Shown piece by piece: positions 1 through 62,502 of a stretch of 62,502 bases of DNA. The notes beneath the pieces were generated by a model, which was not told the origin of the DNA, searched no databases, and saw only the letters and a list, made by a program, of their open reading frames with translations. A program made the position numbers and the translations under genes. The stretch lies in assembly GCA_027622555.1 (NCBI GenBank), contig JAQBYJ010000022.1, forward strand, positions 1-62,502, read 5' to 3'. Every line of letters begins with the position of its first letter. The first letter of the stretch is position 1. The stretch is from Verrucomicrobiota bacterium. GTDB taxonomy: Bacteria; Verrucomicrobiota; Verrucomicrobiia; Opitutales; UBA2995.

Positions 1-225
1 AGCATAGCGTTAACATTCCTACTTACGTTGCTCGGATCTCCCATATTCAAACGGTCGGCTATCCACGGGTTGGTGGCGCTGGTTTGTTTTCTGAGTTCCC
101 GGGCTAAGGCGATTTTCCAATCCACGGATTTCTTATCCTGATCGATGTGTTTCTGTGTTTTGCGGACCGTATCGACCACGGTGAACCCATCCCTGAACTC
201 GCTAAGATGTTTTCCGTTGTGGCCG
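1..225 (-). pseudogene. C-terminal remnant of a REP-associated/IS200-like transposase family protein
   Basis: On the minus strand one frame stays open from about 265 to the left edge, and its translation contains VDTVRKTQKHID, WKIALARELRKQTSATNPW and IADRLNMGDPSNVSRNV. From memory of the family, the W-x-ALA-x-LR...T...WIA..L.MG pattern is the C-terminal DNA-binding helix region of REP-associated tyrosine transposases (Y1_Tnp/RayT-like). There is no start codon and no N-terminal HUH/tyrosine domain; the recognisable part begins where the HicA-like gene starts on the other strand. The gene runs off the left edge, so its true end is not seen. I infer a 5'-truncated remnant. The assignment rests on a short pattern and could be wrong. 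Confidence 0.4.
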
Positions 226-226
226 C

Positions 227-444
227 ATGAGTAACTGGCCTTCGACGAAATCGAGAAAAGTACTCAAAGCCCTTCTCAAGAATGGCTGGAGCATCAAAAG
301 GGAAGTTCGGGGTCACACAAAATATTACAAAGGGATGGTTGGGATGATTATGTATACGCTTTTCATGAAGGCGTAGAGATTGGTCCCAGGATGCTTGCGC
401 GTATTGCCAAAAGGACCGGCCTCAAACCGGAAGATCTAAGATGA
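227..444 (+). pseudogene. HicA-like toxin, broken by a frameshift
   Basis: From the ATG at 227 the frame reads SRKVLKALLKNGWSIKREV then RGHTKYYKG, the start of a HicA mRNA-interferase fold (alpha helix, then KR..RGH..Y). It soon hits TAG at about 374. Shifting frame inside the G/T-rich stretch near 331-337 restores a second half, DDYVYAFHEGVEIGPRMLAR followed by IAKRTGLKPEDLR, and stops at 442-444. That half matches the expected HicA C-terminal strand and helix (GP.ML..I.K..GL..EDL). Both halves together make about 71 residues, a normal HicA size. No HicB antitoxin lies beside it, which fits a dead toxin whose antitoxin is no longer needed. A sequencing error could also explain the shift. Confidence 0.55.
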
Positions 445-525
445 AAAACTCGAACCAGTCGGTGGTCCAAATCTCCGGAAGCTGCGCTTCCTCCGATTAG
501 ACACCTCGGCGTTCTGAGAAGCAAA

Positions 526-906
526 ATGGTCACGGTTAGCAACTACAAAACTGACAAGTATTACCCAAAAATTGAAAGCGCCTTTGACGCCCTCCTAGCT
601 GAAGGCACGGTGGTTGCATCCGTTGATGTCTTTATGAAAATCGGGAATTTAGAAAAAAGAAAATATGAAGACTGGTGATTCGGACGCATTTCTTGCTTGG
701 AAAGCGTAATAATAGGAAACCTATCAAAGTGTAAGAGAATATTGAGAATAGTTGGGTTCCATGCACACGATCTCGACATGTCCCCAAGTCGAACCGTCTA
801 CAAAAATGGGGAAAAGGGAATTAAGTAGTTTTGAGATTCACGAAAAGCGGAAATCAGAAATTAGAATCGGACTATTCAAGGTGTTTTGTATGGAACAAAC
901 GGGAGT
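526..906 (+). pseudogene. Small protein of unknown function, broken by a stop and a frameshift
   Basis: From ATG 526 the frame gives 50 residues (begins MVTVSNYKTDKYYPKIESAF) and ends at TGA 676. The same frame then stays open as FGRISCLESVIIGNLSKCKR and HAHDLDMSPSRTVYKNGEKG up to TAG 826. Shifting one base gives VLRFTKSGNQKLESDYSRCF, which runs into the start of the next open frame. The three pieces read as one protein of about 125 residues. I recall similar small proteins with W-x-FGR-PYLE...NLSK...RILR...H.HDL signatures in Verrucomicrobia-like genomes, function unknown, but cannot check this here. The 3' limit is approximate. It sits directly before the RHH antitoxin and may once have been its partner. 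Confidence 0.5.
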
Positions 907-980
907 CTTACCTTAATTGGAAACAGAATCACAACAAGCCGTGTGATCAAAGACTATTTAAAGGAACTGGAGGAATTAAA

Positions 981-1250
981 ATGAACAAAAGCGAAGAAAA
1001 AGAAATTATAGAGGCATACGAATCTGGGGAAGCAGTCCTCGAAAAACCATCCAAGGAACTCTTAGCTCAATTGGCCATCGCCGGCGAGAACACTTTTAAG
1101 AAGGATAAGAGAATAAACATCCGCTTAAGCAGTCATGACCTGTTGGGGATTCAGCGTAAAGCAGTCCAGAAGGGAATACCCCATCAGGCACAGATCTCTG
1201 GATTAATCTACCAATACGTGGAGGGTGACCTACTCGAAAAACAAAGATAG
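981..1250 (+). CDS. CopG/ribbon-helix-helix-type antitoxin
   Basis: This 89-residue protein reads as a DNA-binding antitoxin: an acidic helical N-terminus (MNKSEEKEIIEAYESGE), then TFKKDKRINIRLSSHDL, a basic beta strand followed by a helix, and GIPHQAQISGLIYQYVEGDL, the second helix. The K-D-x-R-I-N-I-R-x-S-x-x-D-L...GIP.Q..I....H/YV.G.L pattern is familiar from CopG-like antitoxins of toxin-antitoxin modules. The frame is also open upstream to 831, but that part is debris of the preceding pseudogene. The ATG at 981 is chosen because GGAGG at 969-973 is correctly spaced, a strong Shine-Dalgarno site that most genes here lack. No intact toxin is adjacent, so it is an orphan or regulates something else. 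Confidence 0.7.
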   Translation: MNKSEEKEIIEAYESGEAVLEKPSKELLAQLAIAGENTFKKDKRINIRLSSHDLLGIQRKAVQKGIPHQAQISGLIYQYVEGDLLEKQR

Positions 1251-1382
1251 AGAATAAGTTGCTTCACGAAACCTGGACAAGCCGGTTCCGTGAGCTCGGT
1301 GTTCACTGAAAAGTGAATTCCCGAATCCTGTTCTATCAGTTTTCAATCAAAAAAACCCTTGGACTAATCTTTCGAGAACAAA
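1251..1382. other. Intergenic stretch after the antitoxin
   Basis: No gene is supported. The frame track ends at 1250, and nothing in this stretch resembles a toxin reading frame on either strand. Confidence 0.4.
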
Positions 1383-1414
1383 AAAAGACCCTGCCATAAA
1401 GGCAGGGTCTTTTG
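1383..1414 (-). terminator. Rho-independent terminator after glnK
   Basis: A strong hairpin has arms AAAGACCCTGCC (1384-1395) and GGCAGGGTCTTT (1401-1412) around a 5-base loop, with A and T runs on both flanks. On the minus strand it lies 25 bases behind the glnK stop and is followed by a T run. Because the flanks are symmetrical, it may also stop transcription arriving from the antitoxin side. Confidence 0.85.
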
Positions 1415-1438
1415 AAATGACTTAATTAAGCACCAACG

Positions 1439-1777
<339 letters not shown>

Positions 1778-1840
1778 TTATTGTACCTTTATTTAAATTT
1801 TTGATTTATGATTATTTGTTAGTTTCTGTGGAAACAAGCA

Positions 1841-3253
1841 TTAACGGCTCGCATGACCGAAGTCCGGGTATGCTTCCTGACCATGCTCTCCGATATCGAG
1901 ACCTTCCGACTCTTCTTCTGCTGAGACTCTAATTCCCATGACTGCCTTTACAATAAGGCAAACAACAAACGAGAAGACAAAGGCAAAGATTGAAACAGAT
2001 GCTGTTCCGATAAGCTGAGTGAAGAAACTGAGATCTTCATTGCCACCGTTAAAGAACGGAATACCTACAGCGAGAGTTCCAAAAATTCCGCAAACGCCGT
2101 GGACGGAAATGGCTCCAACCGGATCATCAACCTTGATCTTGTCAAAGAACAGGATCGAGACCACTACAAGCACTCCAGCGATAAGACCAATAACGACAGC
2201 CGACCACAAGGTTACCGAGTCGGCACCGGCGGTAATTCCCACCAGACCAGCCAGAATTCCGTTAAGAGCCATGGACAAATCGGGTTTCTTCAACAATCCC
2301 CATGAGAAAAAAATGGAAGAAAATCCACCAGCTGCAGCGGCGAGCGCTGTGGTTACAAATACATAGGAAACGGCTTCAGGATTAGCACTTAAAACAGATC
2401 CTCCATTGAATCCAAACCAACCCAGGAAAAGTAAGAATACTCCCATGGTTGCGAGTGGCATGCTATGACCGAGGATGGGGCGAATTCTGCCACCTTCAAG
2501 GTATTTACCTTTACGGGCACCCAGCACCAATACGGCTGCTAGAGCGGCGAAACCACCGAACGCATGAACCAGGGTTGATCCGGCAAAGTCGTAAAAACCC
2601 ATTTCCGCCAACCAGCCTCCGCCCCATTTCCAAAATCCGGTAATCGGGTAAGCAACCAATACGATCAAAGTTCCGATTACCATGAAGCTACCGAGCTTGA
2701 TACGCTCAGCAACGGCACCAGAAACAATCGTGGCCGCTGTGGCCGCAAACATCGCCTGGAAAATAAAGTCGGCCCACCCCGTCATACAGAGCGCAGTGCC
2801 TCCATATGAAAAATCAGTACCGCCAGAAGCAGCCATAGAAATAGGAGATCCTAAAGCGAACCAGCCACCGGCAAAGTCAGTTCCAGGATACATGGCGTTG
2901 AATCCCCAAACCGCATAAGTCAAAAGACCCATACAAATAATAAACACATTCTTAAAGAGTATGTTTACCGTGTTCTTCGATTGGGTGAGTCCACTTTCTA
3001 GAGTCGCAAATCCCAAATGCATTATGAACACGAGACCAGCAGCGATAAGCGTCCAAAGCACACTAATGGTAAAGAAATCAAATGTTTCTCCGTATTTGGC
3101 TTTTAGGGCGAGGTAATCTTTATCGGGCGCAGCGGTTTCGGCAACAGCTGCAGCAGCATCAGCAAGCTCGGTCTGAGCAAAGCCATGCGTTGCGAAGCTG
3201 AACACAGCTAGCAAGGTAACGGCAGTGAATATTAATGGTTTTAGTTTCTTCAT
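1841..3253 (-). CDS. amtB: Ammonium transporter, Amt/MEP family
   Basis: This 470-residue inner membrane channel passes ammonium/ammonia. It begins with a cleavable signal peptide (MKKLKPLIFTAVTLLAVFSF...THGFAQ), typical of AmtB with a periplasmic N-terminus, followed by an extra Ala-rich segment before the first membrane helix. The hydrophobic helices include the family features DFAGSTLVHAFGGFAALAAV and GAISVHGVCGIFGTLAVGI, whose two histidines form the twin-His pore motif. The C-terminal tail (SAEEESEGLDIGEHGQEAYP) is the cytosolic region contacted by GlnK. A sigma-54 promoter lies about 60 bases upstream, so expression should rise under nitrogen limitation through an NtrC-type activator not present in this window. 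Confidence 0.96.
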   Translation of the reverse strand: MKKLKPLIFTAVTLLAVFSFATHGFAQTELADAAAAVAETAAPDKDYLALKAKYGETFDFFTISVLWTLIAAGLVFIMHLGFATLESGLTQSKNTVNILFKNVFIICMGLLTYAVWGFNAMYPGTDFAGGWFALGSPISMAASGGTDFSYGGTALCMTGWADFIFQAMFAATAATIVSGAVAERIKLGSFMVIGTLIVLVAYPITGFWKWGGGWLAEMGFYDFAGSTLVHAFGGFAALAAVLVLGARKGKYLEGGRIRPILGHSMPLATMGVFLLFLGWFGFNGGSVLSANPEAVSYVFVTTALAAAAGGFSSIFFSWGLLKKPDLSMALNGILAGLVGITAGADSVTLWSAVVIGLIAGVLVVVSILFFDKIKVDDPVGAISVHGVCGIFGTLAVGIPFFNGGNEDLSFFTQLIGTASVSIFAFVFSFVVCLIVKAVMGIRVSAEEESEGLDIGEHGQEAYPDFGHASR

Positions 3254-3314
3254 GTGGTGATCAGTTAGCTATCAATGTTTAGATGGTTATGAGCCGGAAT
3301 TCTCCTTTGAGCTT

Positions 3315-3330
3315 AGCAACTGATATGCCA
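3315..3330 (-). promoter_or_regulatory. Sigma-54 promoter of amtB-glnK
   Basis: Read on the minus strand the sequence is TGGCATATCAGTTGCT. It matches the sigma-54 consensus TGGCAYRNNNNTTGCW at every defined position, with the -24 GG and -12 GC correctly spaced. The predicted transcription start is about 50 bases before the amtB ATG. Position, orientation and the nitrogen-control operon all agree. Confidence 0.85.
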
Positions 3331-3564
3331 ACGCCGTCCACGGATAAAAAAATATTTCCGCATACCTCCTAATCCACTAACTACCATTCATTTATAAAAC
3401 CTGATGCGTTTTGTCAGGCTGATGCAGAAAAGAACAGAGGATGAGTGGATTGAACGAAAATGAATTATTTTAAGCCTTATTATGAAAACAATTCCCTCAT
3501 TATCGCACGCTACACGGAGACACTGGTCGATTTTGACCAGTCGAGTGGAACTGCCCGTACATAG
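3331..3564. other. Intergenic region upstream of the amtB promoter
   Basis: No gene is supported. The stretch contains an inverted repeat at 3522-3541, treated separately, and is the place where an enhancer for a sigma-54 activator would be expected. I see no good match to the proteobacterial NtrC site. Confidence 0.5.
3522..3541. repeat. Perfect 7-base inverted repeat, possible operator
   Basis: Arms ACTGGTC and GACCAGT flank a 6-base spacer. It lies about 190 bases upstream of the sigma-54 promoter and just behind the aspS terminator. There is no T run, so a terminator is unlikely. A binding site for a dimeric activator is possible but unproven. Confidence 0.4.
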
Positions 3565-3595
3565 AAAACCTCACCCATAATTGGATGAGGTTTTT
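3565..3595 (-). terminator. Rho-independent terminator after aspS
   Basis: The hairpin arms AAAACCTCA and TGAGGTTTT are extended inward by CC/GG with one mismatch and a short AT-rich loop. On the minus strand it starts 18 bases after the aspS stop and ends in a T run. Confidence 0.75.
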
Positions 3596-3612
3596 GAAAC
3601 TCTAAATCGTGA

Positions 3613-5409
3613 CTACTTTTTTTCTACTACGATGGTCTGAATATGCAGATCGCGTAGCTGCCGCTCAGTGGCTGGTCCGGGACTCTTCGACATCAAGCAC
3701 TGGCCTTTCTGATTTTTTGGAAATGCAATCACGTCGCGAATACTCGGCGAACCGGTCAATAGCCCGATGATACGATCAAGCCCCAATGCAATACCACCGT
3801 GAGGGGGAGCACCGTATCGGAATGCATTTACCATGTATCCGAAACGATCCTCAATAACGTCCTTGGGAAGTTGAAGTACTTCTTCGAACACTTTTTGCTG
3901 AAGCCCAGGCTGATGGATACGAATACTTCCGCCACCCATTTCCATGCCATTGAGAACCAAATCGTAATGCTGCCCCCGGACTTTCTTAGGATCTTCGTCC
4001 AGGTATTTCATATCTTCGACCACAGGTGCGGTGAACGGATGGTGAGCAGAAACAAATCGTCCTGCTTCATCGTCATAGACCATGAGCGGAAATTCGATCA
4101 CCCAGAAAAAGTCCCATCGAGTGGAATCAATTTCCAAACGACCGCGCTTTTTAAGTAATTCCGCTGCTTCCAGGCGCACCTTGCCCAGTATGGAGCAACT
4201 TCTCTCCCAATCGGCGGCCATGAAGAAAACGATATCTCCGTCAACGACATCCATCTGTTCCTTGATCGCGGCTATTTCTTCATCACTAAAGAATTTAAGA
4301 ATCGGCGATTTCCATTCTCCACCGTCACGGGCCTTAATGAAAGCCAGGCCTTTGGCACCCATGTTTACCGCCATGTCTGTTAAATACTTGAGCTCGCCCT
4401 CGGTGATATCGGAAAGTCCCTTGGCATTGATCGCTTTTACGCTACCACCACCCTTGATCACTGAGTTAAACACTTTGAATTCCGAATTCTTAAACAGGTC
4501 GTTCAGGTCTGTAAGTGGCATACCAAAGCGACGGTCGGGCTTGTCGCTTCCGAAGTTATTCATGGCATCGAGATAAGACATCCGTTCAAACGGAGTTGGA
4601 ATATCCACATCGAGGATTCCTTTCCAAACAGCCTTCATCATCCCTTCGATCAAGGCATACATGTCTTCACGATCGATGAACGACATTTCGATATCGACCT
4701 GGGTAAACTCGGGTTGGCGGTCCGCTCGGCCATCCTCGTCGCGGAAACAACGCGCCAATTGGAAATAGCGTTCTACTCCGGCAACCATAAGCATTTGCTT
4801 ATACTGCTGCGGGGACTGAGCTAACGCATAAAACTCACCGGGGTTCACTCGGCTGGGCACCAGGTATTCACGAGCTCCTTCGGGAGTACTCTTAAACAGC
4901 ATGGGAGTCTCCACTTCGAGGAATCCCTCAGAGTCCATGTAATCACGGATAATTTTTGAAGTACGGTGCCTGATCCTTAGGGTCTTCAAGTTCTTGGGAC
5001 GACGCAGATCCAGGTACCGATAGGTCAGGCGAAGATCCTCGTTTACTTTGTCCCCTTTTTCATCGTCGATCGGAAACGGAGGAGTTTCCGAAGCATTCAG
5101 CATTTTAAAGCTTTGAGCCTGGACTTCAATATCACCGGTGGCGAGACGGCTGTTAACCGCATCGTTCTCGCGGGCGGTAACTACGCCGTTCACCAGAATA
5201 ACGCTCTCCGGCTTCAAATGATGCAATTCCTTGGCCAGAGCATCCTGAGTATTGGGATTGAAAACTACCTGGGTAATGCCCTCCCGGTCGCGCAAGTCGA
5301 CGAATAATACGCCTCCATGGTCGCGAACCGAATCAATCCATCCAGTCAGAATAGCCGAAGATTCTATATCGGCTGACCTGAGTTCCCCGCAATGATGCGT
5401 CCGTTTCAT
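3613..5409 (-). CDS. aspS: Aspartate--tRNA ligase
   Basis: This is a class II aminoacyl-tRNA synthetase charging tRNA-Asp, and perhaps tRNA-Asn in species lacking AsnRS. The anticodon-binding OB domain is at the N-terminus (GWIDSVRDHGGVLFVDLRDR). Next come class II motif 1 (FLEVETPMLFKSTPEGAREY), motif 2 (YFQLARCFRDEDGRADRQPE), the bacterial GAD insertion in the middle, and motif 3 (GGIALGLDRIIGLLTG). The open frame extends 40 codons upstream to 5529, but those residues are not family-like. The Met at 5409 (MKRTHHCGELR) gives 598 residues, the normal bacterial AspRS length, so it is chosen. The gene is monocistronic or leads from an unidentified promoter between 5410 and 5531. Confidence 0.96.
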   Translation of the reverse strand: MKRTHHCGELRSADIESSAILTGWIDSVRDHGGVLFVDLRDREGITQVVFNPNTQDALAKELHHLKPESVILVNGVVTARENDAVNSRLATGDIEVQAQSFKMLNASETPPFPIDDEKGDKVNEDLRLTYRYLDLRRPKNLKTLRIRHRTSKIIRDYMDSEGFLEVETPMLFKSTPEGAREYLVPSRVNPGEFYALAQSPQQYKQMLMVAGVERYFQLARCFRDEDGRADRQPEFTQVDIEMSFIDREDMYALIEGMMKAVWKGILDVDIPTPFERMSYLDAMNNFGSDKPDRRFGMPLTDLNDLFKNSEFKVFNSVIKGGGSVKAINAKGLSDITEGELKYLTDMAVNMGAKGLAFIKARDGGEWKSPILKFFSDEEIAAIKEQMDVVDGDIVFFMAADWERSCSILGKVRLEAAELLKKRGRLEIDSTRWDFFWVIEFPLMVYDDEAGRFVSAHHPFTAPVVEDMKYLDEDPKKVRGQHYDLVLNGMEMGGGSIRIHQPGLQQKVFEEVLQLPKDVIEDRFGYMVNAFRYGAPPHGGIALGLDRIIGLLTGSPSIRDVIAFPKNQKGQCLMSKSPGPATERQLRDLHIQTIVVEKK

Positions 5410-5531
5410 GTGATTTCTTTCGTTCGAAGTGATTTCCCTCAGTGGGAAAATGAAAAGCTGGCTATAAACCGAAACTAAGGAGGAGAAATCAAACTTAATT
5501 TTGAGGTATAAAAACCATGGAATAATCAATA

Positions 5532-7739
5532 TCAGTCGAGGCGCCGCGTCAAAGCGGTCACATTTCCTACTTCATCCTCGATTTCTACCAACAAGCTGCG
5601 GTCAGAACCTTTCGGAGAATTGAGGATAAGTTCGAACGTTTCCAAGGATTCATCAAGAATACCATCTTCCGGGTGAATGGAGTCTTTATCGTTTCCATTT
5701 AGTCGGTAGGTGACTTGACGGATGAGGCTGGTATTGTCCGAAGCGGTCAAATTCAAGGTCACCTCATCTCCGTCACGATCGTAGCTATTTATCAGGATGA
5801 TGGGTGGGGTGTTGTCTATAAGAAACACCTCACTGATAAGCTCCCCCGTTTTCGCTTCCGATGCGGGATTAGTCGGATCATCGGTCACCGTGACCTTAAG
5901 AAGATAATAACCATCCTTAAATCCTTGGGTCGTAAAGGAGAGATAATTCTCCTCCTGGTCCTCTGATAAGGTGATCCAGGTATTTTCCCCCAATGCGGAC
6001 AGTTTCACGGTAAACAATAAGTCATCTGCATTTCCATCCATGGATCTCCACACCGCAGTTCGAGCACCGGGTTTTGGAAATAATTTCACCTGGTCTGGTT
6101 TGTTTTCGAGTTTGCTGAATTCCTCTTCAACACCCGTGCTCAAACTTCGCGCCAAATCCACATTGGGTGCGGTAGTCTGGGTAGTAAACTTTCTCGCTTC
6201 ATATCCTGAGCCCAAAACTTTTATACTGGTTACAAGCGGTGCCAAATTTTGAGTTCTCGAGAAGAAACGAATCTGATGAACCGCGGGTGCTTCTTCGTTT
6301 TCAAACAAGACTCTATATTGCATAAAACGGGATGGAGGAAGTGGATTACGAAAAACACCGCGTTCGCCGCTCAACGAGACCCAATCGGACCACGTCCGAT
6401 CCGGGCTTTCCAAATTACCACCTCGAACCTCAACTCCGACCTGGCCATCAGCCAAAGGCTCGCTGAACACCTGGAAACTGCCAAACTGAGATACGTGATC
6501 CAAATCGACAACTTCAGATTCGTAGAACCCCACAGAAGCTTTGGTGGTATCCAACTTCAATATTCGCCCTGGATTGCTGCACACAAGATAGAACATCCCC
6601 TCCTTTTTAAGCGGAACAATGCCAGTTATCTCTCCGCTTGAATCCAACGAATGGAGCAGTGACCAGTCACTTGGTTTTGTTACCTCGTAAAGTTTCCCTT
6701 CACTTCCGGTACCTAAAATGAGATGCCCGTTTGGTAACTGTGCCATTGAATAAATAGATACTTTATTTTCCAACCACCAATTCGTCACAAACCCGTCTGG
6801 ATCCATCCAGTAAACGACTCCAGAGTCCCCATCTTTCCCGGAAACAGTGAGCCCATAATAGGAAGGAGATTTGTCATTGCCGCTCGAAGGTTCGTCAGAG
6901 TCGGCAAAGAAAGAACTGCCAGAAGAATTGTTCGATTGGCTACTTGAAGAACTCGATGAAGTGCTTTTCTTTACAACTGTGGCTCGGCTGGGTTGATTGA
7001 ACGAACTAAAAAAAATGGATCCATCAGGCTGTGGAAGTATGGTCCGGACTTCTCTTTCACCGGTCGAGTAAATCACCTCTCCTTCCCCTTCGGCATCAAT
7101 GCGATATAACAGGCCGTGAGTCGCACTACCAGCGAGTAGGTGACCATCTGCTTCGAACGCCAAGGAGGTTATGTGCGTTTCCTCGGAATCAAAAAATACT
7201 TCCGCTTCTGGAGATTTGGAGCGGGTATTGATTCGATAAATCTTCCCATGCGAACCCGTGGCGAGGTATAACTGGTCGCCACTAAAAACCATATCCCAGA
7301 CATATTCGTCCGGTAGTTTTAAGAAAACGTCCACATCGCCGTCACGGGAAATGCGGTAGAGCATTCCATCGGGAGATACCGATACATATACCTGATCCCG
7401 ACTATCAATTGCTAATGCCCGAGCCATCAGCCGATTTGGCTCAAATACGGTGGTAACCTCACCATCTGCCCCTACCTTATAAATTACGCCTTCATTTCCG
7501 CTCCCAAGATACAGGTTTCCTTTGGAATCCAATTCGACGTCCCACAAGATGGGTGCATCAATCTCAGCAAGTGTTTCCAAAGACGGAGCAGGTAACAAAT
7601 ATCCATTGGTGTGAAGCGAGACCTGACTCAATTTACCCTTGCTGAATTGCTCGAAAGATTGGTGGACCGTTTCAATAGTGCGTCCGGTTAATAATGCACC
7701 GGAGACCAGGAAAGCAAAGGCGACTTGAGTAAGTTTCAT
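5532..7739 (-). CDS. Secreted beta-propeller protein of unknown function
   Basis: The product is about 735 residues with a signal peptide (MKLTQVAFAFLVSGALLTGR). Residues 50-380 hold repeated WDVELDSKGNLYLGSGNEG-, VYVSPDG-, GHLLAGSATHGLLYRID-like blades, typical of NHL/SMP-30-type propellers that often bind ligands or proteins. A Ser-rich linker (seven consecutive Ser near 265, then Asn/Ser) interrupts the propeller. The C-terminal half looks like Ig/Fn3-like domains (VTSIKVLGSGYE..., PPIILINSYDRDGDEVTLNL). No catalytic motif is recognised. An ATG at 7751 would overlap the preceding S55 gene by 11 bases, and the ATG at 7739 leaves no overlap; neither has a Shine-Dalgarno site. The gene probably forms an operon with the S55 gene, so the two products may act together in the envelope. 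Confidence 0.8.
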   Translation of the reverse strand: MKLTQVAFAFLVSGALLTGRTIETVHQSFEQFSKGKLSQVSLHTNGYLLPAPSLETLAEIDAPILWDVELDSKGNLYLGSGNEGVIYKVGADGEVTTVFEPNRLMARALAIDSRDQVYVSVSPDGMLYRISRDGDVDVFLKLPDEYVWDMVFSGDQLYLATGSHGKIYRINTRSKSPEAEVFFDSEETHITSLAFEADGHLLAGSATHGLLYRIDAEGEGEVIYSTGEREVRTILPQPDGSIFFSSFNQPSRATVVKKSTSSSSSSSQSNNSSGSSFFADSDEPSSGNDKSPSYYGLTVSGKDGDSGVVYWMDPDGFVTNWWLENKVSIYSMAQLPNGHLILGTGSEGKLYEVTKPSDWSLLHSLDSSGEITGIVPLKKEGMFYLVCSNPGRILKLDTTKASVGFYESEVVDLDHVSQFGSFQVFSEPLADGQVGVEVRGGNLESPDRTWSDWVSLSGERGVFRNPLPPSRFMQYRVLFENEEAPAVHQIRFFSRTQNLAPLVTSIKVLGSGYEARKFTTQTTAPNVDLARSLSTGVEEEFSKLENKPDQVKLFPKPGARTAVWRSMDGNADDLLFTVKLSALGENTWITLSEDQEENYLSFTTQGFKDGYYLLKVTVTDDPTNPASEAKTGELISEVFLIDNTPPIILINSYDRDGDEVTLNLTASDNTSLIRQVTYRLNGNDKDSIHPEDGILDESLETFELILNSPKGSDRSLLVEIEDEVGNVTALTRRLD

Positions 7740-7740
7740 A

Positions 7741-9492
7741 TCAATCAACATTTAGAGGTAGTAATGCGCTGCCGCGAAATTCTGAGTCCATCGGTATTTT
7801 CATTTCAAAACCGCTCTCGCGACTCGTATTTTTATCAATCTTGAGACCTTTCGCATTCTTGAGTAATGCTAAGGTAGAAGGCGGTAAACCAGCCAAATGC
7901 TGGCCTTCAAAACTAATTCCGGGAGCTTGGCGCAAGAGTTTGACGTAAATGTGATCGCGGCTTTTCAAATCCTTGATTCGCTCTAACACGTGTTCAAATC
8001 GGGAAGCGGTGTAAAATCCTTCGAACTCCACCTGATCGGCTGAAATCGCATCGGTAACCAATATTTCAACACGTTCTTTTCTTACTTCTTCGGGTAGAAC
8101 AAATGAAACTTGTTTGGAAAAGCGCTTACCCTGATGATTCTTTATTTGTAGAGTAAGGTTAACCGTATCCCCGGATTTAACCTTTTCTTCGTGGAGATAA
8201 ACGGCCTCAAGGTAGCTTATCTCGGTGACAGGTCTCGACTCGATAGAAACCTTGAAATATTCAATCGGAGGCGGGTCAAACGTGTTGTCAGCAATCAGCT
8301 GATGAATAGCCAGTTGTTGAAAAGCGGCCGCATTGTCTACCCCATTGCCGGCAAAAATATCGGTCACTTCAATAGGATCATATCCTTCAACCTTAACCTC
8401 GGTCTTCACCCGAAGCGTTAGTTCCTCCGAGTATTCCAGACCACCTCTCAGCGATTCCATGGTAGCCATAGCGCCGACGATTGGACCGAGTCGAGGATGC
8501 CGAAACATCTTTGCCGAAAATTTCTTGTCTTCGAAATCCGGATAGGAAATGGACACAGAATAATCGATCATCGGTGAAACCGGCCCCAACTCCGCGGCAA
8601 TACCTGTGAGTCGATCCTGATATACCCGACCCACCTGACCTCCCATATTCGACAATTTGAAAGAAGAGGACATGGAACGGACTATCGTCAGGATCTCGGC
8701 CTGGGCCAACGGCATCTCCACAGAGCCCCATTGAAAAAATGGATGCCCGAACGCAAGCAACTGATCACCGTCTACATGGGTAACCGTACCGGTCGCGCCG
8801 AAATTAAAATCACCCTGCATCAGGATGGCAGATACAGCGGAACCAGCTTCGATCTGGCCGGACAACTCGGTAGAAGAGGCACCACCTGGTCCATTCAACA
8901 TTGTGATGCCGAGCTTATCCAATTCGCCGCTGAATGCGTTTAAAGTGGCCTCTGAGATTCCGGATGCGATCAATGGGGCCGGAAGTGGCTGAAGCACTGT
9001 TTGATATTCCCCGAGCCGTCCTCGACTAGTCGGCTCCACCGATTTCCAGTACGAATTCACGGAACCAGAAGAAGCCACTCCGCTCCCCTTATCTTCGAAA
9101 ACAGGAAGCATGTTGTGAATCGGCGTTACTCCAATAATAGCCTGTTCCTTTGGCCAGGTGTAGCCATAGGCATAGGCCCCAACCAGTTTGCCCTGGATGA
9201 AAACAGGACTTCCACTCATCCCGGCAACAGGACCCGATAAAATATTAACTTTGTCGATCGCTTCGCAAATAATGACGGGTTGGTTAGGACCGACAAAGTG
9301 CTCCGCGATTCCAATTACCCGCAGCGGAAATGTTTCGATCGCAGTACCCGACATTACCGTACGCCACTCACCTTCCATGCCAGGTTTCACATCCTCGAGA
9401 CGCATAAGCTCATAAGCCGCGTCGCTTTGAGAAAAGAGCGAGGCCGAACTCAAGGTCAGGATGGCAAAGAAAGCTATTAACCGGGGATACAT
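7741..9492 (-). CDS. Secreted SpoIVB-type (S55) serine peptidase domain protein
   Basis: The protein has 583 residues and a signal peptide (MYPRLIAFFAILTLSSASLFSQ). Residues 30-130 resemble the SpoIVB peptidase domain: DVKPGMEGEWRTVMSGT, then PVAGMSGSPVFIQGKLVGAY, where Ser93 in GMSGSP is the expected nucleophile. A second segment near residues 235-260 (GTVTHVDGDQLLAFGHPFFQ) is also typical of the family. B. subtilis SpoIVB signals across the forespore membrane by cleaving a partner, but many non-spore-formers encode such proteins with unknown roles. No PDZ domain is obvious; the C-terminal part is beta-rich. It lies 9 bases behind gpmI and overlaps the propeller gene, so it may process or chaperone that protein. 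Activity is inferred from one motif. Confidence 0.85.
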   Translation of the reverse strand: MYPRLIAFFAILTLSSASLFSQSDAAYELMRLEDVKPGMEGEWRTVMSGTAIETFPLRVIGIAEHFVGPNQPVIICEAIDKVNILSGPVAGMSGSPVFIQGKLVGAYAYGYTWPKEQAIIGVTPIHNMLPVFEDKGSGVASSGSVNSYWKSVEPTSRGRLGEYQTVLQPLPAPLIASGISEATLNAFSGELDKLGITMLNGPGGASSTELSGQIEAGSAVSAILMQGDFNFGATGTVTHVDGDQLLAFGHPFFQWGSVEMPLAQAEILTIVRSMSSSFKLSNMGGQVGRVYQDRLTGIAAELGPVSPMIDYSVSISYPDFEDKKFSAKMFRHPRLGPIVGAMATMESLRGGLEYSEELTLRVKTEVKVEGYDPIEVTDIFAGNGVDNAAAFQQLAIHQLIADNTFDPPPIEYFKVSIESRPVTEISYLEAVYLHEEKVKSGDTVNLTLQIKNHQGKRFSKQVSFVLPEEVRKERVEILVTDAISADQVEFEGFYTASRFEHVLERIKDLKSRDHIYVKLLRQAPGISFEGQHLAGLPPSTLALLKNAKGLKIDKNTSRESGFEMKIPMDSEFRGSALLPLNVD

Positions 9493-9501
9493 GAAGGCAG
9501 A

Positions 9502-11079
9502 TTACTCAATAACTAAATTTTGTCCTGTCATTTCCAATGGTTTATCGAGTCCAAGAAAATGCAATACAGTGGGTGCAATATCAGCTAGACGTGCGTCGGA
9601 GGAAATTAGTTTCAAACTTTCACAGCCTTTACCATAAACAACAAGTTCAACCGGATTCAAAGTATGGGCTGTGTGAGGACCGTCCACGGTTGGGTCCCAC
9701 ATCTGGTCGCAGTTCCCATGATCGGCAGTTACCAGGGCAACACCTCCTGCAGCGTCAATGGCTTCCAGGAGTTGACCCAGGCAGTTGTCCACTTTTTCGC
9801 AGGCTTTTTTCACTGCTTCCATCGAACCTGTGTGCCCAACCATATCCGGATTGGCAAAGTTGACTAACATGAAGTCGTATTTCTTCGAAAGGATAGCTGC
9901 TTTAGTAAGTTCCTTTACCTCTTCGGCAGACATTTCCGGGGCCAAATCATAGGTGGTCACTTTCGGACTCGGCGCCATCCCCCACTCTTCCCCAGGGAAA
10001 GGTTCTTCACGATAATCGTTAAAGAAGAAAGTCACGTGCGGATACTTCTCAGTCTCAGCACAGCGAAATTGAGTCATGCCATGGTCCGCTAAATAGCTTC
10101 CCAGAATGTTAGCCATTTTTCCAACACGTGGGAAAATGATATGATCAAGCATATCCTTTTTATAATCGGTCATGCCGGCGTAAAAAAGATCCAGCTTTTC
10201 ACCCCGATCAAACTCGGCAAAACCCTCTTCGATAAATGCACGGGTTATTTCACGAGGGCGATCACCCCGGTAGTTATAAAAAACAACCGAGTCGCCGTTA
10301 CCAATGGTGGCCAGCGGTGCGCCGGTTTGGTCAACCACCCAGGTTGGCGGCACAAATTCGTCACCTGTTCTGGAACTATCCAACGGATTATCGTAGTAAT
10401 GTTGAACAGCCTCGGCAGCGGAGCCAGCTGTGTTACCAGCTTCCTTCCCAGTCAACATATGGTAGGCTTGAGATACGCGCTCCCAGCGGTTGTCGCGATC
10501 CATACTCCAGAAACGCCCACATACGGAGGCAATCTTGCCAATACCAAGTTCAGCGCATTTTGCTTCGACTTGCTGAATATAGCCCAGACCACTGTGGGGC
10601 GAAGTATCACGACCGTCGGTAAAAGCATGAATGTAAACTTCATCCAGCCCTGCCGCCGTTGCCTCTATGAGAAGCCCATACAGATGCTCTAGTAAACCAT
10701 GAACGCCTGCGTCTGAAACAATGCCAAGCAGGTGCAAATGGCCGCCGGCCTTCACACGATCGAAAGCGGCTTGGAGCGTTTCATTCCCACGAATGCTTCC
10801 AGTCTCAAATGCTTTTGTGATTCGGACCACCTCCTGGTCAACGATCCGTCCAGCGCCAATGTTTTGGTGCCCAACCTCGCTGTTGCCCATTACTCCGACA
10901 GGAACCCCGACATCCAATCCACACGCAGCTAACTCTGTTCTGGGCCAATTTTCCGATAACCTATTGGAAACCGGTATGTTAGCCTGTTTGACGCAATTAA
11001 ATGCGTCGTGGTCGTGGTTGTGATTTGCTCCCCAACCATCTCGGATCACTAGCAATACTGGACGTTTTTCCAATTTCAT
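9502..11079 (-). CDS. gpmI: 2,3-bisphosphoglycerate-independent phosphoglycerate mutase
   Basis: The enzyme interconverts 3- and 2-phosphoglycerate in glycolysis and gluconeogenesis using two metal ions (usually Mn2+) and a phosphoserine intermediate. The 525 residues are full length for the alkaline phosphatase superfamily enzyme. Seen directly are the first metal site DGWG (Asp14), the nucleophile motif MGNSEVGHQNIGAGRIV (Ser67), HAFTDGRDTSPHSG, the arginine-rich YNYRGDRPREITRAF, and late metal motifs NFANPDMVGHTG and VTADHGNCDQMWD. It is transcribed divergently from ileS and is followed after 9 bases by the S55 peptidase gene, suggesting a shared transcript without an obvious functional link. 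Confidence 0.96.
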   Translation of the reverse strand: MKLEKRPVLLVIRDGWGANHNHDHDAFNCVKQANIPVSNRLSENWPRTELAACGLDVGVPVGVMGNSEVGHQNIGAGRIVDQEVVRITKAFETGSIRGNETLQAAFDRVKAGGHLHLLGIVSDAGVHGLLEHLYGLLIEATAAGLDEVYIHAFTDGRDTSPHSGLGYIQQVEAKCAELGIGKIASVCGRFWSMDRDNRWERVSQAYHMLTGKEAGNTAGSAAEAVQHYYDNPLDSSRTGDEFVPPTWVVDQTGAPLATIGNGDSVVFYNYRGDRPREITRAFIEEGFAEFDRGEKLDLFYAGMTDYKKDMLDHIIFPRVGKMANILGSYLADHGMTQFRCAETEKYPHVTFFFNDYREEPFPGEEWGMAPSPKVTTYDLAPEMSAEEVKELTKAAILSKKYDFMLVNFANPDMVGHTGSMEAVKKACEKVDNCLGQLLEAIDAAGGVALVTADHGNCDQMWDPTVDGPHTAHTLNPVELVVYGKGCESLKLISSDARLADIAPTVLHFLGLDKPLEMTGQNLVIE

Positions 11080-11371
11080 ATGATTTGTTTACTATCGACT
11101 CATCCAAACCCCATCCCGGGAATAAGGAGCCGAAAGAATCGATAAATAGACGCTCCAAGTCTAGAATATATAAAAAAATTCTGGAAATGAACAACAGGTG
11201 GTTCAATCGACCTTCAATACCTTGCTGGCAACCGTTTTCGTGTCGATTAGCTGGTGGTTAAAATCCTTACTAAATTTTCGTCGTAGAACGCTTGACTCGG
11301 ATAGGTTAAGTAGCTTTCTTCCGGCGCTTATCGGCGACCTTTGGAAGGGTGGCCGAACTTTTAATACCATC
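11080..11371. other. Divergent promoter region between gpmI and ileS
   Basis: This 292-base stretch separates two divergent genes and should hold both promoters. The ileS frame is open through much of it, but its translation is not synthetase-like. I see no T-box features (no specifier loop and antiterminator pair) and no clear hairpin. Confidence 0.5.
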
Positions 11372-14164
11372 ATGGCCAATAACCTGAAAGATACCCTTAC
11401 ACTACCGACTACCGACTTTCCAATGCGGGCTAGCCTTGTGGAAAGGGAACCAAAGCGAATTGAACATTGGGAAAAAGAGGATCTTTACGGTAAAATCCAG
11501 GAAAAGAACGCCGGAGGCCCCACTTTCATACTTCACGATGGCCCTCCGTTTACGAGCGGAGATGTGCATATCGGCACGGCTCTGAACAAGAGTTTGAAGG
11601 AAATGATTCTTCGCTACAAGTCCATGCAAGGCTTTCGAGCACCCTATATTCCAGGCTGGGATTGCCACGGGCTTCCCATTGAGCACCGGGTGATGAAAGA
11701 CATGCGGGAAAAGGGCAAAGACCTTCCGGCATCAGAAATCCGCAAAGCGTGCGCCGATTTCTCAAAAAAATTCATCGAAATCCAGCGAACTCAGTTCAAG
11801 CGATTAGGTATCATGGCGGACTGGAAGAACGAGTACCGAACGCTGGATCCAGCGTATGAAGCGGATATCTTAAGGACCTTCTCTGCATTCATTGAAAAGG
11901 ATCTGGTTTACCGAAGCAAAAAGCCGGTCTACTGGTCTATCCCTTGCGAAACAGCCTTGGCCGAGGCCGAGATTGAATATAAGGACCATGTGAGCCCTTC
12001 CATTTGGGTTAAGTTTGCATTGCCAGATACTGGTGCCCTGGCGATCGAAGGGAAGGTATCCATTGTTATCTGGACTACTACTCCCTGGACGATTCCATCC
12101 AACATGGCGGTAGCCGTGCATCCACATATCGACTATGCTGTCGTCGTTGCCGGAGACGAAAAGTATATCGTCGCGAAGGACCTAGTTGAAACCTTTACGG
12201 CAGCCACTGAGCTTGGAGAATACGCCATCGAACAAGAAATCCGTGGAGAACTGCTGGCAGGACTACAAAGCCGTCACCCATTTATCGACCGGGCAAGCCC
12301 GATCATACTCGCCGAATACGTTACCACCGAGACAGGAACCGGTGCCGTGCATACTGCACCGGGACACGGTTTGGAGGATTACCAGTCGGGTTTGAAATAC
12401 GGATTGGAGATTTATTGCCCTCTGGACGATCAGGGCAGATATATCGATGATGGGCAAATTCCCACAGAACTCGTCGGAGTCACAGTATTGGAACGCAAGG
12501 GAAGAAGCCCCGCCAATGAAGCAGTTCTCGAGCTGCTTAAAGAATCGGGTAAGTTACTAAAATTTAAAAGATTCGAACACAGTTATCCTCACTGCTGGCG
12601 ATCGAAAACACCGGTTATTTTCCGAGCGATGGATCAATGGTTCGTTGAGATGGATAAAAACGGATTTCGTGAACGCGCACTGGAAGCCATTGGAGAAGTA
12701 AAGTGGGTTCCCAATTGGGGGGAGAACCGTATTCGTGGTGCGGTGGAAGGTCGTCCGGATTGGTGCGTGAGTCGTCAAAGGAGTTGGGGTGTTCCGATAC
12801 CGGCTTTTTACGATGATGATGGGACTGCCTATCTGGATGCAGGCGTGGTTAAAGCCATTGCCGATAAGACCGAAACCAAAGGAACGAATTTCTGGTTTGA
12901 GAATGATGCCGAGACGATTCTTGAAGGCATTGAGCTGCCCGACTCCTGGAAAGGGAAATCTTTAAAATGCGGCAAGGATACCTTGGACGTCTGGATCGAT
13001 TCGGGATCGAGTCACCAGGCTGTTTTGCGGCGCCATGAAACACTGACCTTTCCAGCCGACTTGTATTTAGAAGGAAGCGATCAGCACCGCGGGTGGTTTC
13101 AATCGTCTCTATGGACAAGCATCGCCAAAGAGAATCAGGCGCCTTACAAAGGAGTCGTAACCCATGGATTTATAGTCCGTGGAGATGGGACCAAGATCAG
13201 TAAAAGTGATACCCATGGAAAACCGCAGACATCGGACGCCTACATCAGCCGTTATGGCGCGGACGTTATTCGCCTTTGGATAGCGTCACAGGATTACCGC
13301 AACGATATCCCGGTTTCGGATGACATCATTAAACGAATCGTGGATTCCTACCGGTTGGTCCGAAATACCATGCGTTTCCAGCTTTCCAACCTGAGCGATT
13401 TTGACTACGAGAAAGACGCGATAGCAATCGAGAAGCTCGATCCAATTGATCGCTGGGCATTACACAAAACTGCTGAACTTATTGACCCGGTAACGCAGGC
13501 CTATGAAGACTACGAATTTCATCGGGTTTACCAGCTGATAAACCAGTTTTTCTCGGTTACTTTATCAGCGCTCTACCACGATATGCTGAAGGACCGCCTG
13601 TATACCCTGGCTCCTGATTCGGAGTTGCGGCGATCGTCGCAAACGGCAATTTACCACATATTTAAGACGGTTTCACGGCTTTTGGCACCAATTGTTGCCT
13701 TCACGGCTGATGAGGCTTGGTCCTATTTTAAATCAGGCCAGGAATATGGATCAGATTCCATTCATCTGACGACATGGCCGAACGCTGAAAACAGCTGGAA
13801 ATGGCCAAAAAACATTGAAGAATTTGAAAATGTCTTAAAATTTCGGAATCGGGTAAATGAACTACTGGAAAAGGCTCGACAAGCGAAAGAAATTGGAAAA
13901 TCTCTCGACGCCGTCGTAACAATTATTGGATCAACATCTGATATCCTCTTTCAAAACCTTCAACAATTTGAATCCAAACTCCCTGAAATATTTATCACAT
14001 CACAAGTCTCTTTGGAACCAAAGGACGTGGATACTGTTTCTGTATCCATTAATACAGCCTTAGGCGAACGCTGTCCTAGATGTTGGAGGACGGTCGAAGA
14101 GCTTGTAGCAACTAAATTAGAAGAAAACTTATGCCCGCGTTGTAAAGACACACTCAACCTTTAA
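11372..14164 (+). CDS. ileS: Isoleucine--tRNA ligase
   Basis: This class I synthetase charges tRNA-Ile. From the chosen ATG at 11372 (MANNLKDTLTLPTTDFPMRA) it has 930 residues, the usual bacterial length; the longer frame from 11198 adds 58 unrelated residues. The HIGH signature appears as GDVHIGTALNKSLKE, and KMSKS as GTKISKSDTHGKP. The CP1 editing domain is visible (VIWTTTPWTIPSNMAVAVHP, TGTGAVHTAPGHGLEDY). The C-terminus ends in a zinc-binding pair CPRCWR and CPRCKD, as in the bacterial E. coli-like form, which is usually mupirocin-sensitive. It is followed closely by the DksA-like gene and lspA, so ileS-dksA-lspA is probably one transcript, echoing the ileS-lspA linkage of many bacteria. 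Confidence 0.96.
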   Translation: MANNLKDTLTLPTTDFPMRASLVEREPKRIEHWEKEDLYGKIQEKNAGGPTFILHDGPPFTSGDVHIGTALNKSLKEMILRYKSMQGFRAPYIPGWDCHGLPIEHRVMKDMREKGKDLPASEIRKACADFSKKFIEIQRTQFKRLGIMADWKNEYRTLDPAYEADILRTFSAFIEKDLVYRSKKPVYWSIPCETALAEAEIEYKDHVSPSIWVKFALPDTGALAIEGKVSIVIWTTTPWTIPSNMAVAVHPHIDYAVVVAGDEKYIVAKDLVETFTAATELGEYAIEQEIRGELLAGLQSRHPFIDRASPIILAEYVTTETGTGAVHTAPGHGLEDYQSGLKYGLEIYCPLDDQGRYIDDGQIPTELVGVTVLERKGRSPANEAVLELLKESGKLLKFKRFEHSYPHCWRSKTPVIFRAMDQWFVEMDKNGFRERALEAIGEVKWVPNWGENRIRGAVEGRPDWCVSRQRSWGVPIPAFYDDDGTAYLDAGVVKAIADKTETKGTNFWFENDAETILEGIELPDSWKGKSLKCGKDTLDVWIDSGSSHQAVLRRHETLTFPADLYLEGSDQHRGWFQSSLWTSIAKENQAPYKGVVTHGFIVRGDGTKISKSDTHGKPQTSDAYISRYGADVIRLWIASQDYRNDIPVSDDIIKRIVDSYRLVRNTMRFQLSNLSDFDYEKDAIAIEKLDPIDRWALHKTAELIDPVTQAYEDYEFHRVYQLINQFFSVTLSALYHDMLKDRLYTLAPDSELRRSSQTAIYHIFKTVSRLLAPIVAFTADEAWSYFKSGQEYGSDSIHLTTWPNAENSWKWPKNIEEFENVLKFRNRVNELLEKARQAKEIGKSLDAVVTIIGSTSDILFQNLQQFESKLPEIFITSQVSLEPKDVDTVSVSINTALGERCPRCWRTVEELVATKLEENLCPRCKDTLNL

Positions 14165-14185
14165 CACCCAAAATTATTTCAGAAG

Positions 14186-14998
14186 ATGCCTGCCAAAAAA
14201 ACTGATACCAAAAAAGTAACTAAGGTCAAAGCGGCGACAAAGCCTAAAGCTAAACCGACGGCCTCAGCACCAAAACCTAAAGCTAAACCGACGGCTTCAA
14301 CTGTAAAGCCCACCAATGGGAAAGTGGCTGCTTTCACTCTTGATGATGTTAAAAGCCTGCTCAAAATCAAAAAAGCAGAAAAGAGTGAGAACGGAGTAAA
14401 GGAGCCAATAATAGTAGTTAAGAAAAAAACCAAATTCGAGTTGGATGATATTCCACATGAAACTCAAAACTTCGGAGCTGCATCTCTGGCAGACATTCTT
14501 GGATTCAGTGCCGGGGCGAAGCCAAAGAAAAATGACGAGTCGAATGTTCCAAAGAAATTAAGAGTATACTATGACTTGCTCATCGATTTGCGAAACCATG
14601 TGAATTACGAGCTCAATCTCCACACTCGCGAAACCTTGAAGAAATCCAGCTCGTCAGGTTCAGGCGCAACAGCTGGCTACGATAAGGGCGTTATTGATGA
14701 AGCGAAGGATGATTTCGATCCCGATTTCGCTTTGAGTCTTGTTTCCAGCGAGCAAGAAGCACTGGCCGAGATTGAAGAAGCGATCAACAGAATATTCGAT
14801 GGAAGCTACGGAAAATGTGAAATCACTGGTGAAACGATATCAGCAGAACGCTTGCTTGCTGTCCCGTTCACAAAACACTCTTTGGAAGGTCAAAAACAAC
14901 TGGAGAAAAACCGTCGTTTCAGCGTGAAGCGGGGCGGAGTCTACAGCACCGGTATCGAGGAATCTTCACAGTTTGTAATAAACGAGGACGGAGATTAA
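14186..14998 (+). CDS. DksA/TraR-like protein with a Lys/Ala/Pro-rich N-terminal tail
   Basis: The product has 270 residues. The first 60 are strongly basic and contain an imperfect tandem repeat (KPKAKPTASAP then KPKAKPTASTV), resembling histone H1-like tails. The C-terminal half resembles DksA, which binds the RNA polymerase secondary channel and tunes promoters with ppGpp: coiled-coil-like helices (LLIDLRNHVNYELNLHTRET, EEALAEIEEAINRIFDG) flank YGKCEITGETISAERLLAVP. In canonical DksA four cysteines bind zinc; here only one remains (about residue 210), so no zinc finger can form. Placement between ileS and lspA suggests housekeeping expression. Its promoter-tuning role is inference; the tail may bind DNA or RNA. 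Confidence 0.85.
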   Translation: MPAKKTDTKKVTKVKAATKPKAKPTASAPKPKAKPTASTVKPTNGKVAAFTLDDVKSLLKIKKAEKSENGVKEPIIVVKKKTKFELDDIPHETQNFGAASLADILGFSAGAKPKKNDESNVPKKLRVYYDLLIDLRNHVNYELNLHTRETLKKSSSSGSGATAGYDKGVIDEAKDDFDPDFALSLVSSEQEALAEIEEAINRIFDGSYGKCEITGETISAERLLAVPFTKHSLEGQKQLEKNRRFSVKRGGVYSTGIEESSQFVINEDGD

Positions 14999-15008
14999 GT
15001 CTGATTCT

Positions 15009-15533
15009 GTGCACGACAAAATTTCCCGGCTAAACCGCATTCTGTATTATCGGATATTTTTTATAATCGCAGCTATTGTACTGGCGACTGATCGTTTAAC
15101 CAAGTGGGTTGTTCAAATCTCTATACCATACGGCACCTACGATGAGTCCTCTATGATTGAGGTAATTCCTCACTTCTTCTATATTTGTCACATCGGAAAT
15201 ACAGGCGCTGCCTGGGGCATGTTTCACGGAAAGAGTTTCTTCCTGGCAATATTCTCCGGGGTAGCACTGGTTCTTCTCTACTTTTTTCGCAAAGGACTTG
15301 GACTGCGCAATATTTATGTCCAACTCACCATGGGTTTGGTTTCGGGAGGCATTCTTGGAAACCTGTATGATCGACTGGTTTTCAATCATGTAGTCGATTT
15401 CCTGGATGTGCATTTGGGCTTTTATAGATGGCCGGCATTTAACGTTGCCGATGCCTGCATATTGATAGGCGTACTTTTATTCTCCTGGTTCAGTTTTCAG
15501 GAAGAGGCGGCACGCAAAAGCTCCAAAACCTAG
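15009..15533 (+). CDS. lspA: Lipoprotein signal peptidase (signal peptidase II)
   Basis: LspA is an inner membrane aspartyl protease that removes signal peptides of lipidated prolipoproteins. The 174 residues contain four hydrophobic segments. The catalytic aspartates are Asp121 in GGILGNLYDRL and Asp148 in FNVADACILIGVLL; GNTGAAWGMF is the conserved loop after the first periplasmic segment. Translation probably begins at GTG 15009, only 10 bases after the DksA-like stop, so coupling is likely; no Shine-Dalgarno site is visible. The C-terminal tail is short and basic. It converges with yicC, leaving 4 bases between stops. Confidence 0.95.
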   Translation: MHDKISRLNRILYYRIFFIIAAIVLATDRLTKWVVQISIPYGTYDESSMIEVIPHFFYICHIGNTGAAWGMFHGKSFFLAIFSGVALVLLYFFRKGLGLRNIYVQLTMGLVSGGILGNLYDRLVFNHVVDFLDVHLGFYRWPAFNVADACILIGVLLFSWFSFQEEAARKSSKT

Positions 15534-15537
15534 CTCG

Positions 15538-16410
15538 CTACTCAATATTTGCGATTTGCTCGCGTAGTCGTTCCAGCTCGTTCTTAAAATCGATAACATG
15601 ACGAGTAATACGAATGTCGTTTGATTTACTCCCAATCGTATTGATCTCCCGATTCATCTCCTGGAGAAGGAAGTCGATTTTCCTGCCTACGGAACCCTCT
15701 GCATCGAGGAACTGCCCCAGTTGGTCCAAATGACTATTGAGTCGCGTAATTTCTTCAGCAATATCACAGCGATCAGCAAAGAGAGCAATTTCTTTTAACA
15801 CCCGTTCATCGTCGAGATTTAACTCAAGGTCCGCCTGTCGCAGACGTTGAAATAACAATTCACGATATTGAGGGACACTATCGCCTGCATGGGCGGCAAC
15901 TTCCTTCACACCGGCTTTCAGCAAATCTAAACGCTCAGCTAAATCAACTTTGAGCTTGGAGCCTTCGCTCTTTCTCATTTCTACCAAAGCATCGACTGCC
16001 TGAGAGAAAGCTCCACACAGAGATTCCTTCACCATTTCTGCATCGGGCAACACTTGGTTTTTCTTAGAGTAAAGAGCTAATTGAAACAAAAATTCGGGAG
16101 ATGGATTAAAAGCTACTCCCAGTTCGTTCGATATCGATCGGAATTGGTCGTATAGACTATTAATTGTAAGTTTATCAAACTCCCCACTACCGGAATCACT
16201 GGTGAATTGAGCTTGAATCGTGACAACCACACGACCGCGAGAGATTTTTTCTTTCAAAATGCGAAGTAAACTTCCTTCCAATAGTTGCCACTCACGAGGC
16301 ATCGTAATATTGGCATCGAGTGCTTTTCGATTAACCGAATGAACTTCGATGGTAATCTCAAGGTTTCCATGCAAGGCCGATGAGCGGCCATATCCAGTCA
16401 TTGAATACAT
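15538..16410 (-). CDS. yicC: YicC family endoribonuclease-like protein
   Basis: This 290-residue protein begins [20 protein letters not shown], the YicC N-terminal signature, and ends in the conserved C-terminal region (DRCDIAEEITRLNSHLDQLG, GRKIDFLLQEMNREINTIGS), a match to the full-length family. YicC proteins are hexameric RNA-binding endoribonucleases; E. coli YicC has been linked to degradation of the small RNA RyhB. Role here is inferred from family. The start overlaps the trpB stop by one base (TAATG), so translational coupling is probable. Confidence 0.92.
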   Translation of the reverse strand: MYSMTGYGRSSALHGNLEITIEVHSVNRKALDANITMPREWQLLEGSLLRILKEKISRGRVVVTIQAQFTSDSGSGEFDKLTINSLYDQFRSISNELGVAFNPSPEFLFQLALYSKKNQVLPDAEMVKESLCGAFSQAVDALVEMRKSEGSKLKVDLAERLDLLKAGVKEVAAHAGDSVPQYRELLFQRLRQADLELNLDDERVLKEIALFADRCDIAEEITRLNSHLDQLGQFLDAEGSVGRKIDFLLQEMNREINTIGSKSNDIRITRHVIDFKNELERLREQIANIE

Positions 16411-17630
16411 TATAATTCTCCTTCGCCTAAAATCTTTGCAACTTGTTGAACATCCTTATCACCTCGGCCGCTCATATTGACTAACAAAAGCGAATTTTTG
16501 TCCATTTCAGGGGCTCGTTTCAGTGCATAAGCCACCGCATGGGCAGATTCTAATGCAGGAATAATACCTTCGATTTGGCTACATTTCTGAAAGGCCTCCA
16601 GAACTTCATCATCTGTAGCGTAAGTGTACTCGATCCGGCCTTCGTCTCTGTAATAGGCGTGCTCTGGCCCGATTGCGGCATAGTCAAGTCCGGCAGAAAC
16701 AGAATGAGTCAGTTCGATTTGCCCGTCGCTATCCTGCAAGACATAAGTCTTGGTCCCTTGCAACACTCCAAGTTTGCCTCCCTCGAAACGTGCGGCGTGT
16801 TCTCCAGGTCGAATACCCCTGCCACCGGCTTCAACTCCAACCATTCGAACGGAAGGGTCGCCCAAAAAGTCGTAAAATAGACCGATTGCATTACTGCCAC
16901 CGCCAACGCAGGCGCACATCTCATCCGGCAATCGCCCTTCTCTTTCAAGGATTTGAGCTCTGGCTTCTTTACCGATGATGCGGTGAAAATCACGAACCAT
17001 CATAGGATAAGGGTGTGATCCGAGTGCAGATCCCAAAATGTAGTGAGTATCTCGAACATTGGTAACCCAATCGCGCATGGCCTCACTCACAGCTTCCTTA
17101 AGAGTTTTCTGGCCAGCATCAACCGGCCGAACTTCTGCTCCGCAAAGACGCATTCGGTAAACATTCAATGCTTGCCGCTCCATGTCGACACGTCCCATGT
17201 AGATGACACATTTCAAACCAAATTTTGCACAAGCGGCAGCAGTCGCAATGCCATGCTGTCCAGCTCCTGTTTCAGCAATTATTCGTTTCTTACCCATCCG
17301 TAGAGCAAGAAGCGCCTGGCCGATCACATTGTTTATTTTGTGGGCTCCGGTGTGAAGAAGATCTTCCCGTTTAAAATATATTTTGGCGCCTCCCAAGATC
17401 TCTGTAAGACGTTTTGCAAAATATAATTCAGTAGGTCTTCCAGCGAACTCTTTCAAATGCCATGCTAATTCAGCCTCGTAGCTTGCATCCTTACGGGCTT
17501 CGGCATATACATCTCCGAGCTCCTTTAAGGCTGTCATGAGTGTTTCTGGCACATAGGCTCCACCATAAGGACCGAAGTGACCGCCCGCGTCAGGTAAAGT
17601 TGGTTTTTCGACAGATGATTCCTTACTCAT
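16410..17630 (-). CDS. trpB: Tryptophan synthase beta chain
   Basis: TrpB is a PLP enzyme that joins indole with L-serine to make tryptophan, normally with TrpA supplying indole. The 406 residues are full length. HTGAHKINN carries the PLP lysine (Lys98). [20 protein letters not shown] and the phosphate-binding [10 protein letters not shown] loop are intact, and [17 protein letters not shown] marks the TrpB1-type N-terminus. No trpA or other trp gene lies beside it, which is unusual because trpBA are commonly adjacent. It shares a transcript with yicC through a one-base stop/start overlap. Confidence 0.96.
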
Positions 17631-17721
17631 TTAAGCTATAAAAGGGTTCCATTCAGGTTTTGCACCAGAAAAATTTGAAGAAGTAACAGACTATTGTTCG
17701 ATAAATTCCAAACAAAAGGAA

Positions 17722-18219
17722 TTAATCCTCATTCTTTAGAAAAGTGAGCAGGTCTACGAACTTGGAAAGATTTGCCTCATCTATTCTGATCAAATCTTTA
17801 TGGGCCTCGATCAACATGTTCTTTTTCTGATCTTCTGTTTGCTCTTCCTCCACAAGACCTGTTGAAGTGCCATCAGGTCCTTTAACACTGTCTTCTACAA
17901 TAGTTACGATTCTCCGAAGTCCCAAATTGTTCACTAACTCGAGGTTTCGTTTGTTAAGGCTAGCAAGCTGTAATTCACCAGGAGAACTCACTCGCTTCGT
18001 TTCCAGGGCGGCACCAGCTAAGATTCCCAAAAACGTGCTGTCCATTCCTGTACAATCTGAGAAGTCCAAAAGAAACTCGCGCTCTCCTTTATCGAACATT
18101 CTGCGGAAAAATGTTCTCAGAGGACTGCAATTCAAGAAATTGGCCCGACCGTGAATGTTCACCAGTATGGGTCGCCTCGACACATCGACCACAAAGGTCG
18201 GCTCCGTATCCTCGGCCAT
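17722..18219 (-). CDS. STAS-domain protein, anti-sigma factor antagonist-like
   Basis: Residues 15-115 form a STAS domain: RRPILVNIHGRANFLNCSPL, then FLLDFSDCTGMDSTFLGILA, in which Ser in DST is the position phosphorylated in SpoIIAA/RsbV-type antagonists. STAS antagonists release sigma factors or other partners from anti-sigma kinases when dephosphorylated. The 50-residue C-terminal extension is charged and helical (EEEQTEDQKKNMLIEAHKDL) and is not part of the standard domain. No kinase or phosphatase of such a switch is adjacent. It lies 12 bases behind acnA on the same strand, so it is probably co-transcribed with aconitase; a functional connection is inference only. Confidence 0.88.
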   Translation of the reverse strand: MAEDTEPTFVVDVSRRPILVNIHGRANFLNCSPLRTFFRRMFDKGEREFLLDFSDCTGMDSTFLGILAGAALETKRVSSPGELQLASLNKRNLELVNNLGLRRIVTIVEDSVKGPDGTSTGLVEEEQTEDQKKNMLIEAHKDLIRIDEANLSKFVDLLTFLKNED

Positions 18220-18231
18220 AATACTACAGAT

Positions 18232-20958
18232 TTATTGAGAAGAAATTATGTTTCTAAGAACATAGGGTAATATGCCGCCATGACGGTAGTACTCCACCTC
18301 AATAGATGTATCGATACGCAATTTTACCTGAGTTTTTTGGCTGCTTCCGTCAATACGTTTGACTTCCATATCCAACACAATTCCTGGCTGTAACTCATTC
18401 GAAAGTCCGGAAATAGAAATTTCCTCAGAACCATCCAACTGAAGTGAATCGATAGTTTCACCTTCGATAAACTCTAATGGAAGAACTCCCATTCCAAGAA
18501 GGTTGCTTCGGTGGATTCTTTCGAAACTTTTTGCAACAACGGCTTTTACACCAAGCAGGTTTGTTCCCTTGGCGGCCCAGTCACGGGAACTTCCCATTCC
18601 ATAATCAACACCGCCAAATACAATTGTTCCGGTACCACTATTTTTGTATTCCTGACTCGCATCGTATATCGACATCATTTTCGCTTCCGGCATGAGTTTT
18701 GTGTATCCACCTTCCTTACCGTCAGCCATGCGGTTCTTAATCCGCACATTGGCAAATGTGCCACGTGTCATGATTTTGTCGTTGCCCCGTCGAGAACCAT
18801 AGGAATTAAAATTTTGGGGTTCAACGCCTTTTGAAATCAAAAACTTACCTGCCGGAGTGTCGGCCTTGAAAGCACCTGCCGGAGAAATGTGATCTGTGGT
18901 TACAGAATCTCCGAGTATCGCCAATGGACGAAGATCTACTAGATTTTCAATCTGGTTAGGTTCCATCGAGAAGTTGTCGAAAAATGGAGGCTCCTGGATG
19001 TAGGTGCTTTCTTCCTTCCAATTGAAAATGTCTCCTTCGCCAGAATCGATCGACTGCCATTCAGCAGACGCATCCATGATTTTGGAGTATTGATTTGTGA
19101 ACATTTCGGACTTCAAGCCGCTTGCAACCAAGGACTGTACTTCTTCCTGAGTTGGCCAAAGATCTTTTAGATAGACAGGGTTTCTGTCCGAATCATTTCC
19201 GATAACATCCTCATTGAGATTAATATCGACTGTGCCGGCCAACGCATAAGCGACAACCAACGGAGGCGACATTAGAAAATTTGCCCGAATCGATCCATGC
19301 ACCCGCGCTTCGAAATTGCGATTTCCGGACAGAACGCTCGCCGCGACTAAATCACCTTCGCGAATGGCACTCTCAATTGGTTCTGCCAATGGCCCGCTGT
19401 TACCTATGCAGGTGGTACAACCATACCCGACTAAATTGAATCCGATTTTATCCAGATACTCTTGAAGACCCGTTTCTTCTAAATATTCAGTAACTACGCG
19501 TGAGCCAGGTGCCAAGCTGGTTTTGACGGTCGAGTTAATTGTCATTCCTTTTTCCACAGCCTTTTTGGCAACAAGGCCAGCGGCGATCATTACATTAGGA
19601 TTGGACGTATTGGTGCAACTGGTGATGGCTGCTATTAACACATTACCGTGTCCAATTTCTGATTCTGCAACAGCCACCCCACCCTCACCAGAACGAACAG
19701 GCACCTTTTCTGTGATGGTATCAAGCGACTTTCCAAATCCACCTTCAGCCACTGGCATTTCAAAAAGTGAACGGAATCGCTCTTTTAGTTCAGGGACGTT
19801 GATTCGATCCTGCGGTCTTTTGGGACCAGCCACACTTGGGACTACCTTTGTTAAATCGAGGTCGATAGATTTGGTGTATTCAATTTCGCCAGCCTTAGGA
19901 ATACCGAACAATCCTTGAGCTTCGAAGTAGGTCTTTACTTGTTTTATCGAAGCTTCAGTGCGTCCGGTCAATCGAAGGTAATCGAGAGTCTTTTCATCGA
20001 TTGGGAAGAATCCCATCGTTGCTCCATATTCGGGTGCCATATTGGCGACGGTAGCTCGGTCAGCCAAAGTAAGGTTTTCCGTACCTTCACCATAAAACTC
20101 GACAAATTTTCCAACCACTTTTTCTGCACGAAGCAGTTCAGTAACATGAAGAGCCAGATCTGTTGCGGTCACACCTTCACAAAGACTACCTGTCATGTTT
20201 ACACCAATAACTTCCGGGGTCTGGAAATAAACAGGTTGGCCAAGCATTCCAGCTTCTGCTTCAATACCGCCAACACCCCAACCAACAACTCCGAGGCCAT
20301 TGATCATTGTGGTGTGTGAATCAGTACCAACCAGCGTATCTGGATAAAGAACACTCGAATCACCCTCAACCTTTTCGAATACCACACGGGCCAAATACTC
20401 CAGATTCACCTGGTGAACAATACCTATGCTTGGAGGAACAACCTGAAAAGTATCAAAGGCTTGTTGACCCCATTTCAAGAACTCATAGCGCTCGCGATTG
20501 CGTTCGAATTCCATAGCCAAGTTTTGCTTAAAGGCATCAAGCGTTCCACTACGATCCACTTGAACAGAGTGATCCACCACAAGATCAACAGGAACCAACG
20601 GCTCTATACATTTTGCGTCTTTTCCCAGACGAGCGACAGCAGACCGCATCGCAGCCAGGTCGACCAACAAAGGAACACCGGTAAAATCCTGAAGCACAAT
20701 GCGAGATACTACGAAAGGAATTTCGCTCAAGGATGGAGCCTTTGCATTCCAATTGGCCAAGCGTTTTACTTCCTCTTCTGTAATATTTTTCCCATCACAA
20801 TTGCGTAGAACTGATTCTAAAACAATCCGAATACTAACTGGAAGTTTGGAGATTGGACCCACATCGCTGGATTCGAGTGCAGGAAGAGAGTAATAATACT
20901 TACCTTCCGACTCGTTCAAAGTGCGTAGGGAATTAAACGGATTGTTTAAGCTACTCAT
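18232..20958 (-). CDS. acnA: Aconitate hydratase, AcnA/IRP type
   Basis: Aconitase isomerises citrate to isocitrate in the TCA cycle with a [4Fe-4S] cluster. The protein has 908 residues, the length of AcnA/IRP1-type enzymes. Cluster ligands are visible in [12 protein letters not shown] and [13 protein letters not shown]. Substrate-binding motifs [38 protein letters not shown] and [20 protein letters not shown] are intact, the last lying in the swivel domain. Family members can bind mRNA when the cluster is lost, which may matter for stress response. The STAS gene follows after 12 bases. The sucAB-lpdA operon elsewhere in this window supplies a later TCA step. Confidence 0.97.
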
Positions 20959-21002
20959 AAAAAATGAAAAGAACTGAACTATTCGACTTCGAGAAAACCT
21001 AC

Positions 21003-21473
21003 TTATTGAAGAGCGGCCTTAATGGCATCAAAATCTGGAAGAACTTTTGGATCGTCGCTGCTGGAACTAAATTGAATAGTACCTTCAGCATCGATTACAA
21101 AAGCTGAACGTTTTGCGGGGCCATCGTATCCCACAAATCCTTCATACATCACATCATAAGCTTTGCTCACATCGTGGTTGTAATCGCTCAACAATGGAAA
21201 ATTTAAGCTATTCTTCTGGGCAAATGCTTCCTGGGCGAATGGACTGTCTCCACTGATAGCATATACCTTCGACCCCAATTCATTGTAGTCGGCCAGGCTA
21301 TCACGCATTGAACAAAGTTCTGTTTCACAAACTCCGGTAAAGGCAAAAGGGAAGAAAAGAAGCAGTGTTTTTCCAGATCCGTAATTATCGCTAAGTGTGA
21401 TTTCCTGCAGTCCCTCTGCATTTTTTGTTTTAAGAGTAAAATCAGGTGCTTTGGTTCCAACTTCTAAGGCCAT
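21003..21473 (-). CDS. Peroxiredoxin (AhpE/PrxQ-like)
   Basis: A 156-residue thiol peroxidase that reduces hydrogen peroxide and organic hydroperoxides. The active site [19 protein letters not shown] has the peroxidatic Cys49 in a TxxC motif and a second Cys54 five residues later. The second Cys is placed as in PrxQ/BCP enzymes (C-x4-C), whereas the surrounding AFTG resembles AhpE. AHP-type downstream features ([15 protein letters not shown]) are present. I infer a one-domain cytosolic enzyme; the reductant is unknown. It lies 44 bases behind the acnA start on the same strand, and divergently from tyrS. Confidence 0.9.
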
Positions 21474-21645
21474 GGTATTGGGTGTTATAGTTTTTAGTTT
21501 TGGTGATTATTAAAACAGAAAACAATGGGGTGAAAATGTGCCTTGGCAATGATTTCCCACACAAATCCTAAATTTCGTACAATCATGAGCCAAGACCTTT
21601 ACTATTGAAACTCCTGCAGGAAACCGAAATTTATTATCGCTTCTT

Positions 21646-22824
21646 ATGAACGTTATTGAAGAGATCCGCCGAGGTACTGATGCCATTTTAAATGAGGAAG
21701 AGCTCGAGAAGAAGCTCCTGAAGAACCGACCTCTTCGTGTAAAACTAGGGGCTGATCCTACGAAGCCCGACCTCACACTTGGCCACACGGTCGTTTTGCA
21801 AAAGTTGAGGCAATTTCAAGACCTAGGGCACATAGCCGTTCTAATCATTGGCGACTTTACCGCCCGGATTGGGGATCCCTCAGGCAAATCGGCCACGCGA
21901 CCCGAACTGACCAAGGAAGAAATTGCTGAAAATGGAAAAACTTACATCGATCAAGTTTACCGGATACTTGATCCTGAAAAAACTGAAATTCACTACAATA
22001 GTGAGTGGCTGGCATCACTGACCTTTGAAGATACATTAAATCTTCTCCGTAAAATGACGGTCGCCAGGATGCTCGAGCGCGATGATTTTTCCAAACGCTA
22101 CAAATCCCAGACACCTATTTCAGTCGTTGAATTCGTTTACCCTCTCTCTCAAGGCTACGATTCGGTTGTGCTTAAGGCTGATATTGAATTGGGTGGAACC
22201 GATCAGCTTTTTAATCTCCTGGTAGGTCGACAATTGCAAAAAGATGACGGCCAAGAAGAACAAGTGGTTATAACCTTACCCTTGCTGGTGGGTCTCGATG
22301 GGGTTAACAAGATGTCCAAGAGCCTGGGGAATTACATAGGCCTGAACGACTCGGCGAAGGAAGTATTCGGAAAAGTAATGTCGATCAGCGACGATCTCAT
22401 GTGGAATTACTGGACCACCCTTTTTTACAAAACAGACGATGAAATCGAATCTTTGAAGCAAGAACACCCAATGACGGTTAAAAAATCGCTGGCAGTGGCT
22501 ATAACAACGCGACTTCACGACCAAGTAACGGCCGAATATGAACTTCAACAATTTGAGCAAGTTTTCTCAAAAGGACAAACTCCGACGGAAATGGACGAAA
22601 TAATTTGGTCCAATATTTCAGACGGAGCTCAATCATTGGGAATATTGGAATTATTGGGCAATTCTGGCAAATTTCCTAGCCGGAAAGAGGCCAAACGTCT
22701 CCTTCTACAAGGAGCAGTCAAGGTCGATGGTGCTAAATCAGCAATTGATCAAAAGGTCGAAAAACCTCAAACTGAAATGATCATTCAAGCAGGTAAACGA
22801 TTGTTTTTCAAAGTCTTACCGTAA
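21646..22824 (+). CDS. tyrS: Tyrosine--tRNA ligase
   Basis: This class I synthetase charges tRNA-Tyr. The 392 residues hold the HIGH-like motif PDLTLGHTVVLQKLRQFQDL, the tyrosine pocket (FVYPLSQGYDSVVLKADIEL, GGTDQLFNLLVGRQLQ) and KMSKS in NKMSKSLGNYIGLND. The C-terminal 60 residues form an S4-like tRNA-binding domain (FPSRKEAKRLLLQGAVKVDG). The first Met at 21646 gives the expected short N-terminus. The gene stands alone, divergent from the peroxiredoxin. Confidence 0.95.
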   Translation: MNVIEEIRRGTDAILNEEELEKKLLKNRPLRVKLGADPTKPDLTLGHTVVLQKLRQFQDLGHIAVLIIGDFTARIGDPSGKSATRPELTKEEIAENGKTYIDQVYRILDPEKTEIHYNSEWLASLTFEDTLNLLRKMTVARMLERDDFSKRYKSQTPISVVEFVYPLSQGYDSVVLKADIELGGTDQLFNLLVGRQLQKDDGQEEQVVITLPLLVGLDGVNKMSKSLGNYIGLNDSAKEVFGKVMSISDDLMWNYWTTLFYKTDDEIESLKQEHPMTVKKSLAVAITTRLHDQVTAEYELQQFEQVFSKGQTPTEMDEIIWSNISDGAQSLGILELLGNSGKFPSRKEAKRLLLQGAVKVDGAKSAIDQKVEKPQTEMIIQAGKRLFFKVLP

Positions 22825-23157
22825 TAGGGAAGCAATTATATGGGGGATTTTACCTCCATTCCTCTGTATTTGCCTTTCTCCTACACAAACCGGGAAGTTT
22901 GAAAAATCTATGTATTTTTGGTTTACTTCTTCAATTTGAGTCTTTTTATTATTAATTAACAAGTCAGCTCAATATCTCAAATACTCCTTTTCAACCACAT
23001 TTCGCACAAGCTGAGTGCGTCTCACTTTCAAACTTTGGTAGCAGGTTAAAAGGATAAGTTGGGATTGTAGAGGGTATGAATTAAGGTTTCATGCCCTCTG
23101 CTTCTGTACAGACAAGTGGATTTTACGCAGATAGCGTGTAAAAAGGGTCCAATTTGC
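22825..23157. other. Intergenic stretch between tyrS and opcA
   Basis: No gene is supported in 333 bases. The two flanking genes converge, so a terminator is expected. The only clear structure is the long hairpin at 23069-23099. The rest is AT-rich without strong repeats. Confidence 0.5.
23069..23099. terminator. Long hairpin between convergent tyrS and opcA
   Basis: Arms AGAGGGTATGAA and TTCATGCCCTCT pair over 12 positions with one T-G wobble and a 7-base loop. No T run follows on either strand, so classic rho-independent termination is doubtful. It may be a transcript-stabilising hairpin or a site for factor-dependent termination. Confidence 0.45.
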
Positions 23158-24156
23158 TCAGTTATTGAAAAAGATTGCCTCGGCTAAAGTCGCTTCAGGA
23201 GATAGAATTCCTGACCTTAGAACGTAAGAAAAGTCACCACGCTCCATACAACCGCTCAATTTCGCTGTTCCAGACGAAATTTCAGATTCGAAGCGAAGGT
23301 TTCTTTGGTCTTCGTAATCAAAATGGAGGGCAAAATCGCTTACCTCTTCTTCTGGAGCGGTTTCCACAACAACCCTATCAAAAGGTAAAGTGTGGCCAGA
23401 AATCGATGCACATTCTTTAAGACAATTAAAAATCCAATGCGAAAGAGCACCTCCTTCTGAGGAATATTTTGAAGAACAACTAAGATTTGCAGTGGCCAGC
23501 TTATCAACCAGGCTGCTGGGCTGAAATCCACTTAAAACCTTTCCGATAGTTTGGCGAACTGGAAGAAGTCGAGCGTAGCTCAAATCTCTAAAACCTTCAG
23601 GGTCATCCAGTTGACTACTGAAGCCTTGGCCATCAATCGAAGAATCATAAACTTTCCTCTTACAGAGCTTAATGAAGTTTTTGTAGATCGAATTTATTCG
23701 CTCAGCGGGAAGCCGATGGGTCCAATAATAAGTCGGTAAATCGCTTTCCAACCACACAGAGACCTGGTTCTCCAAATACTTAGGTGCATTAATATCGTAA
23801 CCAAGCGTTAGGATCTCACAGCATCGCATATCTCGCCTGTTCCTACCTATGTAGCACTCGGAATAAAGCTTACCGGTTAGTAGAGTATCCGGATTCTCGG
23901 AAGGAGTGGGACTTAGAATAATAATCCGACTTGGATAACTGTGCGCAAACTCGTTCAAAGTCTTGAAAAGGTGTTTGGCTTCTTCTGGAGTCGTTCCATA
24001 ACCCAAATGCAAAATGAGGTTCATTTGAGAAGCCCGAAACTCAGATGGAGCAACCGACCCTTTAATAGGTTCCGATTCCCACATTTTCGCCATGGTTGAA
24101 ACCACTTCGGAAACGGGGAGCTCAATCCCAGGAATGACGCTGAATACTGAGGCCAT
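23158..24156 (-). CDS. opcA: OpcA-like glucose-6-phosphate dehydrogenase assembly protein
   Basis: The 332 residues resemble OpcA of cyanobacteria and Actinobacteria, which activates or assembles glucose-6-phosphate dehydrogenase. Recognisable segments are ASQMNLILHLGYG, SRIIILSPTPSENPDTLLTG and LENQVSVWLESDLPTYYWTH, the last containing the LP.YYWW/TH feature of the family, followed by RKVYDSSIDG. Its ATG overlaps the zwf stop by one base (TAATG), so the two are co-translated and probably form one functional unit. In cyanobacteria OpcA participates in redox control of the oxidative pentose phosphate pathway; that is not demonstrated for this group. Confidence 0.88.
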   Translation of the reverse strand: MASVFSVIPGIELPVSEVVSTMAKMWESEPIKGSVAPSEFRASQMNLILHLGYGTTPEEAKHLFKTLNEFAHSYPSRIIILSPTPSENPDTLLTGKLYSECYIGRNRRDMRCCEILTLGYDINAPKYLENQVSVWLESDLPTYYWTHRLPAERINSIYKNFIKLCKRKVYDSSIDGQGFSSQLDDPEGFRDLSYARLLPVRQTIGKVLSGFQPSSLVDKLATANLSCSSKYSSEGGALSHWIFNCLKECASISGHTLPFDRVVVETAPEEEVSDFALHFDYEDQRNLRFESEISSGTAKLSGCMERGDFSYVLRSGILSPEATLAEAIFFNN

Positions 24157-25703
24157 TAAGGTCCGGGCTTACGCCACTGGTGGTTATTTCTCCAAAGAAG
24201 CTGATCAGCGTCCAAAGGGCCCCATGAGCCAGACTGATATTCAGCCATACCTTGATTTCCGCAGGATTCCCAAAAATCGAGGATCGGAGTGATTATCTTC
24301 CAGGACGCTTCGGTCTCATCCCCGCGAATAAACAAGGTATTGTCTCCTATCATAGCATCCAGGATGAGACGCTCATAGGCCTCTGGTGTATTGGATCCAT
24401 AGGTCGTTTTGTAGCGAAAATTCATCCTCACAGGTTGTGTACGAGTCTCCAATCCGGGAATCTTTGAATTCATGACCAATGACACACCTTCATCTGGCTG
24501 AATTTGAATCACCATCGTGTTTGCTGATAAATCGAACGCATTGTTGTTACTAAATAAAATGCCAGGTGGTGTTTTAAACTGAATGGCAATTTCACTCACT
24601 CGCCGAGCCATTCGCTTTCCAGAGCGAAGGTAGAAAGGCACTCCTTCCCAACGCCAATTGTTGATGGATAAACGCAGAGCAGCGTAGGTTTCGGTTGAAG
24701 AATCATCAGGAATACCAGATTCGTCGAGGTAAGGTGGAACTTTTTTTCCTCCGACCAAGCCCTCAGTGTAACGAGCTCGCACCACATCGGTATTTTTGGA
24801 ACCCAATTCAAGAGGCTGAATGGCTTTAAGCAGCTTTACTTTTTCATCCCTAATGGACTCAGGATCCAACGAAACCGGTGGCTCCATGGCCGTTAAACTC
24901 AATAATTGCATGGTATGATTTTGAATCATGTCCCGAAGCGCGCCACTCGTATCGTAATAGCCTCCTCGCGATCCCACTCCCAGATCTTCAGATACAGTAA
25001 TTTGTACGCATTCGACAAAGTTTCGGTTCCAAAGTGGTTCGAAAATCGAATTGGCAAATCGCTGAACCAATAAATCCTGAACCGTCTCTTTTCCGAGATA
25101 ATGATCAATTCTGTAGATCTGAGACTCTTCAAAATGCTGATTAATGGTAGCATTTAAGGAACGGGCTGATTCGAGGTCTTTACCAAATGGCTTTTCAACG
25201 ACCACCTTGGAGGCAATAGACGTGTGCAAATGCTTTGAAGCTAATCCACAATTCCCCAGGTTAGAAACTACATTGGGGAAAACTCCAGGTGGAGTTGATA
25301 TATAAAACAGCACCTGCAAATCTCGACCAATTTCCTTTTCATAGGTTTCAATCTGATCTTTAAGCTTTTTATAACCAGCAGGATCATCGTAGGGACCATC
25401 TACATAACAAGTATTTGCCCGCAGGCGACCCCAGATTTGTTCATCCAGCTCTCTCCGCGAAAACTCTTTGAGAGATTCTTCGGCCAATTCCCTAAAGGAT
25501 TCGTTCGGTATCGGTTTTCTTCCGAATCCAATTAGAAAGAAATCTGATGGGAGCAAGTTATCTAAGGCCAGATTGTAGATCGCTGGAACCAACTTTCTGG
25601 CGGTCAAATCTCCGGAAGCACCAAAGATGACCACCGCAGTGGGTGGAGCTCCTCGATGTTTACTGAGACCCTGCAAAAAGGGATGTCTTTTTTCTGAAGG
25701 CAT
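24156..25703 (-). CDS. zwf: Glucose-6-phosphate 1-dehydrogenase
   Basis: This 515-residue enzyme oxidises glucose 6-phosphate to 6-phosphogluconolactone and makes NADPH. The N-terminal dinucleotide-binding motif is IFGASGDLTARKLVPAIYNL. The substrate/catalytic segment RIDHYLGKETVQDLLVQRFA carries the signature His and Lys. Further conserved pieces are VPFYLRSGKRMARRVSEIAI and YERLILDAMIGDNTLFIRGD. The start at 25703 matches the expected length. No gnd, pgl or edd is adjacent. The opcA overlap suggests that activity is modulated by an assembly partner. Confidence 0.96.
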   Translation of the reverse strand: MPSEKRHPFLQGLSKHRGAPPTAVVIFGASGDLTARKLVPAIYNLALDNLLPSDFFLIGFGRKPIPNESFRELAEESLKEFSRRELDEQIWGRLRANTCYVDGPYDDPAGYKKLKDQIETYEKEIGRDLQVLFYISTPPGVFPNVVSNLGNCGLASKHLHTSIASKVVVEKPFGKDLESARSLNATINQHFEESQIYRIDHYLGKETVQDLLVQRFANSIFEPLWNRNFVECVQITVSEDLGVGSRGGYYDTSGALRDMIQNHTMQLLSLTAMEPPVSLDPESIRDEKVKLLKAIQPLELGSKNTDVVRARYTEGLVGGKKVPPYLDESGIPDDSSTETYAALRLSINNWRWEGVPFYLRSGKRMARRVSEIAIQFKTPPGILFSNNNAFDLSANTMVIQIQPDEGVSLVMNSKIPGLETRTQPVRMNFRYKTTYGSNTPEAYERLILDAMIGDNTLFIRGDETEASWKIITPILDFWESCGNQGMAEYQSGSWGPLDADQLLWRNNHQWRKPGP

Positions 25704-25830
25704 AGAGTGATTTTTTTAAGACGCGAATAAAACGAGCATAGCCAATACCAAGGCAACACCATTAGTAGAAATTTGGATGAATTTCTTTCATTAAATCTAT
25801 AAGAATTTAACTTTAGGTCATTTGTCAGTT

Positions 25831-26223
25831 TTACCAATCGATATTTGAAAAATGAAATATCTCCCAATTTTTCTCAGGAGAATGGTTCACTTCAACAACA
25901 TCCAAACGATAAGTAATCGGTGTCCGTTTTAGAGTTCGCATGTAAGCTTGAGCTGCCCGTTTTAACGCACGTTTCTTTCGATTATCCACGGAGTAATAGC
26001 CAGGGACCAATCCTCCAGCACGTCGCGTTTTAACTTCAACAAAAACCAGGATTTCGGACTCGTAAGCAATCAAATCTACCTCGTCTCTACCGCTTCTCCA
26101 ATTTCGCTCACAGATCTTAAAACCCTTCTCCCGGATTAAAAACTTCTCGGCGGCGAGCTCCCCTACTTGCCCGGTGGCACCAGAGTTTCCTCCAAATAAT
26201 TTCTTTAGTTTATCGAGCATCAT
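25831..26223 (-). CDS. yraN: YraN/UPF0102 family nuclease-fold protein
   Basis: The 130 residues contain the UPF0102 core: GELAAEKFLIREKGFKICER, NWRSGRDEVDLIAYESEILV and FVEVKTRR, a PD-(D/E)xK-like nuclease fold with D-E..E-x-K. A preceding hydrophilic stretch of about 20 residues precedes the core. The biochemical role of YraN is not established. It follows yccF after 3 bases. Confidence 0.9.
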   Translation of the reverse strand: MMLDKLKKLFGGNSGATGQVGELAAEKFLIREKGFKICERNWRSGRDEVDLIAYESEILVFVEVKTRRAGGLVPGYYSVDNRKKRALKRAAQAYMRTLKRTPITYRLDVVEVNHSPEKNWEIFHFSNIDW

Positions 26224-26226
26224 AGC

Positions 26227-26646
26227 TCATAGCTTCCGGGTACCTACGTTATTTATCACAACAATCTCCTTTCCGATTGGAAACAAAGCCAATCCGGCAA
26301 TTTTGAGATGCTGAATCCCAAAAGGGATGCCAATTATGGTTACGAAGAGAAGCAAAGCGGTAGTCAAATGTCCGATTGCCAACCAAAGGCCCCCTAACAC
26401 AAACCAAATTACATTTCCTACGGCACCCAATGTCCCAGTACCAATATCTTTTTCGCCACGAGATATACGGCGATCCACAAATCCTCGACCAAATGGCCAC
26501 AATACAAACACACCGATTGTAAAACAGGCCCGCCCCCATGGAATGCCCACAATCGAAATAAACATTATCACCCCAACGATGAACCAGCCGAGTCCATTTA
26601 CCGCACCGAGGAATAGAAACCAAAGAATGTTAAGTAACGTGTTCAT
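26227..26646 (-). CDS. yccF: YccF-domain inner membrane protein
   Basis: The 139-residue membrane protein contains two repeats of the YccF domain: ILWFLFLGAVNGLGWFIVGV with SIVGIPWGRACF, and NVIWFVLGGLWLAIGHLTTA with TIIGIPFGIQHLKIAGLALF. The paired WF..G and IVGIP[WF]G motifs identify the family. Its function is unknown. It abuts the TonB-domain gene (stop and start one base apart) and precedes yraN by 3 bases, so it probably belongs to a longer minus-strand transcript. Confidence 0.9.
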   Translation of the reverse strand: MNTLLNILWFLFLGAVNGLGWFIVGVIMFISIVGIPWGRACFTIGVFVLWPFGRGFVDRRISRGEKDIGTGTLGAVGNVIWFVLGGLWLAIGHLTTALLLFVTIIGIPFGIQHLKIAGLALFPIGKEIVVINNVGTRKL

Positions 26647-27126
26647 TTAATTTCTTTCCAAATTGAACTGCATGGGGGCTCGAACGCGAGTATAGACTGG
26701 GTTACCGTTTTTGATGCCAGGCTTGAACTTCCAACGCTTAACCGAATCAACAGCTGGTTGATTAAACCCTCTATTTGTTGAAGACTCGACTTCGACATCT
26801 CTGACATTTCCTTTTGGATCTACAGTAAACACAACAGAAACACTTCCCTGAATTCTACTGGATTTTAATATCGGCGGATATTGAGGGACGTAGGTTTTAG
26901 TAGCTACAGGAGCTTCATCTACTTCCACAATCTCAAATACCTTTACACCGTAGTCATCCGACTTGAGCATCAAAGAAATCGAAACGTTATAAGCTGTGTT
27001 TGGTTGGTCCGTATTATTCATTTCGATACGCCACTTGCGAATACTTTCCCTTAAAAAGAGACTCAAATCCCAAGGAAGTTTTTCGCGGAATTTCGGAAAC
27101 CGAACCCTTCCAACCGGGTCGACCAC
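26647..27126 (-). CDS. TonB C-terminal domain protein
   Basis: The last 80 residues form a TonB_C-like fold: YPPILKSSRIQGSVSVVFTV, DPKGNVRDVEVESSTNRGFN, then AVDSVKRWKFKPGIKNGNPV. The V.F.V...G.V..V.V..S....F..A....V..W.F.PG pattern is characteristic. There is no signal peptide or membrane anchor in this frame, so it cannot be a conventional energy transducer by itself. The reading frame starts at GTG 27126, inside the 3' end of the ankyrin gene (64-base overlap); an internal ATG at 27021 gives 124 residues. It may be a separate coupled gene or the detached C-terminus of an ankyrin-TonB fusion split by a frameshift. Confidence 0.75.
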   Translation of the reverse strand: MVDPVGRVRFPKFREKLPWDLSLFLRESIRKWRIEMNNTDQPNTAYNVSISLMLKSDDYGVKVFEIVEVDEAPVATKTYVPQYPPILKSSRIQGSVSVVFTVDPKGNVRDVEVESSTNRGFNQPAVDSVKRWKFKPGIKNGNPVYTRVRAPMQFNLERN

Positions 27127-28856
27127 GAGATCCCAGGTACAGATCCAGTAAAACTAAAATCGGCGGTTAGACACTGGTCCAAAGATATTTCAACAACTTC
27201 AGGAATATCGAAAGCCAGAGCATAGTCCATCACCTGCATAGCCAAGTTTTGATCCAATGCACAATTTGCACCGTATTGAATAAAAGACTTAATACTTTCT
27301 CTCTCATCCTGGATAACAGCCATCCATACTGGCGCCGGACCCTTTTGTGGTTTAAGATTCGGATCAGCATTCAAAGCGAGGAGTTCATGAACAGAACTGG
27401 ATTTTTTGGCCAACACCGCCGTATAGAGGGGTGTCATTCCTCGACCATCCTTCACATTGATACTTATGCCCGCATCTACCAAGAGTCTGATAATTCTGGG
27501 TAATCCTTCATTCGCAGCAAAGTGTAGCAGCGTTTCTGAGTTAGATCCGAAAGTAGTTTCAAGGTCTGCTCCTTTATCGATCAAAAACTGAACAAGATCT
27601 GGATTGCCGGAGCGCACCGCCAGCCTGACAGCGTTGAAATCCTTATGCTTGGAATTGATGAGTTTAACAAGATCTTCGTCCAGTTCAAACAGTGCCTTTA
27701 CCAGTTCCAGGCTCCCCATTGAACAATTGTTCTGCAAGGGATGAAACAGATTTATGACCTCAATATCCGTCACCCCAGTTTCAATCTTAAAATCCCGATC
27801 ACCGATCTTGTCCATAAGCAGCTGATAGATTTTCGGCCTTCCTGCTACCAAGGACCTGAAGGCAGCATTCCCCCACTCGCCCTTAAATGTTAAACATTTA
27901 GAGTCATCCGTCAAAAAGTCCACAATCTCGACATGACCCAAATGGACGGCATCGAGAAAAGGCGTCTGAGCTTCGCTAAGCTTACGAATAGAACTATGTC
28001 CCAAATCGCTAAGGAATTTTACGGAATCAATCTTTCCCCCAAATATTGCGTAACGAATTACAGAGTTATAGTCCTTCTCCTTAATGTTATGAGCTCCCAC
28101 TCTCTCCAAATACTTCAACACACTCATGTTTCCGTACAATGCCGCTCCATGCATCAAAGAGAGATTATCCCCTATTCTTAATTTCAACAATTGTTTTTTA
28201 GGAAGGCCGAGTTTACCGAAGTCCTCATCCGATCCGATACATGCCAGGCGATACAGATAATCTGCATTCATTGTGAAATTCTTCCGTCCGGGAATAGGCT
28301 CGAACGTATCCATATTTAAAAGACATATAAACGGATGCCCGCCCAAGTCCTCCTCGTCTACTCTAAAATTCTTAAAGGAGTGATTTATCGAAAAGCTGGA
28401 GACAGGTCTATTCGTATGAAAAAGCCTGACAGAGCTAATACGGCTTTTACTTCTCCAACCTAACACGACCAGCGTAGATTGGAATTGATCATCCTCCCAA
28501 TAAAATGACAAAGGGGATTCCTCAGAATGCAAAAACTGTCGAGGAAACTCGTCTCTTTCCAAGCGGATAAGGTAACGGCCAGAAGCATCACTATCCTTAT
28601 ATGAAACGATATCGCGGGAAAGCTCGTATGTTTTAGGAAAATGACAGTTATCCCAAAAAGAATCATTGAGAATTTCCAGTCCCCACATCCCATCCAATGG
28701 AAGATATTTCTTCGTACCATCTACGATTGAAAACGGCCTCGCCAGGTCGAAACCATCGACCGAGTAGGTTACCTCATCATACTTGTAAGTGAGCTTAGCA
28801 GACCCAAATATTCCTGGCACCAACACTAAGAAAAATGCACATGCGAGGTATTTCAT
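27063..28856 (-). CDS. Secreted ankyrin-repeat protein
   Basis: From the Met at 28856 the protein has 597 residues and a signal peptide (MKYLACAFFLVLVPGIFGSA); the frame opens 13 codons earlier at 28895, but that start would hide the signal. Residues 60-200 do not resemble a known domain. From about 240 onward come ankyrin-like units: LMHGAALYGNMSVLKYLERV, NAVRLAVRSGNPDLVQFLID, KGADLETTFGSNSETLLHFA, NVKDGRGMTPLYTAVLAKKS. Such repeats mediate protein binding; a periplasmic or secreted location is inferred from the signal. The C-terminal 20 residues diverge and overlap the TonB-domain frame. Confidence 0.88.
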   Translation of the reverse strand: MKYLACAFFLVLVPGIFGSAKLTYKYDEVTYSVDGFDLARPFSIVDGTKKYLPLDGMWGLEILNDSFWDNCHFPKTYELSRDIVSYKDSDASGRYLIRLERDEFPRQFLHSEESPLSFYWEDDQFQSTLVVLGWRSKSRISSVRLFHTNRPVSSFSINHSFKNFRVDEEDLGGHPFICLLNMDTFEPIPGRKNFTMNADYLYRLACIGSDEDFGKLGLPKKQLLKLRIGDNLSLMHGAALYGNMSVLKYLERVGAHNIKEKDYNSVIRYAIFGGKIDSVKFLSDLGHSSIRKLSEAQTPFLDAVHLGHVEIVDFLTDDSKCLTFKGEWGNAAFRSLVAGRPKIYQLLMDKIGDRDFKIETGVTDIEVINLFHPLQNNCSMGSLELVKALFELDEDLVKLINSKHKDFNAVRLAVRSGNPDLVQFLIDKGADLETTFGSNSETLLHFAANEGLPRIIRLLVDAGISINVKDGRGMTPLYTAVLAKKSSSVHELLALNADPNLKPQKGPAPVWMAVIQDERESIKSFIQYGANCALDQNLAMQVMDYALAFDIPEVVEISLDQCLTADFSFTGSVPGISWSTRLEGFGFRNSAKNFLGI

Positions 28857-28935
28857 TGAGAGAACCGTCGTTCTAATAAGAAGACGCAAAAACAATAAAA
28901 ATACAAACGAGTAAAGGCAAACCTAGATTATAACC

Positions 28936-28950
28936 AGCGGATAATCCGCT
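28936..28950. repeat. Short hairpin after smc
   Basis: AGCGGA-TAA-TCCGCT is a perfect 6-base inverted repeat about 27 bases behind the smc stop. No T run follows, so terminator function is weak. Confidence 0.3.
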
Positions 28951-28976
28951 CCTCAAAGTTGATTATCCAGAAACCT

Positions 28977-31900
28977 TTACGCATCCACAGTTGCCAGTTC
29001 CACTTCCTCAGCCGAACCTGCATCGCGGTTGAAACGCATCGAAATCACCTTACTAACTCCGCGTTCCTGCATGGTAACACCGTAAATGGTATCAGCACTC
29101 GAAATAGTACGTTTATTGTGAGTGATGATCAGGAACTGAGAGTGCTTGGTAAATTGGCGCAATATATCCACGAAACGTCCGATATTCGCTTCATCCAACG
29201 GCGCGTCCAATTCGTCCAATAGGCAGAATGGACTTGGTTTTACCATGTAAATCGCGAAGAGAAGGGCGACAGCTGTCATGGTTCTTTGCCCCCCTGACAG
29301 TAAGGAAATTGACTTCAATCGAGTGCCGGGAGGTTGTGCAATAATTTCGATTCCAGATTCGAGAGGGTCCTCAGCATCCTGAAGAGTTAAATCGGCTTTT
29401 CCGCCACCAAACAATTTATCAAAGGTAAAAATGAAGTTCTCACGCACCTGCATGAAGGTTTCTTTAAACTGAGCCAGCGACGTTTGATTAATGTCGTCGA
29501 TCGCGGCGAGAAGTTGGTCCTTCGAATTCCATAGATCCTCGCTCTGCGTTTTCAGAAAATCATGACGTTCGCGTAATTCAGCATACTCTTCGATAGCTAC
29601 CAGATTGACTGGACCCATTGAATGAAGCTTTTTGCGAAGCACTTTCACTTCTTCCACTATTGGAGCCCAATCAGGCTCTTCTAAATTTTCCAGGTCTAGA
29701 TCAGTAGGCTCTTTAATCTGAGGCATATCTTCCGGATCGGGAGCTTCCGCATCCTCATCTTCGAGGTCCAAAGATAATTTTTCGACTAGTTTTTGATTTG
29801 CGATACAATACTCGCGGCGCCAATTGATCTCTGCCAATTCAATATCATACTCACGCATGATTTCTTCCGAAAGATAACGCATTTGGGACTTCTTTTCGGC
29901 CAGAATGATCGCCTCCTTATTGAGGGATGCTTCATAGGAGTGAAGCTCTTTGCGGTCTTCAGCCAGACTCACCTCCTTTTCAGAAATTTCTTTTTCCTGA
30001 GCCATCAACTGCTCACGCAACTCGTTGCTTGCAGCCTGGGCTGTTTGTAACTCAGCCGATAGTTCAGTTGCCAAGACATTTTGCTCCTCTATCTGTTGAG
30101 TCAGCTCATCAACTTGGTTACTTAGAAAACTTTTTTCATCATTGCGCTGAAGCCGAATACTTTCGATTTCAACTAACTGATCCTTCATCTCCTGAAGGCT
30201 TCTCTCAAGACTTTGCAGTTGCTGCTTCTTTGCAGCCAATTCGACTCGAACCTCAGAAAGCGCTTCCCGTTTTTGTTCACGCTCGTCCCGGAGTTCACGA
30301 AGCAATTCTTCCGATCGATCAACGCCCGAACGTTTTTCATCGATGGCTCTTTCAGCCCCCTCAAGCTTGTTTCTCGAAGTATTGAGATTCTCTGACGATC
30401 GAGATCGATCAGTCTCAATTTCCAAAATATTTTTTTCCAGAAGCGTCAAGCGGTCGCGGCTTTTTCCCAAAGACGCTTCTGCCGTGCGTTTTTCAGATTC
30501 AAGAACAGATTCTTCACGGTGGATTTCTTGTTTTCGGGTTTTAAGCAATTCAATCGCTTCCTTCACCTTTTCAAGTTTTTCATCGATCCCCCGGGCAGAT
30601 GCACGCTTTCCTTCCAATCCAGTTTCGTGCTCACCGATCTTGGTTTTTAGATCACGAATCTGGTTCACTCGCTCAAGTATACTATCTGGTTCATTTTTGC
30701 TATGGCCACCAACGAACCATCCTCGACGGTCGACCAAATCACCCGATCTCGAAGCGATTCGAGAAAAAGCAAACTCGGGGGTTGCCTTCCAAAATGCCAA
30801 AAACGCCTCGACGTCTTCACAGATGTAACACCCTGCCAGCACGCGCTCCAATGCCTGAGAAGTGCGAAACTCTTTGGAATCGACCACCGAATCAGCCCTT
30901 ATAAGAAATTCCGGTACGTCGATGGTTTCACCGACTTTTAGTGGTTCTACAGGAAATTGAAGACAAGCTTTCCCAAGCTTCCGGATCTCAAGCTGTTTTA
31001 TCACTGATTGGGCGATTTCTGCGGAATCGACAAGTAATGCATCCAAAGAAGCACCCAACAGCGCTTCGACAGCTCGGGTATCCTTGGAAGACACTTCTAT
31101 ATTCTTGGCCAGGAGACTAAATTCACGCGTATCTACAACCGCATCGATCCTGCCCTGTAACACGGCCTTTGCCCCTTCGCTGAATCCTTCAAATTTTTTA
31201 TTCAGGTCATTGAGCACATTGAGGTGAGCAGCCATACGCGCCAATTGCCGATCCATGTCTTGAATCTCAACTTGCAAATTCCGGAAACTACCCAGCAAAC
31301 CCTCAGAAGATTTTACCTCTATTTCAAGCTGCGCATTTACTTCGGTTTTTTCAGACTCGAGAATCAGAGATCGACTATCGTGATCCAGAAGTTGTTTTTC
31401 AAATACGCTGGTTTCATCTCTGAGCCGATGCACGTCCTCTTTCAGTGAAGACTGTTTTACTTCGTAAGTCTTGAGGGCAACCTCGAGGTGAGAAACTTCA
31501 GTCCTTAACCGTGCGATTGAGACTTCGTTTTCACCAATCAAACGTCGTTCATTCAACAGGTTGGCTTCGGCGGTAGCGATTCGCGTCTGAACCTCGCTAA
31601 GTTCATCCGTTTTGGATTGGTAAACTTCATCGGAATTACCAACGAGATCCAACTGCTGCTGGCGAACCTCTACATCACCCTGCGATCGATTTTGTACCTC
31701 CTCGAAACGGCGAACCAGATTTTCCAGTTCCACATCTATTTGTTCAAGCCGATGGGTGACATCCTCGATTCTTGATTGTGCAAATTTTGACTGATTGTCC
31801 GCCTGATCTTTCTTGGATCGCAGATCAAAAATACCCTGTTGAGAGACTTCCAAATTTGAATATAGGTTCGTTCTCAATTCTCTTTTTCCCTCAAGCCCAA

Positions 31901-32699
31901 GTTCTTTAGTGCTTACGGACTTCCTCAGCGTTTCCACCTTACCCGTAAATTCCTTACTATGCTGACTTGCCGAATTAAGACTGGCTTGAATTTCGGAAAA
32001 CTCATGACTGCTTAACGAAAGATCCAAGTGCTTGAGCCTGTGAGAAACACGTTTATAGCGAAGCGCTTTACTTGCTTGTCTACGCAATGAGCCGATTTGC
32101 CTGGAAACTTCCTCAATAACATCAGTAACCCGAGCCAGGTTGGCGTCCACATGAGAAAGCTTATTGAGCGCTTCTTTCCGTTGGGCCTTGTATCGTGTGA
32201 TACCCGCCGCCTCTTCAAAAATGGTACGGCGCTCGGACGGGTTTGAGGAAAGAATCTGGTCAATCTGGCCCTGGACCATGAAGGAATATGACACCTGTCC
32301 TACCCCAGTATCCATAAACAGTTTGCCGATGTCTTTTAGACGACACGATTTACCATTTATGTAATAATTGCTGGCACCGTCACGAACGACGCTACGCTTG
32401 ATTTCAACCTCGTGAAATCCTGCGCCTAGCTGTTCTTCGCAGTCAGAGAAAATTAGACTTACTTCACAAAGGGAGTGAGGTTTTCGCTTATCTGTCCCCT
32501 CAAAAATGACGTCCTGCATCTTTCCACCACGCAACGCCTTAGCACTCTGCTCGCCTAAAACCCACCGAATGCAGTCGGCAATATTACTCTTGCCGCACCC
32601 ATTCGGGCCAACGATAGCGGTTACTCCAGGTTCCAGCGATAGTTGGGTATAATCGGCGAAACTCTTGAATCCGTTGATCCTGACTTCCTTCAGATACAT
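28977..32699 (-). CDS. smc: Chromosome segregation protein SMC
   Basis: SMC is the ATPase of bacterial condensin, which compacts and segregates the chromosome. The 1240 residues are full length. The Walker A is [20 protein letters not shown] (about residues 31-38), the coiled coils are long and charged, and a hinge lies around residues 500-650 ([20 protein letters not shown] begins it). The C-terminal head has the ABC signature [20 protein letters not shown] and Walker [21 protein letters not shown]. The partners scpA and scpB are not in the window. It lies downstream of the LptF/LptG permease gene on the same strand with a 77-base gap. Confidence 0.97.
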
Positions 32700-32776
32700 G
32701 GATAAAAGTGGGGTAGATTTGTAATGGCTTGGCGATTCAGCAACCCTTAATTTCAGGAATCTACAACATCAATAAA

Positions 32777-33913
32777 TTACCTACTGGTTACCCGACCAAA
32801 TAAGTAAAACCCAATGGCCTGAAAACTTATATTTGGTATCCATATGAGCAAATCAGGACGCAGCGACGGATTTTTTTCCACCCATCCGACGATGATAATC
32901 GCCAGGTAGTAAATAAACGCCATTCCCAACGCCAGCATGATGTTAGCGTAGCTTTCGCTGCGCCCCACTTTGATCCCCAGAGGAATAGCCAAAAAGGTTA
33001 AGGACAGGACCGAGTAGGCCATCGCAAAATTGTGCTGAACTTGAGACTGAACGCGAATAACCTGTTCCCGTTTTTCCTGAGGATCCAAATTTGAATCAGT
33101 TAAAGTCTTCGCACGCTCTTCCAGAAGATCATTAAAATTGAGTGAGGAAAGCGTTTTGCTATAGGTTGATTTTCCAAGAAATCCGGCTAGAGGGAGCTTA
33201 ATCCTACCTTTGTCGAAATTAATCGCTATGACCGGTTTATCCAAGCCGTCCGGGTCTTTTTGATCTCTGTTTTCGGCGTACCCATCAAAGACGGTAAGAA
33301 TTAACGCCTCCTGTTCTGCGTCGAAACTGAATATGCCTCGCTGGGCCCGGACAAACTGGTGGACATTCCGATTATCATCCAACTGCCAAATCCAAAAATC
33401 TCTCAACTCTGAATCCGTCTCTTCATTTATATAGATAACCCGGCCAGGAAATTCGCGAATGAATGTTTTGGCGACAATCAGTTTCAGCGGATCCTGGCTA
33501 ATCGTATTAACCATCTGAGTTCTGTAGGCGGCCTTCGAATTGGGTGCAAAGTAGTGATTGACCATGACAGAACCAGCAACACCCAACACTGCGATAGCCA
33601 AAATGGGAGCTGAAATGCGCCATATACTCAATCCTGCACAACGCATAGCGGTGATTTCATTGTGAGCCGACAACTTGCCAAGAACGAGTAGGACACCAGT
33701 CAACATTCCCAAAGGCAATGCGTACGAAGCAACAAACGGCACCAATGTGGCCAACATCCCAAGGAATTGGTACCAATCAAGATATCCAATACTGAGCAAA
33801 GGAACCACATCCTTAACTGCTCTGGCCATAAGCAAAATCAAGGTGAACAATCCAACCGACATCACACAGGCGAATAATACCTTGCGGAAAATATATAAAT
33901 TAAGCGTTTTCAC
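32777..33913 (-). CDS. LptF/LptG family lipopolysaccharide export permease
   Basis: This 378-residue YjgP/YjgQ protein belongs to the LptB2FG ABC exporter that pulls LPS out of the inner membrane. The topology is as expected: three N-terminal helices (MKTLNLYIFRKVLFACVMSV, LVPFVASYALPLGMLTGVLL), a periplasmic beta-jellyroll from about residue 130 to 270, and three C-terminal helices (LALGMAFIYYLAIIIVGWVE, WIPNISFQAIGFYLFGRVTS). The coupling-helix region SAHNEITAMRCAGLSIWRIS is the family signature. LptF and LptG cannot be separated safely here, and no second permease is adjacent. Its presence supports a Gram-negative envelope. Confidence 0.9.
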   Translation of the reverse strand: MKTLNLYIFRKVLFACVMSVGLFTLILLMARAVKDVVPLLSIGYLDWYQFLGMLATLVPFVASYALPLGMLTGVLLVLGKLSAHNEITAMRCAGLSIWRISAPILAIAVLGVAGSVMVNHYFAPNSKAAYRTQMVNTISQDPLKLIVAKTFIREFPGRVIYINEETDSELRDFWIWQLDDNRNVHQFVRAQRGIFSFDAEQEALILTVFDGYAENRDQKDPDGLDKPVIAINFDKGRIKLPLAGFLGKSTYSKTLSSLNFNDLLEERAKTLTDSNLDPQEKREQVIRVQSQVQHNFAMAYSVLSLTFLAIPLGIKVGRSESYANIMLALGMAFIYYLAIIIVGWVEKNPSLRPDLLIWIPNISFQAIGFYLFGRVTSR

Positions 33914-34019
33914 CCTATCTTGTTGCGATCATTACGGTACAGTACAAACAAACACCAGACTGCTTCAACTTGACAATGCCAAATCTCCACAGTTTCCAAT
34001 TCATCATTTTTAACAAGCG

Positions 34020-35156
34020 ATGAAGTACCAACCTGATAAAAAGCTCATCTACGGGGAATCCCTGGAAGAATTGGAACAGTTTGCGAAGGAATGTGGACAG
34101 CCCAAATTCCGTGCCAAGCAATTGACAGAATGGCTCTACAAAAGTCGCGTTAGAACCTGGGCCGAAATGACCAACTTGCCAGGGAATTGGAGAGCAAAGT
34201 TGGTCGATACCTACATTTTAGAGCCAGTCAAACCACTCTTTAATTCAGAGTCCAAGGATGTTACGAATAAGTTATTAATGCAACTCGGAGACGACTCGTT
34301 CATCGAGACAGTTCTAATCCGCGCGCCCATGAAGGGAATTGGCCAAAAGGAGTCGAGAATCACGGTATGTATTTCAACACAAGTCGGCTGTGCTTACGGC
34401 TGCAAATTCTGCGCCTCAGGCCTTATGGGTTGGAAACGAGATTTACTTCCAGGAGAGATCGTGGCCCAGCTATTGCAAGTTTGCCATATGGAGGATGGGC
34501 GCACGCCAAGAGCAAAACCAGAAATACCCTCCTTCGATAACATTGTTGTTATGGGTATGGGCGAACCGTTGGCCAACTATGACAATCTCATGAAAGCCAT
34601 ACGCATCATAAACGCTGATTGGGGCCTCAAATTTGGTGCACGCAGAATTACTGTTTCAACGTCGGGCTTGGTGCCGCAGATAAAAATGCTATCGGAAGAA
34701 GACGTCCAATTTCGTCTGGCTATCAGCCTCCATGGAGCGACGAATAAAGTGCGGACAGAGATCATGCCGATAAATCGCAAATATCCTCTTGAGGAGCTGA
34801 TTCCCGCGGCCAAGGCCTTTGCTGTGAAACACGGACGCATGCTCACTCTGGAATATATTCTGATTGAAGATGTCAATGATTCGCTGGATGAAGCCAGGGA
34901 GCTGGTGAAAATAGCGAAAAATCTTCATGCCCACGTAAATTTGATTCCTTATAATCGCGTCGAAGGGCTCGCATGGAAACGGCCCAATGTTTTGAGACAG
35001 GACACCTTCGCCAACGTCCTTAAAAAGGCCGAAATCTCACATACGGTCCGGCGCGAGAAAGGACACGATATTGATGCAGCCTGCGGACAATTGAGATTAA
35101 AGGAGGAAGCCCCGGATCAGCCAGATGGTGTTCGCTTTGATTTTGCAGAAAACTGA
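34020..35156 (+). CDS. rlmN: Dual-specificity 23S rRNA/tRNA (adenine-C2) methyltransferase RlmN
   Basis: RlmN is a radical SAM enzyme that methylates A2503 of 23S rRNA and A37 of some tRNAs. The 378 residues are full length. The radical SAM cluster motif is C-x3-C-x2-C in STQVGCAYGCKFCASG (Cys124, 128 and 131). The MGMGEPLANYDN motif binds SAM, and the C-terminal DIDAACGQL carries the cysteine that forms the covalent intermediate. RlmN and Cfr share this fold, but the N-terminal region (KFRAKQLTEWLYKSRVRTWA) is RlmN-like. It is divergent from the LptF/LptG gene; metF follows after 49 bases. Confidence 0.95.
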   Translation: MKYQPDKKLIYGESLEELEQFAKECGQPKFRAKQLTEWLYKSRVRTWAEMTNLPGNWRAKLVDTYILEPVKPLFNSESKDVTNKLLMQLGDDSFIETVLIRAPMKGIGQKESRITVCISTQVGCAYGCKFCASGLMGWKRDLLPGEIVAQLLQVCHMEDGRTPRAKPEIPSFDNIVVMGMGEPLANYDNLMKAIRIINADWGLKFGARRITVSTSGLVPQIKMLSEEDVQFRLAISLHGATNKVRTEIMPINRKYPLEELIPAAKAFAVKHGRMLTLEYILIEDVNDSLDEARELVKIAKNLHAHVNLIPYNRVEGLAWKRPNVLRQDTFANVLKKAEISHTVRREKGHDIDAACGQLRLKEEAPDQPDGVRFDFAEN

Positions 35157-35173
35157 GGAATATGAACTTTACA

Positions 35174-35199
35174 TATCAACATATCAGGATACGTTGATA
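35174..35199. promoter_or_regulatory. Inverted repeat immediately before metF, candidate operator
   Basis: Perfect 7-base arms TATCAAC and GTTGATA flank a 12-base spacer inside the 49-base gap between rlmN and metF. The second arm ends 6 bases before the metF ATG, occupying the ribosome-binding region. It could be an operator for a one-carbon/methionine regulator or a hairpin controlling translation. No regulator is named from the sequence. Confidence 0.45.
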
Positions 35200-35205
35200 C
35201 ATAAT

Positions 35206-36087
35206 ATGAATAGCCAGGCAATCTCCTCGCTCCTGCAATCGGGCAAGCCTATCAAGTCTCTTGAGTTTTTTCCTCCAAAGACTGAAGAGGACACACGTCG
35301 ACTATTCCTGGCAGCCACCCGATTGAAAGAGTTTGGTCCTGATTTTGTATCTGTAACCTATGGAGCCGGAGGTTCTACAAGAAAACTTACACAGGGGATT
35401 ACCGCGCGCCTTCAAAACGAATTGGGTTGGCTAATGATGCCCCACCTCACTTGTGTTGGCTCAACAAAGGAGGAGTTAAAGGACATTATTCAGAGTTTTT
35501 ATGATGAGGGATTTCGCAACATCATGACATTGCGAGGCGACCCACCCAAGGGAGAGGACAAGTTTGTAGCGACCAAAGATGGATTCCGATACGCAAGCGA
35601 TTTGGTGGCCTTCATCAAAACAAATTTTCCCGATATTTGTATGGGGGTAGCTGGATATCCAGAAAAACACCCAGAAGCACCTTCGTTGGATGAAGACCTT
35701 AAGCATCTGAAGTTTAAGATCGATCAAGGCGCGGATTTCATAACGACACAGCTCTTTTACGACAATCAACGGTATTTTGAATTCGTAAAGAAACTCAAGG
35801 ACCTAGGGATCGAAAAGCCGGTTCTACCAGGTATATTGCCGGTTTTAAATGTCGACCAGGTAAAGCGCTTTAGCATCACGTTACCCGAACCATTATATCA
35901 GCGACTCAAGAAAACAGGCGAAGACAAGGAAACCCAACGTGAGATAGGTGTGGATTGGGCTGTCGAACAGATTTCCGAATTACTTGATAATGGAGCGCCT
36001 GGCTTTCATCTATACGTCATGAATATGAGCAAGTCAGCCTTGAGTATCCTCGAAGGCCTGAAAGCCAGAGGCTATTTTCAAGAATAA
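35206..36087 (+). CDS. metF: Methylenetetrahydrofolate reductase
   Basis: MetF reduces 5,10-methylene-THF to 5-methyl-THF with FAD, feeding methionine synthesis. The ATG at 35206 gives 293 residues (start MNSQAISSLLQSGKPIKSLE), normal for bacterial MetF; the frame is open from 35125, but that part overlaps rlmN and is not family-like. Conserved parts are LEFFPPKTEED near the start, DFVSVTYGAGGSTR, the FAD-binding TLRGDPPKGED, and GADFITTQLFYDNQ. No Shine-Dalgarno site precedes it, and a 7-base inverted repeat sits where one would be. It converges with the SUI1 gene, leaving 11 bases. Confidence 0.93.
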   Translation: MNSQAISSLLQSGKPIKSLEFFPPKTEEDTRRLFLAATRLKEFGPDFVSVTYGAGGSTRKLTQGITARLQNELGWLMMPHLTCVGSTKEELKDIIQSFYDEGFRNIMTLRGDPPKGEDKFVATKDGFRYASDLVAFIKTNFPDICMGVAGYPEKHPEAPSLDEDLKHLKFKIDQGADFITTQLFYDNQRYFEFVKKLKDLGIEKPVLPGILPVLNVDQVKRFSITLPEPLYQRLKKTGEDKETQREIGVDWAVEQISELLDNGAPGFHLYVMNMSKSALSILEGLKARGYFQE

Positions 36088-36098
36088 CAGGGACCCTA

Positions 36099-36491
36099 TT
36101 ACCCACCTGCAAGAACGACCTTAAACCCTGCTTCTTCCAGGATACGCTGAACATTTTCACGATTATCCCCCTGGACTTCCATCGTAGGCCCTTTCAAAGC
36201 TCCACCAACGCCGCAAGAGGTTTTCAATTGTTTCAGAATGTGTTCCCGTTCCCGCAGCTCGATATGCTGCATGCCATAAACTACGGTCACTGTCTTACCT
36301 CCACGACCGGATTTCTCGCGTTTAACGTCCAATCGACCCCGAGATTTCTTTTTTTCAATTGAAGAAGAATTCGAAATCACCGGACTGCTCGCGGGCAAAG
36401 ATTTAAGCCCCTCTATCGAAAGAGCAGCAAATGGATTGTTTTCGAATGTATCTTCGCCTGAGACTGATAACCGTTCTTTTTTCTTTCCCAT
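36099..36491 (-). CDS. SUI1/YciH-type translation initiation factor homologue
   Basis: The 130-residue protein has a SUI1 domain at the C-terminus: KTVTVVYGMQHIELREREHI, LKQLKTSCGVGGALKGPTME and NRENVQRILEEAGFKVVLAG. The G-V-G-G...K-G basic loop is the eIF1/YciH signature, used in archaea and eukaryotes for start-codon fidelity. The first 60 residues are a low-complexity, charged tail (LPASSPVISNSSSIEKKKSR). In bacteria its role is unclear. The setting in a genome with scarce Shine-Dalgarno sites is suggestive, but that is inference. Confidence 0.92.
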   Translation of the reverse strand: MGKKKERLSVSGEDTFENNPFAALSIEGLKSLPASSPVISNSSSIEKKKSRGRLDVKREKSGRGGKTVTVVYGMQHIELREREHILKQLKTSCGVGGALKGPTMEVQGDNRENVQRILEEAGFKVVLAGG

Positions 36492-36517
36492 GTCAAATTT
36501 AAGAACCGTTATTCCGC

Positions 36518-36715
36518 TTATCCTTCAATAAACACCAGTGCTTTTTGGTAACTACGCTTATCCAAATAATGCTTTAGATGTCCATTAATCTCAGAGCCTC
36601 GCTCTTTATTCAACGAATCAAGAGCCAGGGTCGCTTTAAGGACTCCTTCTGAATCAGCTTCGGCTGTGGCTACTAAAAGATCTCTAATAAGGGCTGAAAT
36701 TTCTTCTTCGATCAT
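36518..36715 (-). CDS. Small hypothetical acidic protein
   Basis: The 65-residue frame begins MIEEEISALIRDLLVATAEA and is helical and acidic, with no recognised domain, signal or membrane segment. It lies 26 bases before the SUI1 gene on the same strand and follows sucA divergently, so it may share the SUI1 transcript. Its codon pattern reads like a real gene, and the gap would otherwise be empty. Function unknown. Confidence 0.6.
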   Translation of the reverse strand: MIEEEISALIRDLLVATAEADSEGVLKATLALDSLNKERGSEINGHLKHYLDKRSYQKALVFIEG

Positions 36716-36842
36716 TACTTCTTATTATCTGGTGCGGTTATTAATAAATTGAATCTTATATACAAAAAAAATCTATCGGTGAGCTTGCAGAGTCTATTTG
36801 GCCTGAATACCTTTCAACCTTTTTTATTCTTAGAACTACTAA

Positions 36843-39608
36843 ATGAAAAATCTCACGTTTGCAACTCAGTGGAATGCGAAGCTTATAGACCAATACTACG
36901 AAGACTGGGTCGAAGACCCCGCGTCCGTAGATTCTCACTGGCAAGCCTTCTTTGAAGGTTTTCAATTAGGCGAGTCGCGGGAAGCGAAACACATTAAGGA
37001 AGATGGCAGTCCCGGTTGGTTGGAGAAAGCAGCCAAACAAACCAGAGTAGATAGCCTTATCTATGCTTATCGTTCATTGGGTCACACCATAGCCAAAATT
37101 GATCCTCTGGGCCTACACAACCTGGTTCAACCCCGTTTGGAACTGGAGAATTTTAACTTATCCGAAGACGACCTCGAAGATACTTTCCAAACGGGACACC
37201 TCATTCATGAGCAATCGATGAAGTTGAAGAACATCATCGACCTATTAAAATGCATTTATTGTGGTTCGATTGGTGTCGAGTATGTGCATATTCAGGAAAC
37301 CGAAGTTCGCCGGTGGATTCAGAATCGAATCGAGCCATCTCTAAACACTCCGCATTTTTCAGCAGAGAAAAAAAATCGTATTCTTACGAAAGTATTGGAA
37401 GCTGAGAGCTTTGAACGCTTTCTCCACACCAGGTACCTGGGGCAAAAACGCTTTTCGCTGGAAGGAGCTGAAACATTGATAGCGGCATTGGATGGGATCG
37501 TCCAACATTCACCCGTTGTCGGCGTCGAAGAAATAGTGATCGGCATGGCCCACCGAGGTCGCCTCAATGTATTAACGAATATTCTTCGCAAGTCGTACGA
37601 GTTTATTTTTGAGGAATTTTCCGAAAACTATATCGCCAATACCATTTTTGGAGATGGTGATGTAAAGTACCACCTCGGATTTCATTCCATGGTAACGACC
37701 CAAGCGGGTCCCCAGATTGAAATGCAAATCGCTGCAAACCCAAGTCACTTGGAAGCAGTTAATCCAGTTGTTCAAGGGAAGACGAGAGCAAGGCAACGGA
37801 TCAGAGGAGATCTGGAACGCAAGAAGGTCTTACCCATTCTTATACACGGGGATGCGGCCTTCGCCGGCCAGGGGATCGTTGCAGAAACTCTAAACTTTTC
37901 GCAAGTCCAGGGTTATCGTACGGGAGGAACGATTCATATCATCGTTAATAATCAAATTGGGTTCACCACCCTGCCCCACGATTCTCGATCAAGCGCTTAT
38001 GCAACAGACGTGGCCAAGATGATTGAAGCTCCGATTTTCCACGTGAATGGAGACGACCCTTCATCCGTCGTTATGGTTGTGGAACTAGCACTGGAATTTC
38101 GCCAAATTTTCCAACGAGACGTTGTGGTTGACATGTATTGTTACCGGAAACACGGCCATAATGAAACGGATGAACCAGCATTTACTCAACCAACGCTCTA
38201 CAAAGAGATTAGCACCCACAAAAGCATTTCCCAGATAATGATCGAACAATTGGTCGCTGAAAAAACCTTATCAGAAAAAGAGGCGGCCCAGATTGAATCC
38301 AAGTTTCAGGAAACCTTGGAATCCGCGTTCAAATCTGTGAAACGCAATCGGGAAATCTCGGAAGAGAATCCGGAGAGTGCCGCTGAGTTTGAAGCTCTGA
38401 AGAATGAAAGAAAACGATTGAAGGAAACAGGAACCTATTACTCTTTCAACCCGGTTCCAACTTCAGTAAAAAAAGACCTCCTTCAAAAAGTAGTACACGG
38501 ATTAACAACTGTTCCGGAGAGTTTTAATGTGAATCCCAAGATTAAACGTCTCATTGAAGGTCGCCGAAAAGCTTGGGATGAAAAGCTGAATATTGATTGG
38601 GCCTATGCTGAATCACTCGCTTTCGGTACGCTTCTGGTGGAAAATACTCCGGTACGCTTAAGTGGTCAGGATTCAAGAAGAGGAACCTTTAGCCAACGTC
38701 ATTCTGTTTTCTACGATGTGCGAGATCGCGAACGCTTTATACCTCTCAAAAACCTGGATAAAGACCAAGCGCAATTCTGCGTTTACAATTCAACTCTTTC
38801 TGAAGCCGCTATTCTTGGTTTCGACTACGGGTACTCACAGGATTTCCCTCAAATGCTATGTCTGTGGGAAGCGCAATTCGGAGATTTTGTTAACGGCGCT
38901 CAAGTAATTATCGACCAATTCATCACTGCCAGCGAATCAAAGTGGCAAAGGGTATCCGGTATTGTGATGCTACTACCGCATGGCTACGAAGGCCAAGGTC
39001 CTGAACACTCGTCAGCGAGACTTGAACGCTTTTTGCAAGCTTGTGCTGAGAATAATATCCAGGTGTGCAACCTTTCAACACCTGCCCAATATTTCCATGT
39101 TCTCCGGAGACAAATGCGTCGGGAATTTCAAAAGCCATTAGTTATTATGGCCCCAAAAAGTATGCTTCGGAACAAGGATGCGGTATCCACATTTTCAGAA
39201 TTGGAAGAGGCCGTCTTCGAGGAGATTCTCGACGACGCAGCCGCCCCAAAATCGCCAAAGAGAATCATACTGTGTTCAGGTAAAATTTATTGGGATCTCT
39301 ATAATTACCGGATTGATCATAATATCGAAGACACAGCGATAATTCGAATCGAACAACTGTATCCACTTCACAAAGACCGGTTGATTGAATTGGCGAAGAA
39401 ATACCAGTCCGCTGAAACAATAGTCTGGTGCCAGGAAGAACCTCAGAACATGGGTGCCTACACTTTTATTGAACCCAGACTTGAACTTATATTTGAAAAG
39501 AAAATCTCTTATTCAGGACGAAGCAGTGGAGCGAGCACAGCGGTAGGTTCACTTGCATTACACAAATTTGAGCAAAGCGAACTCATCGAAAAGGCATTCA
39601 ATCTTTAA
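36843..39608 (+). CDS. sucA: 2-oxoglutarate dehydrogenase E1 component
   Basis: SucA is the thiamine-diphosphate enzyme that decarboxylates 2-oxoglutarate and passes the succinyl group to SucB. It has 921 residues, full length. Hallmarks are the N-terminal [27 protein letters not shown] segment, [20 protein letters not shown], the ThDP/Mg site [20 protein letters not shown] with [25 protein letters not shown], and the C-terminal [20 protein letters not shown] motif. The start matches other SucA proteins. It leads the sucA-sucB-lpdA operon, with 16 bases to sucB. Electron flow from lpdA-generated NADH joins the respiratory chain. Confidence 0.97.
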
Positions 39609-39624
39609 GGATCGGAAATTTATT

Positions 39625-40836
39625 ATGGCAATTGAAGTTAAAGTCCCTCCTGTAGGAGAATCTATCAGCAGCGGAATATTGGCTGTCTGGCACGTTAAAG
39701 ATGGCGACCAGGTTAAACGCGACCAAGTAATTTTTGAACTGGAAACAGACAAGATTACCTCTGAAGGATTGGCTGAAGTTGCGGGAAAAATTACGCTGAA
39801 AGTAGCCGAAGGCGACGACGTCAATATTGGTCAGGTGGTTGCGACTATTGAGGAATCAGCTGTAACAACGGAAGAAAAAGTCGACGAGGTTGAAGAATCC
39901 AAAACAGAAGATTCTACCACCGAGGAAGATTCATCTGAATCCATCGCTGAAAGTGAAATTAAACCAGTGTCACCAGCGGTCCGCCGGATCGCGACCGAAA
40001 CGGGAACCGATCCGCAGGATGTCGAAGGAACAGGTAAAGCAGGTCGAGTAACCAAAGGAGACATGTTAAAGGCAATTGAACCTAAGCCTGCTACTGAGTC
40101 GCCAAGCCAATCAACTACACCATCTGCCAACAGCGGTGAACGAACAACCCGCAAAAAGATGTCTGGCATACGTAGAAAGATTGCAGACCGGTTAGTTCAG
40201 GCACAGCAGGCGTCTGCAATACTTACCACTTTTAACGAAGTTGATATGAGCGCGGTTATGAATCTGCGCAAACAACATCAGGAAAAGTTTGTGGCGAAGT
40301 ATGGTCATAAACTGGGCTTCATGTCTTTTTTCGTGAAGGCAGTCGTGAAGGCACTGAAAGAAGTACCAGGAATCAATGCACAAATCGACGATCAGGAAAT
40401 CGTAACCAATCATTATTACGATATCGGAATCGCAGTGGGGACTGATAAAGGGCTCGTCGTTCCTGTGGTAAGGGATTGCGATCAAAAGTCCTATGCAGAA
40501 ATTGAGGGCGATATCCTCGGCTACGCCGGTAAAGCACGAAGCGGAAAATTATCCATCGATGATCTCCAAGGTGGTGTATTCACAATCACCAACGGAGGTA
40601 TTTATGGTTCGATGTTATCAACGCCAATTCTTAATTCACCGCAAAGCGGCATCCTCGGGATGCACACCATCCAAGATCGACCCATGGCGGTCAATGGCGA
40701 GGTCGTTATTCGACCAATGATGTATCTGGCGCTTTCTTATGACCACCGAATCGTAGACGGCAAAGAGGCGGTAACATTCCTCGTGAAGGTGAAAGAAGCC
40801 ATCGAAGACCCAACCCGTTTATTGTTCGAAGTTTAA
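39625..40836 (+). CDS. sucB: Dihydrolipoyllysine-residue succinyltransferase (E2)
   Basis: The E2 core transfers succinyl from SucA to CoA via a lipoyl arm. The 403 residues show a lipoyl domain with Lys43 in [11 protein letters not shown], a flexible acidic linker ([20 protein letters not shown]), a peripheral-subunit-binding domain ([20 protein letters not shown]), a Pro/Ser/Thr linker, and the catalytic domain with [15 protein letters not shown]. The ATG at 39625 is chosen because [13 protein letters not shown] is the proper lipoyl start; the frame is open from 39553 inside sucA. lpdA begins 2 bases after the stop, as expected for co-translation. Confidence 0.97.
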
Positions 40837-40838
40837 TT

Positions 40839-42239
40839 ATGAGCGATCACACATTTGATGTTGTTGTTATTGGCTCCGGACCTGGAGGTTATGTAGCTGC
40901 GATAAGAGCTTCACAACTTGGGCTAAAGACTGCCCTGGTTGAAAAAGGACATCTCGGCGGCACATGCTTGAATGTTGGCTGTATTCCAAGTAAGGCACTG
41001 CTTCACTCCACGGAAATGCTTCACTTTGCCGAAAAGAAAGCAGCCACTCACGGAATCAAACTCGAAGGTATTTCTTTTGATTTGGAAGCAATGATGAACC
41101 GCAAGTCGGCGGTCGTGAAAACGCTCCGCGGTGGAGTTCAAGCCCTGGTAACCAAGAAAGGCGGAACCATTTTTCATGGGCTAGGTGTTATTCAATCTCC
41201 GAATTCCGTCTTGGTGAAGCAAGAGGAAGGGGAGATTAAGCTCACCACAACACATATCGTAATTGCCACCGGATCCTCGCCGATAGAATTATCATTTCTC
41301 CCTTACGATGGGGAGAAAGTGGTATCAAGCGACCAGGCGATCGCCTTTGATTCGGTTCCCGAACAACTCGCCGTTATTGGAGCCAGTGCAATAGGACTGG
41401 AACTCGGATCGGTATGGGCTCGCCTGGGCTCGAAAGTTACCATCATTGAATTCCTACCGAAAATCGCGCCCACCTATGATGATGATATCTGTAAGATGGC
41501 AGAGCGTGTATTCAAACGCCAAGGACTCATCTTTCATACAAGCACCAAGGTAACCGGTGCGGACACAAGCGGTGAAAAGCTGTTGTTAACAGCCGAAAAA
41601 AACGGAAACACTATCACAATTGAAGCGGATAAAGTTTTGGTCGCCGTTGGCCGGAAATCAAATACAGCAAACACGGGATTGGAAAACGTCGGCATTAATC
41701 TGGATGAAAAAGGCCGCATTCCGATCGATAAATATTTTAGAACGAAAACTGCAGGAATTTACGCTATAGGCGACGTAGTAGCTGGTCCTATGCTGGCGCA
41801 CAAAGCTGAAGAAGAAGGTGTGGCGGTAGCTGAAATTATCGCAGGTAAAGCTGGCCATGTGAATTACGACGTGATTCCCGGCGTTATTTACACAGATCCC
41901 GAAATCGCGTCGGTGGGCATTTCGGAACAAGAGGCTAAAGAACAGAACATTGCTGTAAAAACCGGGACGTTTAATTTATCCGCAAACGGAAGAGCAATCG
42001 CGTCCGATGTGACCGAAGGAATGGTAAAAGTAATCGCCGATGCCAAAACGGATAAACTCCTCGGCGTTCAAATTTTTGGGCACAATGCCTCTGAATTAAT
42101 AGGAGCAGCCGTAACGCATATGGAATATAGTGGAAGCGCAGAAGATCTGGCCCGAACCATTCACGCTCACCCTACGCTTTCGGAATCATTAAAAGAAGCG
42201 GCTTTGGCCGCAGATGGTCGTGGAATCCACAGTATTTAA
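40839..42239 (+). CDS. lpdA: Dihydrolipoyl dehydrogenase (E3)
   Basis: Lpd reoxidises the lipoyl arm of SucB with FAD and NAD+. The 466 residues contain the FAD motif [20 protein letters not shown], the redox disulfide [13 protein letters not shown] (Cys43 and Cys48), the NAD domain [20 protein letters not shown], and the C-terminal [15 protein letters not shown] with the catalytic His-Glu pair. It follows sucB by 2 bases and ends the operon. The same enzyme can serve pyruvate dehydrogenase and glycine cleavage; those components are not seen here. Confidence 0.97.
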
Positions 42240-42251
42240 ATGTGGAAAAAC

Positions 42252-42290
42252 CCAGGATTAGCATAGATTGAAATGCCGGTTTGATCCTGG
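42252..42290. terminator. Nested hairpin between convergent lpdA and fabF
   Basis: Outer arms CCAGGAT (42252-42258) and ATCCTGG (42284-42290) enclose an inner GCAT/ATGC pair. It lies between two converging genes, where bidirectional termination is expected, but no T run follows. Confidence 0.45.
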
Positions 42291-42318
42291 TGATTTCAAG
42301 TGGTGAAACGCCTAGAAA

Positions 42319-43578
42319 CTAATCTTCGTATCTCTTAAATACGAGAGTGCCATTATGACCACCAAATCCAAGGTTGTTGCTGATCGCAACGCGGATATCG
42401 GCCTTAACTTTTACATTGGGTGTGTAATTCAAATCGCACTCAGGATCCTGGTCATCCAAATTGATCGTGGGAGGCACTTCTCCAGTGCGAATGGTATTGA
42501 TACAAGTAATCGCTTCAATTCCACCGGCCGCACCCAAAAGGTGACCCGTCATTGATTTGGTAGAGCTGATTATTACTTTTCTAGCATGCTCCTCGCCAAG
42601 GGAATTCTTGATCGATTTGGTTTCGATCAAGTCATTGTAAAGGGTGGAAGTTCCGTGAGCATTTACGTAATCGACATCCTCGGGCTGCATATCCGCATCT
42701 TTTAGGGCAAATCTTATAGCATGCTCCAAGCCTTCACCTGACATTTCAGGCGCAGTGATATGATAGGCATCGCAGGTGGCACCATAACCAGAGATTTCAC
42801 ACAGAATATTAGCTCCGCGTTTTAGCGCATGGTCCAACGATTCCAGAACAATGACTCCGGCACCTTCACCCATCACGAAACCATCCCGGCCTTTGTTAAA
42901 TGGTTGGCTCGCTTTTTCTGGAAATTCATTCTGGGTACTCATCGCCTTCATCTGGCAGAAGCCAGCATAGGCTAATTGGGTTATCGTCGCTTCACTTCCC
43001 CCTGCGATCATTACGTCCGCATCGCCGTAGCGAATGTGCCTTAAAGCTTCACCGATCGAATTGGTGCCTGTGGTGCACGCGCTAACGATTCCGAAGTTTG
43101 GACCCTTGGCACCAAGTTCAATCGCGACCCGACCACAACCCATATTGGCAATCAACATCGGAATCATAAAAGGAGACACACGGCGCGGACCTTTTTCAAA
43201 AAGGACTTTCGATTGGTTTTCAATCGTGTTCATTCCACCGATACCAGAACCAACAAATACTCCTACACGGTAAGGATCTTCCTTACTCATATCGATCCCC
43301 GAATCTTTAAAAGCTGCGAGAGCAGCGAAGACGGAGAATTGGGTATACCGATCGTTTCGGCGAGCCTCCTTAATATCCATGACCCTGGTTGGATCCCAGT
43401 CAGCTATCTCAGCGCCAATCTTACACGTATACTCCGTAGTATCAAAGGCTTTGACGGTGCTGATCCCACTAACTCCATTTAACAAGTTGTCGTGAAAGGC
43501 ATCAGGTGTATCGCCCAAAGAAGTGAGCAATCCCATACCGGTTACAACTACGCGATTGCTAGATCGGGAGTTAAGCAT
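42319..43578 (-). CDS. fabF: 3-oxoacyl-[acyl-carrier-protein] synthase II
   Basis: FabF elongates fatty acids by condensing malonyl-ACP with acyl-ACP. From ATG 43578 (MLNSRSSNRVVVTGMGLLTS) it has 419 residues; a TTG two codons upstream is less likely. Catalytic Cys168 is in SACTTGTNSIGE, and the His residues are in NAHGTSTLYND and TKSMTGHLLGAAG. The GFVMGEGAGVIVLES signature is also present. It follows acpP by 40 bases in a fabG-acpP-fabF operon. Confidence 0.96.
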   Translation of the reverse strand: MLNSRSSNRVVVTGMGLLTSLGDTPDAFHDNLLNGVSGISTVKAFDTTEYTCKIGAEIADWDPTRVMDIKEARRNDRYTQFSVFAALAAFKDSGIDMSKEDPYRVGVFVGSGIGGMNTIENQSKVLFEKGPRRVSPFMIPMLIANMGCGRVAIELGAKGPNFGIVSACTTGTNSIGEALRHIRYGDADVMIAGGSEATITQLAYAGFCQMKAMSTQNEFPEKASQPFNKGRDGFVMGEGAGVIVLESLDHALKRGANILCEISGYGATCDAYHITAPEMSGEGLEHAIRFALKDADMQPEDVDYVNAHGTSTLYNDLIETKSIKNSLGEEHARKVIISSTKSMTGHLLGAAGGIEAITCINTIRTGEVPPTINLDDQDPECDLNYTPNVKVKADIRVAISNNLGFGGHNGTLVFKRYED

Positions 43579-43617
43579 AAGCAACTGGGACCATACCTAG
43601 ACGGCCCAAACATAAAA

Positions 43618-43872
43618 TTATTGAGACTTTTCTTTGATGTAAGCGATAACGTTTCCAACCGTCTGGAGCTTTTCAGCATCAGATTCAGGAATTTCGCCAT
43701 CAATCTCTTCTTTGAACTCTTCTTCGAATGCCATGATTAGCTCGACAGTATCGAGTGAATCAGCTCCTAGATCGTCCAAAAACGAGGCTTCAGGAGTAAC
43801 CTGCTCTTCATTTACGTTGAGCTGGTTAACGATAATTTCAATTACGCGTTCTTCTGTTGTTTTATCTGCCAT
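43618..43872 (-). CDS. acpP: Acyl carrier protein
   Basis: The 84-residue acidic protein carries growing acyl chains on a 4'-phosphopantetheine attached to Ser39 in [11 protein letters not shown]. The rest is a four-helix ACP ([30 protein letters not shown]). It sits 35 bases after fabG and 40 before fabF in the canonical fatty acid synthesis order, and no Shine-Dalgarno site is visible before its ATG. Confidence 0.97.
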
Positions 43873-43906
43873 GGTAGGAAGTAGATGTTTTAGAATAGAT
43901 CAGAGT

Positions 43907-44656
43907 TTATATCGTCATACCGCCGTCAACAGTAAAAACCTGACCAGTTATATAATTCGCTTCTTCAGAAGCTAGAAAAGTAACCATATTGGCAATATCT
44001 TTTGGATCACCAAATTTTTTAAGAGGAATATTTGCCAGCACTTGTTGAGCAATATCGCCTTCTTGAAAGGAGGAGGTCATATCGGTGGAAATAAAGCCGG
44101 GAGCGACAACATTACTAGTAATAGAGCGGGATGCCAATTCTTTGGCCAAGGACTTCGCCATGGCGATCATGCCAGCTTTGGCGCTGGAATAATTGATTTG
44201 CCCGGCGTTTCCGACGATTCCACTCACCGAGCTCACATTAATAATACGACCCCAGCGTTTTTTCGTCATGGGTCGAACCAGACCTTTGCACCAATAAAAG
44301 CTACTGCTTAAATTCGTGTCTATCACCGAATGCCAATCTTCTTCGGTCATTCGGATTAACAGGCCATCTTTTGTGATCCCAGCGTTGTTTACCAAAATAT
44401 CCACGCAGCCAAATTCTTCAATAAGTTGCTTACAGGCTGCTGCTACCGCACCAGCATCACTGACATCTACAGCCAAAGAGCTCGCTTTTCCACCTTGAGC
44501 CCGGATGCCTTCAGCGGCTGCACCGCAGCTGGCTGGATTTAAACTTACACAGACTACATGAACACCTTCCGCGGCCAAGCTTTCAGCAATGGAGCGACCG
44601 ATTCCTCTGCCAGCTCCGGTGACAACCGCAACACGTTCATTAAAAGTCAGGTTCAT
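43907..44656 (-). CDS. fabG: 3-oxoacyl-[acyl-carrier-protein] reductase
   Basis: FabG reduces 3-oxoacyl-ACP with NADPH. From the Met at 44656 (MNLTFNERVAVVTGAGRGIG) it has 249 residues; the open frame extends 21 codons upstream, which does not look like a reductase N-terminus. The Rossmann motif TGAGRGIG, the NNAG motif, and the active-site triad with YSSAKAGM (Tyr and Lys) and SSVSG (Ser) are intact. The C-terminal GQVFTVDGGMTI signature is present. It leads fabG-acpP-fabF. Confidence 0.96.
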   Translation of the reverse strand: MNLTFNERVAVVTGAGRGIGRSIAESLAAEGVHVVCVSLNPASCGAAAEGIRAQGGKASSLAVDVSDAGAVAAACKQLIEEFGCVDILVNNAGITKDGLLIRMTEEDWHSVIDTNLSSSFYWCKGLVRPMTKKRWGRIINVSSVSGIVGNAGQINYSSAKAGMIAMAKSLAKELASRSITSNVVAPGFISTDMTSSFQEGDIAQQVLANIPLKKFGDPKDIANMVTFLASEEANYITGQVFTVDGGMTI

Positions 44657-44743
44657 AAAGCGGGAAGTGGGACACAATTTATTGGGCCGATCAAGTGAAA
44701 ATATCGGAAGAGTGCCCAAGCTTTCCAGTCATTTAAAACGAGT

Positions 44744-45904
44744 TTAATAGACGTCTCTAAGGTAACGTTTTTCTTTTTTCATCTGCTTAAAATAGACGAC
44801 CGCCTCTTCTTCGGATAAGCCACCATGTTCTTGTGCGATGGTGTGAAGTGCCGCATCCACATCCTTAGCCATATGCTTGGCATCTCCGCACACAAAAAAG
44901 AAAGCACCTCCTCTTATCCACTCCCACAAGGTTGCTCCAGATTCGAACATCTTATCCTGGACATAGATTTTTTCTTCCTGATCCCGGGACCAGGCCAAAT
45001 CAAGTTTCTCAAGATGTCCCGCCGCTTTCATGGCTTCGAATTCTTCTTCATATAGGTAGTCAGTTGCCCGATGCTGATCACCGAAGAACAACCAATTCTT
45101 ACCCGGAGCATTCTTGGCAATCCGTTCCTGCAAAAATGCACGGAATGGTGCAATACCCGTTCCTGGCCCCACCATAATCATTGGAGCGGAATCATCGTCG
45201 GGTAAGCCGAAATGAGATTTGGCTACAAACACCGGCATGGACGAGACTTCCAATTCTACGCGGTCCGAAAGATAGGTACTACAAACACCAACGCGTTTCC
45301 GATTGTTCGTCTCGTAGCGGATAATGGAGACGGTGAGATGAATTTCGTTTGGGTATAAGAGCGGGGATGATGCGATCGAATACAGACGCGGCATCAACTT
45401 CCTCAAACTATCTACAAATTCTTGAGCAGAGAAATTTGCCGAAGGAAACTCTTCAAGAATATCGAGGAATTCGCGATTTGCGAGATACTCCTCGGTCGAC
45501 TCCTTATTGGCATCGTCCAAGAGTTCAGCAAGGATGGATGCTTCCGCCTCATTTTCAACTTTACCAGCGAAGGTCATTAACGTTTTGCGAGTCGGAGCTG
45601 CCAGGGAAAGCTTTCTGGATAGGGCCTCGCGAAAGCTAATAGTCTTCTCTTTCTTCGGCAGGGTAACGAGTTCATCGCCGTTTACCCCCAGTGCCTTTAT
45701 GACTGCCTCAACAGTTTCAGACTGGTTTGAGGGATAAACTCCCAGGGAATCACCGCAGGAATAAACAAGATTGCTACCCGTAAGATCCACCACAAAGTGG
45801 CGGGTATCTTTTGAACTCCCCTCTCTATATAGAGGGGAGTTTTCGGTTAGCTTTGCCAGAAATGGATTGTTTTTATCGTATTGTGGTTCTACTTCAGCAT
45901 CCAT
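44744..45904 (-). CDS. Diflavin reductase-like flavoprotein lacking the FMN domain (CysJ C-terminal type)
   Basis: The 386 residues match the FAD/NADPH module of sulfite reductase alpha and cytochrome P450 reductases. FAD-binding RLYSIASSP is near residue 173, GVCSTYLSDR near 217, the NADPH site VGPGTGIAPFRAFLQER near 258, and the terminal FVCGDAKHMAKDVDAALH plus RYLRDVY end are as in CysJ. A full CysJ is about 600 residues; here the flavodoxin half is absent, and no flavodoxin gene or cysI is adjacent. It may use a separate flavodoxin or ferredoxin. The name sulfite reductase alpha is by homology only; its partner is unknown. Confidence 0.88.
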   Translation of the reverse strand: MDAEVEPQYDKNNPFLAKLTENSPLYREGSSKDTRHFVVDLTGSNLVYSCGDSLGVYPSNQSETVEAVIKALGVNGDELVTLPKKEKTISFREALSRKLSLAAPTRKTLMTFAGKVENEAEASILAELLDDANKESTEEYLANREFLDILEEFPSANFSAQEFVDSLRKLMPRLYSIASSPLLYPNEIHLTVSIIRYETNNRKRVGVCSTYLSDRVELEVSSMPVFVAKSHFGLPDDDSAPMIMVGPGTGIAPFRAFLQERIAKNAPGKNWLFFGDQHRATDYLYEEEFEAMKAAGHLEKLDLAWSRDQEEKIYVQDKMFESGATLWEWIRGGAFFFVCGDAKHMAKDVDAALHTIAQEHGGLSEEEAVVYFKQMKKEKRYLRDVY

Positions 45905-45991
45905 AAAAAAAGCGGATTAAAAACAATCACAAAATCCTGTCCATCAATAATAATAGTCAATTTAAGTTTTTAATATTCCTTTCGATATCCC

Positions 45992-46717
45992 ATGAGTTCA
46001 GCTTCACCTGAAAGATTACAAAAATTTCTCGCCCAGGCCGGCGTTGGCTCCCGCAGAAAGTCCGAAGCCATGATAGAAGCAGGTCGGATTGTGGTTAACG
46101 GCCAGATTGCAAAATTGGGGATGAAAGTTATTTCCGGCAAGGACCATGTATTTCTCGACGGTCGTCGCGTTCAAAAGGTCGAGACACCCAAAATCGTACT
46201 CATGGTAAATAAACCGATCGGCTATACCTGTACCAGCTCCGATCGTTTTGCAAAGAAGACTGTTTTCGAACTCCTGCCCAAAAACTTTCAACTGGATCCA
46301 TCCCTGCATTGCGCAGGTCGGCTCGACCGCGACAGCCAGGGCTTGCTCGTAATCACAAATGATGGGGATCTCACGTTTGCCTTAACTCACCCTTCGAATA
46401 AGGTGTTAAAGTATTATCGGGTTTATCTTGATAAAGAATTCCCTTTTGAACTGATCAGCAAATTAACGACCGGGATTCAAGATGGAGACGAGCATCTAAA
46501 AGCAGAAGCGATTAGACCCAATCCCCGGAAACCCAGAGAAATAGAGGTTACTCTGAATCATGGTAAAAAACGAGAAATTCGGCGTCTGCTAAAATTGGTC
46601 GGATTTGAAGTGAAAGAGCTGGAAAGAACAAAAATTGGCCATTTCGGGATCAAAGGATTAAGAAAAGGGTCGGTAAAAAGACTCACCGATGCAGAAAAGA
46701 GGTTGTTGTTGGCCTAA
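45992..46717 (+). CDS. RsuA/RluB-family pseudouridine synthase
   Basis: These enzymes convert uridine to pseudouridine in 16S or 23S rRNA. The 241 residues have an N-terminal S4 RNA-binding domain (RLQKFLAQAGVGSRRKSEAM, GRIVVNGQIAKLGMKV) and the catalytic domain with GRLDRDSQGLLVITNDGDLT, whose Asp in RLDRDS is catalytic, followed by HPSNKVLKYYRVYLDKEF. Target assignment between RsuA, RluB and RluE is not possible from sequence alone. It opens a plus-strand set that continues with folD, RDD and proC. Confidence 0.94.
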   Translation: MSSASPERLQKFLAQAGVGSRRKSEAMIEAGRIVVNGQIAKLGMKVISGKDHVFLDGRRVQKVETPKIVLMVNKPIGYTCTSSDRFAKKTVFELLPKNFQLDPSLHCAGRLDRDSQGLLVITNDGDLTFALTHPSNKVLKYYRVYLDKEFPFELISKLTTGIQDGDEHLKAEAIRPNPRKPREIEVTLNHGKKREIRRLLKLVGFEVKELERTKIGHFGIKGLRKGSVKRLTDAEKRLLLA

Positions 46718-46753
46718 AGACACTTAAAGATAAATTTCCAAATAAAAAATATC

Positions 46754-47590
46754 ATGAACAGATCATTCATTCTGAAAACGTTCCTCCTTCCCATTTTTTT
46801 ATTCTCAAGCGTATTGGGAGTCGTAGGACAAGAAATGGTAGCGGTGTTTCTTAAACCGGACTCCAGCTCTTACCAGGTTACTACTTTGGCGGCGAACGAT
46901 TCCCGTTTAGCCGCTGCTGCTGAGATGCCTTACAGCACCGAGCAATCGAATGTGTGGAAATGGGTTGAGCTTAACCAAACCTTCGAAGGATTCGTTAGAA
47001 AAGGTTATGTGACAAAAGGACTTACCGTTCAGGTTGGAGCCCCGGTCTATTTTGTACCGGGTGACGAAGATGCTTTTCTGACCATTTTGGAGGACGGAGC
47101 TAGTGCCGAAGTTGTCCAAGCTGCTGGCGAGTGGATCAAAATCTCAGTCACAACTTCAGTCCCCGTTTACTTTGAAACGGATACACCCGCAACCGCCCCA
47201 GGACCAGCTTTTGCTGCCGAGCTACCTTCAGCTCGCAATGATACTGCTTATGAAGTCGAATCAGCCGTAGTCCAAGACGAAATCGCGGCTTACGAACCAT
47301 TGGATTTGTCATCTACCAAAACCTACCCCGGGGAACCCATAGATCGTATTCTGGAAGGAAAGCTGGTCGTGTATAAAGGCTTACCATACCCTTTTAATAA
47401 ACCCACATACCAGTGGCAAATATTGAACAGCCGTAAAAAGCGGATGGCATTTGTCGATCCACGGAACCTGATTCTCGATCGACCCTTCGAATCCTACCTG
47501 GGACAGAAACTCAGTCTTGCCGGTAGTATCTACCGAATAAACAAAGGCCGCGATTTGGTAATCGTCGCCAGCCAGCTCACAGTACAATAG
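46754..47590 (+). CDS. Secreted SH3-like hypothetical protein
   Basis: The 278 residues begin with a signal peptide (MNRSFILKTFLLPIFLFSSV...GVVGQ). Two segments resemble bacterial SH3-like folds: VWKWVELNQTFEGFVRKGYV and GEWIKISVTTSVPVYFETD, preceded by short beta strands. An Ala/Pro-rich linker (around ATAPGPAFAAELPSARN) precedes a C-terminal region with DPRNLILDRPFESYLGQKLS. No catalytic motif is seen. It sits between the pseudouridine synthase and folD, 7 bases before folD. Peptidoglycan or envelope binding is only a guess. Confidence 0.7.
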   Translation: MNRSFILKTFLLPIFLFSSVLGVVGQEMVAVFLKPDSSSYQVTTLAANDSRLAAAAEMPYSTEQSNVWKWVELNQTFEGFVRKGYVTKGLTVQVGAPVYFVPGDEDAFLTILEDGASAEVVQAAGEWIKISVTTSVPVYFETDTPATAPGPAFAAELPSARNDTAYEVESAVVQDEIAAYEPLDLSSTKTYPGEPIDRILEGKLVVYKGLPYPFNKPTYQWQILNSRKKRMAFVDPRNLILDRPFESYLGQKLSLAGSIYRINKGRDLVIVASQLTVQ

Positions 47591-47596
47591 ACCTCA

Positions 47597-48469
47597 ATGA
47601 AGTTAATCGACGGTAAACACATCGCCGCGACCATTCTGGATGAAATTACCGAAGAAGTAGCCAAGCTCGGAGACGAGAAGCCCGCTGTTACTTTTGTGAG
47701 GGTCGGTGAAGACCCTGCTTCGGTTTCCTACGTCAGGAATAAGGAACGCGCCGCCGCAAAGACAGGTATTCGAAGTGAACTTAAGGTATTCCCCGAAACG
47801 ATCTCTGAGAATGAGCTCCTTGCGGAGATAAAAGCACTCAATGAGAATCCTTCTATACACGGGATTTTGGTTCAGGCTCCCCTACCCGACCATATCGACG
47901 AAGGAACCATATTTCGGTCGGTGTTGCCGGAGAAGGATGTGGATGGATTTCACACCGTAAATATCGGCAAGCTTTGCCAGGAAGACCCAAGCGGTTCAGT
48001 TGCGTGCACACCTGCAGGAGTTATCGAATTGCTCAAACGTTCGGATATATCAACCGAAGGGAAACATGTGGTGGTTCTTGGACGAAGTTTAATTGTCGGA
48101 AAGCCTGTTTCACTTCTATTTCTGCAGAAAGGAGCATTTGGAAATGCAACCGTAACCGTGTGCCATTCACGAACCCGAGATATTGCATCCATCGTAAAAC
48201 AAGCGGACATAGTTGTAGCTGCGATTGGAAGAGCCCACTTTGTAACCGCCGACATGTTAAAACCAGGTGCGGTTGTTATAGATGTCGGTATCAACCGTAT
48301 TGAGGACAGTTCAAGAAAGAGTGGTTATCGATTGGTTGGAGATGTAGATTTTGAAGCCGCCAAAGATATTGTCTCGGCCATAACACCTGTTCCAGGTGGA
48401 GTAGGCCCCATGACAGTAGCCATGTTGATGAAGAATACACTTCGGGCTTTTCAGGCAACCAGGAGTTAA
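47597..48469 (+). CDS. folD: Methylenetetrahydrofolate dehydrogenase/cyclohydrolase
   Basis: FolD is a bifunctional enzyme linking 5,10-methylene-THF to 10-formyl-THF with NADP+. The 290 residues carry the substrate-binding motif [19 protein letters not shown] (Tyr and Lys), the [16 protein letters not shown] motif, the Rossmann [20 protein letters not shown], and the C-terminal [20 protein letters not shown]. The N-terminus [17 protein letters not shown] fits. It shares the plus-strand set with the SH3-like protein (7-base gap) and the RDD protein (9-base gap). metF elsewhere in this window completes the link to methionine. Confidence 0.97.
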
Positions 48470-48477
48470 TTGCCAAG

Positions 48478-49038
48478 ATGCAAGAGCCTCCCGAATTGCC
48501 ACTATCGGCTCAATCGATAAGTAATCATGTCAAGCCGACTCCGCCGTGGGTAAGGTTACTGGCGGGAGGAGCAGATGTAGTGGTATGTGGATTACTGGCG
48601 TTCGCAATAATCATGGTCATCCTTATTCCAAAATATTATCCTGGAACCGAATCCATTATTGTCGAATACGCCGAGAAGTCATCGGGGAACTTTATGGCGG
48701 ACAAGGATCTTGCAAAGACATTGATGGAGAATCCGGATCTGAGGAATATGCTGGTGGCCAGTCAAACCATCCTGTTCACCATTTTCTTCCTCTATTTTCT
48801 GATTAGCGAATGGAGATTAAAAGGTAGCTCTTTAGGGAAACTGATATTCCGAATAAAAGTGTCGCGTTATCAATTGGATCAACCGCTCCTTTTTCGAACC
48901 ATATTTATGAGAGCCTGGTTGAAGACGATTTTCCTGCTGCTCAGTCCATGGCTTTGGATCACCTTTATGTTGATCTTTTTACAAAAGGACAAACGAACGG
49001 TACACGATCTAATTACCGGAACCTGGGTTATTGACTAG
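48478..49038 (+). CDS. RDD family membrane protein
   Basis: The 186-residue protein has the RDD domain signature WVRLLAGGADVVVCGLLAF and, after an extracytoplasmic loop of about 50 residues, a hydrophobic helix (MLVASQTILFTIFFLYFLIS) and LGKLIFRIKVSRY, then a third helix and the ending KDKRTVHDLITGTWVID. Three membrane helices are seen. RDD proteins are of mostly unknown function; some are linked to cation tolerance. It has an AGGAG sequence 10 or so bases before its ATG and follows folD closely. Confidence 0.88.
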   Translation: MQEPPELPLSAQSISNHVKPTPPWVRLLAGGADVVVCGLLAFAIIMVILIPKYYPGTESIIVEYAEKSSGNFMADKDLAKTLMENPDLRNMLVASQTILFTIFFLYFLISEWRLKGSSLGKLIFRIKVSRYQLDQPLLFRTIFMRAWLKTIFLLLSPWLWITFMLIFLQKDKRTVHDLITGTWVID

Positions 49039-49147
49039 GAAAATGACCAAAGAGTGTAAGTAGACTTTTAAACTTTTGTTTTTGTTAGACAAAACAATAA
49101 CCATAGGGTTTACCCTTACGTTTCCTTTGTAAAAACTCTACAGCTCA
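49039..49147. other. Short gap before the REC-kinase gene
   Basis: The 109 bases are AT-rich and contain a weak AGGGT/ACCCT stem near 49107. No promoter is firmly recognised; a promoter for the kinase gene is expected here. Confidence 0.35.
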
Positions 49148-50272
49148 GTGAAGATAAATCCTAAAATCCTCGTGGTTGATGATCAGCCGGTTAATGTAAA
49201 GCTTCTCGAAAAAAAATTAGTTCGAGAGGGCATGGACGTGTGGACAGCCAATGACGGAGAAACTTGTCTCAAGTTGGTCGAACAACATATGCCCGACGTC
49301 ATTCTTCTGGACGTTATGATGCCAATAATGGACGGGCATGAGGTCTGTGAACGTTTACAGGAGAAAGAGAAAACACGATCGATTCCTATTATCTTCATCA
49401 CTGCAAACTCAACCAAAGAAGGAAAACTTGAAGGACTGAGTTTTGGCGCAGTTGATTATATCACGAAGCCTATTGATTTGGACGAAACCGTAGCACGTGT
49501 GAATACACAACTCCGCTTTCTGGAAGTAAACCGGGAAAACATGGAGCTCACCAAAAGACTGGGAGAAGTGCGGCGAAATGCAGCCATCGGAGCAATTACT
49601 CAAGGAATAGCACATAACGTTAACAACCTTTTGGGTGTCGTAGTCGGCTATCTCGATTTGATTAAGACCGATCTAACCAATGAGGAACTCGTTCATCGTG
49701 GAATCGCTGTGATTGATAAAACAGTTGGAAAAATGACGGCCATAGTAAAACAGCTCAGCCGGCTGGCTAGCGAATCACACATTGCGGTAGGCGAGCTCAT
49801 ACTGGATGATTTGCTTGAGACTGCCGTCCAAAGATTTAAGGATACCCACGAAATTGATTTCATTGAAGTAAAGATGAGCGATCCTTCTATGAAGCTTCAA
49901 GCCAACCGGGAAACCTTCGAAGACGTTCTATCCAGACTGATGGAAAACGCGCTGGAAAGTTACCACCGCTTCGATTGTGCGAATCCGATCATCCGGGTTG
50001 AAACGGATGTCGCAACTCACGATAATCGTCAGATGCTTCGTATCCAGGTAACTGATCGGGGAAAAGGAATCCGTGAAGATATCCGCGACAACATTTTCGA
50101 ACCATTTGTAACTATCAAAGCCGGAATTGGTTGTGGCATGGGATTAACGGTTGCACAGCATTCGGTTCGTTCCTTGGGTGGTCAGCTAAGCATAGCAAAC
50201 AACCCTGAAGGACAGGGAACGATTTCTACTTTTTTGCATCCTATACATGCAGCACATGAGCGTCTCGTCTAA
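49148..50272 (+). CDS. Response-regulator receiver fused to a histidine kinase
   Basis: The order is REC then kinase. Residues 5-125 are a receiver: ILVVDDQPVNVKLLEKKLVR, phospho-acceptor Asp55 in VILLDVMMPIMDG, and Lys107 in YITKPIDLDE. Residues 145-180 hold a DHp helix, GAITQGIAHNVNNLLGVV, with phospho-histidine His156 in an HNVNN box like NtrB-type kinases. The rest is a HATPase_c domain with N box (VLSRLMENALESY), G1 (VTDRGKGIREDI) and G2 (GCGMGLTVAQHS). There is no sensor domain or membrane segment, so it is a soluble kinase taking input through its receiver. Initiation is at GTG 49148. Its 3' end overlaps proC. Confidence 0.92.
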   Translation: MKINPKILVVDDQPVNVKLLEKKLVREGMDVWTANDGETCLKLVEQHMPDVILLDVMMPIMDGHEVCERLQEKEKTRSIPIIFITANSTKEGKLEGLSFGAVDYITKPIDLDETVARVNTQLRFLEVNRENMELTKRLGEVRRNAAIGAITQGIAHNVNNLLGVVVGYLDLIKTDLTNEELVHRGIAVIDKTVGKMTAIVKQLSRLASESHIAVGELILDDLLETAVQRFKDTHEIDFIEVKMSDPSMKLQANRETFEDVLSRLMENALESYHRFDCANPIIRVETDVATHDNRQMLRIQVTDRGKGIREDIRDNIFEPFVTIKAGIGCGMGLTVAQHSVRSLGGQLSIANNPEGQGTISTFLHPIHAAHERLV

Positions 50273-51065
50273 AATTGGATTCTGGGGAAGCGGTAACATG
50301 GCCAGTGCCATGATGCGTGGATTGATTTCCAAACAAGTCGTCAAACCAGAACAAATCTATTGTATTAGTGAGTTTGGTCGCGGAGCTGGTGCCTTTGCAA
50401 AAGAGACCGGGGCAAATTCCCTGGGAAATTCTTCGGAGGACCTCATTGAAGCAAGTGACATTTTGGTGTTGGCCTTCAAGCCGCAACAACTGGATACACA
50501 GGCAGAGGCGGTTCAAAAAATAAACAACCGCCTGGTTCTATCTATTCTCGCGGGAACTTCATTGGAGAAACTGGCCCGAGCCATCCCCAACGCCGGGACC
50601 CTTGTCAGAACCATGCCCAACACTCCGGGCCGCATCAGCGAAGGAATTACCGCTTACTGCAGCAATAAAACACTTGAGGATTCCGATAAGGAAATACTGA
50701 AAGCAGTTTTAGGGAGCCTTGGACAAGTCTTTCAAATCGACGAAAGTATGATGGATGTCCACACAGCGGTGGCAGGCAGTGGCCCTGCTTACGTGTTCGA
50801 GTTTATTGCCGCATTGGCCGAGGCCGGAACACAAGAGGGACTTCCTCCCGAAATGGCGCTTCAAATAGCAAAACAAACGGTGTTTGGAGCGGCAGCCCTG
50901 GCAAAGCAGGCTGAGGAACACCCCGAAGAATTACGCAATCAGGTTACTTCAAAAGGCGGAACAACTCAAGCAGGCTTGGAAGCCATGTCTTCAGCCAATT
51001 TTAGAGAAATGATCAGGGACACCGTTCGTGCTGCAAAACTTCGCTCCATCGAAATGGGGAAATAA
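50256..51065 (+). CDS. proC: Pyrroline-5-carboxylate reductase
   Basis: ProC makes proline from 1-pyrroline-5-carboxylate with NAD(P)H. From the Met at 50256 (MSVSSKIGFWGSGNMASAMM) it has 269 residues; a Met three codons earlier at 50247 is also possible. The Rossmann motif IGFWGSGNMASAM, the catalytic region VAGSGPAYVFEFIAALAEAG, and TSKGGTTQAGLEAM are intact. It overlaps the kinase gene by 17 bases, suggesting translational coupling rather than a shared function. No Shine-Dalgarno site is visible. The gene ends at the bidirectional terminator that separates it from the respiratory operon. Confidence 0.95.
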   Translation: MSVSSKIGFWGSGNMASAMMRGLISKQVVKPEQIYCISEFGRGAGAFAKETGANSLGNSSEDLIEASDILVLAFKPQQLDTQAEAVQKINNRLVLSILAGTSLEKLARAIPNAGTLVRTMPNTPGRISEGITAYCSNKTLEDSDKEILKAVLGSLGQVFQIDESMMDVHTAVAGSGPAYVFEFIAALAEAGTQEGLPPEMALQIAKQTVFGAAALAKQAEEHPEELRNQVTSKGGTTQAGLEAMSSANFREMIRDTVRAAKLRSIEMGK

Positions 51066-51094
51066 AAAAGCCCGGTAATTCACCGGGCCTTTTA
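51064..51094. terminator. Bidirectional terminator between proC and the act operon
   Basis: GCCCGGT and ACCGGGC pair around AATTC, with an A run before and a TTTT run after, so both strands show a hairpin plus U tract. It serves the convergent proC (plus) and the terminal cytochrome c gene (minus). Confidence 0.9.
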
Positions 51095-51114
51095 AAAATA
51101 GATTAAGCTGAAGC

Positions 51115-51768
51115 CTATTCAGTGTCCCAGGGCTTGAGCTCTTCAACCGTCCACATACCACGTTGCCCTGTCTGCTCCCGAGCTTCGGCAACGACCGCGG
51201 CATCCACCGGACCGGACGTGTTACCCCACTCCTGGCGAACATAGGTAAGCACATGAGCAATCTTCTCGTCATTGAGAACAGATCCCAGAGGAGCCATAAT
51301 AGAATTATACCCAGTACCTTTGACCATGATTGGACCTTGCATACCCGCCAACACAATGCGCGCCAATAATTGTGGATTCTTTGCAACCCACTCAGACTCG
51401 GCCAAAGGAGGAAATGCTCCAACCATCCCCTGTCCATTCACCTGGTGACATGCCATACAGTTTGTTTGGTAAATCTTTTTTCCTTCTTTAACAGGATCAA
51501 AAGCAGCAACTTCTCCAGCTCCAGCAGTGCCTGATCCACCGCCCAAATTAGCCATCTCACTGGCAATACTCGAAGACTCAAGATATTCATTGGAATCAAA
51601 GCCACCAGAAAATCTAGCCAGATAAATTACGGCCAGGATTATAGAAAAGACTATCGCAAGATAACCAATTGTTTCCGGTGAAATAAAAGTATTTTTATCG
51701 TTGAGTGAGACAAGATTTGAATCTTCGACCTCCTCAGATGATTTAAAATTGGATTGATCTTCGGTCAT
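51115..51768 (-). CDS. Membrane-anchored monoheme cytochrome c
   Basis: The 217-residue protein has a Ser/Glu-rich N-terminus, one transmembrane helix (YLAIVFSIILAVIYLARF), a Gly/Ala-rich linker, and a class I cytochrome c domain with the heme motif CMACHQVNGQG; the distal Met is probably in SIMAPLG. Canonical CcoP has two CxxCH motifs, so this is not a standard CcoP, although it takes the CcoP place after ccoN-like and ccoO. Its start overlaps the ccoO stop by one base (TAATG). It is the last gene of the operon and could carry electrons away from alternative complex III. Confidence 0.9.
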   Translation of the reverse strand: MTEDQSNFKSSEEVEDSNLVSLNDKNTFISPETIGYLAIVFSIILAVIYLARFSGGFDSNEYLESSSIASEMANLGGGSGTAGAGEVAAFDPVKEGKKIYQTNCMACHQVNGQGMVGAFPPLAESEWVAKNPQLLARIVLAGMQGPIMVKGTGYNSIMAPLGSVLNDEKIAHVLTYVRQEWGNTSGPVDAAVVAEAREQTGQRGMWTVEELKPWDTE

Positions 51769-52391
51769 TACTTTATCCGCTTCGATTCAGGTAAGTCATA
51801 GTCCATATTTAAACTCTGCAAGTAAGCGACTAACGCCACGGCATCATCTGTTGGAACAATTTCAAATCCTTCAGCAGGCGTGTCATTGCCTACAAGGACA
51901 AGCGCGTTTGCAGAAAGAGTACCACTAAATTCTCTCTTCTTGAAGAGAAAAGGGTACGAGGGCATATTGGAAACTTCCGATACATCGCTGGGTTTATTTA
52001 AATGGGCGAAAAACCAGGCTGCATCATGTCGAGATCCCACGTTGGAAAGATCCGGACCAATACGCTTATTTCCAAGAATGACTTGATCCTGCAATACGTA
52101 GTCACGGGCTACTGATTGTCTTGATCCCCAATCACGGCCAAAATCTCCGCCGTATCCTGGACGACGAGTTTGTTGCGTGTGGCAAACCACACAGCCGAGT
52201 TCACGATAAACTTTTTGCCCACGACCAGCGAGCCCTTCGTGACCGATGATGATAACATCCTCATCGGATACCTTAAGGCTAGTTTCAAGCTCCGATGGGC
52301 TCAACTCTTTTGCTCCTTGAAGGAGGAGGAAATACGAGGAACTTGTGATTCCGATCAATAACACAAAGAATAAGGAAGCAAAACTTTTCAT
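51768..52391 (-). CDS. ccoO: cbb3-type cytochrome c oxidase subunit II (monoheme, CcoO)
   Basis: The 207-residue protein has an N-terminal membrane anchor (FASLFFVLLIGITSSSYFLL), then YRELGCVVCHTQQTRRPGYG with one heme c motif (CVVCH), and the CcoO-specific region GNKRIGPDLSNVGSRHD leading to SNMPSYPFLF, whose Met is the expected axial ligand. All this matches CcoO of cbb3 oxidases, where it hands electrons from the cytochrome c chain to the catalytic subunit. The heme site is intact even though its CcoN-like partner has lost its metal ligands. Its start overlaps the ccoN-like stop by 4 bases (ATGA). Confidence 0.93.
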   Translation of the reverse strand: MKSFASLFFVLLIGITSSSYFLLLQGAKELSPSELETSLKVSDEDVIIIGHEGLAGRGQKVYRELGCVVCHTQQTRRPGYGGDFGRDWGSRQSVARDYVLQDQVILGNKRIGPDLSNVGSRHDAAWFFAHLNKPSDVSEVSNMPSYPFLFKKREFSGTLSANALVLVGNDTPAEGFEIVPTDDAVALVAYLQSLNMDYDLPESKRIK

Positions 52392-53830
52392 GACTCAACT
52401 CCTCCCACAGCATCCTCTTCGGCTCGCGTAAGATCCTCTATACAGGATTCAACATCGGCCCTCATTATCACTATTACGTTTAAAATCAATGCGAGGTGAC
52501 CAATTATAAGAAAAATCCATGCCATTGACCGCGCGACCATCCAATAAGAGGTGTAACGAACTATCTCCGCAAATGGAACAGCCGCATCGTTCATGGCTAC
52601 ACCTTGTTTCCAGCCACCGACGGCTAAGGGAACCACGAGCATCACAATTCCAGTGAATGCTATCCAGAAATGAGACGATATTAGAAAATCCATCGGCCAC
52701 TCTCGACCAAGAATTTTTGGCAATGCGTAATAAACGATGGCGAACATCGCCATGCTAAATACCCCGTAGAAGATGAGGAAGTGGTGAGCATCCAGGAGAA
52801 TAGTAAATTGAGAAACTTCCGCAACGCCCCTAAGAGAAAGCAACACAACGCCCACGCCAGAAATCAACAAAGCGAGTGACGCAAAACTGGTGAATAGGAG
52901 AACTCCATTCCCCACAATCTGAGAACGATTCTGCCAGAGAGTACCGAAAAAATTAATACCGGTGATCACAAAAAAGATAATCATCAACAGACTTGCTACG
53001 ATGCCGGAGGTAATCATCCATGCGGGGAATGGTCCTCCGACGAGTCGGGCGGCTCCCATCCATGTTCCAGCAAGGACAAAAACGAGGAATGCGCGCCGAG
53101 CGATTCTGTAAGCCAAAAGGCTCGTACCTAGTAGTTTGGGAATCAGGTAATATAAACCTGCAACCGCAATAGATCCAAACCAGAGCCAAATAAGATTGGA
53201 AGCAAACCAGCTGGCAACCAAGGCCTGAACTACGCCAGGAACCGGGTTCACGAACAACATGATTTGCGCGACAATCTGTATCCAGGGAAATATCAGGAAG
53301 GCGGCTAATAAAAACCATTGGGAAGCATAAAAGTCCGGGTAACTTCTGTTTTTGAAACACGCGATACCCCAGACACATACGACCAACGAAGAAAGAAATA
53401 ACGCTAAGCCGACATAGGAAGGAAGTTCCAAAAGCTCAAACGCGTTGAGATCACCCATGAAAATCCCGACAACACCGACCGTTAGTGCGAGGTTCCAAAA
53501 TACGGCGGCAATGATAAGTACCAACCTGAAACGTAATTGAGTTCCACAAAGCCGTGCCATCAACCAAAGACTAACAGCAAAAGCGATGTTACAGCCAAAG
53601 CCGTAAACAAAAGCAGCCGTGTAGACAGCTTGTACGCGTCCCACAGTTAGAAATGCCCAGCTGTTTAAAAACTCCGGATTGTGAGTTTTCCAAGACGCGA
53701 GGTATCCAAAGATTGAGGCGAATAAAAGCCACTTAAGCGCTGAAAACAAATAGACGAGAACAGGCGCTTTGGTGGAACGATCGATGGCCGCCGTTCCTGA
53801 AAGAGTTAAATTTGATTCCATAGAACTCAT
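52388..53830 (-). CDS. CcoN-like protein lacking heme and CuB ligands
   Basis: The 480 residues form about 12 membrane helices and clearly resemble cbb3 subunit I. GRVQAVYTAAFVYGFGCNIA aligns with the CcoN helix that carries a low-spin heme His, but here Tyr70 replaces it. The CuB ligands are also missing: Ser211 replaces the first His (WFASNLIWLWF region), Trp257-Met258 replace the His-His pair (LAGTWMGAARLVGGPFPAW), and the nearby cross-linking Tyr appears to be Phe251. Only five His occur in the protein (50, 349, 350, 387, 445); His349 aligns with the heme b3 ligand, and the second heme ligand position is Phe351. Oxygen reduction at a heme-copper centre therefore looks impossible. It sits between a small membrane protein and ccoO. 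Confidence 0.9.
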   Translation of the reverse strand: MSSMESNLTLSGTAAIDRSTKAPVLVYLFSALKWLLFASIFGYLASWKTHNPEFLNSWAFLTVGRVQAVYTAAFVYGFGCNIAFAVSLWLMARLCGTQLRFRLVLIIAAVFWNLALTVGVVGIFMGDLNAFELLELPSYVGLALFLSSLVVCVWGIACFKNRSYPDFYASQWFLLAAFLIFPWIQIVAQIMLFVNPVPGVVQALVASWFASNLIWLWFGSIAVAGLYYLIPKLLGTSLLAYRIARRAFLVFVLAGTWMGAARLVGGPFPAWMITSGIVASLLMIIFFVITGINFFGTLWQNRSQIVGNGVLLFTSFASLALLISGVGVVLLSLRGVAEVSQFTILLDAHHFLIFYGVFSMAMFAIVYYALPKILGREWPMDFLISSHFWIAFTGIVMLVVPLAVGGWKQGVAMNDAAVPFAEIVRYTSYWMVARSMAWIFLIIGHLALILNVIVIMRADVESCIEDLTRAEEDAVGGVES

Positions 53831-53839
53831 TTTAATTAA

Positions 53840-54139
53840 TTATTTTTTCAGCTCCTGGATTACTAGTTTTTGAGCGACTTCGGCAGGAATGCGAACGACA
53901 CCCTTTTCCTGATCGACCCACCCGTAAGTAGAAAGGACTTCGTTATCATGCGCTTTGAGTTCCGCGCCAGTTGGTGGTGCTGCTTCGTCTCTGACTTCCA
54001 CTACAGCTGGTGCATCTTCACTGTCTCCCAAGCCGTAGGCCCATAATACCAGGACAGCGAACACTGCAATCGCTACAAGAACAGCAATGATAGATGCCAA
54101 AAACGAAAATCCGTCAGGTTTGGTTGAATTATCGGCCAT
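53840..54139 (-). CDS. Small membrane protein of the act operon
   Basis: The 99 residues contain one transmembrane helix (LASIIAVLVAIAVFAVLVLW) and a soluble C-terminal part with LSTYGWVDQEKGVVRIPAEV, which I recall as typical of small proteins near respiratory clusters but cannot verify. No heme motif or metal ligand pattern is seen. It overlaps actF by 11 bases and lies 9 bases before the ccoN-like gene. It could be an accessory subunit bridging alternative complex III and the CcoNO-like pair. Confidence 0.75.
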   Translation of the reverse strand: MADNSTKPDGFSFLASIIAVLVAIAVFAVLVLWAYGLGDSEDAPAVVEVRDEAAPPTGAELKAHDNEVLSTYGWVDQEKGVVRIPAEVAQKLVIQELKK

Positions 54140-55388
54140 TGTGGTGCAGGGATTCTAAAATTCGTGGATCTTTAACCGGAATGATTTGGGACTTGCCCCA
54201 GCTTCGCATGAATGACCAGGCGCAAATTCCACCGATTCCAAGGAAGGCAGCTATATCCCAAAAAGAGATATAAAACGGATAGGAAATATACATATCGTAA
54301 TCCAAACGCTTGGAAGGAAGTATGTTGAAATATAGATCCAACATATGGAAGGAGAGTAACCAGATGCATATAAAAATCATTCGGTTCACCTTCACTTTGT
54401 TGGCGTAGAAAAGCAGGTAGATAAAAGGGAATAGGAAGTAACCAAAGATCAGACCCATACTTATCGTCCACCACGCACCTTGCTCGCGCATATTATACCA
54501 AAAGGTTTCTTCAGGAATATTTGCATTATAAATCAGGAAATACTGGGAAAAACTGATGTAAGCCCAGAACACGGTAAACGCTAACATGATACACCCCAAG
54601 TCATACATATGACCACGTTTGAAGAATCCGGTTAACGGGCCATTCTTGTATACTTGAATGATACAAACCAAGGCGGTAACCGCCAAGGCAGCCCGCATGC
54701 TTGCGGCAAAAAACCACACACCAAACATGGTTGAAAACCAGTGAAATTCAATGGACTTAATCCAGTCGATGGAGGCAAAAGTCAAAGCAAGGGCCGTAAA
54801 CATAATGCCCCATGCTGAGTGGAAAAGCAGTTTCTTACTCCAGGCAGGATTCCCATCAGCATCTTGAGCTTTGCTCAATTTGCGGAGCCTGTTTGCGAGA
54901 TAACACCAACCAACAAAATAAATAGCACACCGAACCAAAAAGGCGGTTTCGTTGAGCCACCAGGCTTTTTTCTGATAAAGCACATCATCGGCTACAGCTC
55001 TTGCATCCAACCATTTCCATATGAACCCTGAATTATCGTCGCCCATCAAAAAGCTGATGACCAGGAAAGGAACAAAAATCAGCGCCAACCAGGGAAAGAT
55101 CGAAAGACCATGTTCCAACTGACGACGAGGAATCGTGGACCATCCCGAACCAAAAACATGGTGAATCATGGTTAGCATTATCATACCCACGCCGATGCTA
55201 AGGTAGAAAATGAACATGATTAAGAGCCCATAGGCAGGACGTGGATTATGATCAGCCACACCTGAAAATACGCCGAGCAGAGTTATCGCTAAAAATACAA
55301 TTCCTCCGATAAGGAAGATTTTCGACCAGGGTTTTTTACTGGAAGATGAAGCAGTGGCAGCTCCTGCAGTTGTTACTTCGCTGTTCAT
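54129..55388 (-). CDS. actF: Alternative complex III subunit ActF
   Basis: ActF is the second large NrfD-like membrane subunit of the quinol:cytochrome c/HiPIP oxidoreductase. The 419 residues form about ten hydrophobic helices, for example IFLIGGIVFLAITLLGVFSG, YGLLIMFIFYLSIGVGMIML and LGCIMLAFTVFWAYISFSQY. The WYNMREQGAWWTISMGLIFG and FHMLDLYFNILPS segments are typical of the family. ActF does not bind hemes and is thought to take part in quinone binding or proton movement. It overlaps actE by 4 bases (ATGA) and the small membrane protein by 11. Confidence 0.93.
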   Translation of the reverse strand: MNSEVTTAGAATASSSSKKPWSKIFLIGGIVFLAITLLGVFSGVADHNPRPAYGLLIMFIFYLSIGVGMIMLTMIHHVFGSGWSTIPRRQLEHGLSIFPWLALIFVPFLVISFLMGDDNSGFIWKWLDARAVADDVLYQKKAWWLNETAFLVRCAIYFVGWCYLANRLRKLSKAQDADGNPAWSKKLLFHSAWGIMFTALALTFASIDWIKSIEFHWFSTMFGVWFFAASMRAALAVTALVCIIQVYKNGPLTGFFKRGHMYDLGCIMLAFTVFWAYISFSQYFLIYNANIPEETFWYNMREQGAWWTISMGLIFGYFLFPFIYLLFYANKVKVNRMIFICIWLLSFHMLDLYFNILPSKRLDYDMYISYPFYISFWDIAAFLGIGGICAWSFMRSWGKSQIIPVKDPRILESLHHNGR

Positions 55389-55993
55389 AGTCCCAAATCC
55401 TTTCTGTTGGCCGGCGGCACATCATTGACTGACGCATTTTGCGAACGTTGAATTACCCGCAAATAGGCAATCACGGCCCAGCGATCTTCAGCAGAAAGCT
55501 TATCACGGTAGTAACCCATAAGGCCTTTGCCATTGGTCAAGGTATTGAAAATTTCACCTTCAGCGATGTCCCGTAGACGGTCATCGTGGAAACTGGCCAC
55601 AATATTCATACCGCGCGGCTTGGTGACTCCATTGCCATCCCCCACGCCTCCGTGGCAAACGGCACAATAAATACCGTAGCGTTCTTTGCCACGATTAATC
55701 AAATCGTCAGTTACTGGCATCGGAAAGCCTCTCGCCCATTCCTCACCCTTCTTTCCGAAGTGAAGAAATTCGTCATCCTTCAAAAGACCGCGAGCAACGG
55801 TTCCCGCAATAGGAAGGCGATCCGTACGACCATCAGCAAAAAACGTACTGGTGCCCTGCGGCTTATATTTCGATTGGTCATCCATGTCTGGAAACATTTC
55901 CAAAGGTGGCTTGGTAAATGATCCTCCGCGGAATCCTAAAATGGAAACCACTGCGGCGACGGCTAATGCAAATGCGAACAGGAAATATCTCAT
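55385..55993 (-). CDS. actE: Alternative complex III cytochrome c subunit ActE
   Basis: The 202 residues comprise an N-terminal signal or anchor (MRYFLFAFALAVAAVVSILG), and a monoheme cytochrome c domain with YGIYCAVCHGGVGDGNGVT. The GEIFNTLTNGKGLMGYYRDK segment provides the distal Met region, followed by DRWAVIAYLRVIQRSQ, the class I C-terminal helix. In described complexes ActE passes electrons from the pentaheme ActA to an external carrier or oxidase. It lies 2 bases behind actD. Confidence 0.94.
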   Translation of the reverse strand: MRYFLFAFALAVAAVVSILGFRGGSFTKPPLEMFPDMDDQSKYKPQGTSTFFADGRTDRLPIAGTVARGLLKDDEFLHFGKKGEEWARGFPMPVTDDLINRGKERYGIYCAVCHGGVGDGNGVTKPRGMNIVASFHDDRLRDIAEGEIFNTLTNGKGLMGYYRDKLSAEDRWAVIAYLRVIQRSQNASVNDVPPANRKDLGL

Positions 55994-55995
55994 GA

Positions 55996-56532
55996 TTAGT
56001 CTTCCAACTCCTGTATGTTAGTTCCGCCTATTTCCTGCAGGAACGTGCGGGTTTTTTCTGCGTCATAAAGCGGGTCGGCAGCTTCAATCGTTATACGTAA
56101 AATGTCGTCTGTTGTTCCGGCAAAGTTCTTTGCCTTCATCGCCGGGTGGTAATGCCGGGGAAGCCCATTTAGAATAAACATTCCGGCGATGGTAGAAAGT
56201 GCAGCGAGAAGGATGGTGAGCTCATACATGACCGGGAATGGAAATACCGGACTAAACAAGGGTTTACCACCAACGATCAACGGGTAGTCGAAATAGTTCA
56301 TGTACCACACCAGAAACAAACCGATAATGAATCCAGTGGTTCCGCCAATGAAGGTAAAGAAAGGCACCTTGGAACGTTTCAAGCCCATGGCATCGTCCAA
56401 TCCGTGAACAGGGAAAGGGGTGAGTACATCCCAGGATTTGAATCCTTCATCACGACATTTTTCAGCCGCCTTCATCAGAATCAAAGGGTTTTCAAAATCG
56501 GCCATGAGACCGTATATTTTATTGTCCGCCAT
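55996..56532 (-). CDS. actD: Alternative complex III subunit ActD (DUF3341)
   Basis: ActD is a small accessory membrane subunit of unknown chemistry. The 178 residues carry the DUF3341 signature near the N-terminus (YGLMADFENPLILMKAAEKC, FKSWDVLTPFPVHGLDDAMG) and two membrane helices (FFTFIGGTTGFIIGLFLVWY, FPVMYELTILLAALSTIAGM). The C-terminal soluble part ends with DPLYDAEKTRTFLQEIGGTN. It is placed between actC and actE as in other act clusters. Confidence 0.94.
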   Translation of the reverse strand: MADNKIYGLMADFENPLILMKAAEKCRDEGFKSWDVLTPFPVHGLDDAMGLKRSKVPFFTFIGGTTGFIIGLFLVWYMNYFDYPLIVGGKPLFSPVFPFPVMYELTILLAALSTIAGMFILNGLPRHYHPAMKAKNFAGTTDDILRITIEAADPLYDAEKTRTFLQEIGGTNIQELED

Positions 56533-56547
56533 ACAAAAATTCTCCGA

Positions 56548-57987
56548 TTAGTGGTGTCCTCCTTCGTAGTGGTGCGGATCTGCCTGCGGGGTCACGGCCT
56601 TCACTTCAGCGATGGCAATGAGTGGTAGGAAGCGCAAGAAGAGAAGGAACAGTGTAGAGAAGACTCCAAACGTTCCGAAGAAAGTAAAAATATCGACCGC
56701 GGTCGGAGAATAGTATCCCCAACTTGAGGGTAAGAAATCTCGGGCGAGCGAAGTGACCGCGATCACGAAGCGTTCGAACCACATACCGACATTTACAAAA
56801 ATGGAGATGATCCAAACGACATGAGGTCGATGGCGGATCCACTTAAACCAAAACAACTGGGGACATATCACATTACAGGAAAACATCGTAATGTAAGCCC
56901 AGGAGTAGATACCAAAAGCTCGATTAAAGAACGCGAAAATCTCATACGGATTTGCTCCGTAGAACGCTATGAAGAATTCCATCGAGTAGGCATACCCAAC
57001 AATCGTCCCGGTTGCTAATGTGATCTTACACATGCAATCGATGTGATGTTGGGTTATCAGATCATGTAGTCCGTAAATGGCACGCAAAGGGAGCATCAAG
57101 GTTAACACCATTCCAAATCCGGAAAAGATAGCACCCGCTACAAAGTACGGTGGAAAAATGGTAGTGTGCCAACCAGGAATCAAGGCAACCGCGAAGTCGA
57201 AGGATACAATCGTATGAACCGAAAGAACCAGAGGCGTTGAAAGCCCGGCTAACAACAGGTATGCCATTTCGTAGTTGCTCCAATTGCGGTTGGAACCTCG
57301 CCAACCCATGGAGAAAATACCGTAAACGATTTTGCGAAACTTTGATTTTGCGCGATCACGCAGGGTAGCCAAATCCGGAAGCAGACCTACATACCAGAAT
57401 GCAACCGATACAGTAGCGTAAGTAGACACGGCAAAAACGTCCCAGAGAAGAGGACTTCGAAAGTTTGGCCAAATGGCATTGGCATTGGGCAAAGGGAATA
57501 ACCACCAGGCGAACCATACACGTCCAACGTGGAAAACAGGAAAGATCCCGGCACAAGCAACAGCGAAAATAGTCATCGCTTCAGCCGCGCGATTAATGGT
57601 CGTCCGCCATGGTTGTTTTAATAGACAGAGAATGGCCGAAATCAAAGTTCCTGCATGGCCGATACCAATCCAGAAAACGAAGTTTACAATGGCCCAACCC
57701 CAGTTCATGGGATTTGAAAGACCCCAAACCCCTACCCCGGTTGATACCAGATAGAAAAGACCCATCACGGTAAATGACGCCAGGGAAACGGCACAAGCGA
57801 AAGCCACCCACCACCAAACAGGAGTTTTGGCTTCCACAATGCCACATACCTTTTGGGTAATCCATCCAAAGCTGCGGTCGTTTTCGACTAACTTGGGACG
57901 AGGCAAATGCGCTGGCTTTACCTCGGCAAGTATTTCGGGCGAAGCCGGTGTTTTTAAATCCAAAGAGAATTGATCAGAAAATGCCAT
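56548..57987 (-). CDS. actC: Alternative complex III NrfD-like subunit ActC
   Basis: ActC is a ten-helix NrfD-family membrane protein that forms the quinol-binding site of alternative complex III. The 479 residues include [40 protein letters not shown] and [20 protein letters not shown], with [20 protein letters not shown] as the family signature. The cytoplasmic or periplasmic C-terminal tail ends with [11 protein letters not shown], four His in the last eight residues. It follows actB by 20 bases. Confidence 0.95.
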
Positions 57988-58006
57988 AATCTCGAAAACC
58001 TATAAA

Positions 58007-61000
58007 TTAATGACCGTTATGTCCGCCATCCTCTGCAGCGTGAGAATCCACCGCATGCTCATCGCCATGACCTTCACCATGACCATTGACAGCATTATAC
58101 TCCAAATGGCTTAGCGGATTGTCATAGTAATCCGGCATGAGCGGATTCGGGTTACGTAACTTAGCAAGGTAAGTAGTGCGAGGACGTGTGTTGAGATAAC
58201 CCAACACTCCATAATCTCGATTAGATACCTTCAACTTGGAAACTTCTGATTCTGGATCGGAAACATCACCAAAAACAATCGCACCTGCAGGACAGACCTG
58301 TTGACAGGCAGTTTTGATGGTTCCGTCTGGAACTTTTACATTATCGGAATTGCGGGCTTCAACCTTTTGGTCAATCTTCGCCGCCTGGATTCTTTGAGTG
58401 CAATAGGTGCACTTTTCCATAACACCACGCATACGAACCGAAACTTCCGGGTTCTTGGACATCATCTTCAACTCGTCCATTCCACCAGGTCCGAGGGGAC
58501 CTTCGTAAACGCTGTCCATTTCGCGATCATTCCAATCGAAGAAATTGAAGCGACGAACTTTGTATGGACAGTTGTTGGCACAATATCGGGTTCCAACACA
58601 ACGGTTGTAGGCCATGACATTCAGTCCTTCATCATCGTGAACGGTTGCATTAACCGGGCAGACAGATTCACAAGGTGCCATTTCGCAATGCTGACAAGTC
58701 ATCGGCTGAAGTGAAACCTGTGGGTTGGCTGGGATATCGTTGGTATCACGACCTGGACCGGCTGAGTAATAACGATCCAAACGAATCCAGTGCATCTCAC
58801 GACCACGCTTCACCTGATCGCGTCCAACAACGGGAATATTATTCTCCGATTGGCAAGCGATGACGCAGGCATTACAGCCAGTGCAAGTATTGAGGTCGAT
58901 TGACATACCCCACTGGTGAGTGCCTGTAAATTCCGGGGTGACGTAAGCCGAATTACCACGATTCGCTTCGCCGGCAACAATCAGTTTTTGCAGTGGTACT
59001 GTGTCGCGACGATTTCCGCCATTCGCATCAAGTCCTAACACCGGGGGAGAGTGAGACTCCATGCCCATGTGGTCTACGAAGTCAGGATGCTCTTTATAAA
59101 AATCGAGGTTGGCTTCACGAATAATCGCACGACCTTCCATGGACCAATGCTCCTGGGTATCGGCAAGTTCTTGAATGCCGCCCGCTAATTTGGCTGTCGC
59201 ACCTGAAATCGAAGAAAGTCCGGTAGATGTACGTAACGTGTAAGCATTGAAGCCGCTGCCTTCACCCACATTACCGGTGACGGTGCGACCGTAACCTAAT
59301 GAAACAACTATGGTGCTGTCAGGTAAGCCCGGTTGAACATGTGCGGGCCCCCTCAAGGTTTTGCCGCCAACAGATACTTCAATGATGTGGCCTTGCTCCT
59401 TACCTCGCTTGTGAGCGTTCGGGTTTTTACTAACCACTTTAATCAAAGTGTTACCAGCAATCACTCCAAGCTCTTGGCCCAATTTCGGGCTGATCAGGAA
59501 AGCGTTATCCCAGGTAAGCTTCGTTACGGGATCAGGACACTCCTGTAACCAACCGTTGTTGTTGAACCGTCCGTCATCGAGACTTGGATCCGCTATGAAG
59601 CGAACTTCCAGGTTTGATGAAGAAAGCTTGGATGCTCTGATTCCAGCGGACTGAAGCAAATTGGTAATAGCGTTTACATCCAACTTTACTTTTACGCTGT
59701 CGCTGGTTGTTCCGGCCCAGAAACCATCGTGTAGGAATTTCTCAAAATCTTTCTGAGAACCACTTAACGATTCGGTAACCGCATCAAATACAATCGTATA
59801 TCCTTCCTTAGGCTCACCGTTAATAATGACCTCAAGCACTTCATGTTCAGTGAGTCCTTGGAAAAGAGGGAGGATCATCGGCTGAATCGCCAACACCGTG
59901 CCGTCAAAAGCAACTGCGTCGCCCCAACTTTCGAGGAAGTGCGCGGCGTTGATATGGCAGTCAGACTTTTCGGACGTTTCATCAAAGTATTCACCTAAAC
60001 GGACTACTTCACTGACTTTATCCTGAAGCTTGGACCACTCCAAATCGACGGGCGCGTTGTAAACAGGATTACCACCCAAAACCACCAGAGTATCAACATA
60101 ATCACTGCTTATAGCCTTGGCCAATTCGCTGATCGATTTTGCATTACTTTCGGGAATCTTAACGTATTTTACGGTAGCACCCTGAGCTTTGAGCACTTCG
60201 TTCATTGCAATGACAAGTGCGTGAACAGCCTGAGGCTGATGCGGTCCTGCAACGACCAAGGAGTGGCCAGCGTGTGCGAATAAATCCTTGGCACATTCCT
60301 CGATCCAATGAGGATCCACATCAAGTCCCTCACCCGATGCTTTAAGCGCTGAAATTGAGTCAGCATTCAAACCCTGAGCTTCAAATATTTCGGCAGCAAT
60401 CAGCGCAGTGAGTGCTGGAATGTCACTGGATGCGATACGCAAACGGTGATCAGCCATACCTCCAGTGATCGAGTAATAGGACTCCGCGGCGTAGAGCCGG
60501 TTCATTGAAGTATGGTCGTCTTCCACCTTGCGGGCTTTAGTAAAATCGCGGGTGTAAGCCAGGTGGTTAGGATCACTGTAAAGGAAATCGGCTTCTAAAG
60601 AAAGAACCCGATCAGCTTTTGAAAAATCATAAACGGCGCGAACAGACTCACCAAATGCTATGGCTGCAGCTTTATCAGGATTGGAAGTATCGATAGCATC
60701 GTACTCCGCCCAAATCGCTTTTGGAAGTTTTGCTTTTAGCTGCTTTAGATGAGCGGCTCGAGTCAAAGAAGGAACACCTTCGGCAAGAAACGCTAACCCT
60801 TCACCACCGTTTTTGGCGTATTTTTTTGAAATGGCTACCAAATGCTCGGTACGCTGATCCTCGGTTAAGGTACGACCTCCCTGAACTGTTTTCTTGGAAC
60901 GAGATGGGTCGTAAAGATCCAGAATTGCCGCTTGGGCATACTGATTCGTGCTACCCTGCGTGCTTTCAACCAGGTTATTTCCTTCCAGTTTAGTCGGGCG

Positions 61001-61357
61001 GCCTTCGTTCGTTTCGGCAATCAACGCTATCGGATCGTTCCGATGCGGCATGGCGGACGCATAGTATAAAGGCTTACCGTGTACAATTTCTTCAGGCTGC
61101 TGACTGAAAGGCATGATGTACTTTTCAGGGCGGCGACAACCGGTTAGTCCGACACCGGCAAAAGCGAAAGATGCAGACATCACCTTCATGAATTGACGAC
61201 GATTTACGCCATCCAATTCTGATGCGCCCTCAGGGAATTCCCGGTGCAGGTAGTTTTTGAATCCTTCGGTCTCAGCCAACTCATCCAGGCTTTTCCAGTA
61301 ATGAGGACCTTTGAGGTCAGAATCCGAAGGTTCGGGATGTTTAAGAAATTTTTTCAT
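58007..61357 (-). CDS. actB: Alternative complex III iron-sulfur subunit ActB
   Basis: ActB couples a molybdopterin-oxidoreductase-like domain, which lacks molybdenum in this family, with a four-cluster ferredoxin domain. The start at 61357 gives 1116 residues and makes an ATGA overlap with actA; Mets upstream at 61366 and 61399 are possible. A Tat signal with lipobox ([20 protein letters not shown], then TGC) sends it across the membrane. The C-terminal part carries cysteine motifs [42 protein letters not shown] and CTYC...CQQVCPAG, fitting Fe-S clusters. Six His lie in the last 24 residues (HGEGHGDEH... onward). Confidence 0.95.
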
Positions 61358-62007
61358 CGGTGACATCCTGAGCAGCTGGTGGGTGGATTTACTTTCCAAT
61401 GCTCTTTCATTTCATTTCCATCTTTCAATTGCTGCTCCTTGCTTTCCGGATGCCAGTCGAGGTCAAACACTTTGTCCAGCGGACGAATTCTTTCCTCCGG
61501 GTTGCGATGGCATTCGAGACAGAAAGCCATGCTAAATGACATTTCATGTCGGACTTCATCCATCTCATTAACCTGTCCGTGACACTCGTAACAGCTGATA
61601 CCGCGGTTTACGTGAACGGAATGATCGAAATAAACGTAGTCAGGGGCCTTGTGCACTTTAACCCAGGGAATGGCCTCACCGCTAGCAAAGCTGTCGCGAA
61701 CTGGCTGAAGCTTTTCGCTGAGTGGCAGCACCTGATTGTGGCAATTCATACAAGTACTAGTAGATGGCACGTTTGAGTGGCCGGACTTTTCCACTTGGCT
61801 ATGGCAATAACGGCAATCAATTCCCAACTCTCCAGCATGGAGGGAGTGCTCAAAAGCAACTGGCTGAATCGGTTGATAACCCACACGTGAGTATTTGGGA
61901 GTCAAATAATAGTTGAAACCCGCCGTCACCGTTGCACCCAACAATAATAGTGCGATCACTATCCTGATAGGTGCTTTGTTGGCTTCTTTCGAAAAAATCG
62001 TAGACAT
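61354..62007 (-). CDS. actA: Alternative complex III multiheme cytochrome ActA
   Basis: ActA is the pentaheme cytochrome c of alternative complex III. The 217 residues have an N-terminal membrane helix (IRIVIALLLLGATVTAGFNY), then five CxxCH heme motifs: CRYCH, CMNCH, CYECH, CLECH and CSGCH, the last at the very C-terminus. Its stop overlaps the actB ATG (ATGA). It is the first gene of a ten-gene minus operon (actA to the terminal cytochrome c). A signal-anchored topology with the hemes in the periplasm is expected. Confidence 0.96.
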   Translation of the reverse strand: MSTIFSKEANKAPIRIVIALLLLGATVTAGFNYYLTPKYSRVGYQPIQPVAFEHSLHAGELGIDCRYCHSQVEKSGHSNVPSTSTCMNCHNQVLPLSEKLQPVRDSFASGEAIPWVKVHKAPDYVYFDHSVHVNRGISCYECHGQVNEMDEVRHEMSFSMAFCLECHRNPEERIRPLDKVFDLDWHPESKEQQLKDGNEMKEHWKVNPPTSCSGCHR

Positions 62008-62110
62008 AATTTAAATAATTCCGTCGACCCCGAAGGTTAGAATCTCACGTAGATTTCCCGTTTCGTTTTGGCAACTCAAGAAATGCACGCTTGCGATAAC
62101 AGTGGTTTTA
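62008..62110. other. Gap between the small Tat-like gene and actA
   Basis: No gene is supported. The stretch is AT-rich near the actA ATG and lacks a ribosome site; it may hold a promoter for the act genes. Confidence 0.35.
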
Positions 62111-62296
62111 TTAGTTCTCCCTTGAAACACTTCGAGGATCCTGACGGACTTGAAAACGGCTGGTTTTAGACGAGCCATCTTGATTATTTTTTGCGGTGGC
62201 CGAAACGGTTTTTCCTAGAAAAACAGAAGCGACGCTTGCACCCCAAAATCCTTTCAAAAAACGTGGTCGTGAAAGGTTTTGTTTAAAGTCTGCCAT
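62111..62296 (-). CDS. Small protein with a Tat-like signal, upstream of actA
   Basis: From the Met at 62296 the 61-residue product begins MADFKQNLSRPRFLKGFWGA, where S-R-P-R-F-L-K resembles a twin-arginine motif (not a strict R-R), followed by a hydrophobic core (SVASVFLGKTVSA) and a short polar tail. Such short Tat-signal proteins often accompany redox operons. The frame opens 16 codons earlier at 62344, but that start would hide the signal. No Shine-Dalgarno site is seen. Expression with actA is plausible; 103 bases separate them. Confidence 0.5.
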   Translation of the reverse strand: MADFKQNLSRPRFLKGFWGASVASVFLGKTVSATAKNNQDGSSKTSRFQVRQDPRSVSREN

Positions 62297-62384
62297 GAAA
62301 TGGTGGAGAAAAGAGATTAACGGACAGTAGTAAAAACATCGCAATAGAATGACCGGCTATTTCGAATGCAATAACTTTTTCGAA

Positions 62385-62414
62385 AAATTAGAGTACACAA
62401 TTTGCCTTATGCAA
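62385..62414 (-). promoter_or_regulatory. Candidate sigma-70-type promoter upstream of the act region
   Basis: On the minus strand TTGCAT is followed after 18 bases by TAATTT, a 4/6 and 4/6 match to -35 and -10. A second weak pair lies about 30 bases downstream. Either could drive the small gene and the act operon, but such matches are common by chance in AT-rich sequence. Confidence 0.2.
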
Positions 62415-62502
62415 AAATCTAATACTGGAAATAGCTTACTGACTAGTCCTTAGCATAGGCTACACTTGGGGCGTAAAAAAACGACCTGACCAGCGATTTG
62501 TT

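Follow-up and report, generated by a model that had tools for sequence, protein, structure and literature searches.

What is a cbb3-type oxidase subunit I doing without its metal ligands among the genes of alternative complex III (ACIII)? A gene for such a protein, CcoN*, lies in the window, by which we mean the whole 62,502-nucleotide stretch of Verrucomicrobiota DNA analysed. The original prediction held that the protein had lost its heme and copper ligands inside an ACIII operon. The setting is as predicted, with actA–F at 54129–62007, and the gene order is actA-B-C-D-E-F, Sml, ccoN*, ccoO, cycM:

61354–62007, minus strand: ActA, pentaheme cytochrome c (five CxxCH motifs).
58007–61399, minus strand: ActB, molybdopterin-like and iron-sulfur subunit (profile match).
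56548–57987, minus strand: ActC, NrfD-like quinol-site subunit (profile match).
55996–56532, minus strand: ActD (PF11821, 214 bits).
55385–55993, minus strand: ActE, monoheme cytochrome c (profile match, one CxxCH).
54129–55388, minus strand: ActF, ACIII membrane subunit (without a Pfam match; assigned from its place in the operon and its similarity across loci).
53840–54139, minus strand: Sml, 99 residues, one transmembrane (TM) helix, YGWVDxxxGVVRIP motif, found here in most loci.
52388–53830, minus strand: CcoN*, ligand-free cbb3 subunit I homologue, 480 residues, 12-TM CcoN fold (Pfam/NCBIfam, alignment, AlphaFold).
51768–52391, minus strand: CcoO/FixO-type membrane-anchored monoheme cytochrome c (CVVCH, SNMPSYP).
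51115–51768, minus strand: CycM, one N-terminal TM helix, a linker and one cytochrome c domain (CMACH).

The actABCDEF set is present with its heme c, iron-sulfur and NrfD-like subunits; ActA has five CxxCH motifs and ActE, CcoO and CycM one each. Neither Sml of the window nor its homologues match a Pfam or NCBIfam family. As had been claimed, CcoO keeps its heme c motif and its Met ligand and is followed by a single-TM monoheme cytochrome; this protein, CycM, is probably a tethered electron carrier.

CcoN* matches Pfam COX1 (PF00115) with 145 bits and scores 84.5 bits against TIGR00780 (ccoN), below the equivalog cut-off of 583. Its best PDB matches are CcoN proteins. An AlphaFold model made from 59 sequences of the window and its relatives (pLDDT 92.9) has all the membrane helices and superposes on CcoN, its best structural match, over 444 residues (Z 49.7, r.m.s.d. 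1.7). Site residues were mapped by aligning CcoN* with Pseudomonas stutzeri CcoN (3mk7), both directly and together with 170 relatives:

53621–53623, minus strand: codon of Tyr70, which replaces the low-spin heme ligand H60.
53198–53200, minus strand: codon of Ser211, which replaces the CuB ligand H207.
53066–53068, minus strand: codon of Gly255, which replaces the cross-linked active-site Tyr251.
53045–53050, minus strand: codons of Ala261 and Arg262, which replace the CuB ligands H257 and H258.
52784–52786, minus strand: codon of His349, the retained equivalent of the heme b3 proximal ligand H345.
52778–52780, minus strand: codon of Phe351, which replaces the low-spin heme ligand H347.

One of the six metal-ligand histidines is kept (His349) and the active-site Tyr is gone. 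Neither member of the low-spin heme b pair is present, and none of the three CuB histidines is; at the position of His349 the sister genus has Arg. The protein contains five histidines in all (50, 349, 350, 387 and 445), the number originally counted. The earlier assignments of Tyr70, Ser211, His349 and Phe351 agree with the alignment to 3mk7 and the relatives. Trp257 and Met258, which had been named as CuB positions, were a slip into P. stutzeri numbering, the aligned residues being Ala261 and Arg262. CcoN* has kept its fold and lost its metal site.

The family to which CcoN* belongs is Verrucomicrobiota-wide and is encoded directly after actABCDEF. Relatives were taken from the window's order and phylum and from named genomes (Opitutales, Puniceicoccaceae, Coraliomargarita, Chthoniobacterales, Pedosphaera and others), giving 170 distinct CcoN once duplicates and outgroups were removed. 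Nearly all the genomes, which are species representatives and include many metagenome-assembled ones whose contigs may be misbinned, are labelled Verrucomicrobiota; L042 and L103 carry Omnitrophota and Acidobacteriota labels that are doubtful. All seven site residues (six His and the Tyr) are kept in 84 of the 170 proteins. Several or all are gone in the remaining 86, which show 60 residue patterns in intact frames. Loss of a single site residue occurs in no member, so the split is all or none. Together with the alignment these 86 distinct ligand-lost relatives bear out, far beyond chance, the loss proposed for the protein in the window. The original prediction asked whether ligand-free relatives always lie beside act genes: ActF is directly upstream of ccoN at 83 of the 86 ligand-lost loci, and the other three loci begin no more than 800 bp from the end of a contig. 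The operon is thus conserved with an intact site and without one.

Nine members keep both low-spin His with no CuB or heme b3 His (pattern HNAQRYH and similar). These act-linked proteins (L091, L094, L098, L105, L107, L112, L114, L176 and L179) have Asn, Gln or Arg at the CuB positions and Tyr in place of the heme b3 ligand. Since the low-spin pair could hold one heme b, such members may be more than a passive scaffold and possibly represent a single-heme b form. Several loci differ in their surroundings. Two ligand-intact CcoNO, L084 and L149, have no act genes despite long flanks, and L149 occurs in a genome (G024) alongside the ligand-free, act-linked L118. In a genome of the methanotroph family, ActC and ActD share one reading frame (L193, 9665–11701), which suggests a gene fusion, and an extra CycM-like cytochrome is encoded between ActF and ligand-free CcoN at L150, L153, L180, L184, L189–L191, L194 and L196.

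The number of losses differs with the gene from which it is read. A single ancient loss, giving one ligand-free clade, was rejected by the AU test on ActC (P=1.6e-48), as was one ligand-free clade on CcoN itself (P=1.8e-51, 90 pocket columns removed, mixture model). The ActC tree implies 18 changes over 133 loci, 13 over 56 loci with a mixture model, and 19–20 losses where regain is forbidden; the ActF and ActB trees imply 16 and 13 changes. CcoN trees built without the site columns give 4–5, and the gap between these and the trees of neighbouring genes could arise if long-branch attraction draws ligand-free CcoN together, or if ccoN was exchanged on its own. It is implausible that seven site residues were regained, hence loss was repeated: the trees point to at least 4–5 independent losses and perhaps nearly 20, the number being uncertain.

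Loss of the ligands is accompanied by loss of a second small gene, that for CcoS/FixS, whose place at intact loci is between Sml and ccoN. In Rhodobacter, biogenesis mutants without CcoS still assemble the whole cbb3 oxidase, but it is inactive (PMC5742617). Using a model trained on half of the intact loci, we found ccoS adjoining ccoN at 79 of 79 intact loci, including 44 of 44 held out, and at 2 of 83 ligand-lost loci. The two exceptions (L057 and L171) are visibly decayed copies between ActF and CcoN that look like genes caught mid-loss. An independent Pfam FixS search over the window's order agrees with this pattern, and 8–9 of 9 phylogenetically independent pairs are concordant for ccoS and ligand state (P=0.004–0.008). 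In the window the gap from Sml to ccoN* is only 9 bp, so ccoS is absent there, and FixS has no match in the window's genome.

The partner cytochromes are kept. CcoO has its CxxCH at 86 of 86 ligand-lost and 81 of 81 intact loci, and CycM at 81 of 82 and 75 of 75, the one exception being masked by N. Pairs of ligand-lost CcoN have dN/dS of 0.04–0.29. Retention of heme c in the partners together with these ratios argues that the ligand-lost loci encode functional proteins, and the sequences indicate that ligand-free CcoN has a function other than redox chemistry at the heme-copper site.

The original prediction also called for a genuine ccoN or coxA to be sought in the same genome. We found no ligand-intact ccoN and no bd oxidase there; it has one copy of ACIII and, on another contig and not adjoining act, an A-type aa3 operon. 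The window's genome also carries an eNOR-like COX1 cluster (contig C6; also loci L002, L004, L252 and L257), whose COX1 homologue has GHQSQQ where Tyr is usual. Its further genes encode a CuA-like subunit, a Sco-like protein, a 710-residue cytochrome b frame and a second COX1-like protein of 481 residues with APHF in place of HH. Another A-type or cbb3 subunit I was found in 32 of 34 ligand-free Opitutales genomes. Two drafts that are 91% and 88% complete (G037 and G085) have ligand-free CcoN and no other A-type or cbb3 oxidase that we could find. In two genomes of 1.3–1.7 Mb that are 98–99% complete (G010, locus L116; G079, locus L035), COX1 matches nothing but an intact ACIII-linked CcoN.

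In other orders the neighbouring genes extend to an oxidase. At 24 loci an A-type CoxA follows downstream, in the order Act-CcoN*-CcoO-CycM-(CoxB)-CoxA, and CcoN is ligand-free at 22 of them; the window's own order has no such adjacency. Genomes bearing pmoA show the Act-CcoN*-CcoO-CycM-CoxA order too, and there CcoN has the pattern SESSHFV and no catalytic site. These genomes were assigned to methanotrophs by pmoA, family membership and a nos insertion. In one of them a nos operon (NosZ, NosD and others) lies between actF and Sml (L250, 9230–16140), matching the description of Methylacidiphilum caldifontis IT6, in which a nos operon sits in the act cluster and the neighbours are annotated as cbb3- and aa3-type oxidases (PMC11102522). 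High O2 affinity in Methylacidiphilum has been linked to the cbb3 oxidase beside ACIII (PMC6688271), and the genes that follow ActABCDEF in an isolate of Opitutales were listed as caa3 (PMC13274419).

On the sequence evidence we consider it probable that CcoN* is a pseudo-oxidase platform, one that holds CcoO and the tethered cytochrome while electrons pass from ACIII to a separate aa3 oxidase. Gene order and the intact members show that the ancestral state in this part of Verrucomicrobiota was an ACIII-linked cbb3-type oxidase, encoded as ActABCDEF-Sml-CcoS-CcoN-CcoO-CycM. In several lineages, including the window's, CcoN lost the residues that bind heme b, heme b3 and CuB, and CcoS was lost with them. 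Purifying selection would have preserved the ligand-free protein as a membrane platform for CcoO, and probably CycM, on ACIII. Electrons would run from menaquinol through ACIII (ActC/ActB, pentaheme ActA, ActE) to the heme c of CcoO or CycM, and from there to CuA of a separate A-type aa3 oxidase. In other orders the genes of the candidate aa3 partner follow downstream in the act cluster; in the window's genome they lie elsewhere. Since the aa3 operon does not adjoin act in the window's order, the partner is a presumed one there. A dead oxidase would thus have become a structural connector in a III–IV assembly, O2 reduction being taken over by another enzyme. The original prediction's idea that CcoN* serves as a scaffold, or as an adaptor joining ACIII to a separate oxidase, is strongly reinforced by the recurrent loss, the loss of ccoS, the retained cytochromes c, the purifying selection and the gene order running on to CoxA. 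For the phylum as a whole we lean slightly towards dead C-type oxidases having repeatedly become electron-transfer bridges from ACIII to A-type oxidases, with some lineages perhaps keeping the low-spin heme b.

Alternatively, CcoO and CycM on CcoN* might form an electron-output hub not dedicated to aa3 and feed several periplasmic acceptors such as NO and N2O reductases or peroxidases. The eNOR-like cluster of the window's genome and the nos operon inside the act cluster of a pmoA-bearing genome (cf. PMC11102522) are consistent with this. We nonetheless consider it improbable, for no such acceptor is consistently linked and the gene that recurs downstream is that of A-type CoxA. Co-location with aa3 genes would suit a factor that acts transiently in the assembly or biogenesis of ACIII or aa3 and is no subunit of either, and pseudo-subunits can come to serve as chaperones. 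Such a role is quite improbable, since the heme c of CcoO and CycM, needless for mere assembly, is kept in essentially every case, and the intact forms resemble oxidase subunits.

That CcoN* pumps protons or binds quinol without hemes is very unlikely. All the membrane helices are kept, as befits such a module, but the K-pathway residues S240, Y251 and Y317, which 100% of intact members have, have mostly given way to other residues in ligand-free ones. They belong to some 70 positions, the ligands included, that are conserved in the former and relaxed in the latter. The quinol- or proton-handling module of the original prediction is accordingly unsupported. No more credible is a functionless relic in decay. 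Ligand-free CcoN does evolve faster than ActC and has long branches in the CcoN tree, but its frames are intact throughout, 67 non-pocket columns are conserved in intact and ligand-free forms alike, and ligand loss is common to whole families; the dN/dS values also speak against decay and rule out a pseudogene. Least credible is that CcoN* still works as a heme-copper oxidase whose ligands have moved: although His349 and His350 are present and some members keep 1–4 ligand His, CcoN* has only five His, the sister genus has Arg at 349, ligand-lost members share no compensating conserved His, none lacks a single site residue only, and ccoS is gone.

The pseudo-oxidase platform, if correct, bears on how such genes are read. 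A heme-copper oxidase subunit I is usually taken to mean that an organism can respire oxygen, and about half of this common family, although annotated in that way, cannot do so with this protein. Published Methylacidiphilum physiology rests on the cbb3 reading (PMC6688271), and the counterpart in pmoA-bearing genomes is without the site. The CcoN family would also be a case of an enzyme core repeatedly converted to a non-enzyme role, and its natural series of intact, half-lost and lost sites offers a way into electron handover from ACIII to the oxidase, which is an open question (PMC8552683). The original prediction suggested an undescribed assembly. This stands in part: PMC8498564 (citing Refojo 2010) already describes a C-type oxidase neighbouring ACIII in Opitutaceae and in verrucomicrobial methanotrophs, whereas for ligand-free CcoN or pseudo-oxidases, and so for loss of the active site, we found no report in the openly searchable literature. 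What is new is the recurrent dead oxidase in the ACIII cluster; ACIII-oxidase gene clusters were known.

Compared with the cbb3 oxidase of P. stutzeri (3mk7), CcoN* has the same fold (Z 49.7, 21% identity) and likewise a CcoO partner with heme c. It differs in lacking the low-spin and CuB ligands and the active-site Tyr, and the window has no ccoS and a monoheme CycM in place of the diheme CcoP. The ACIII-linked C-type oxidases of Opitutaceae and methanotrophs share the arrangement of ACIII followed by C-type oxidase genes (PMC8498564, PMC6688271, PMC11102522). Those papers assume a working oxidase, whereas in the methanotroph copies studied here (SESSHFV) the site is gone. In the ACIII-aa3 supercomplex of Flavobacterium johnsoniae, ACIII similarly feeds an A-type oxidase through c hemes. 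There the link is the sixth, mobile heme domain of ActA (PMC8552683 and the structure cited in it); the window instead has a five-heme ActA plus CcoN*, CcoO and CycM, whose proposed relay to aa3 would resemble that sixth heme. Finally, the bc1-cbb3 supercomplex with cytochrome cy (PMC7876108) also joins complexes III and IV through a membrane-tethered cytochrome c, although its complex III is bc1 and its CcoN is active.
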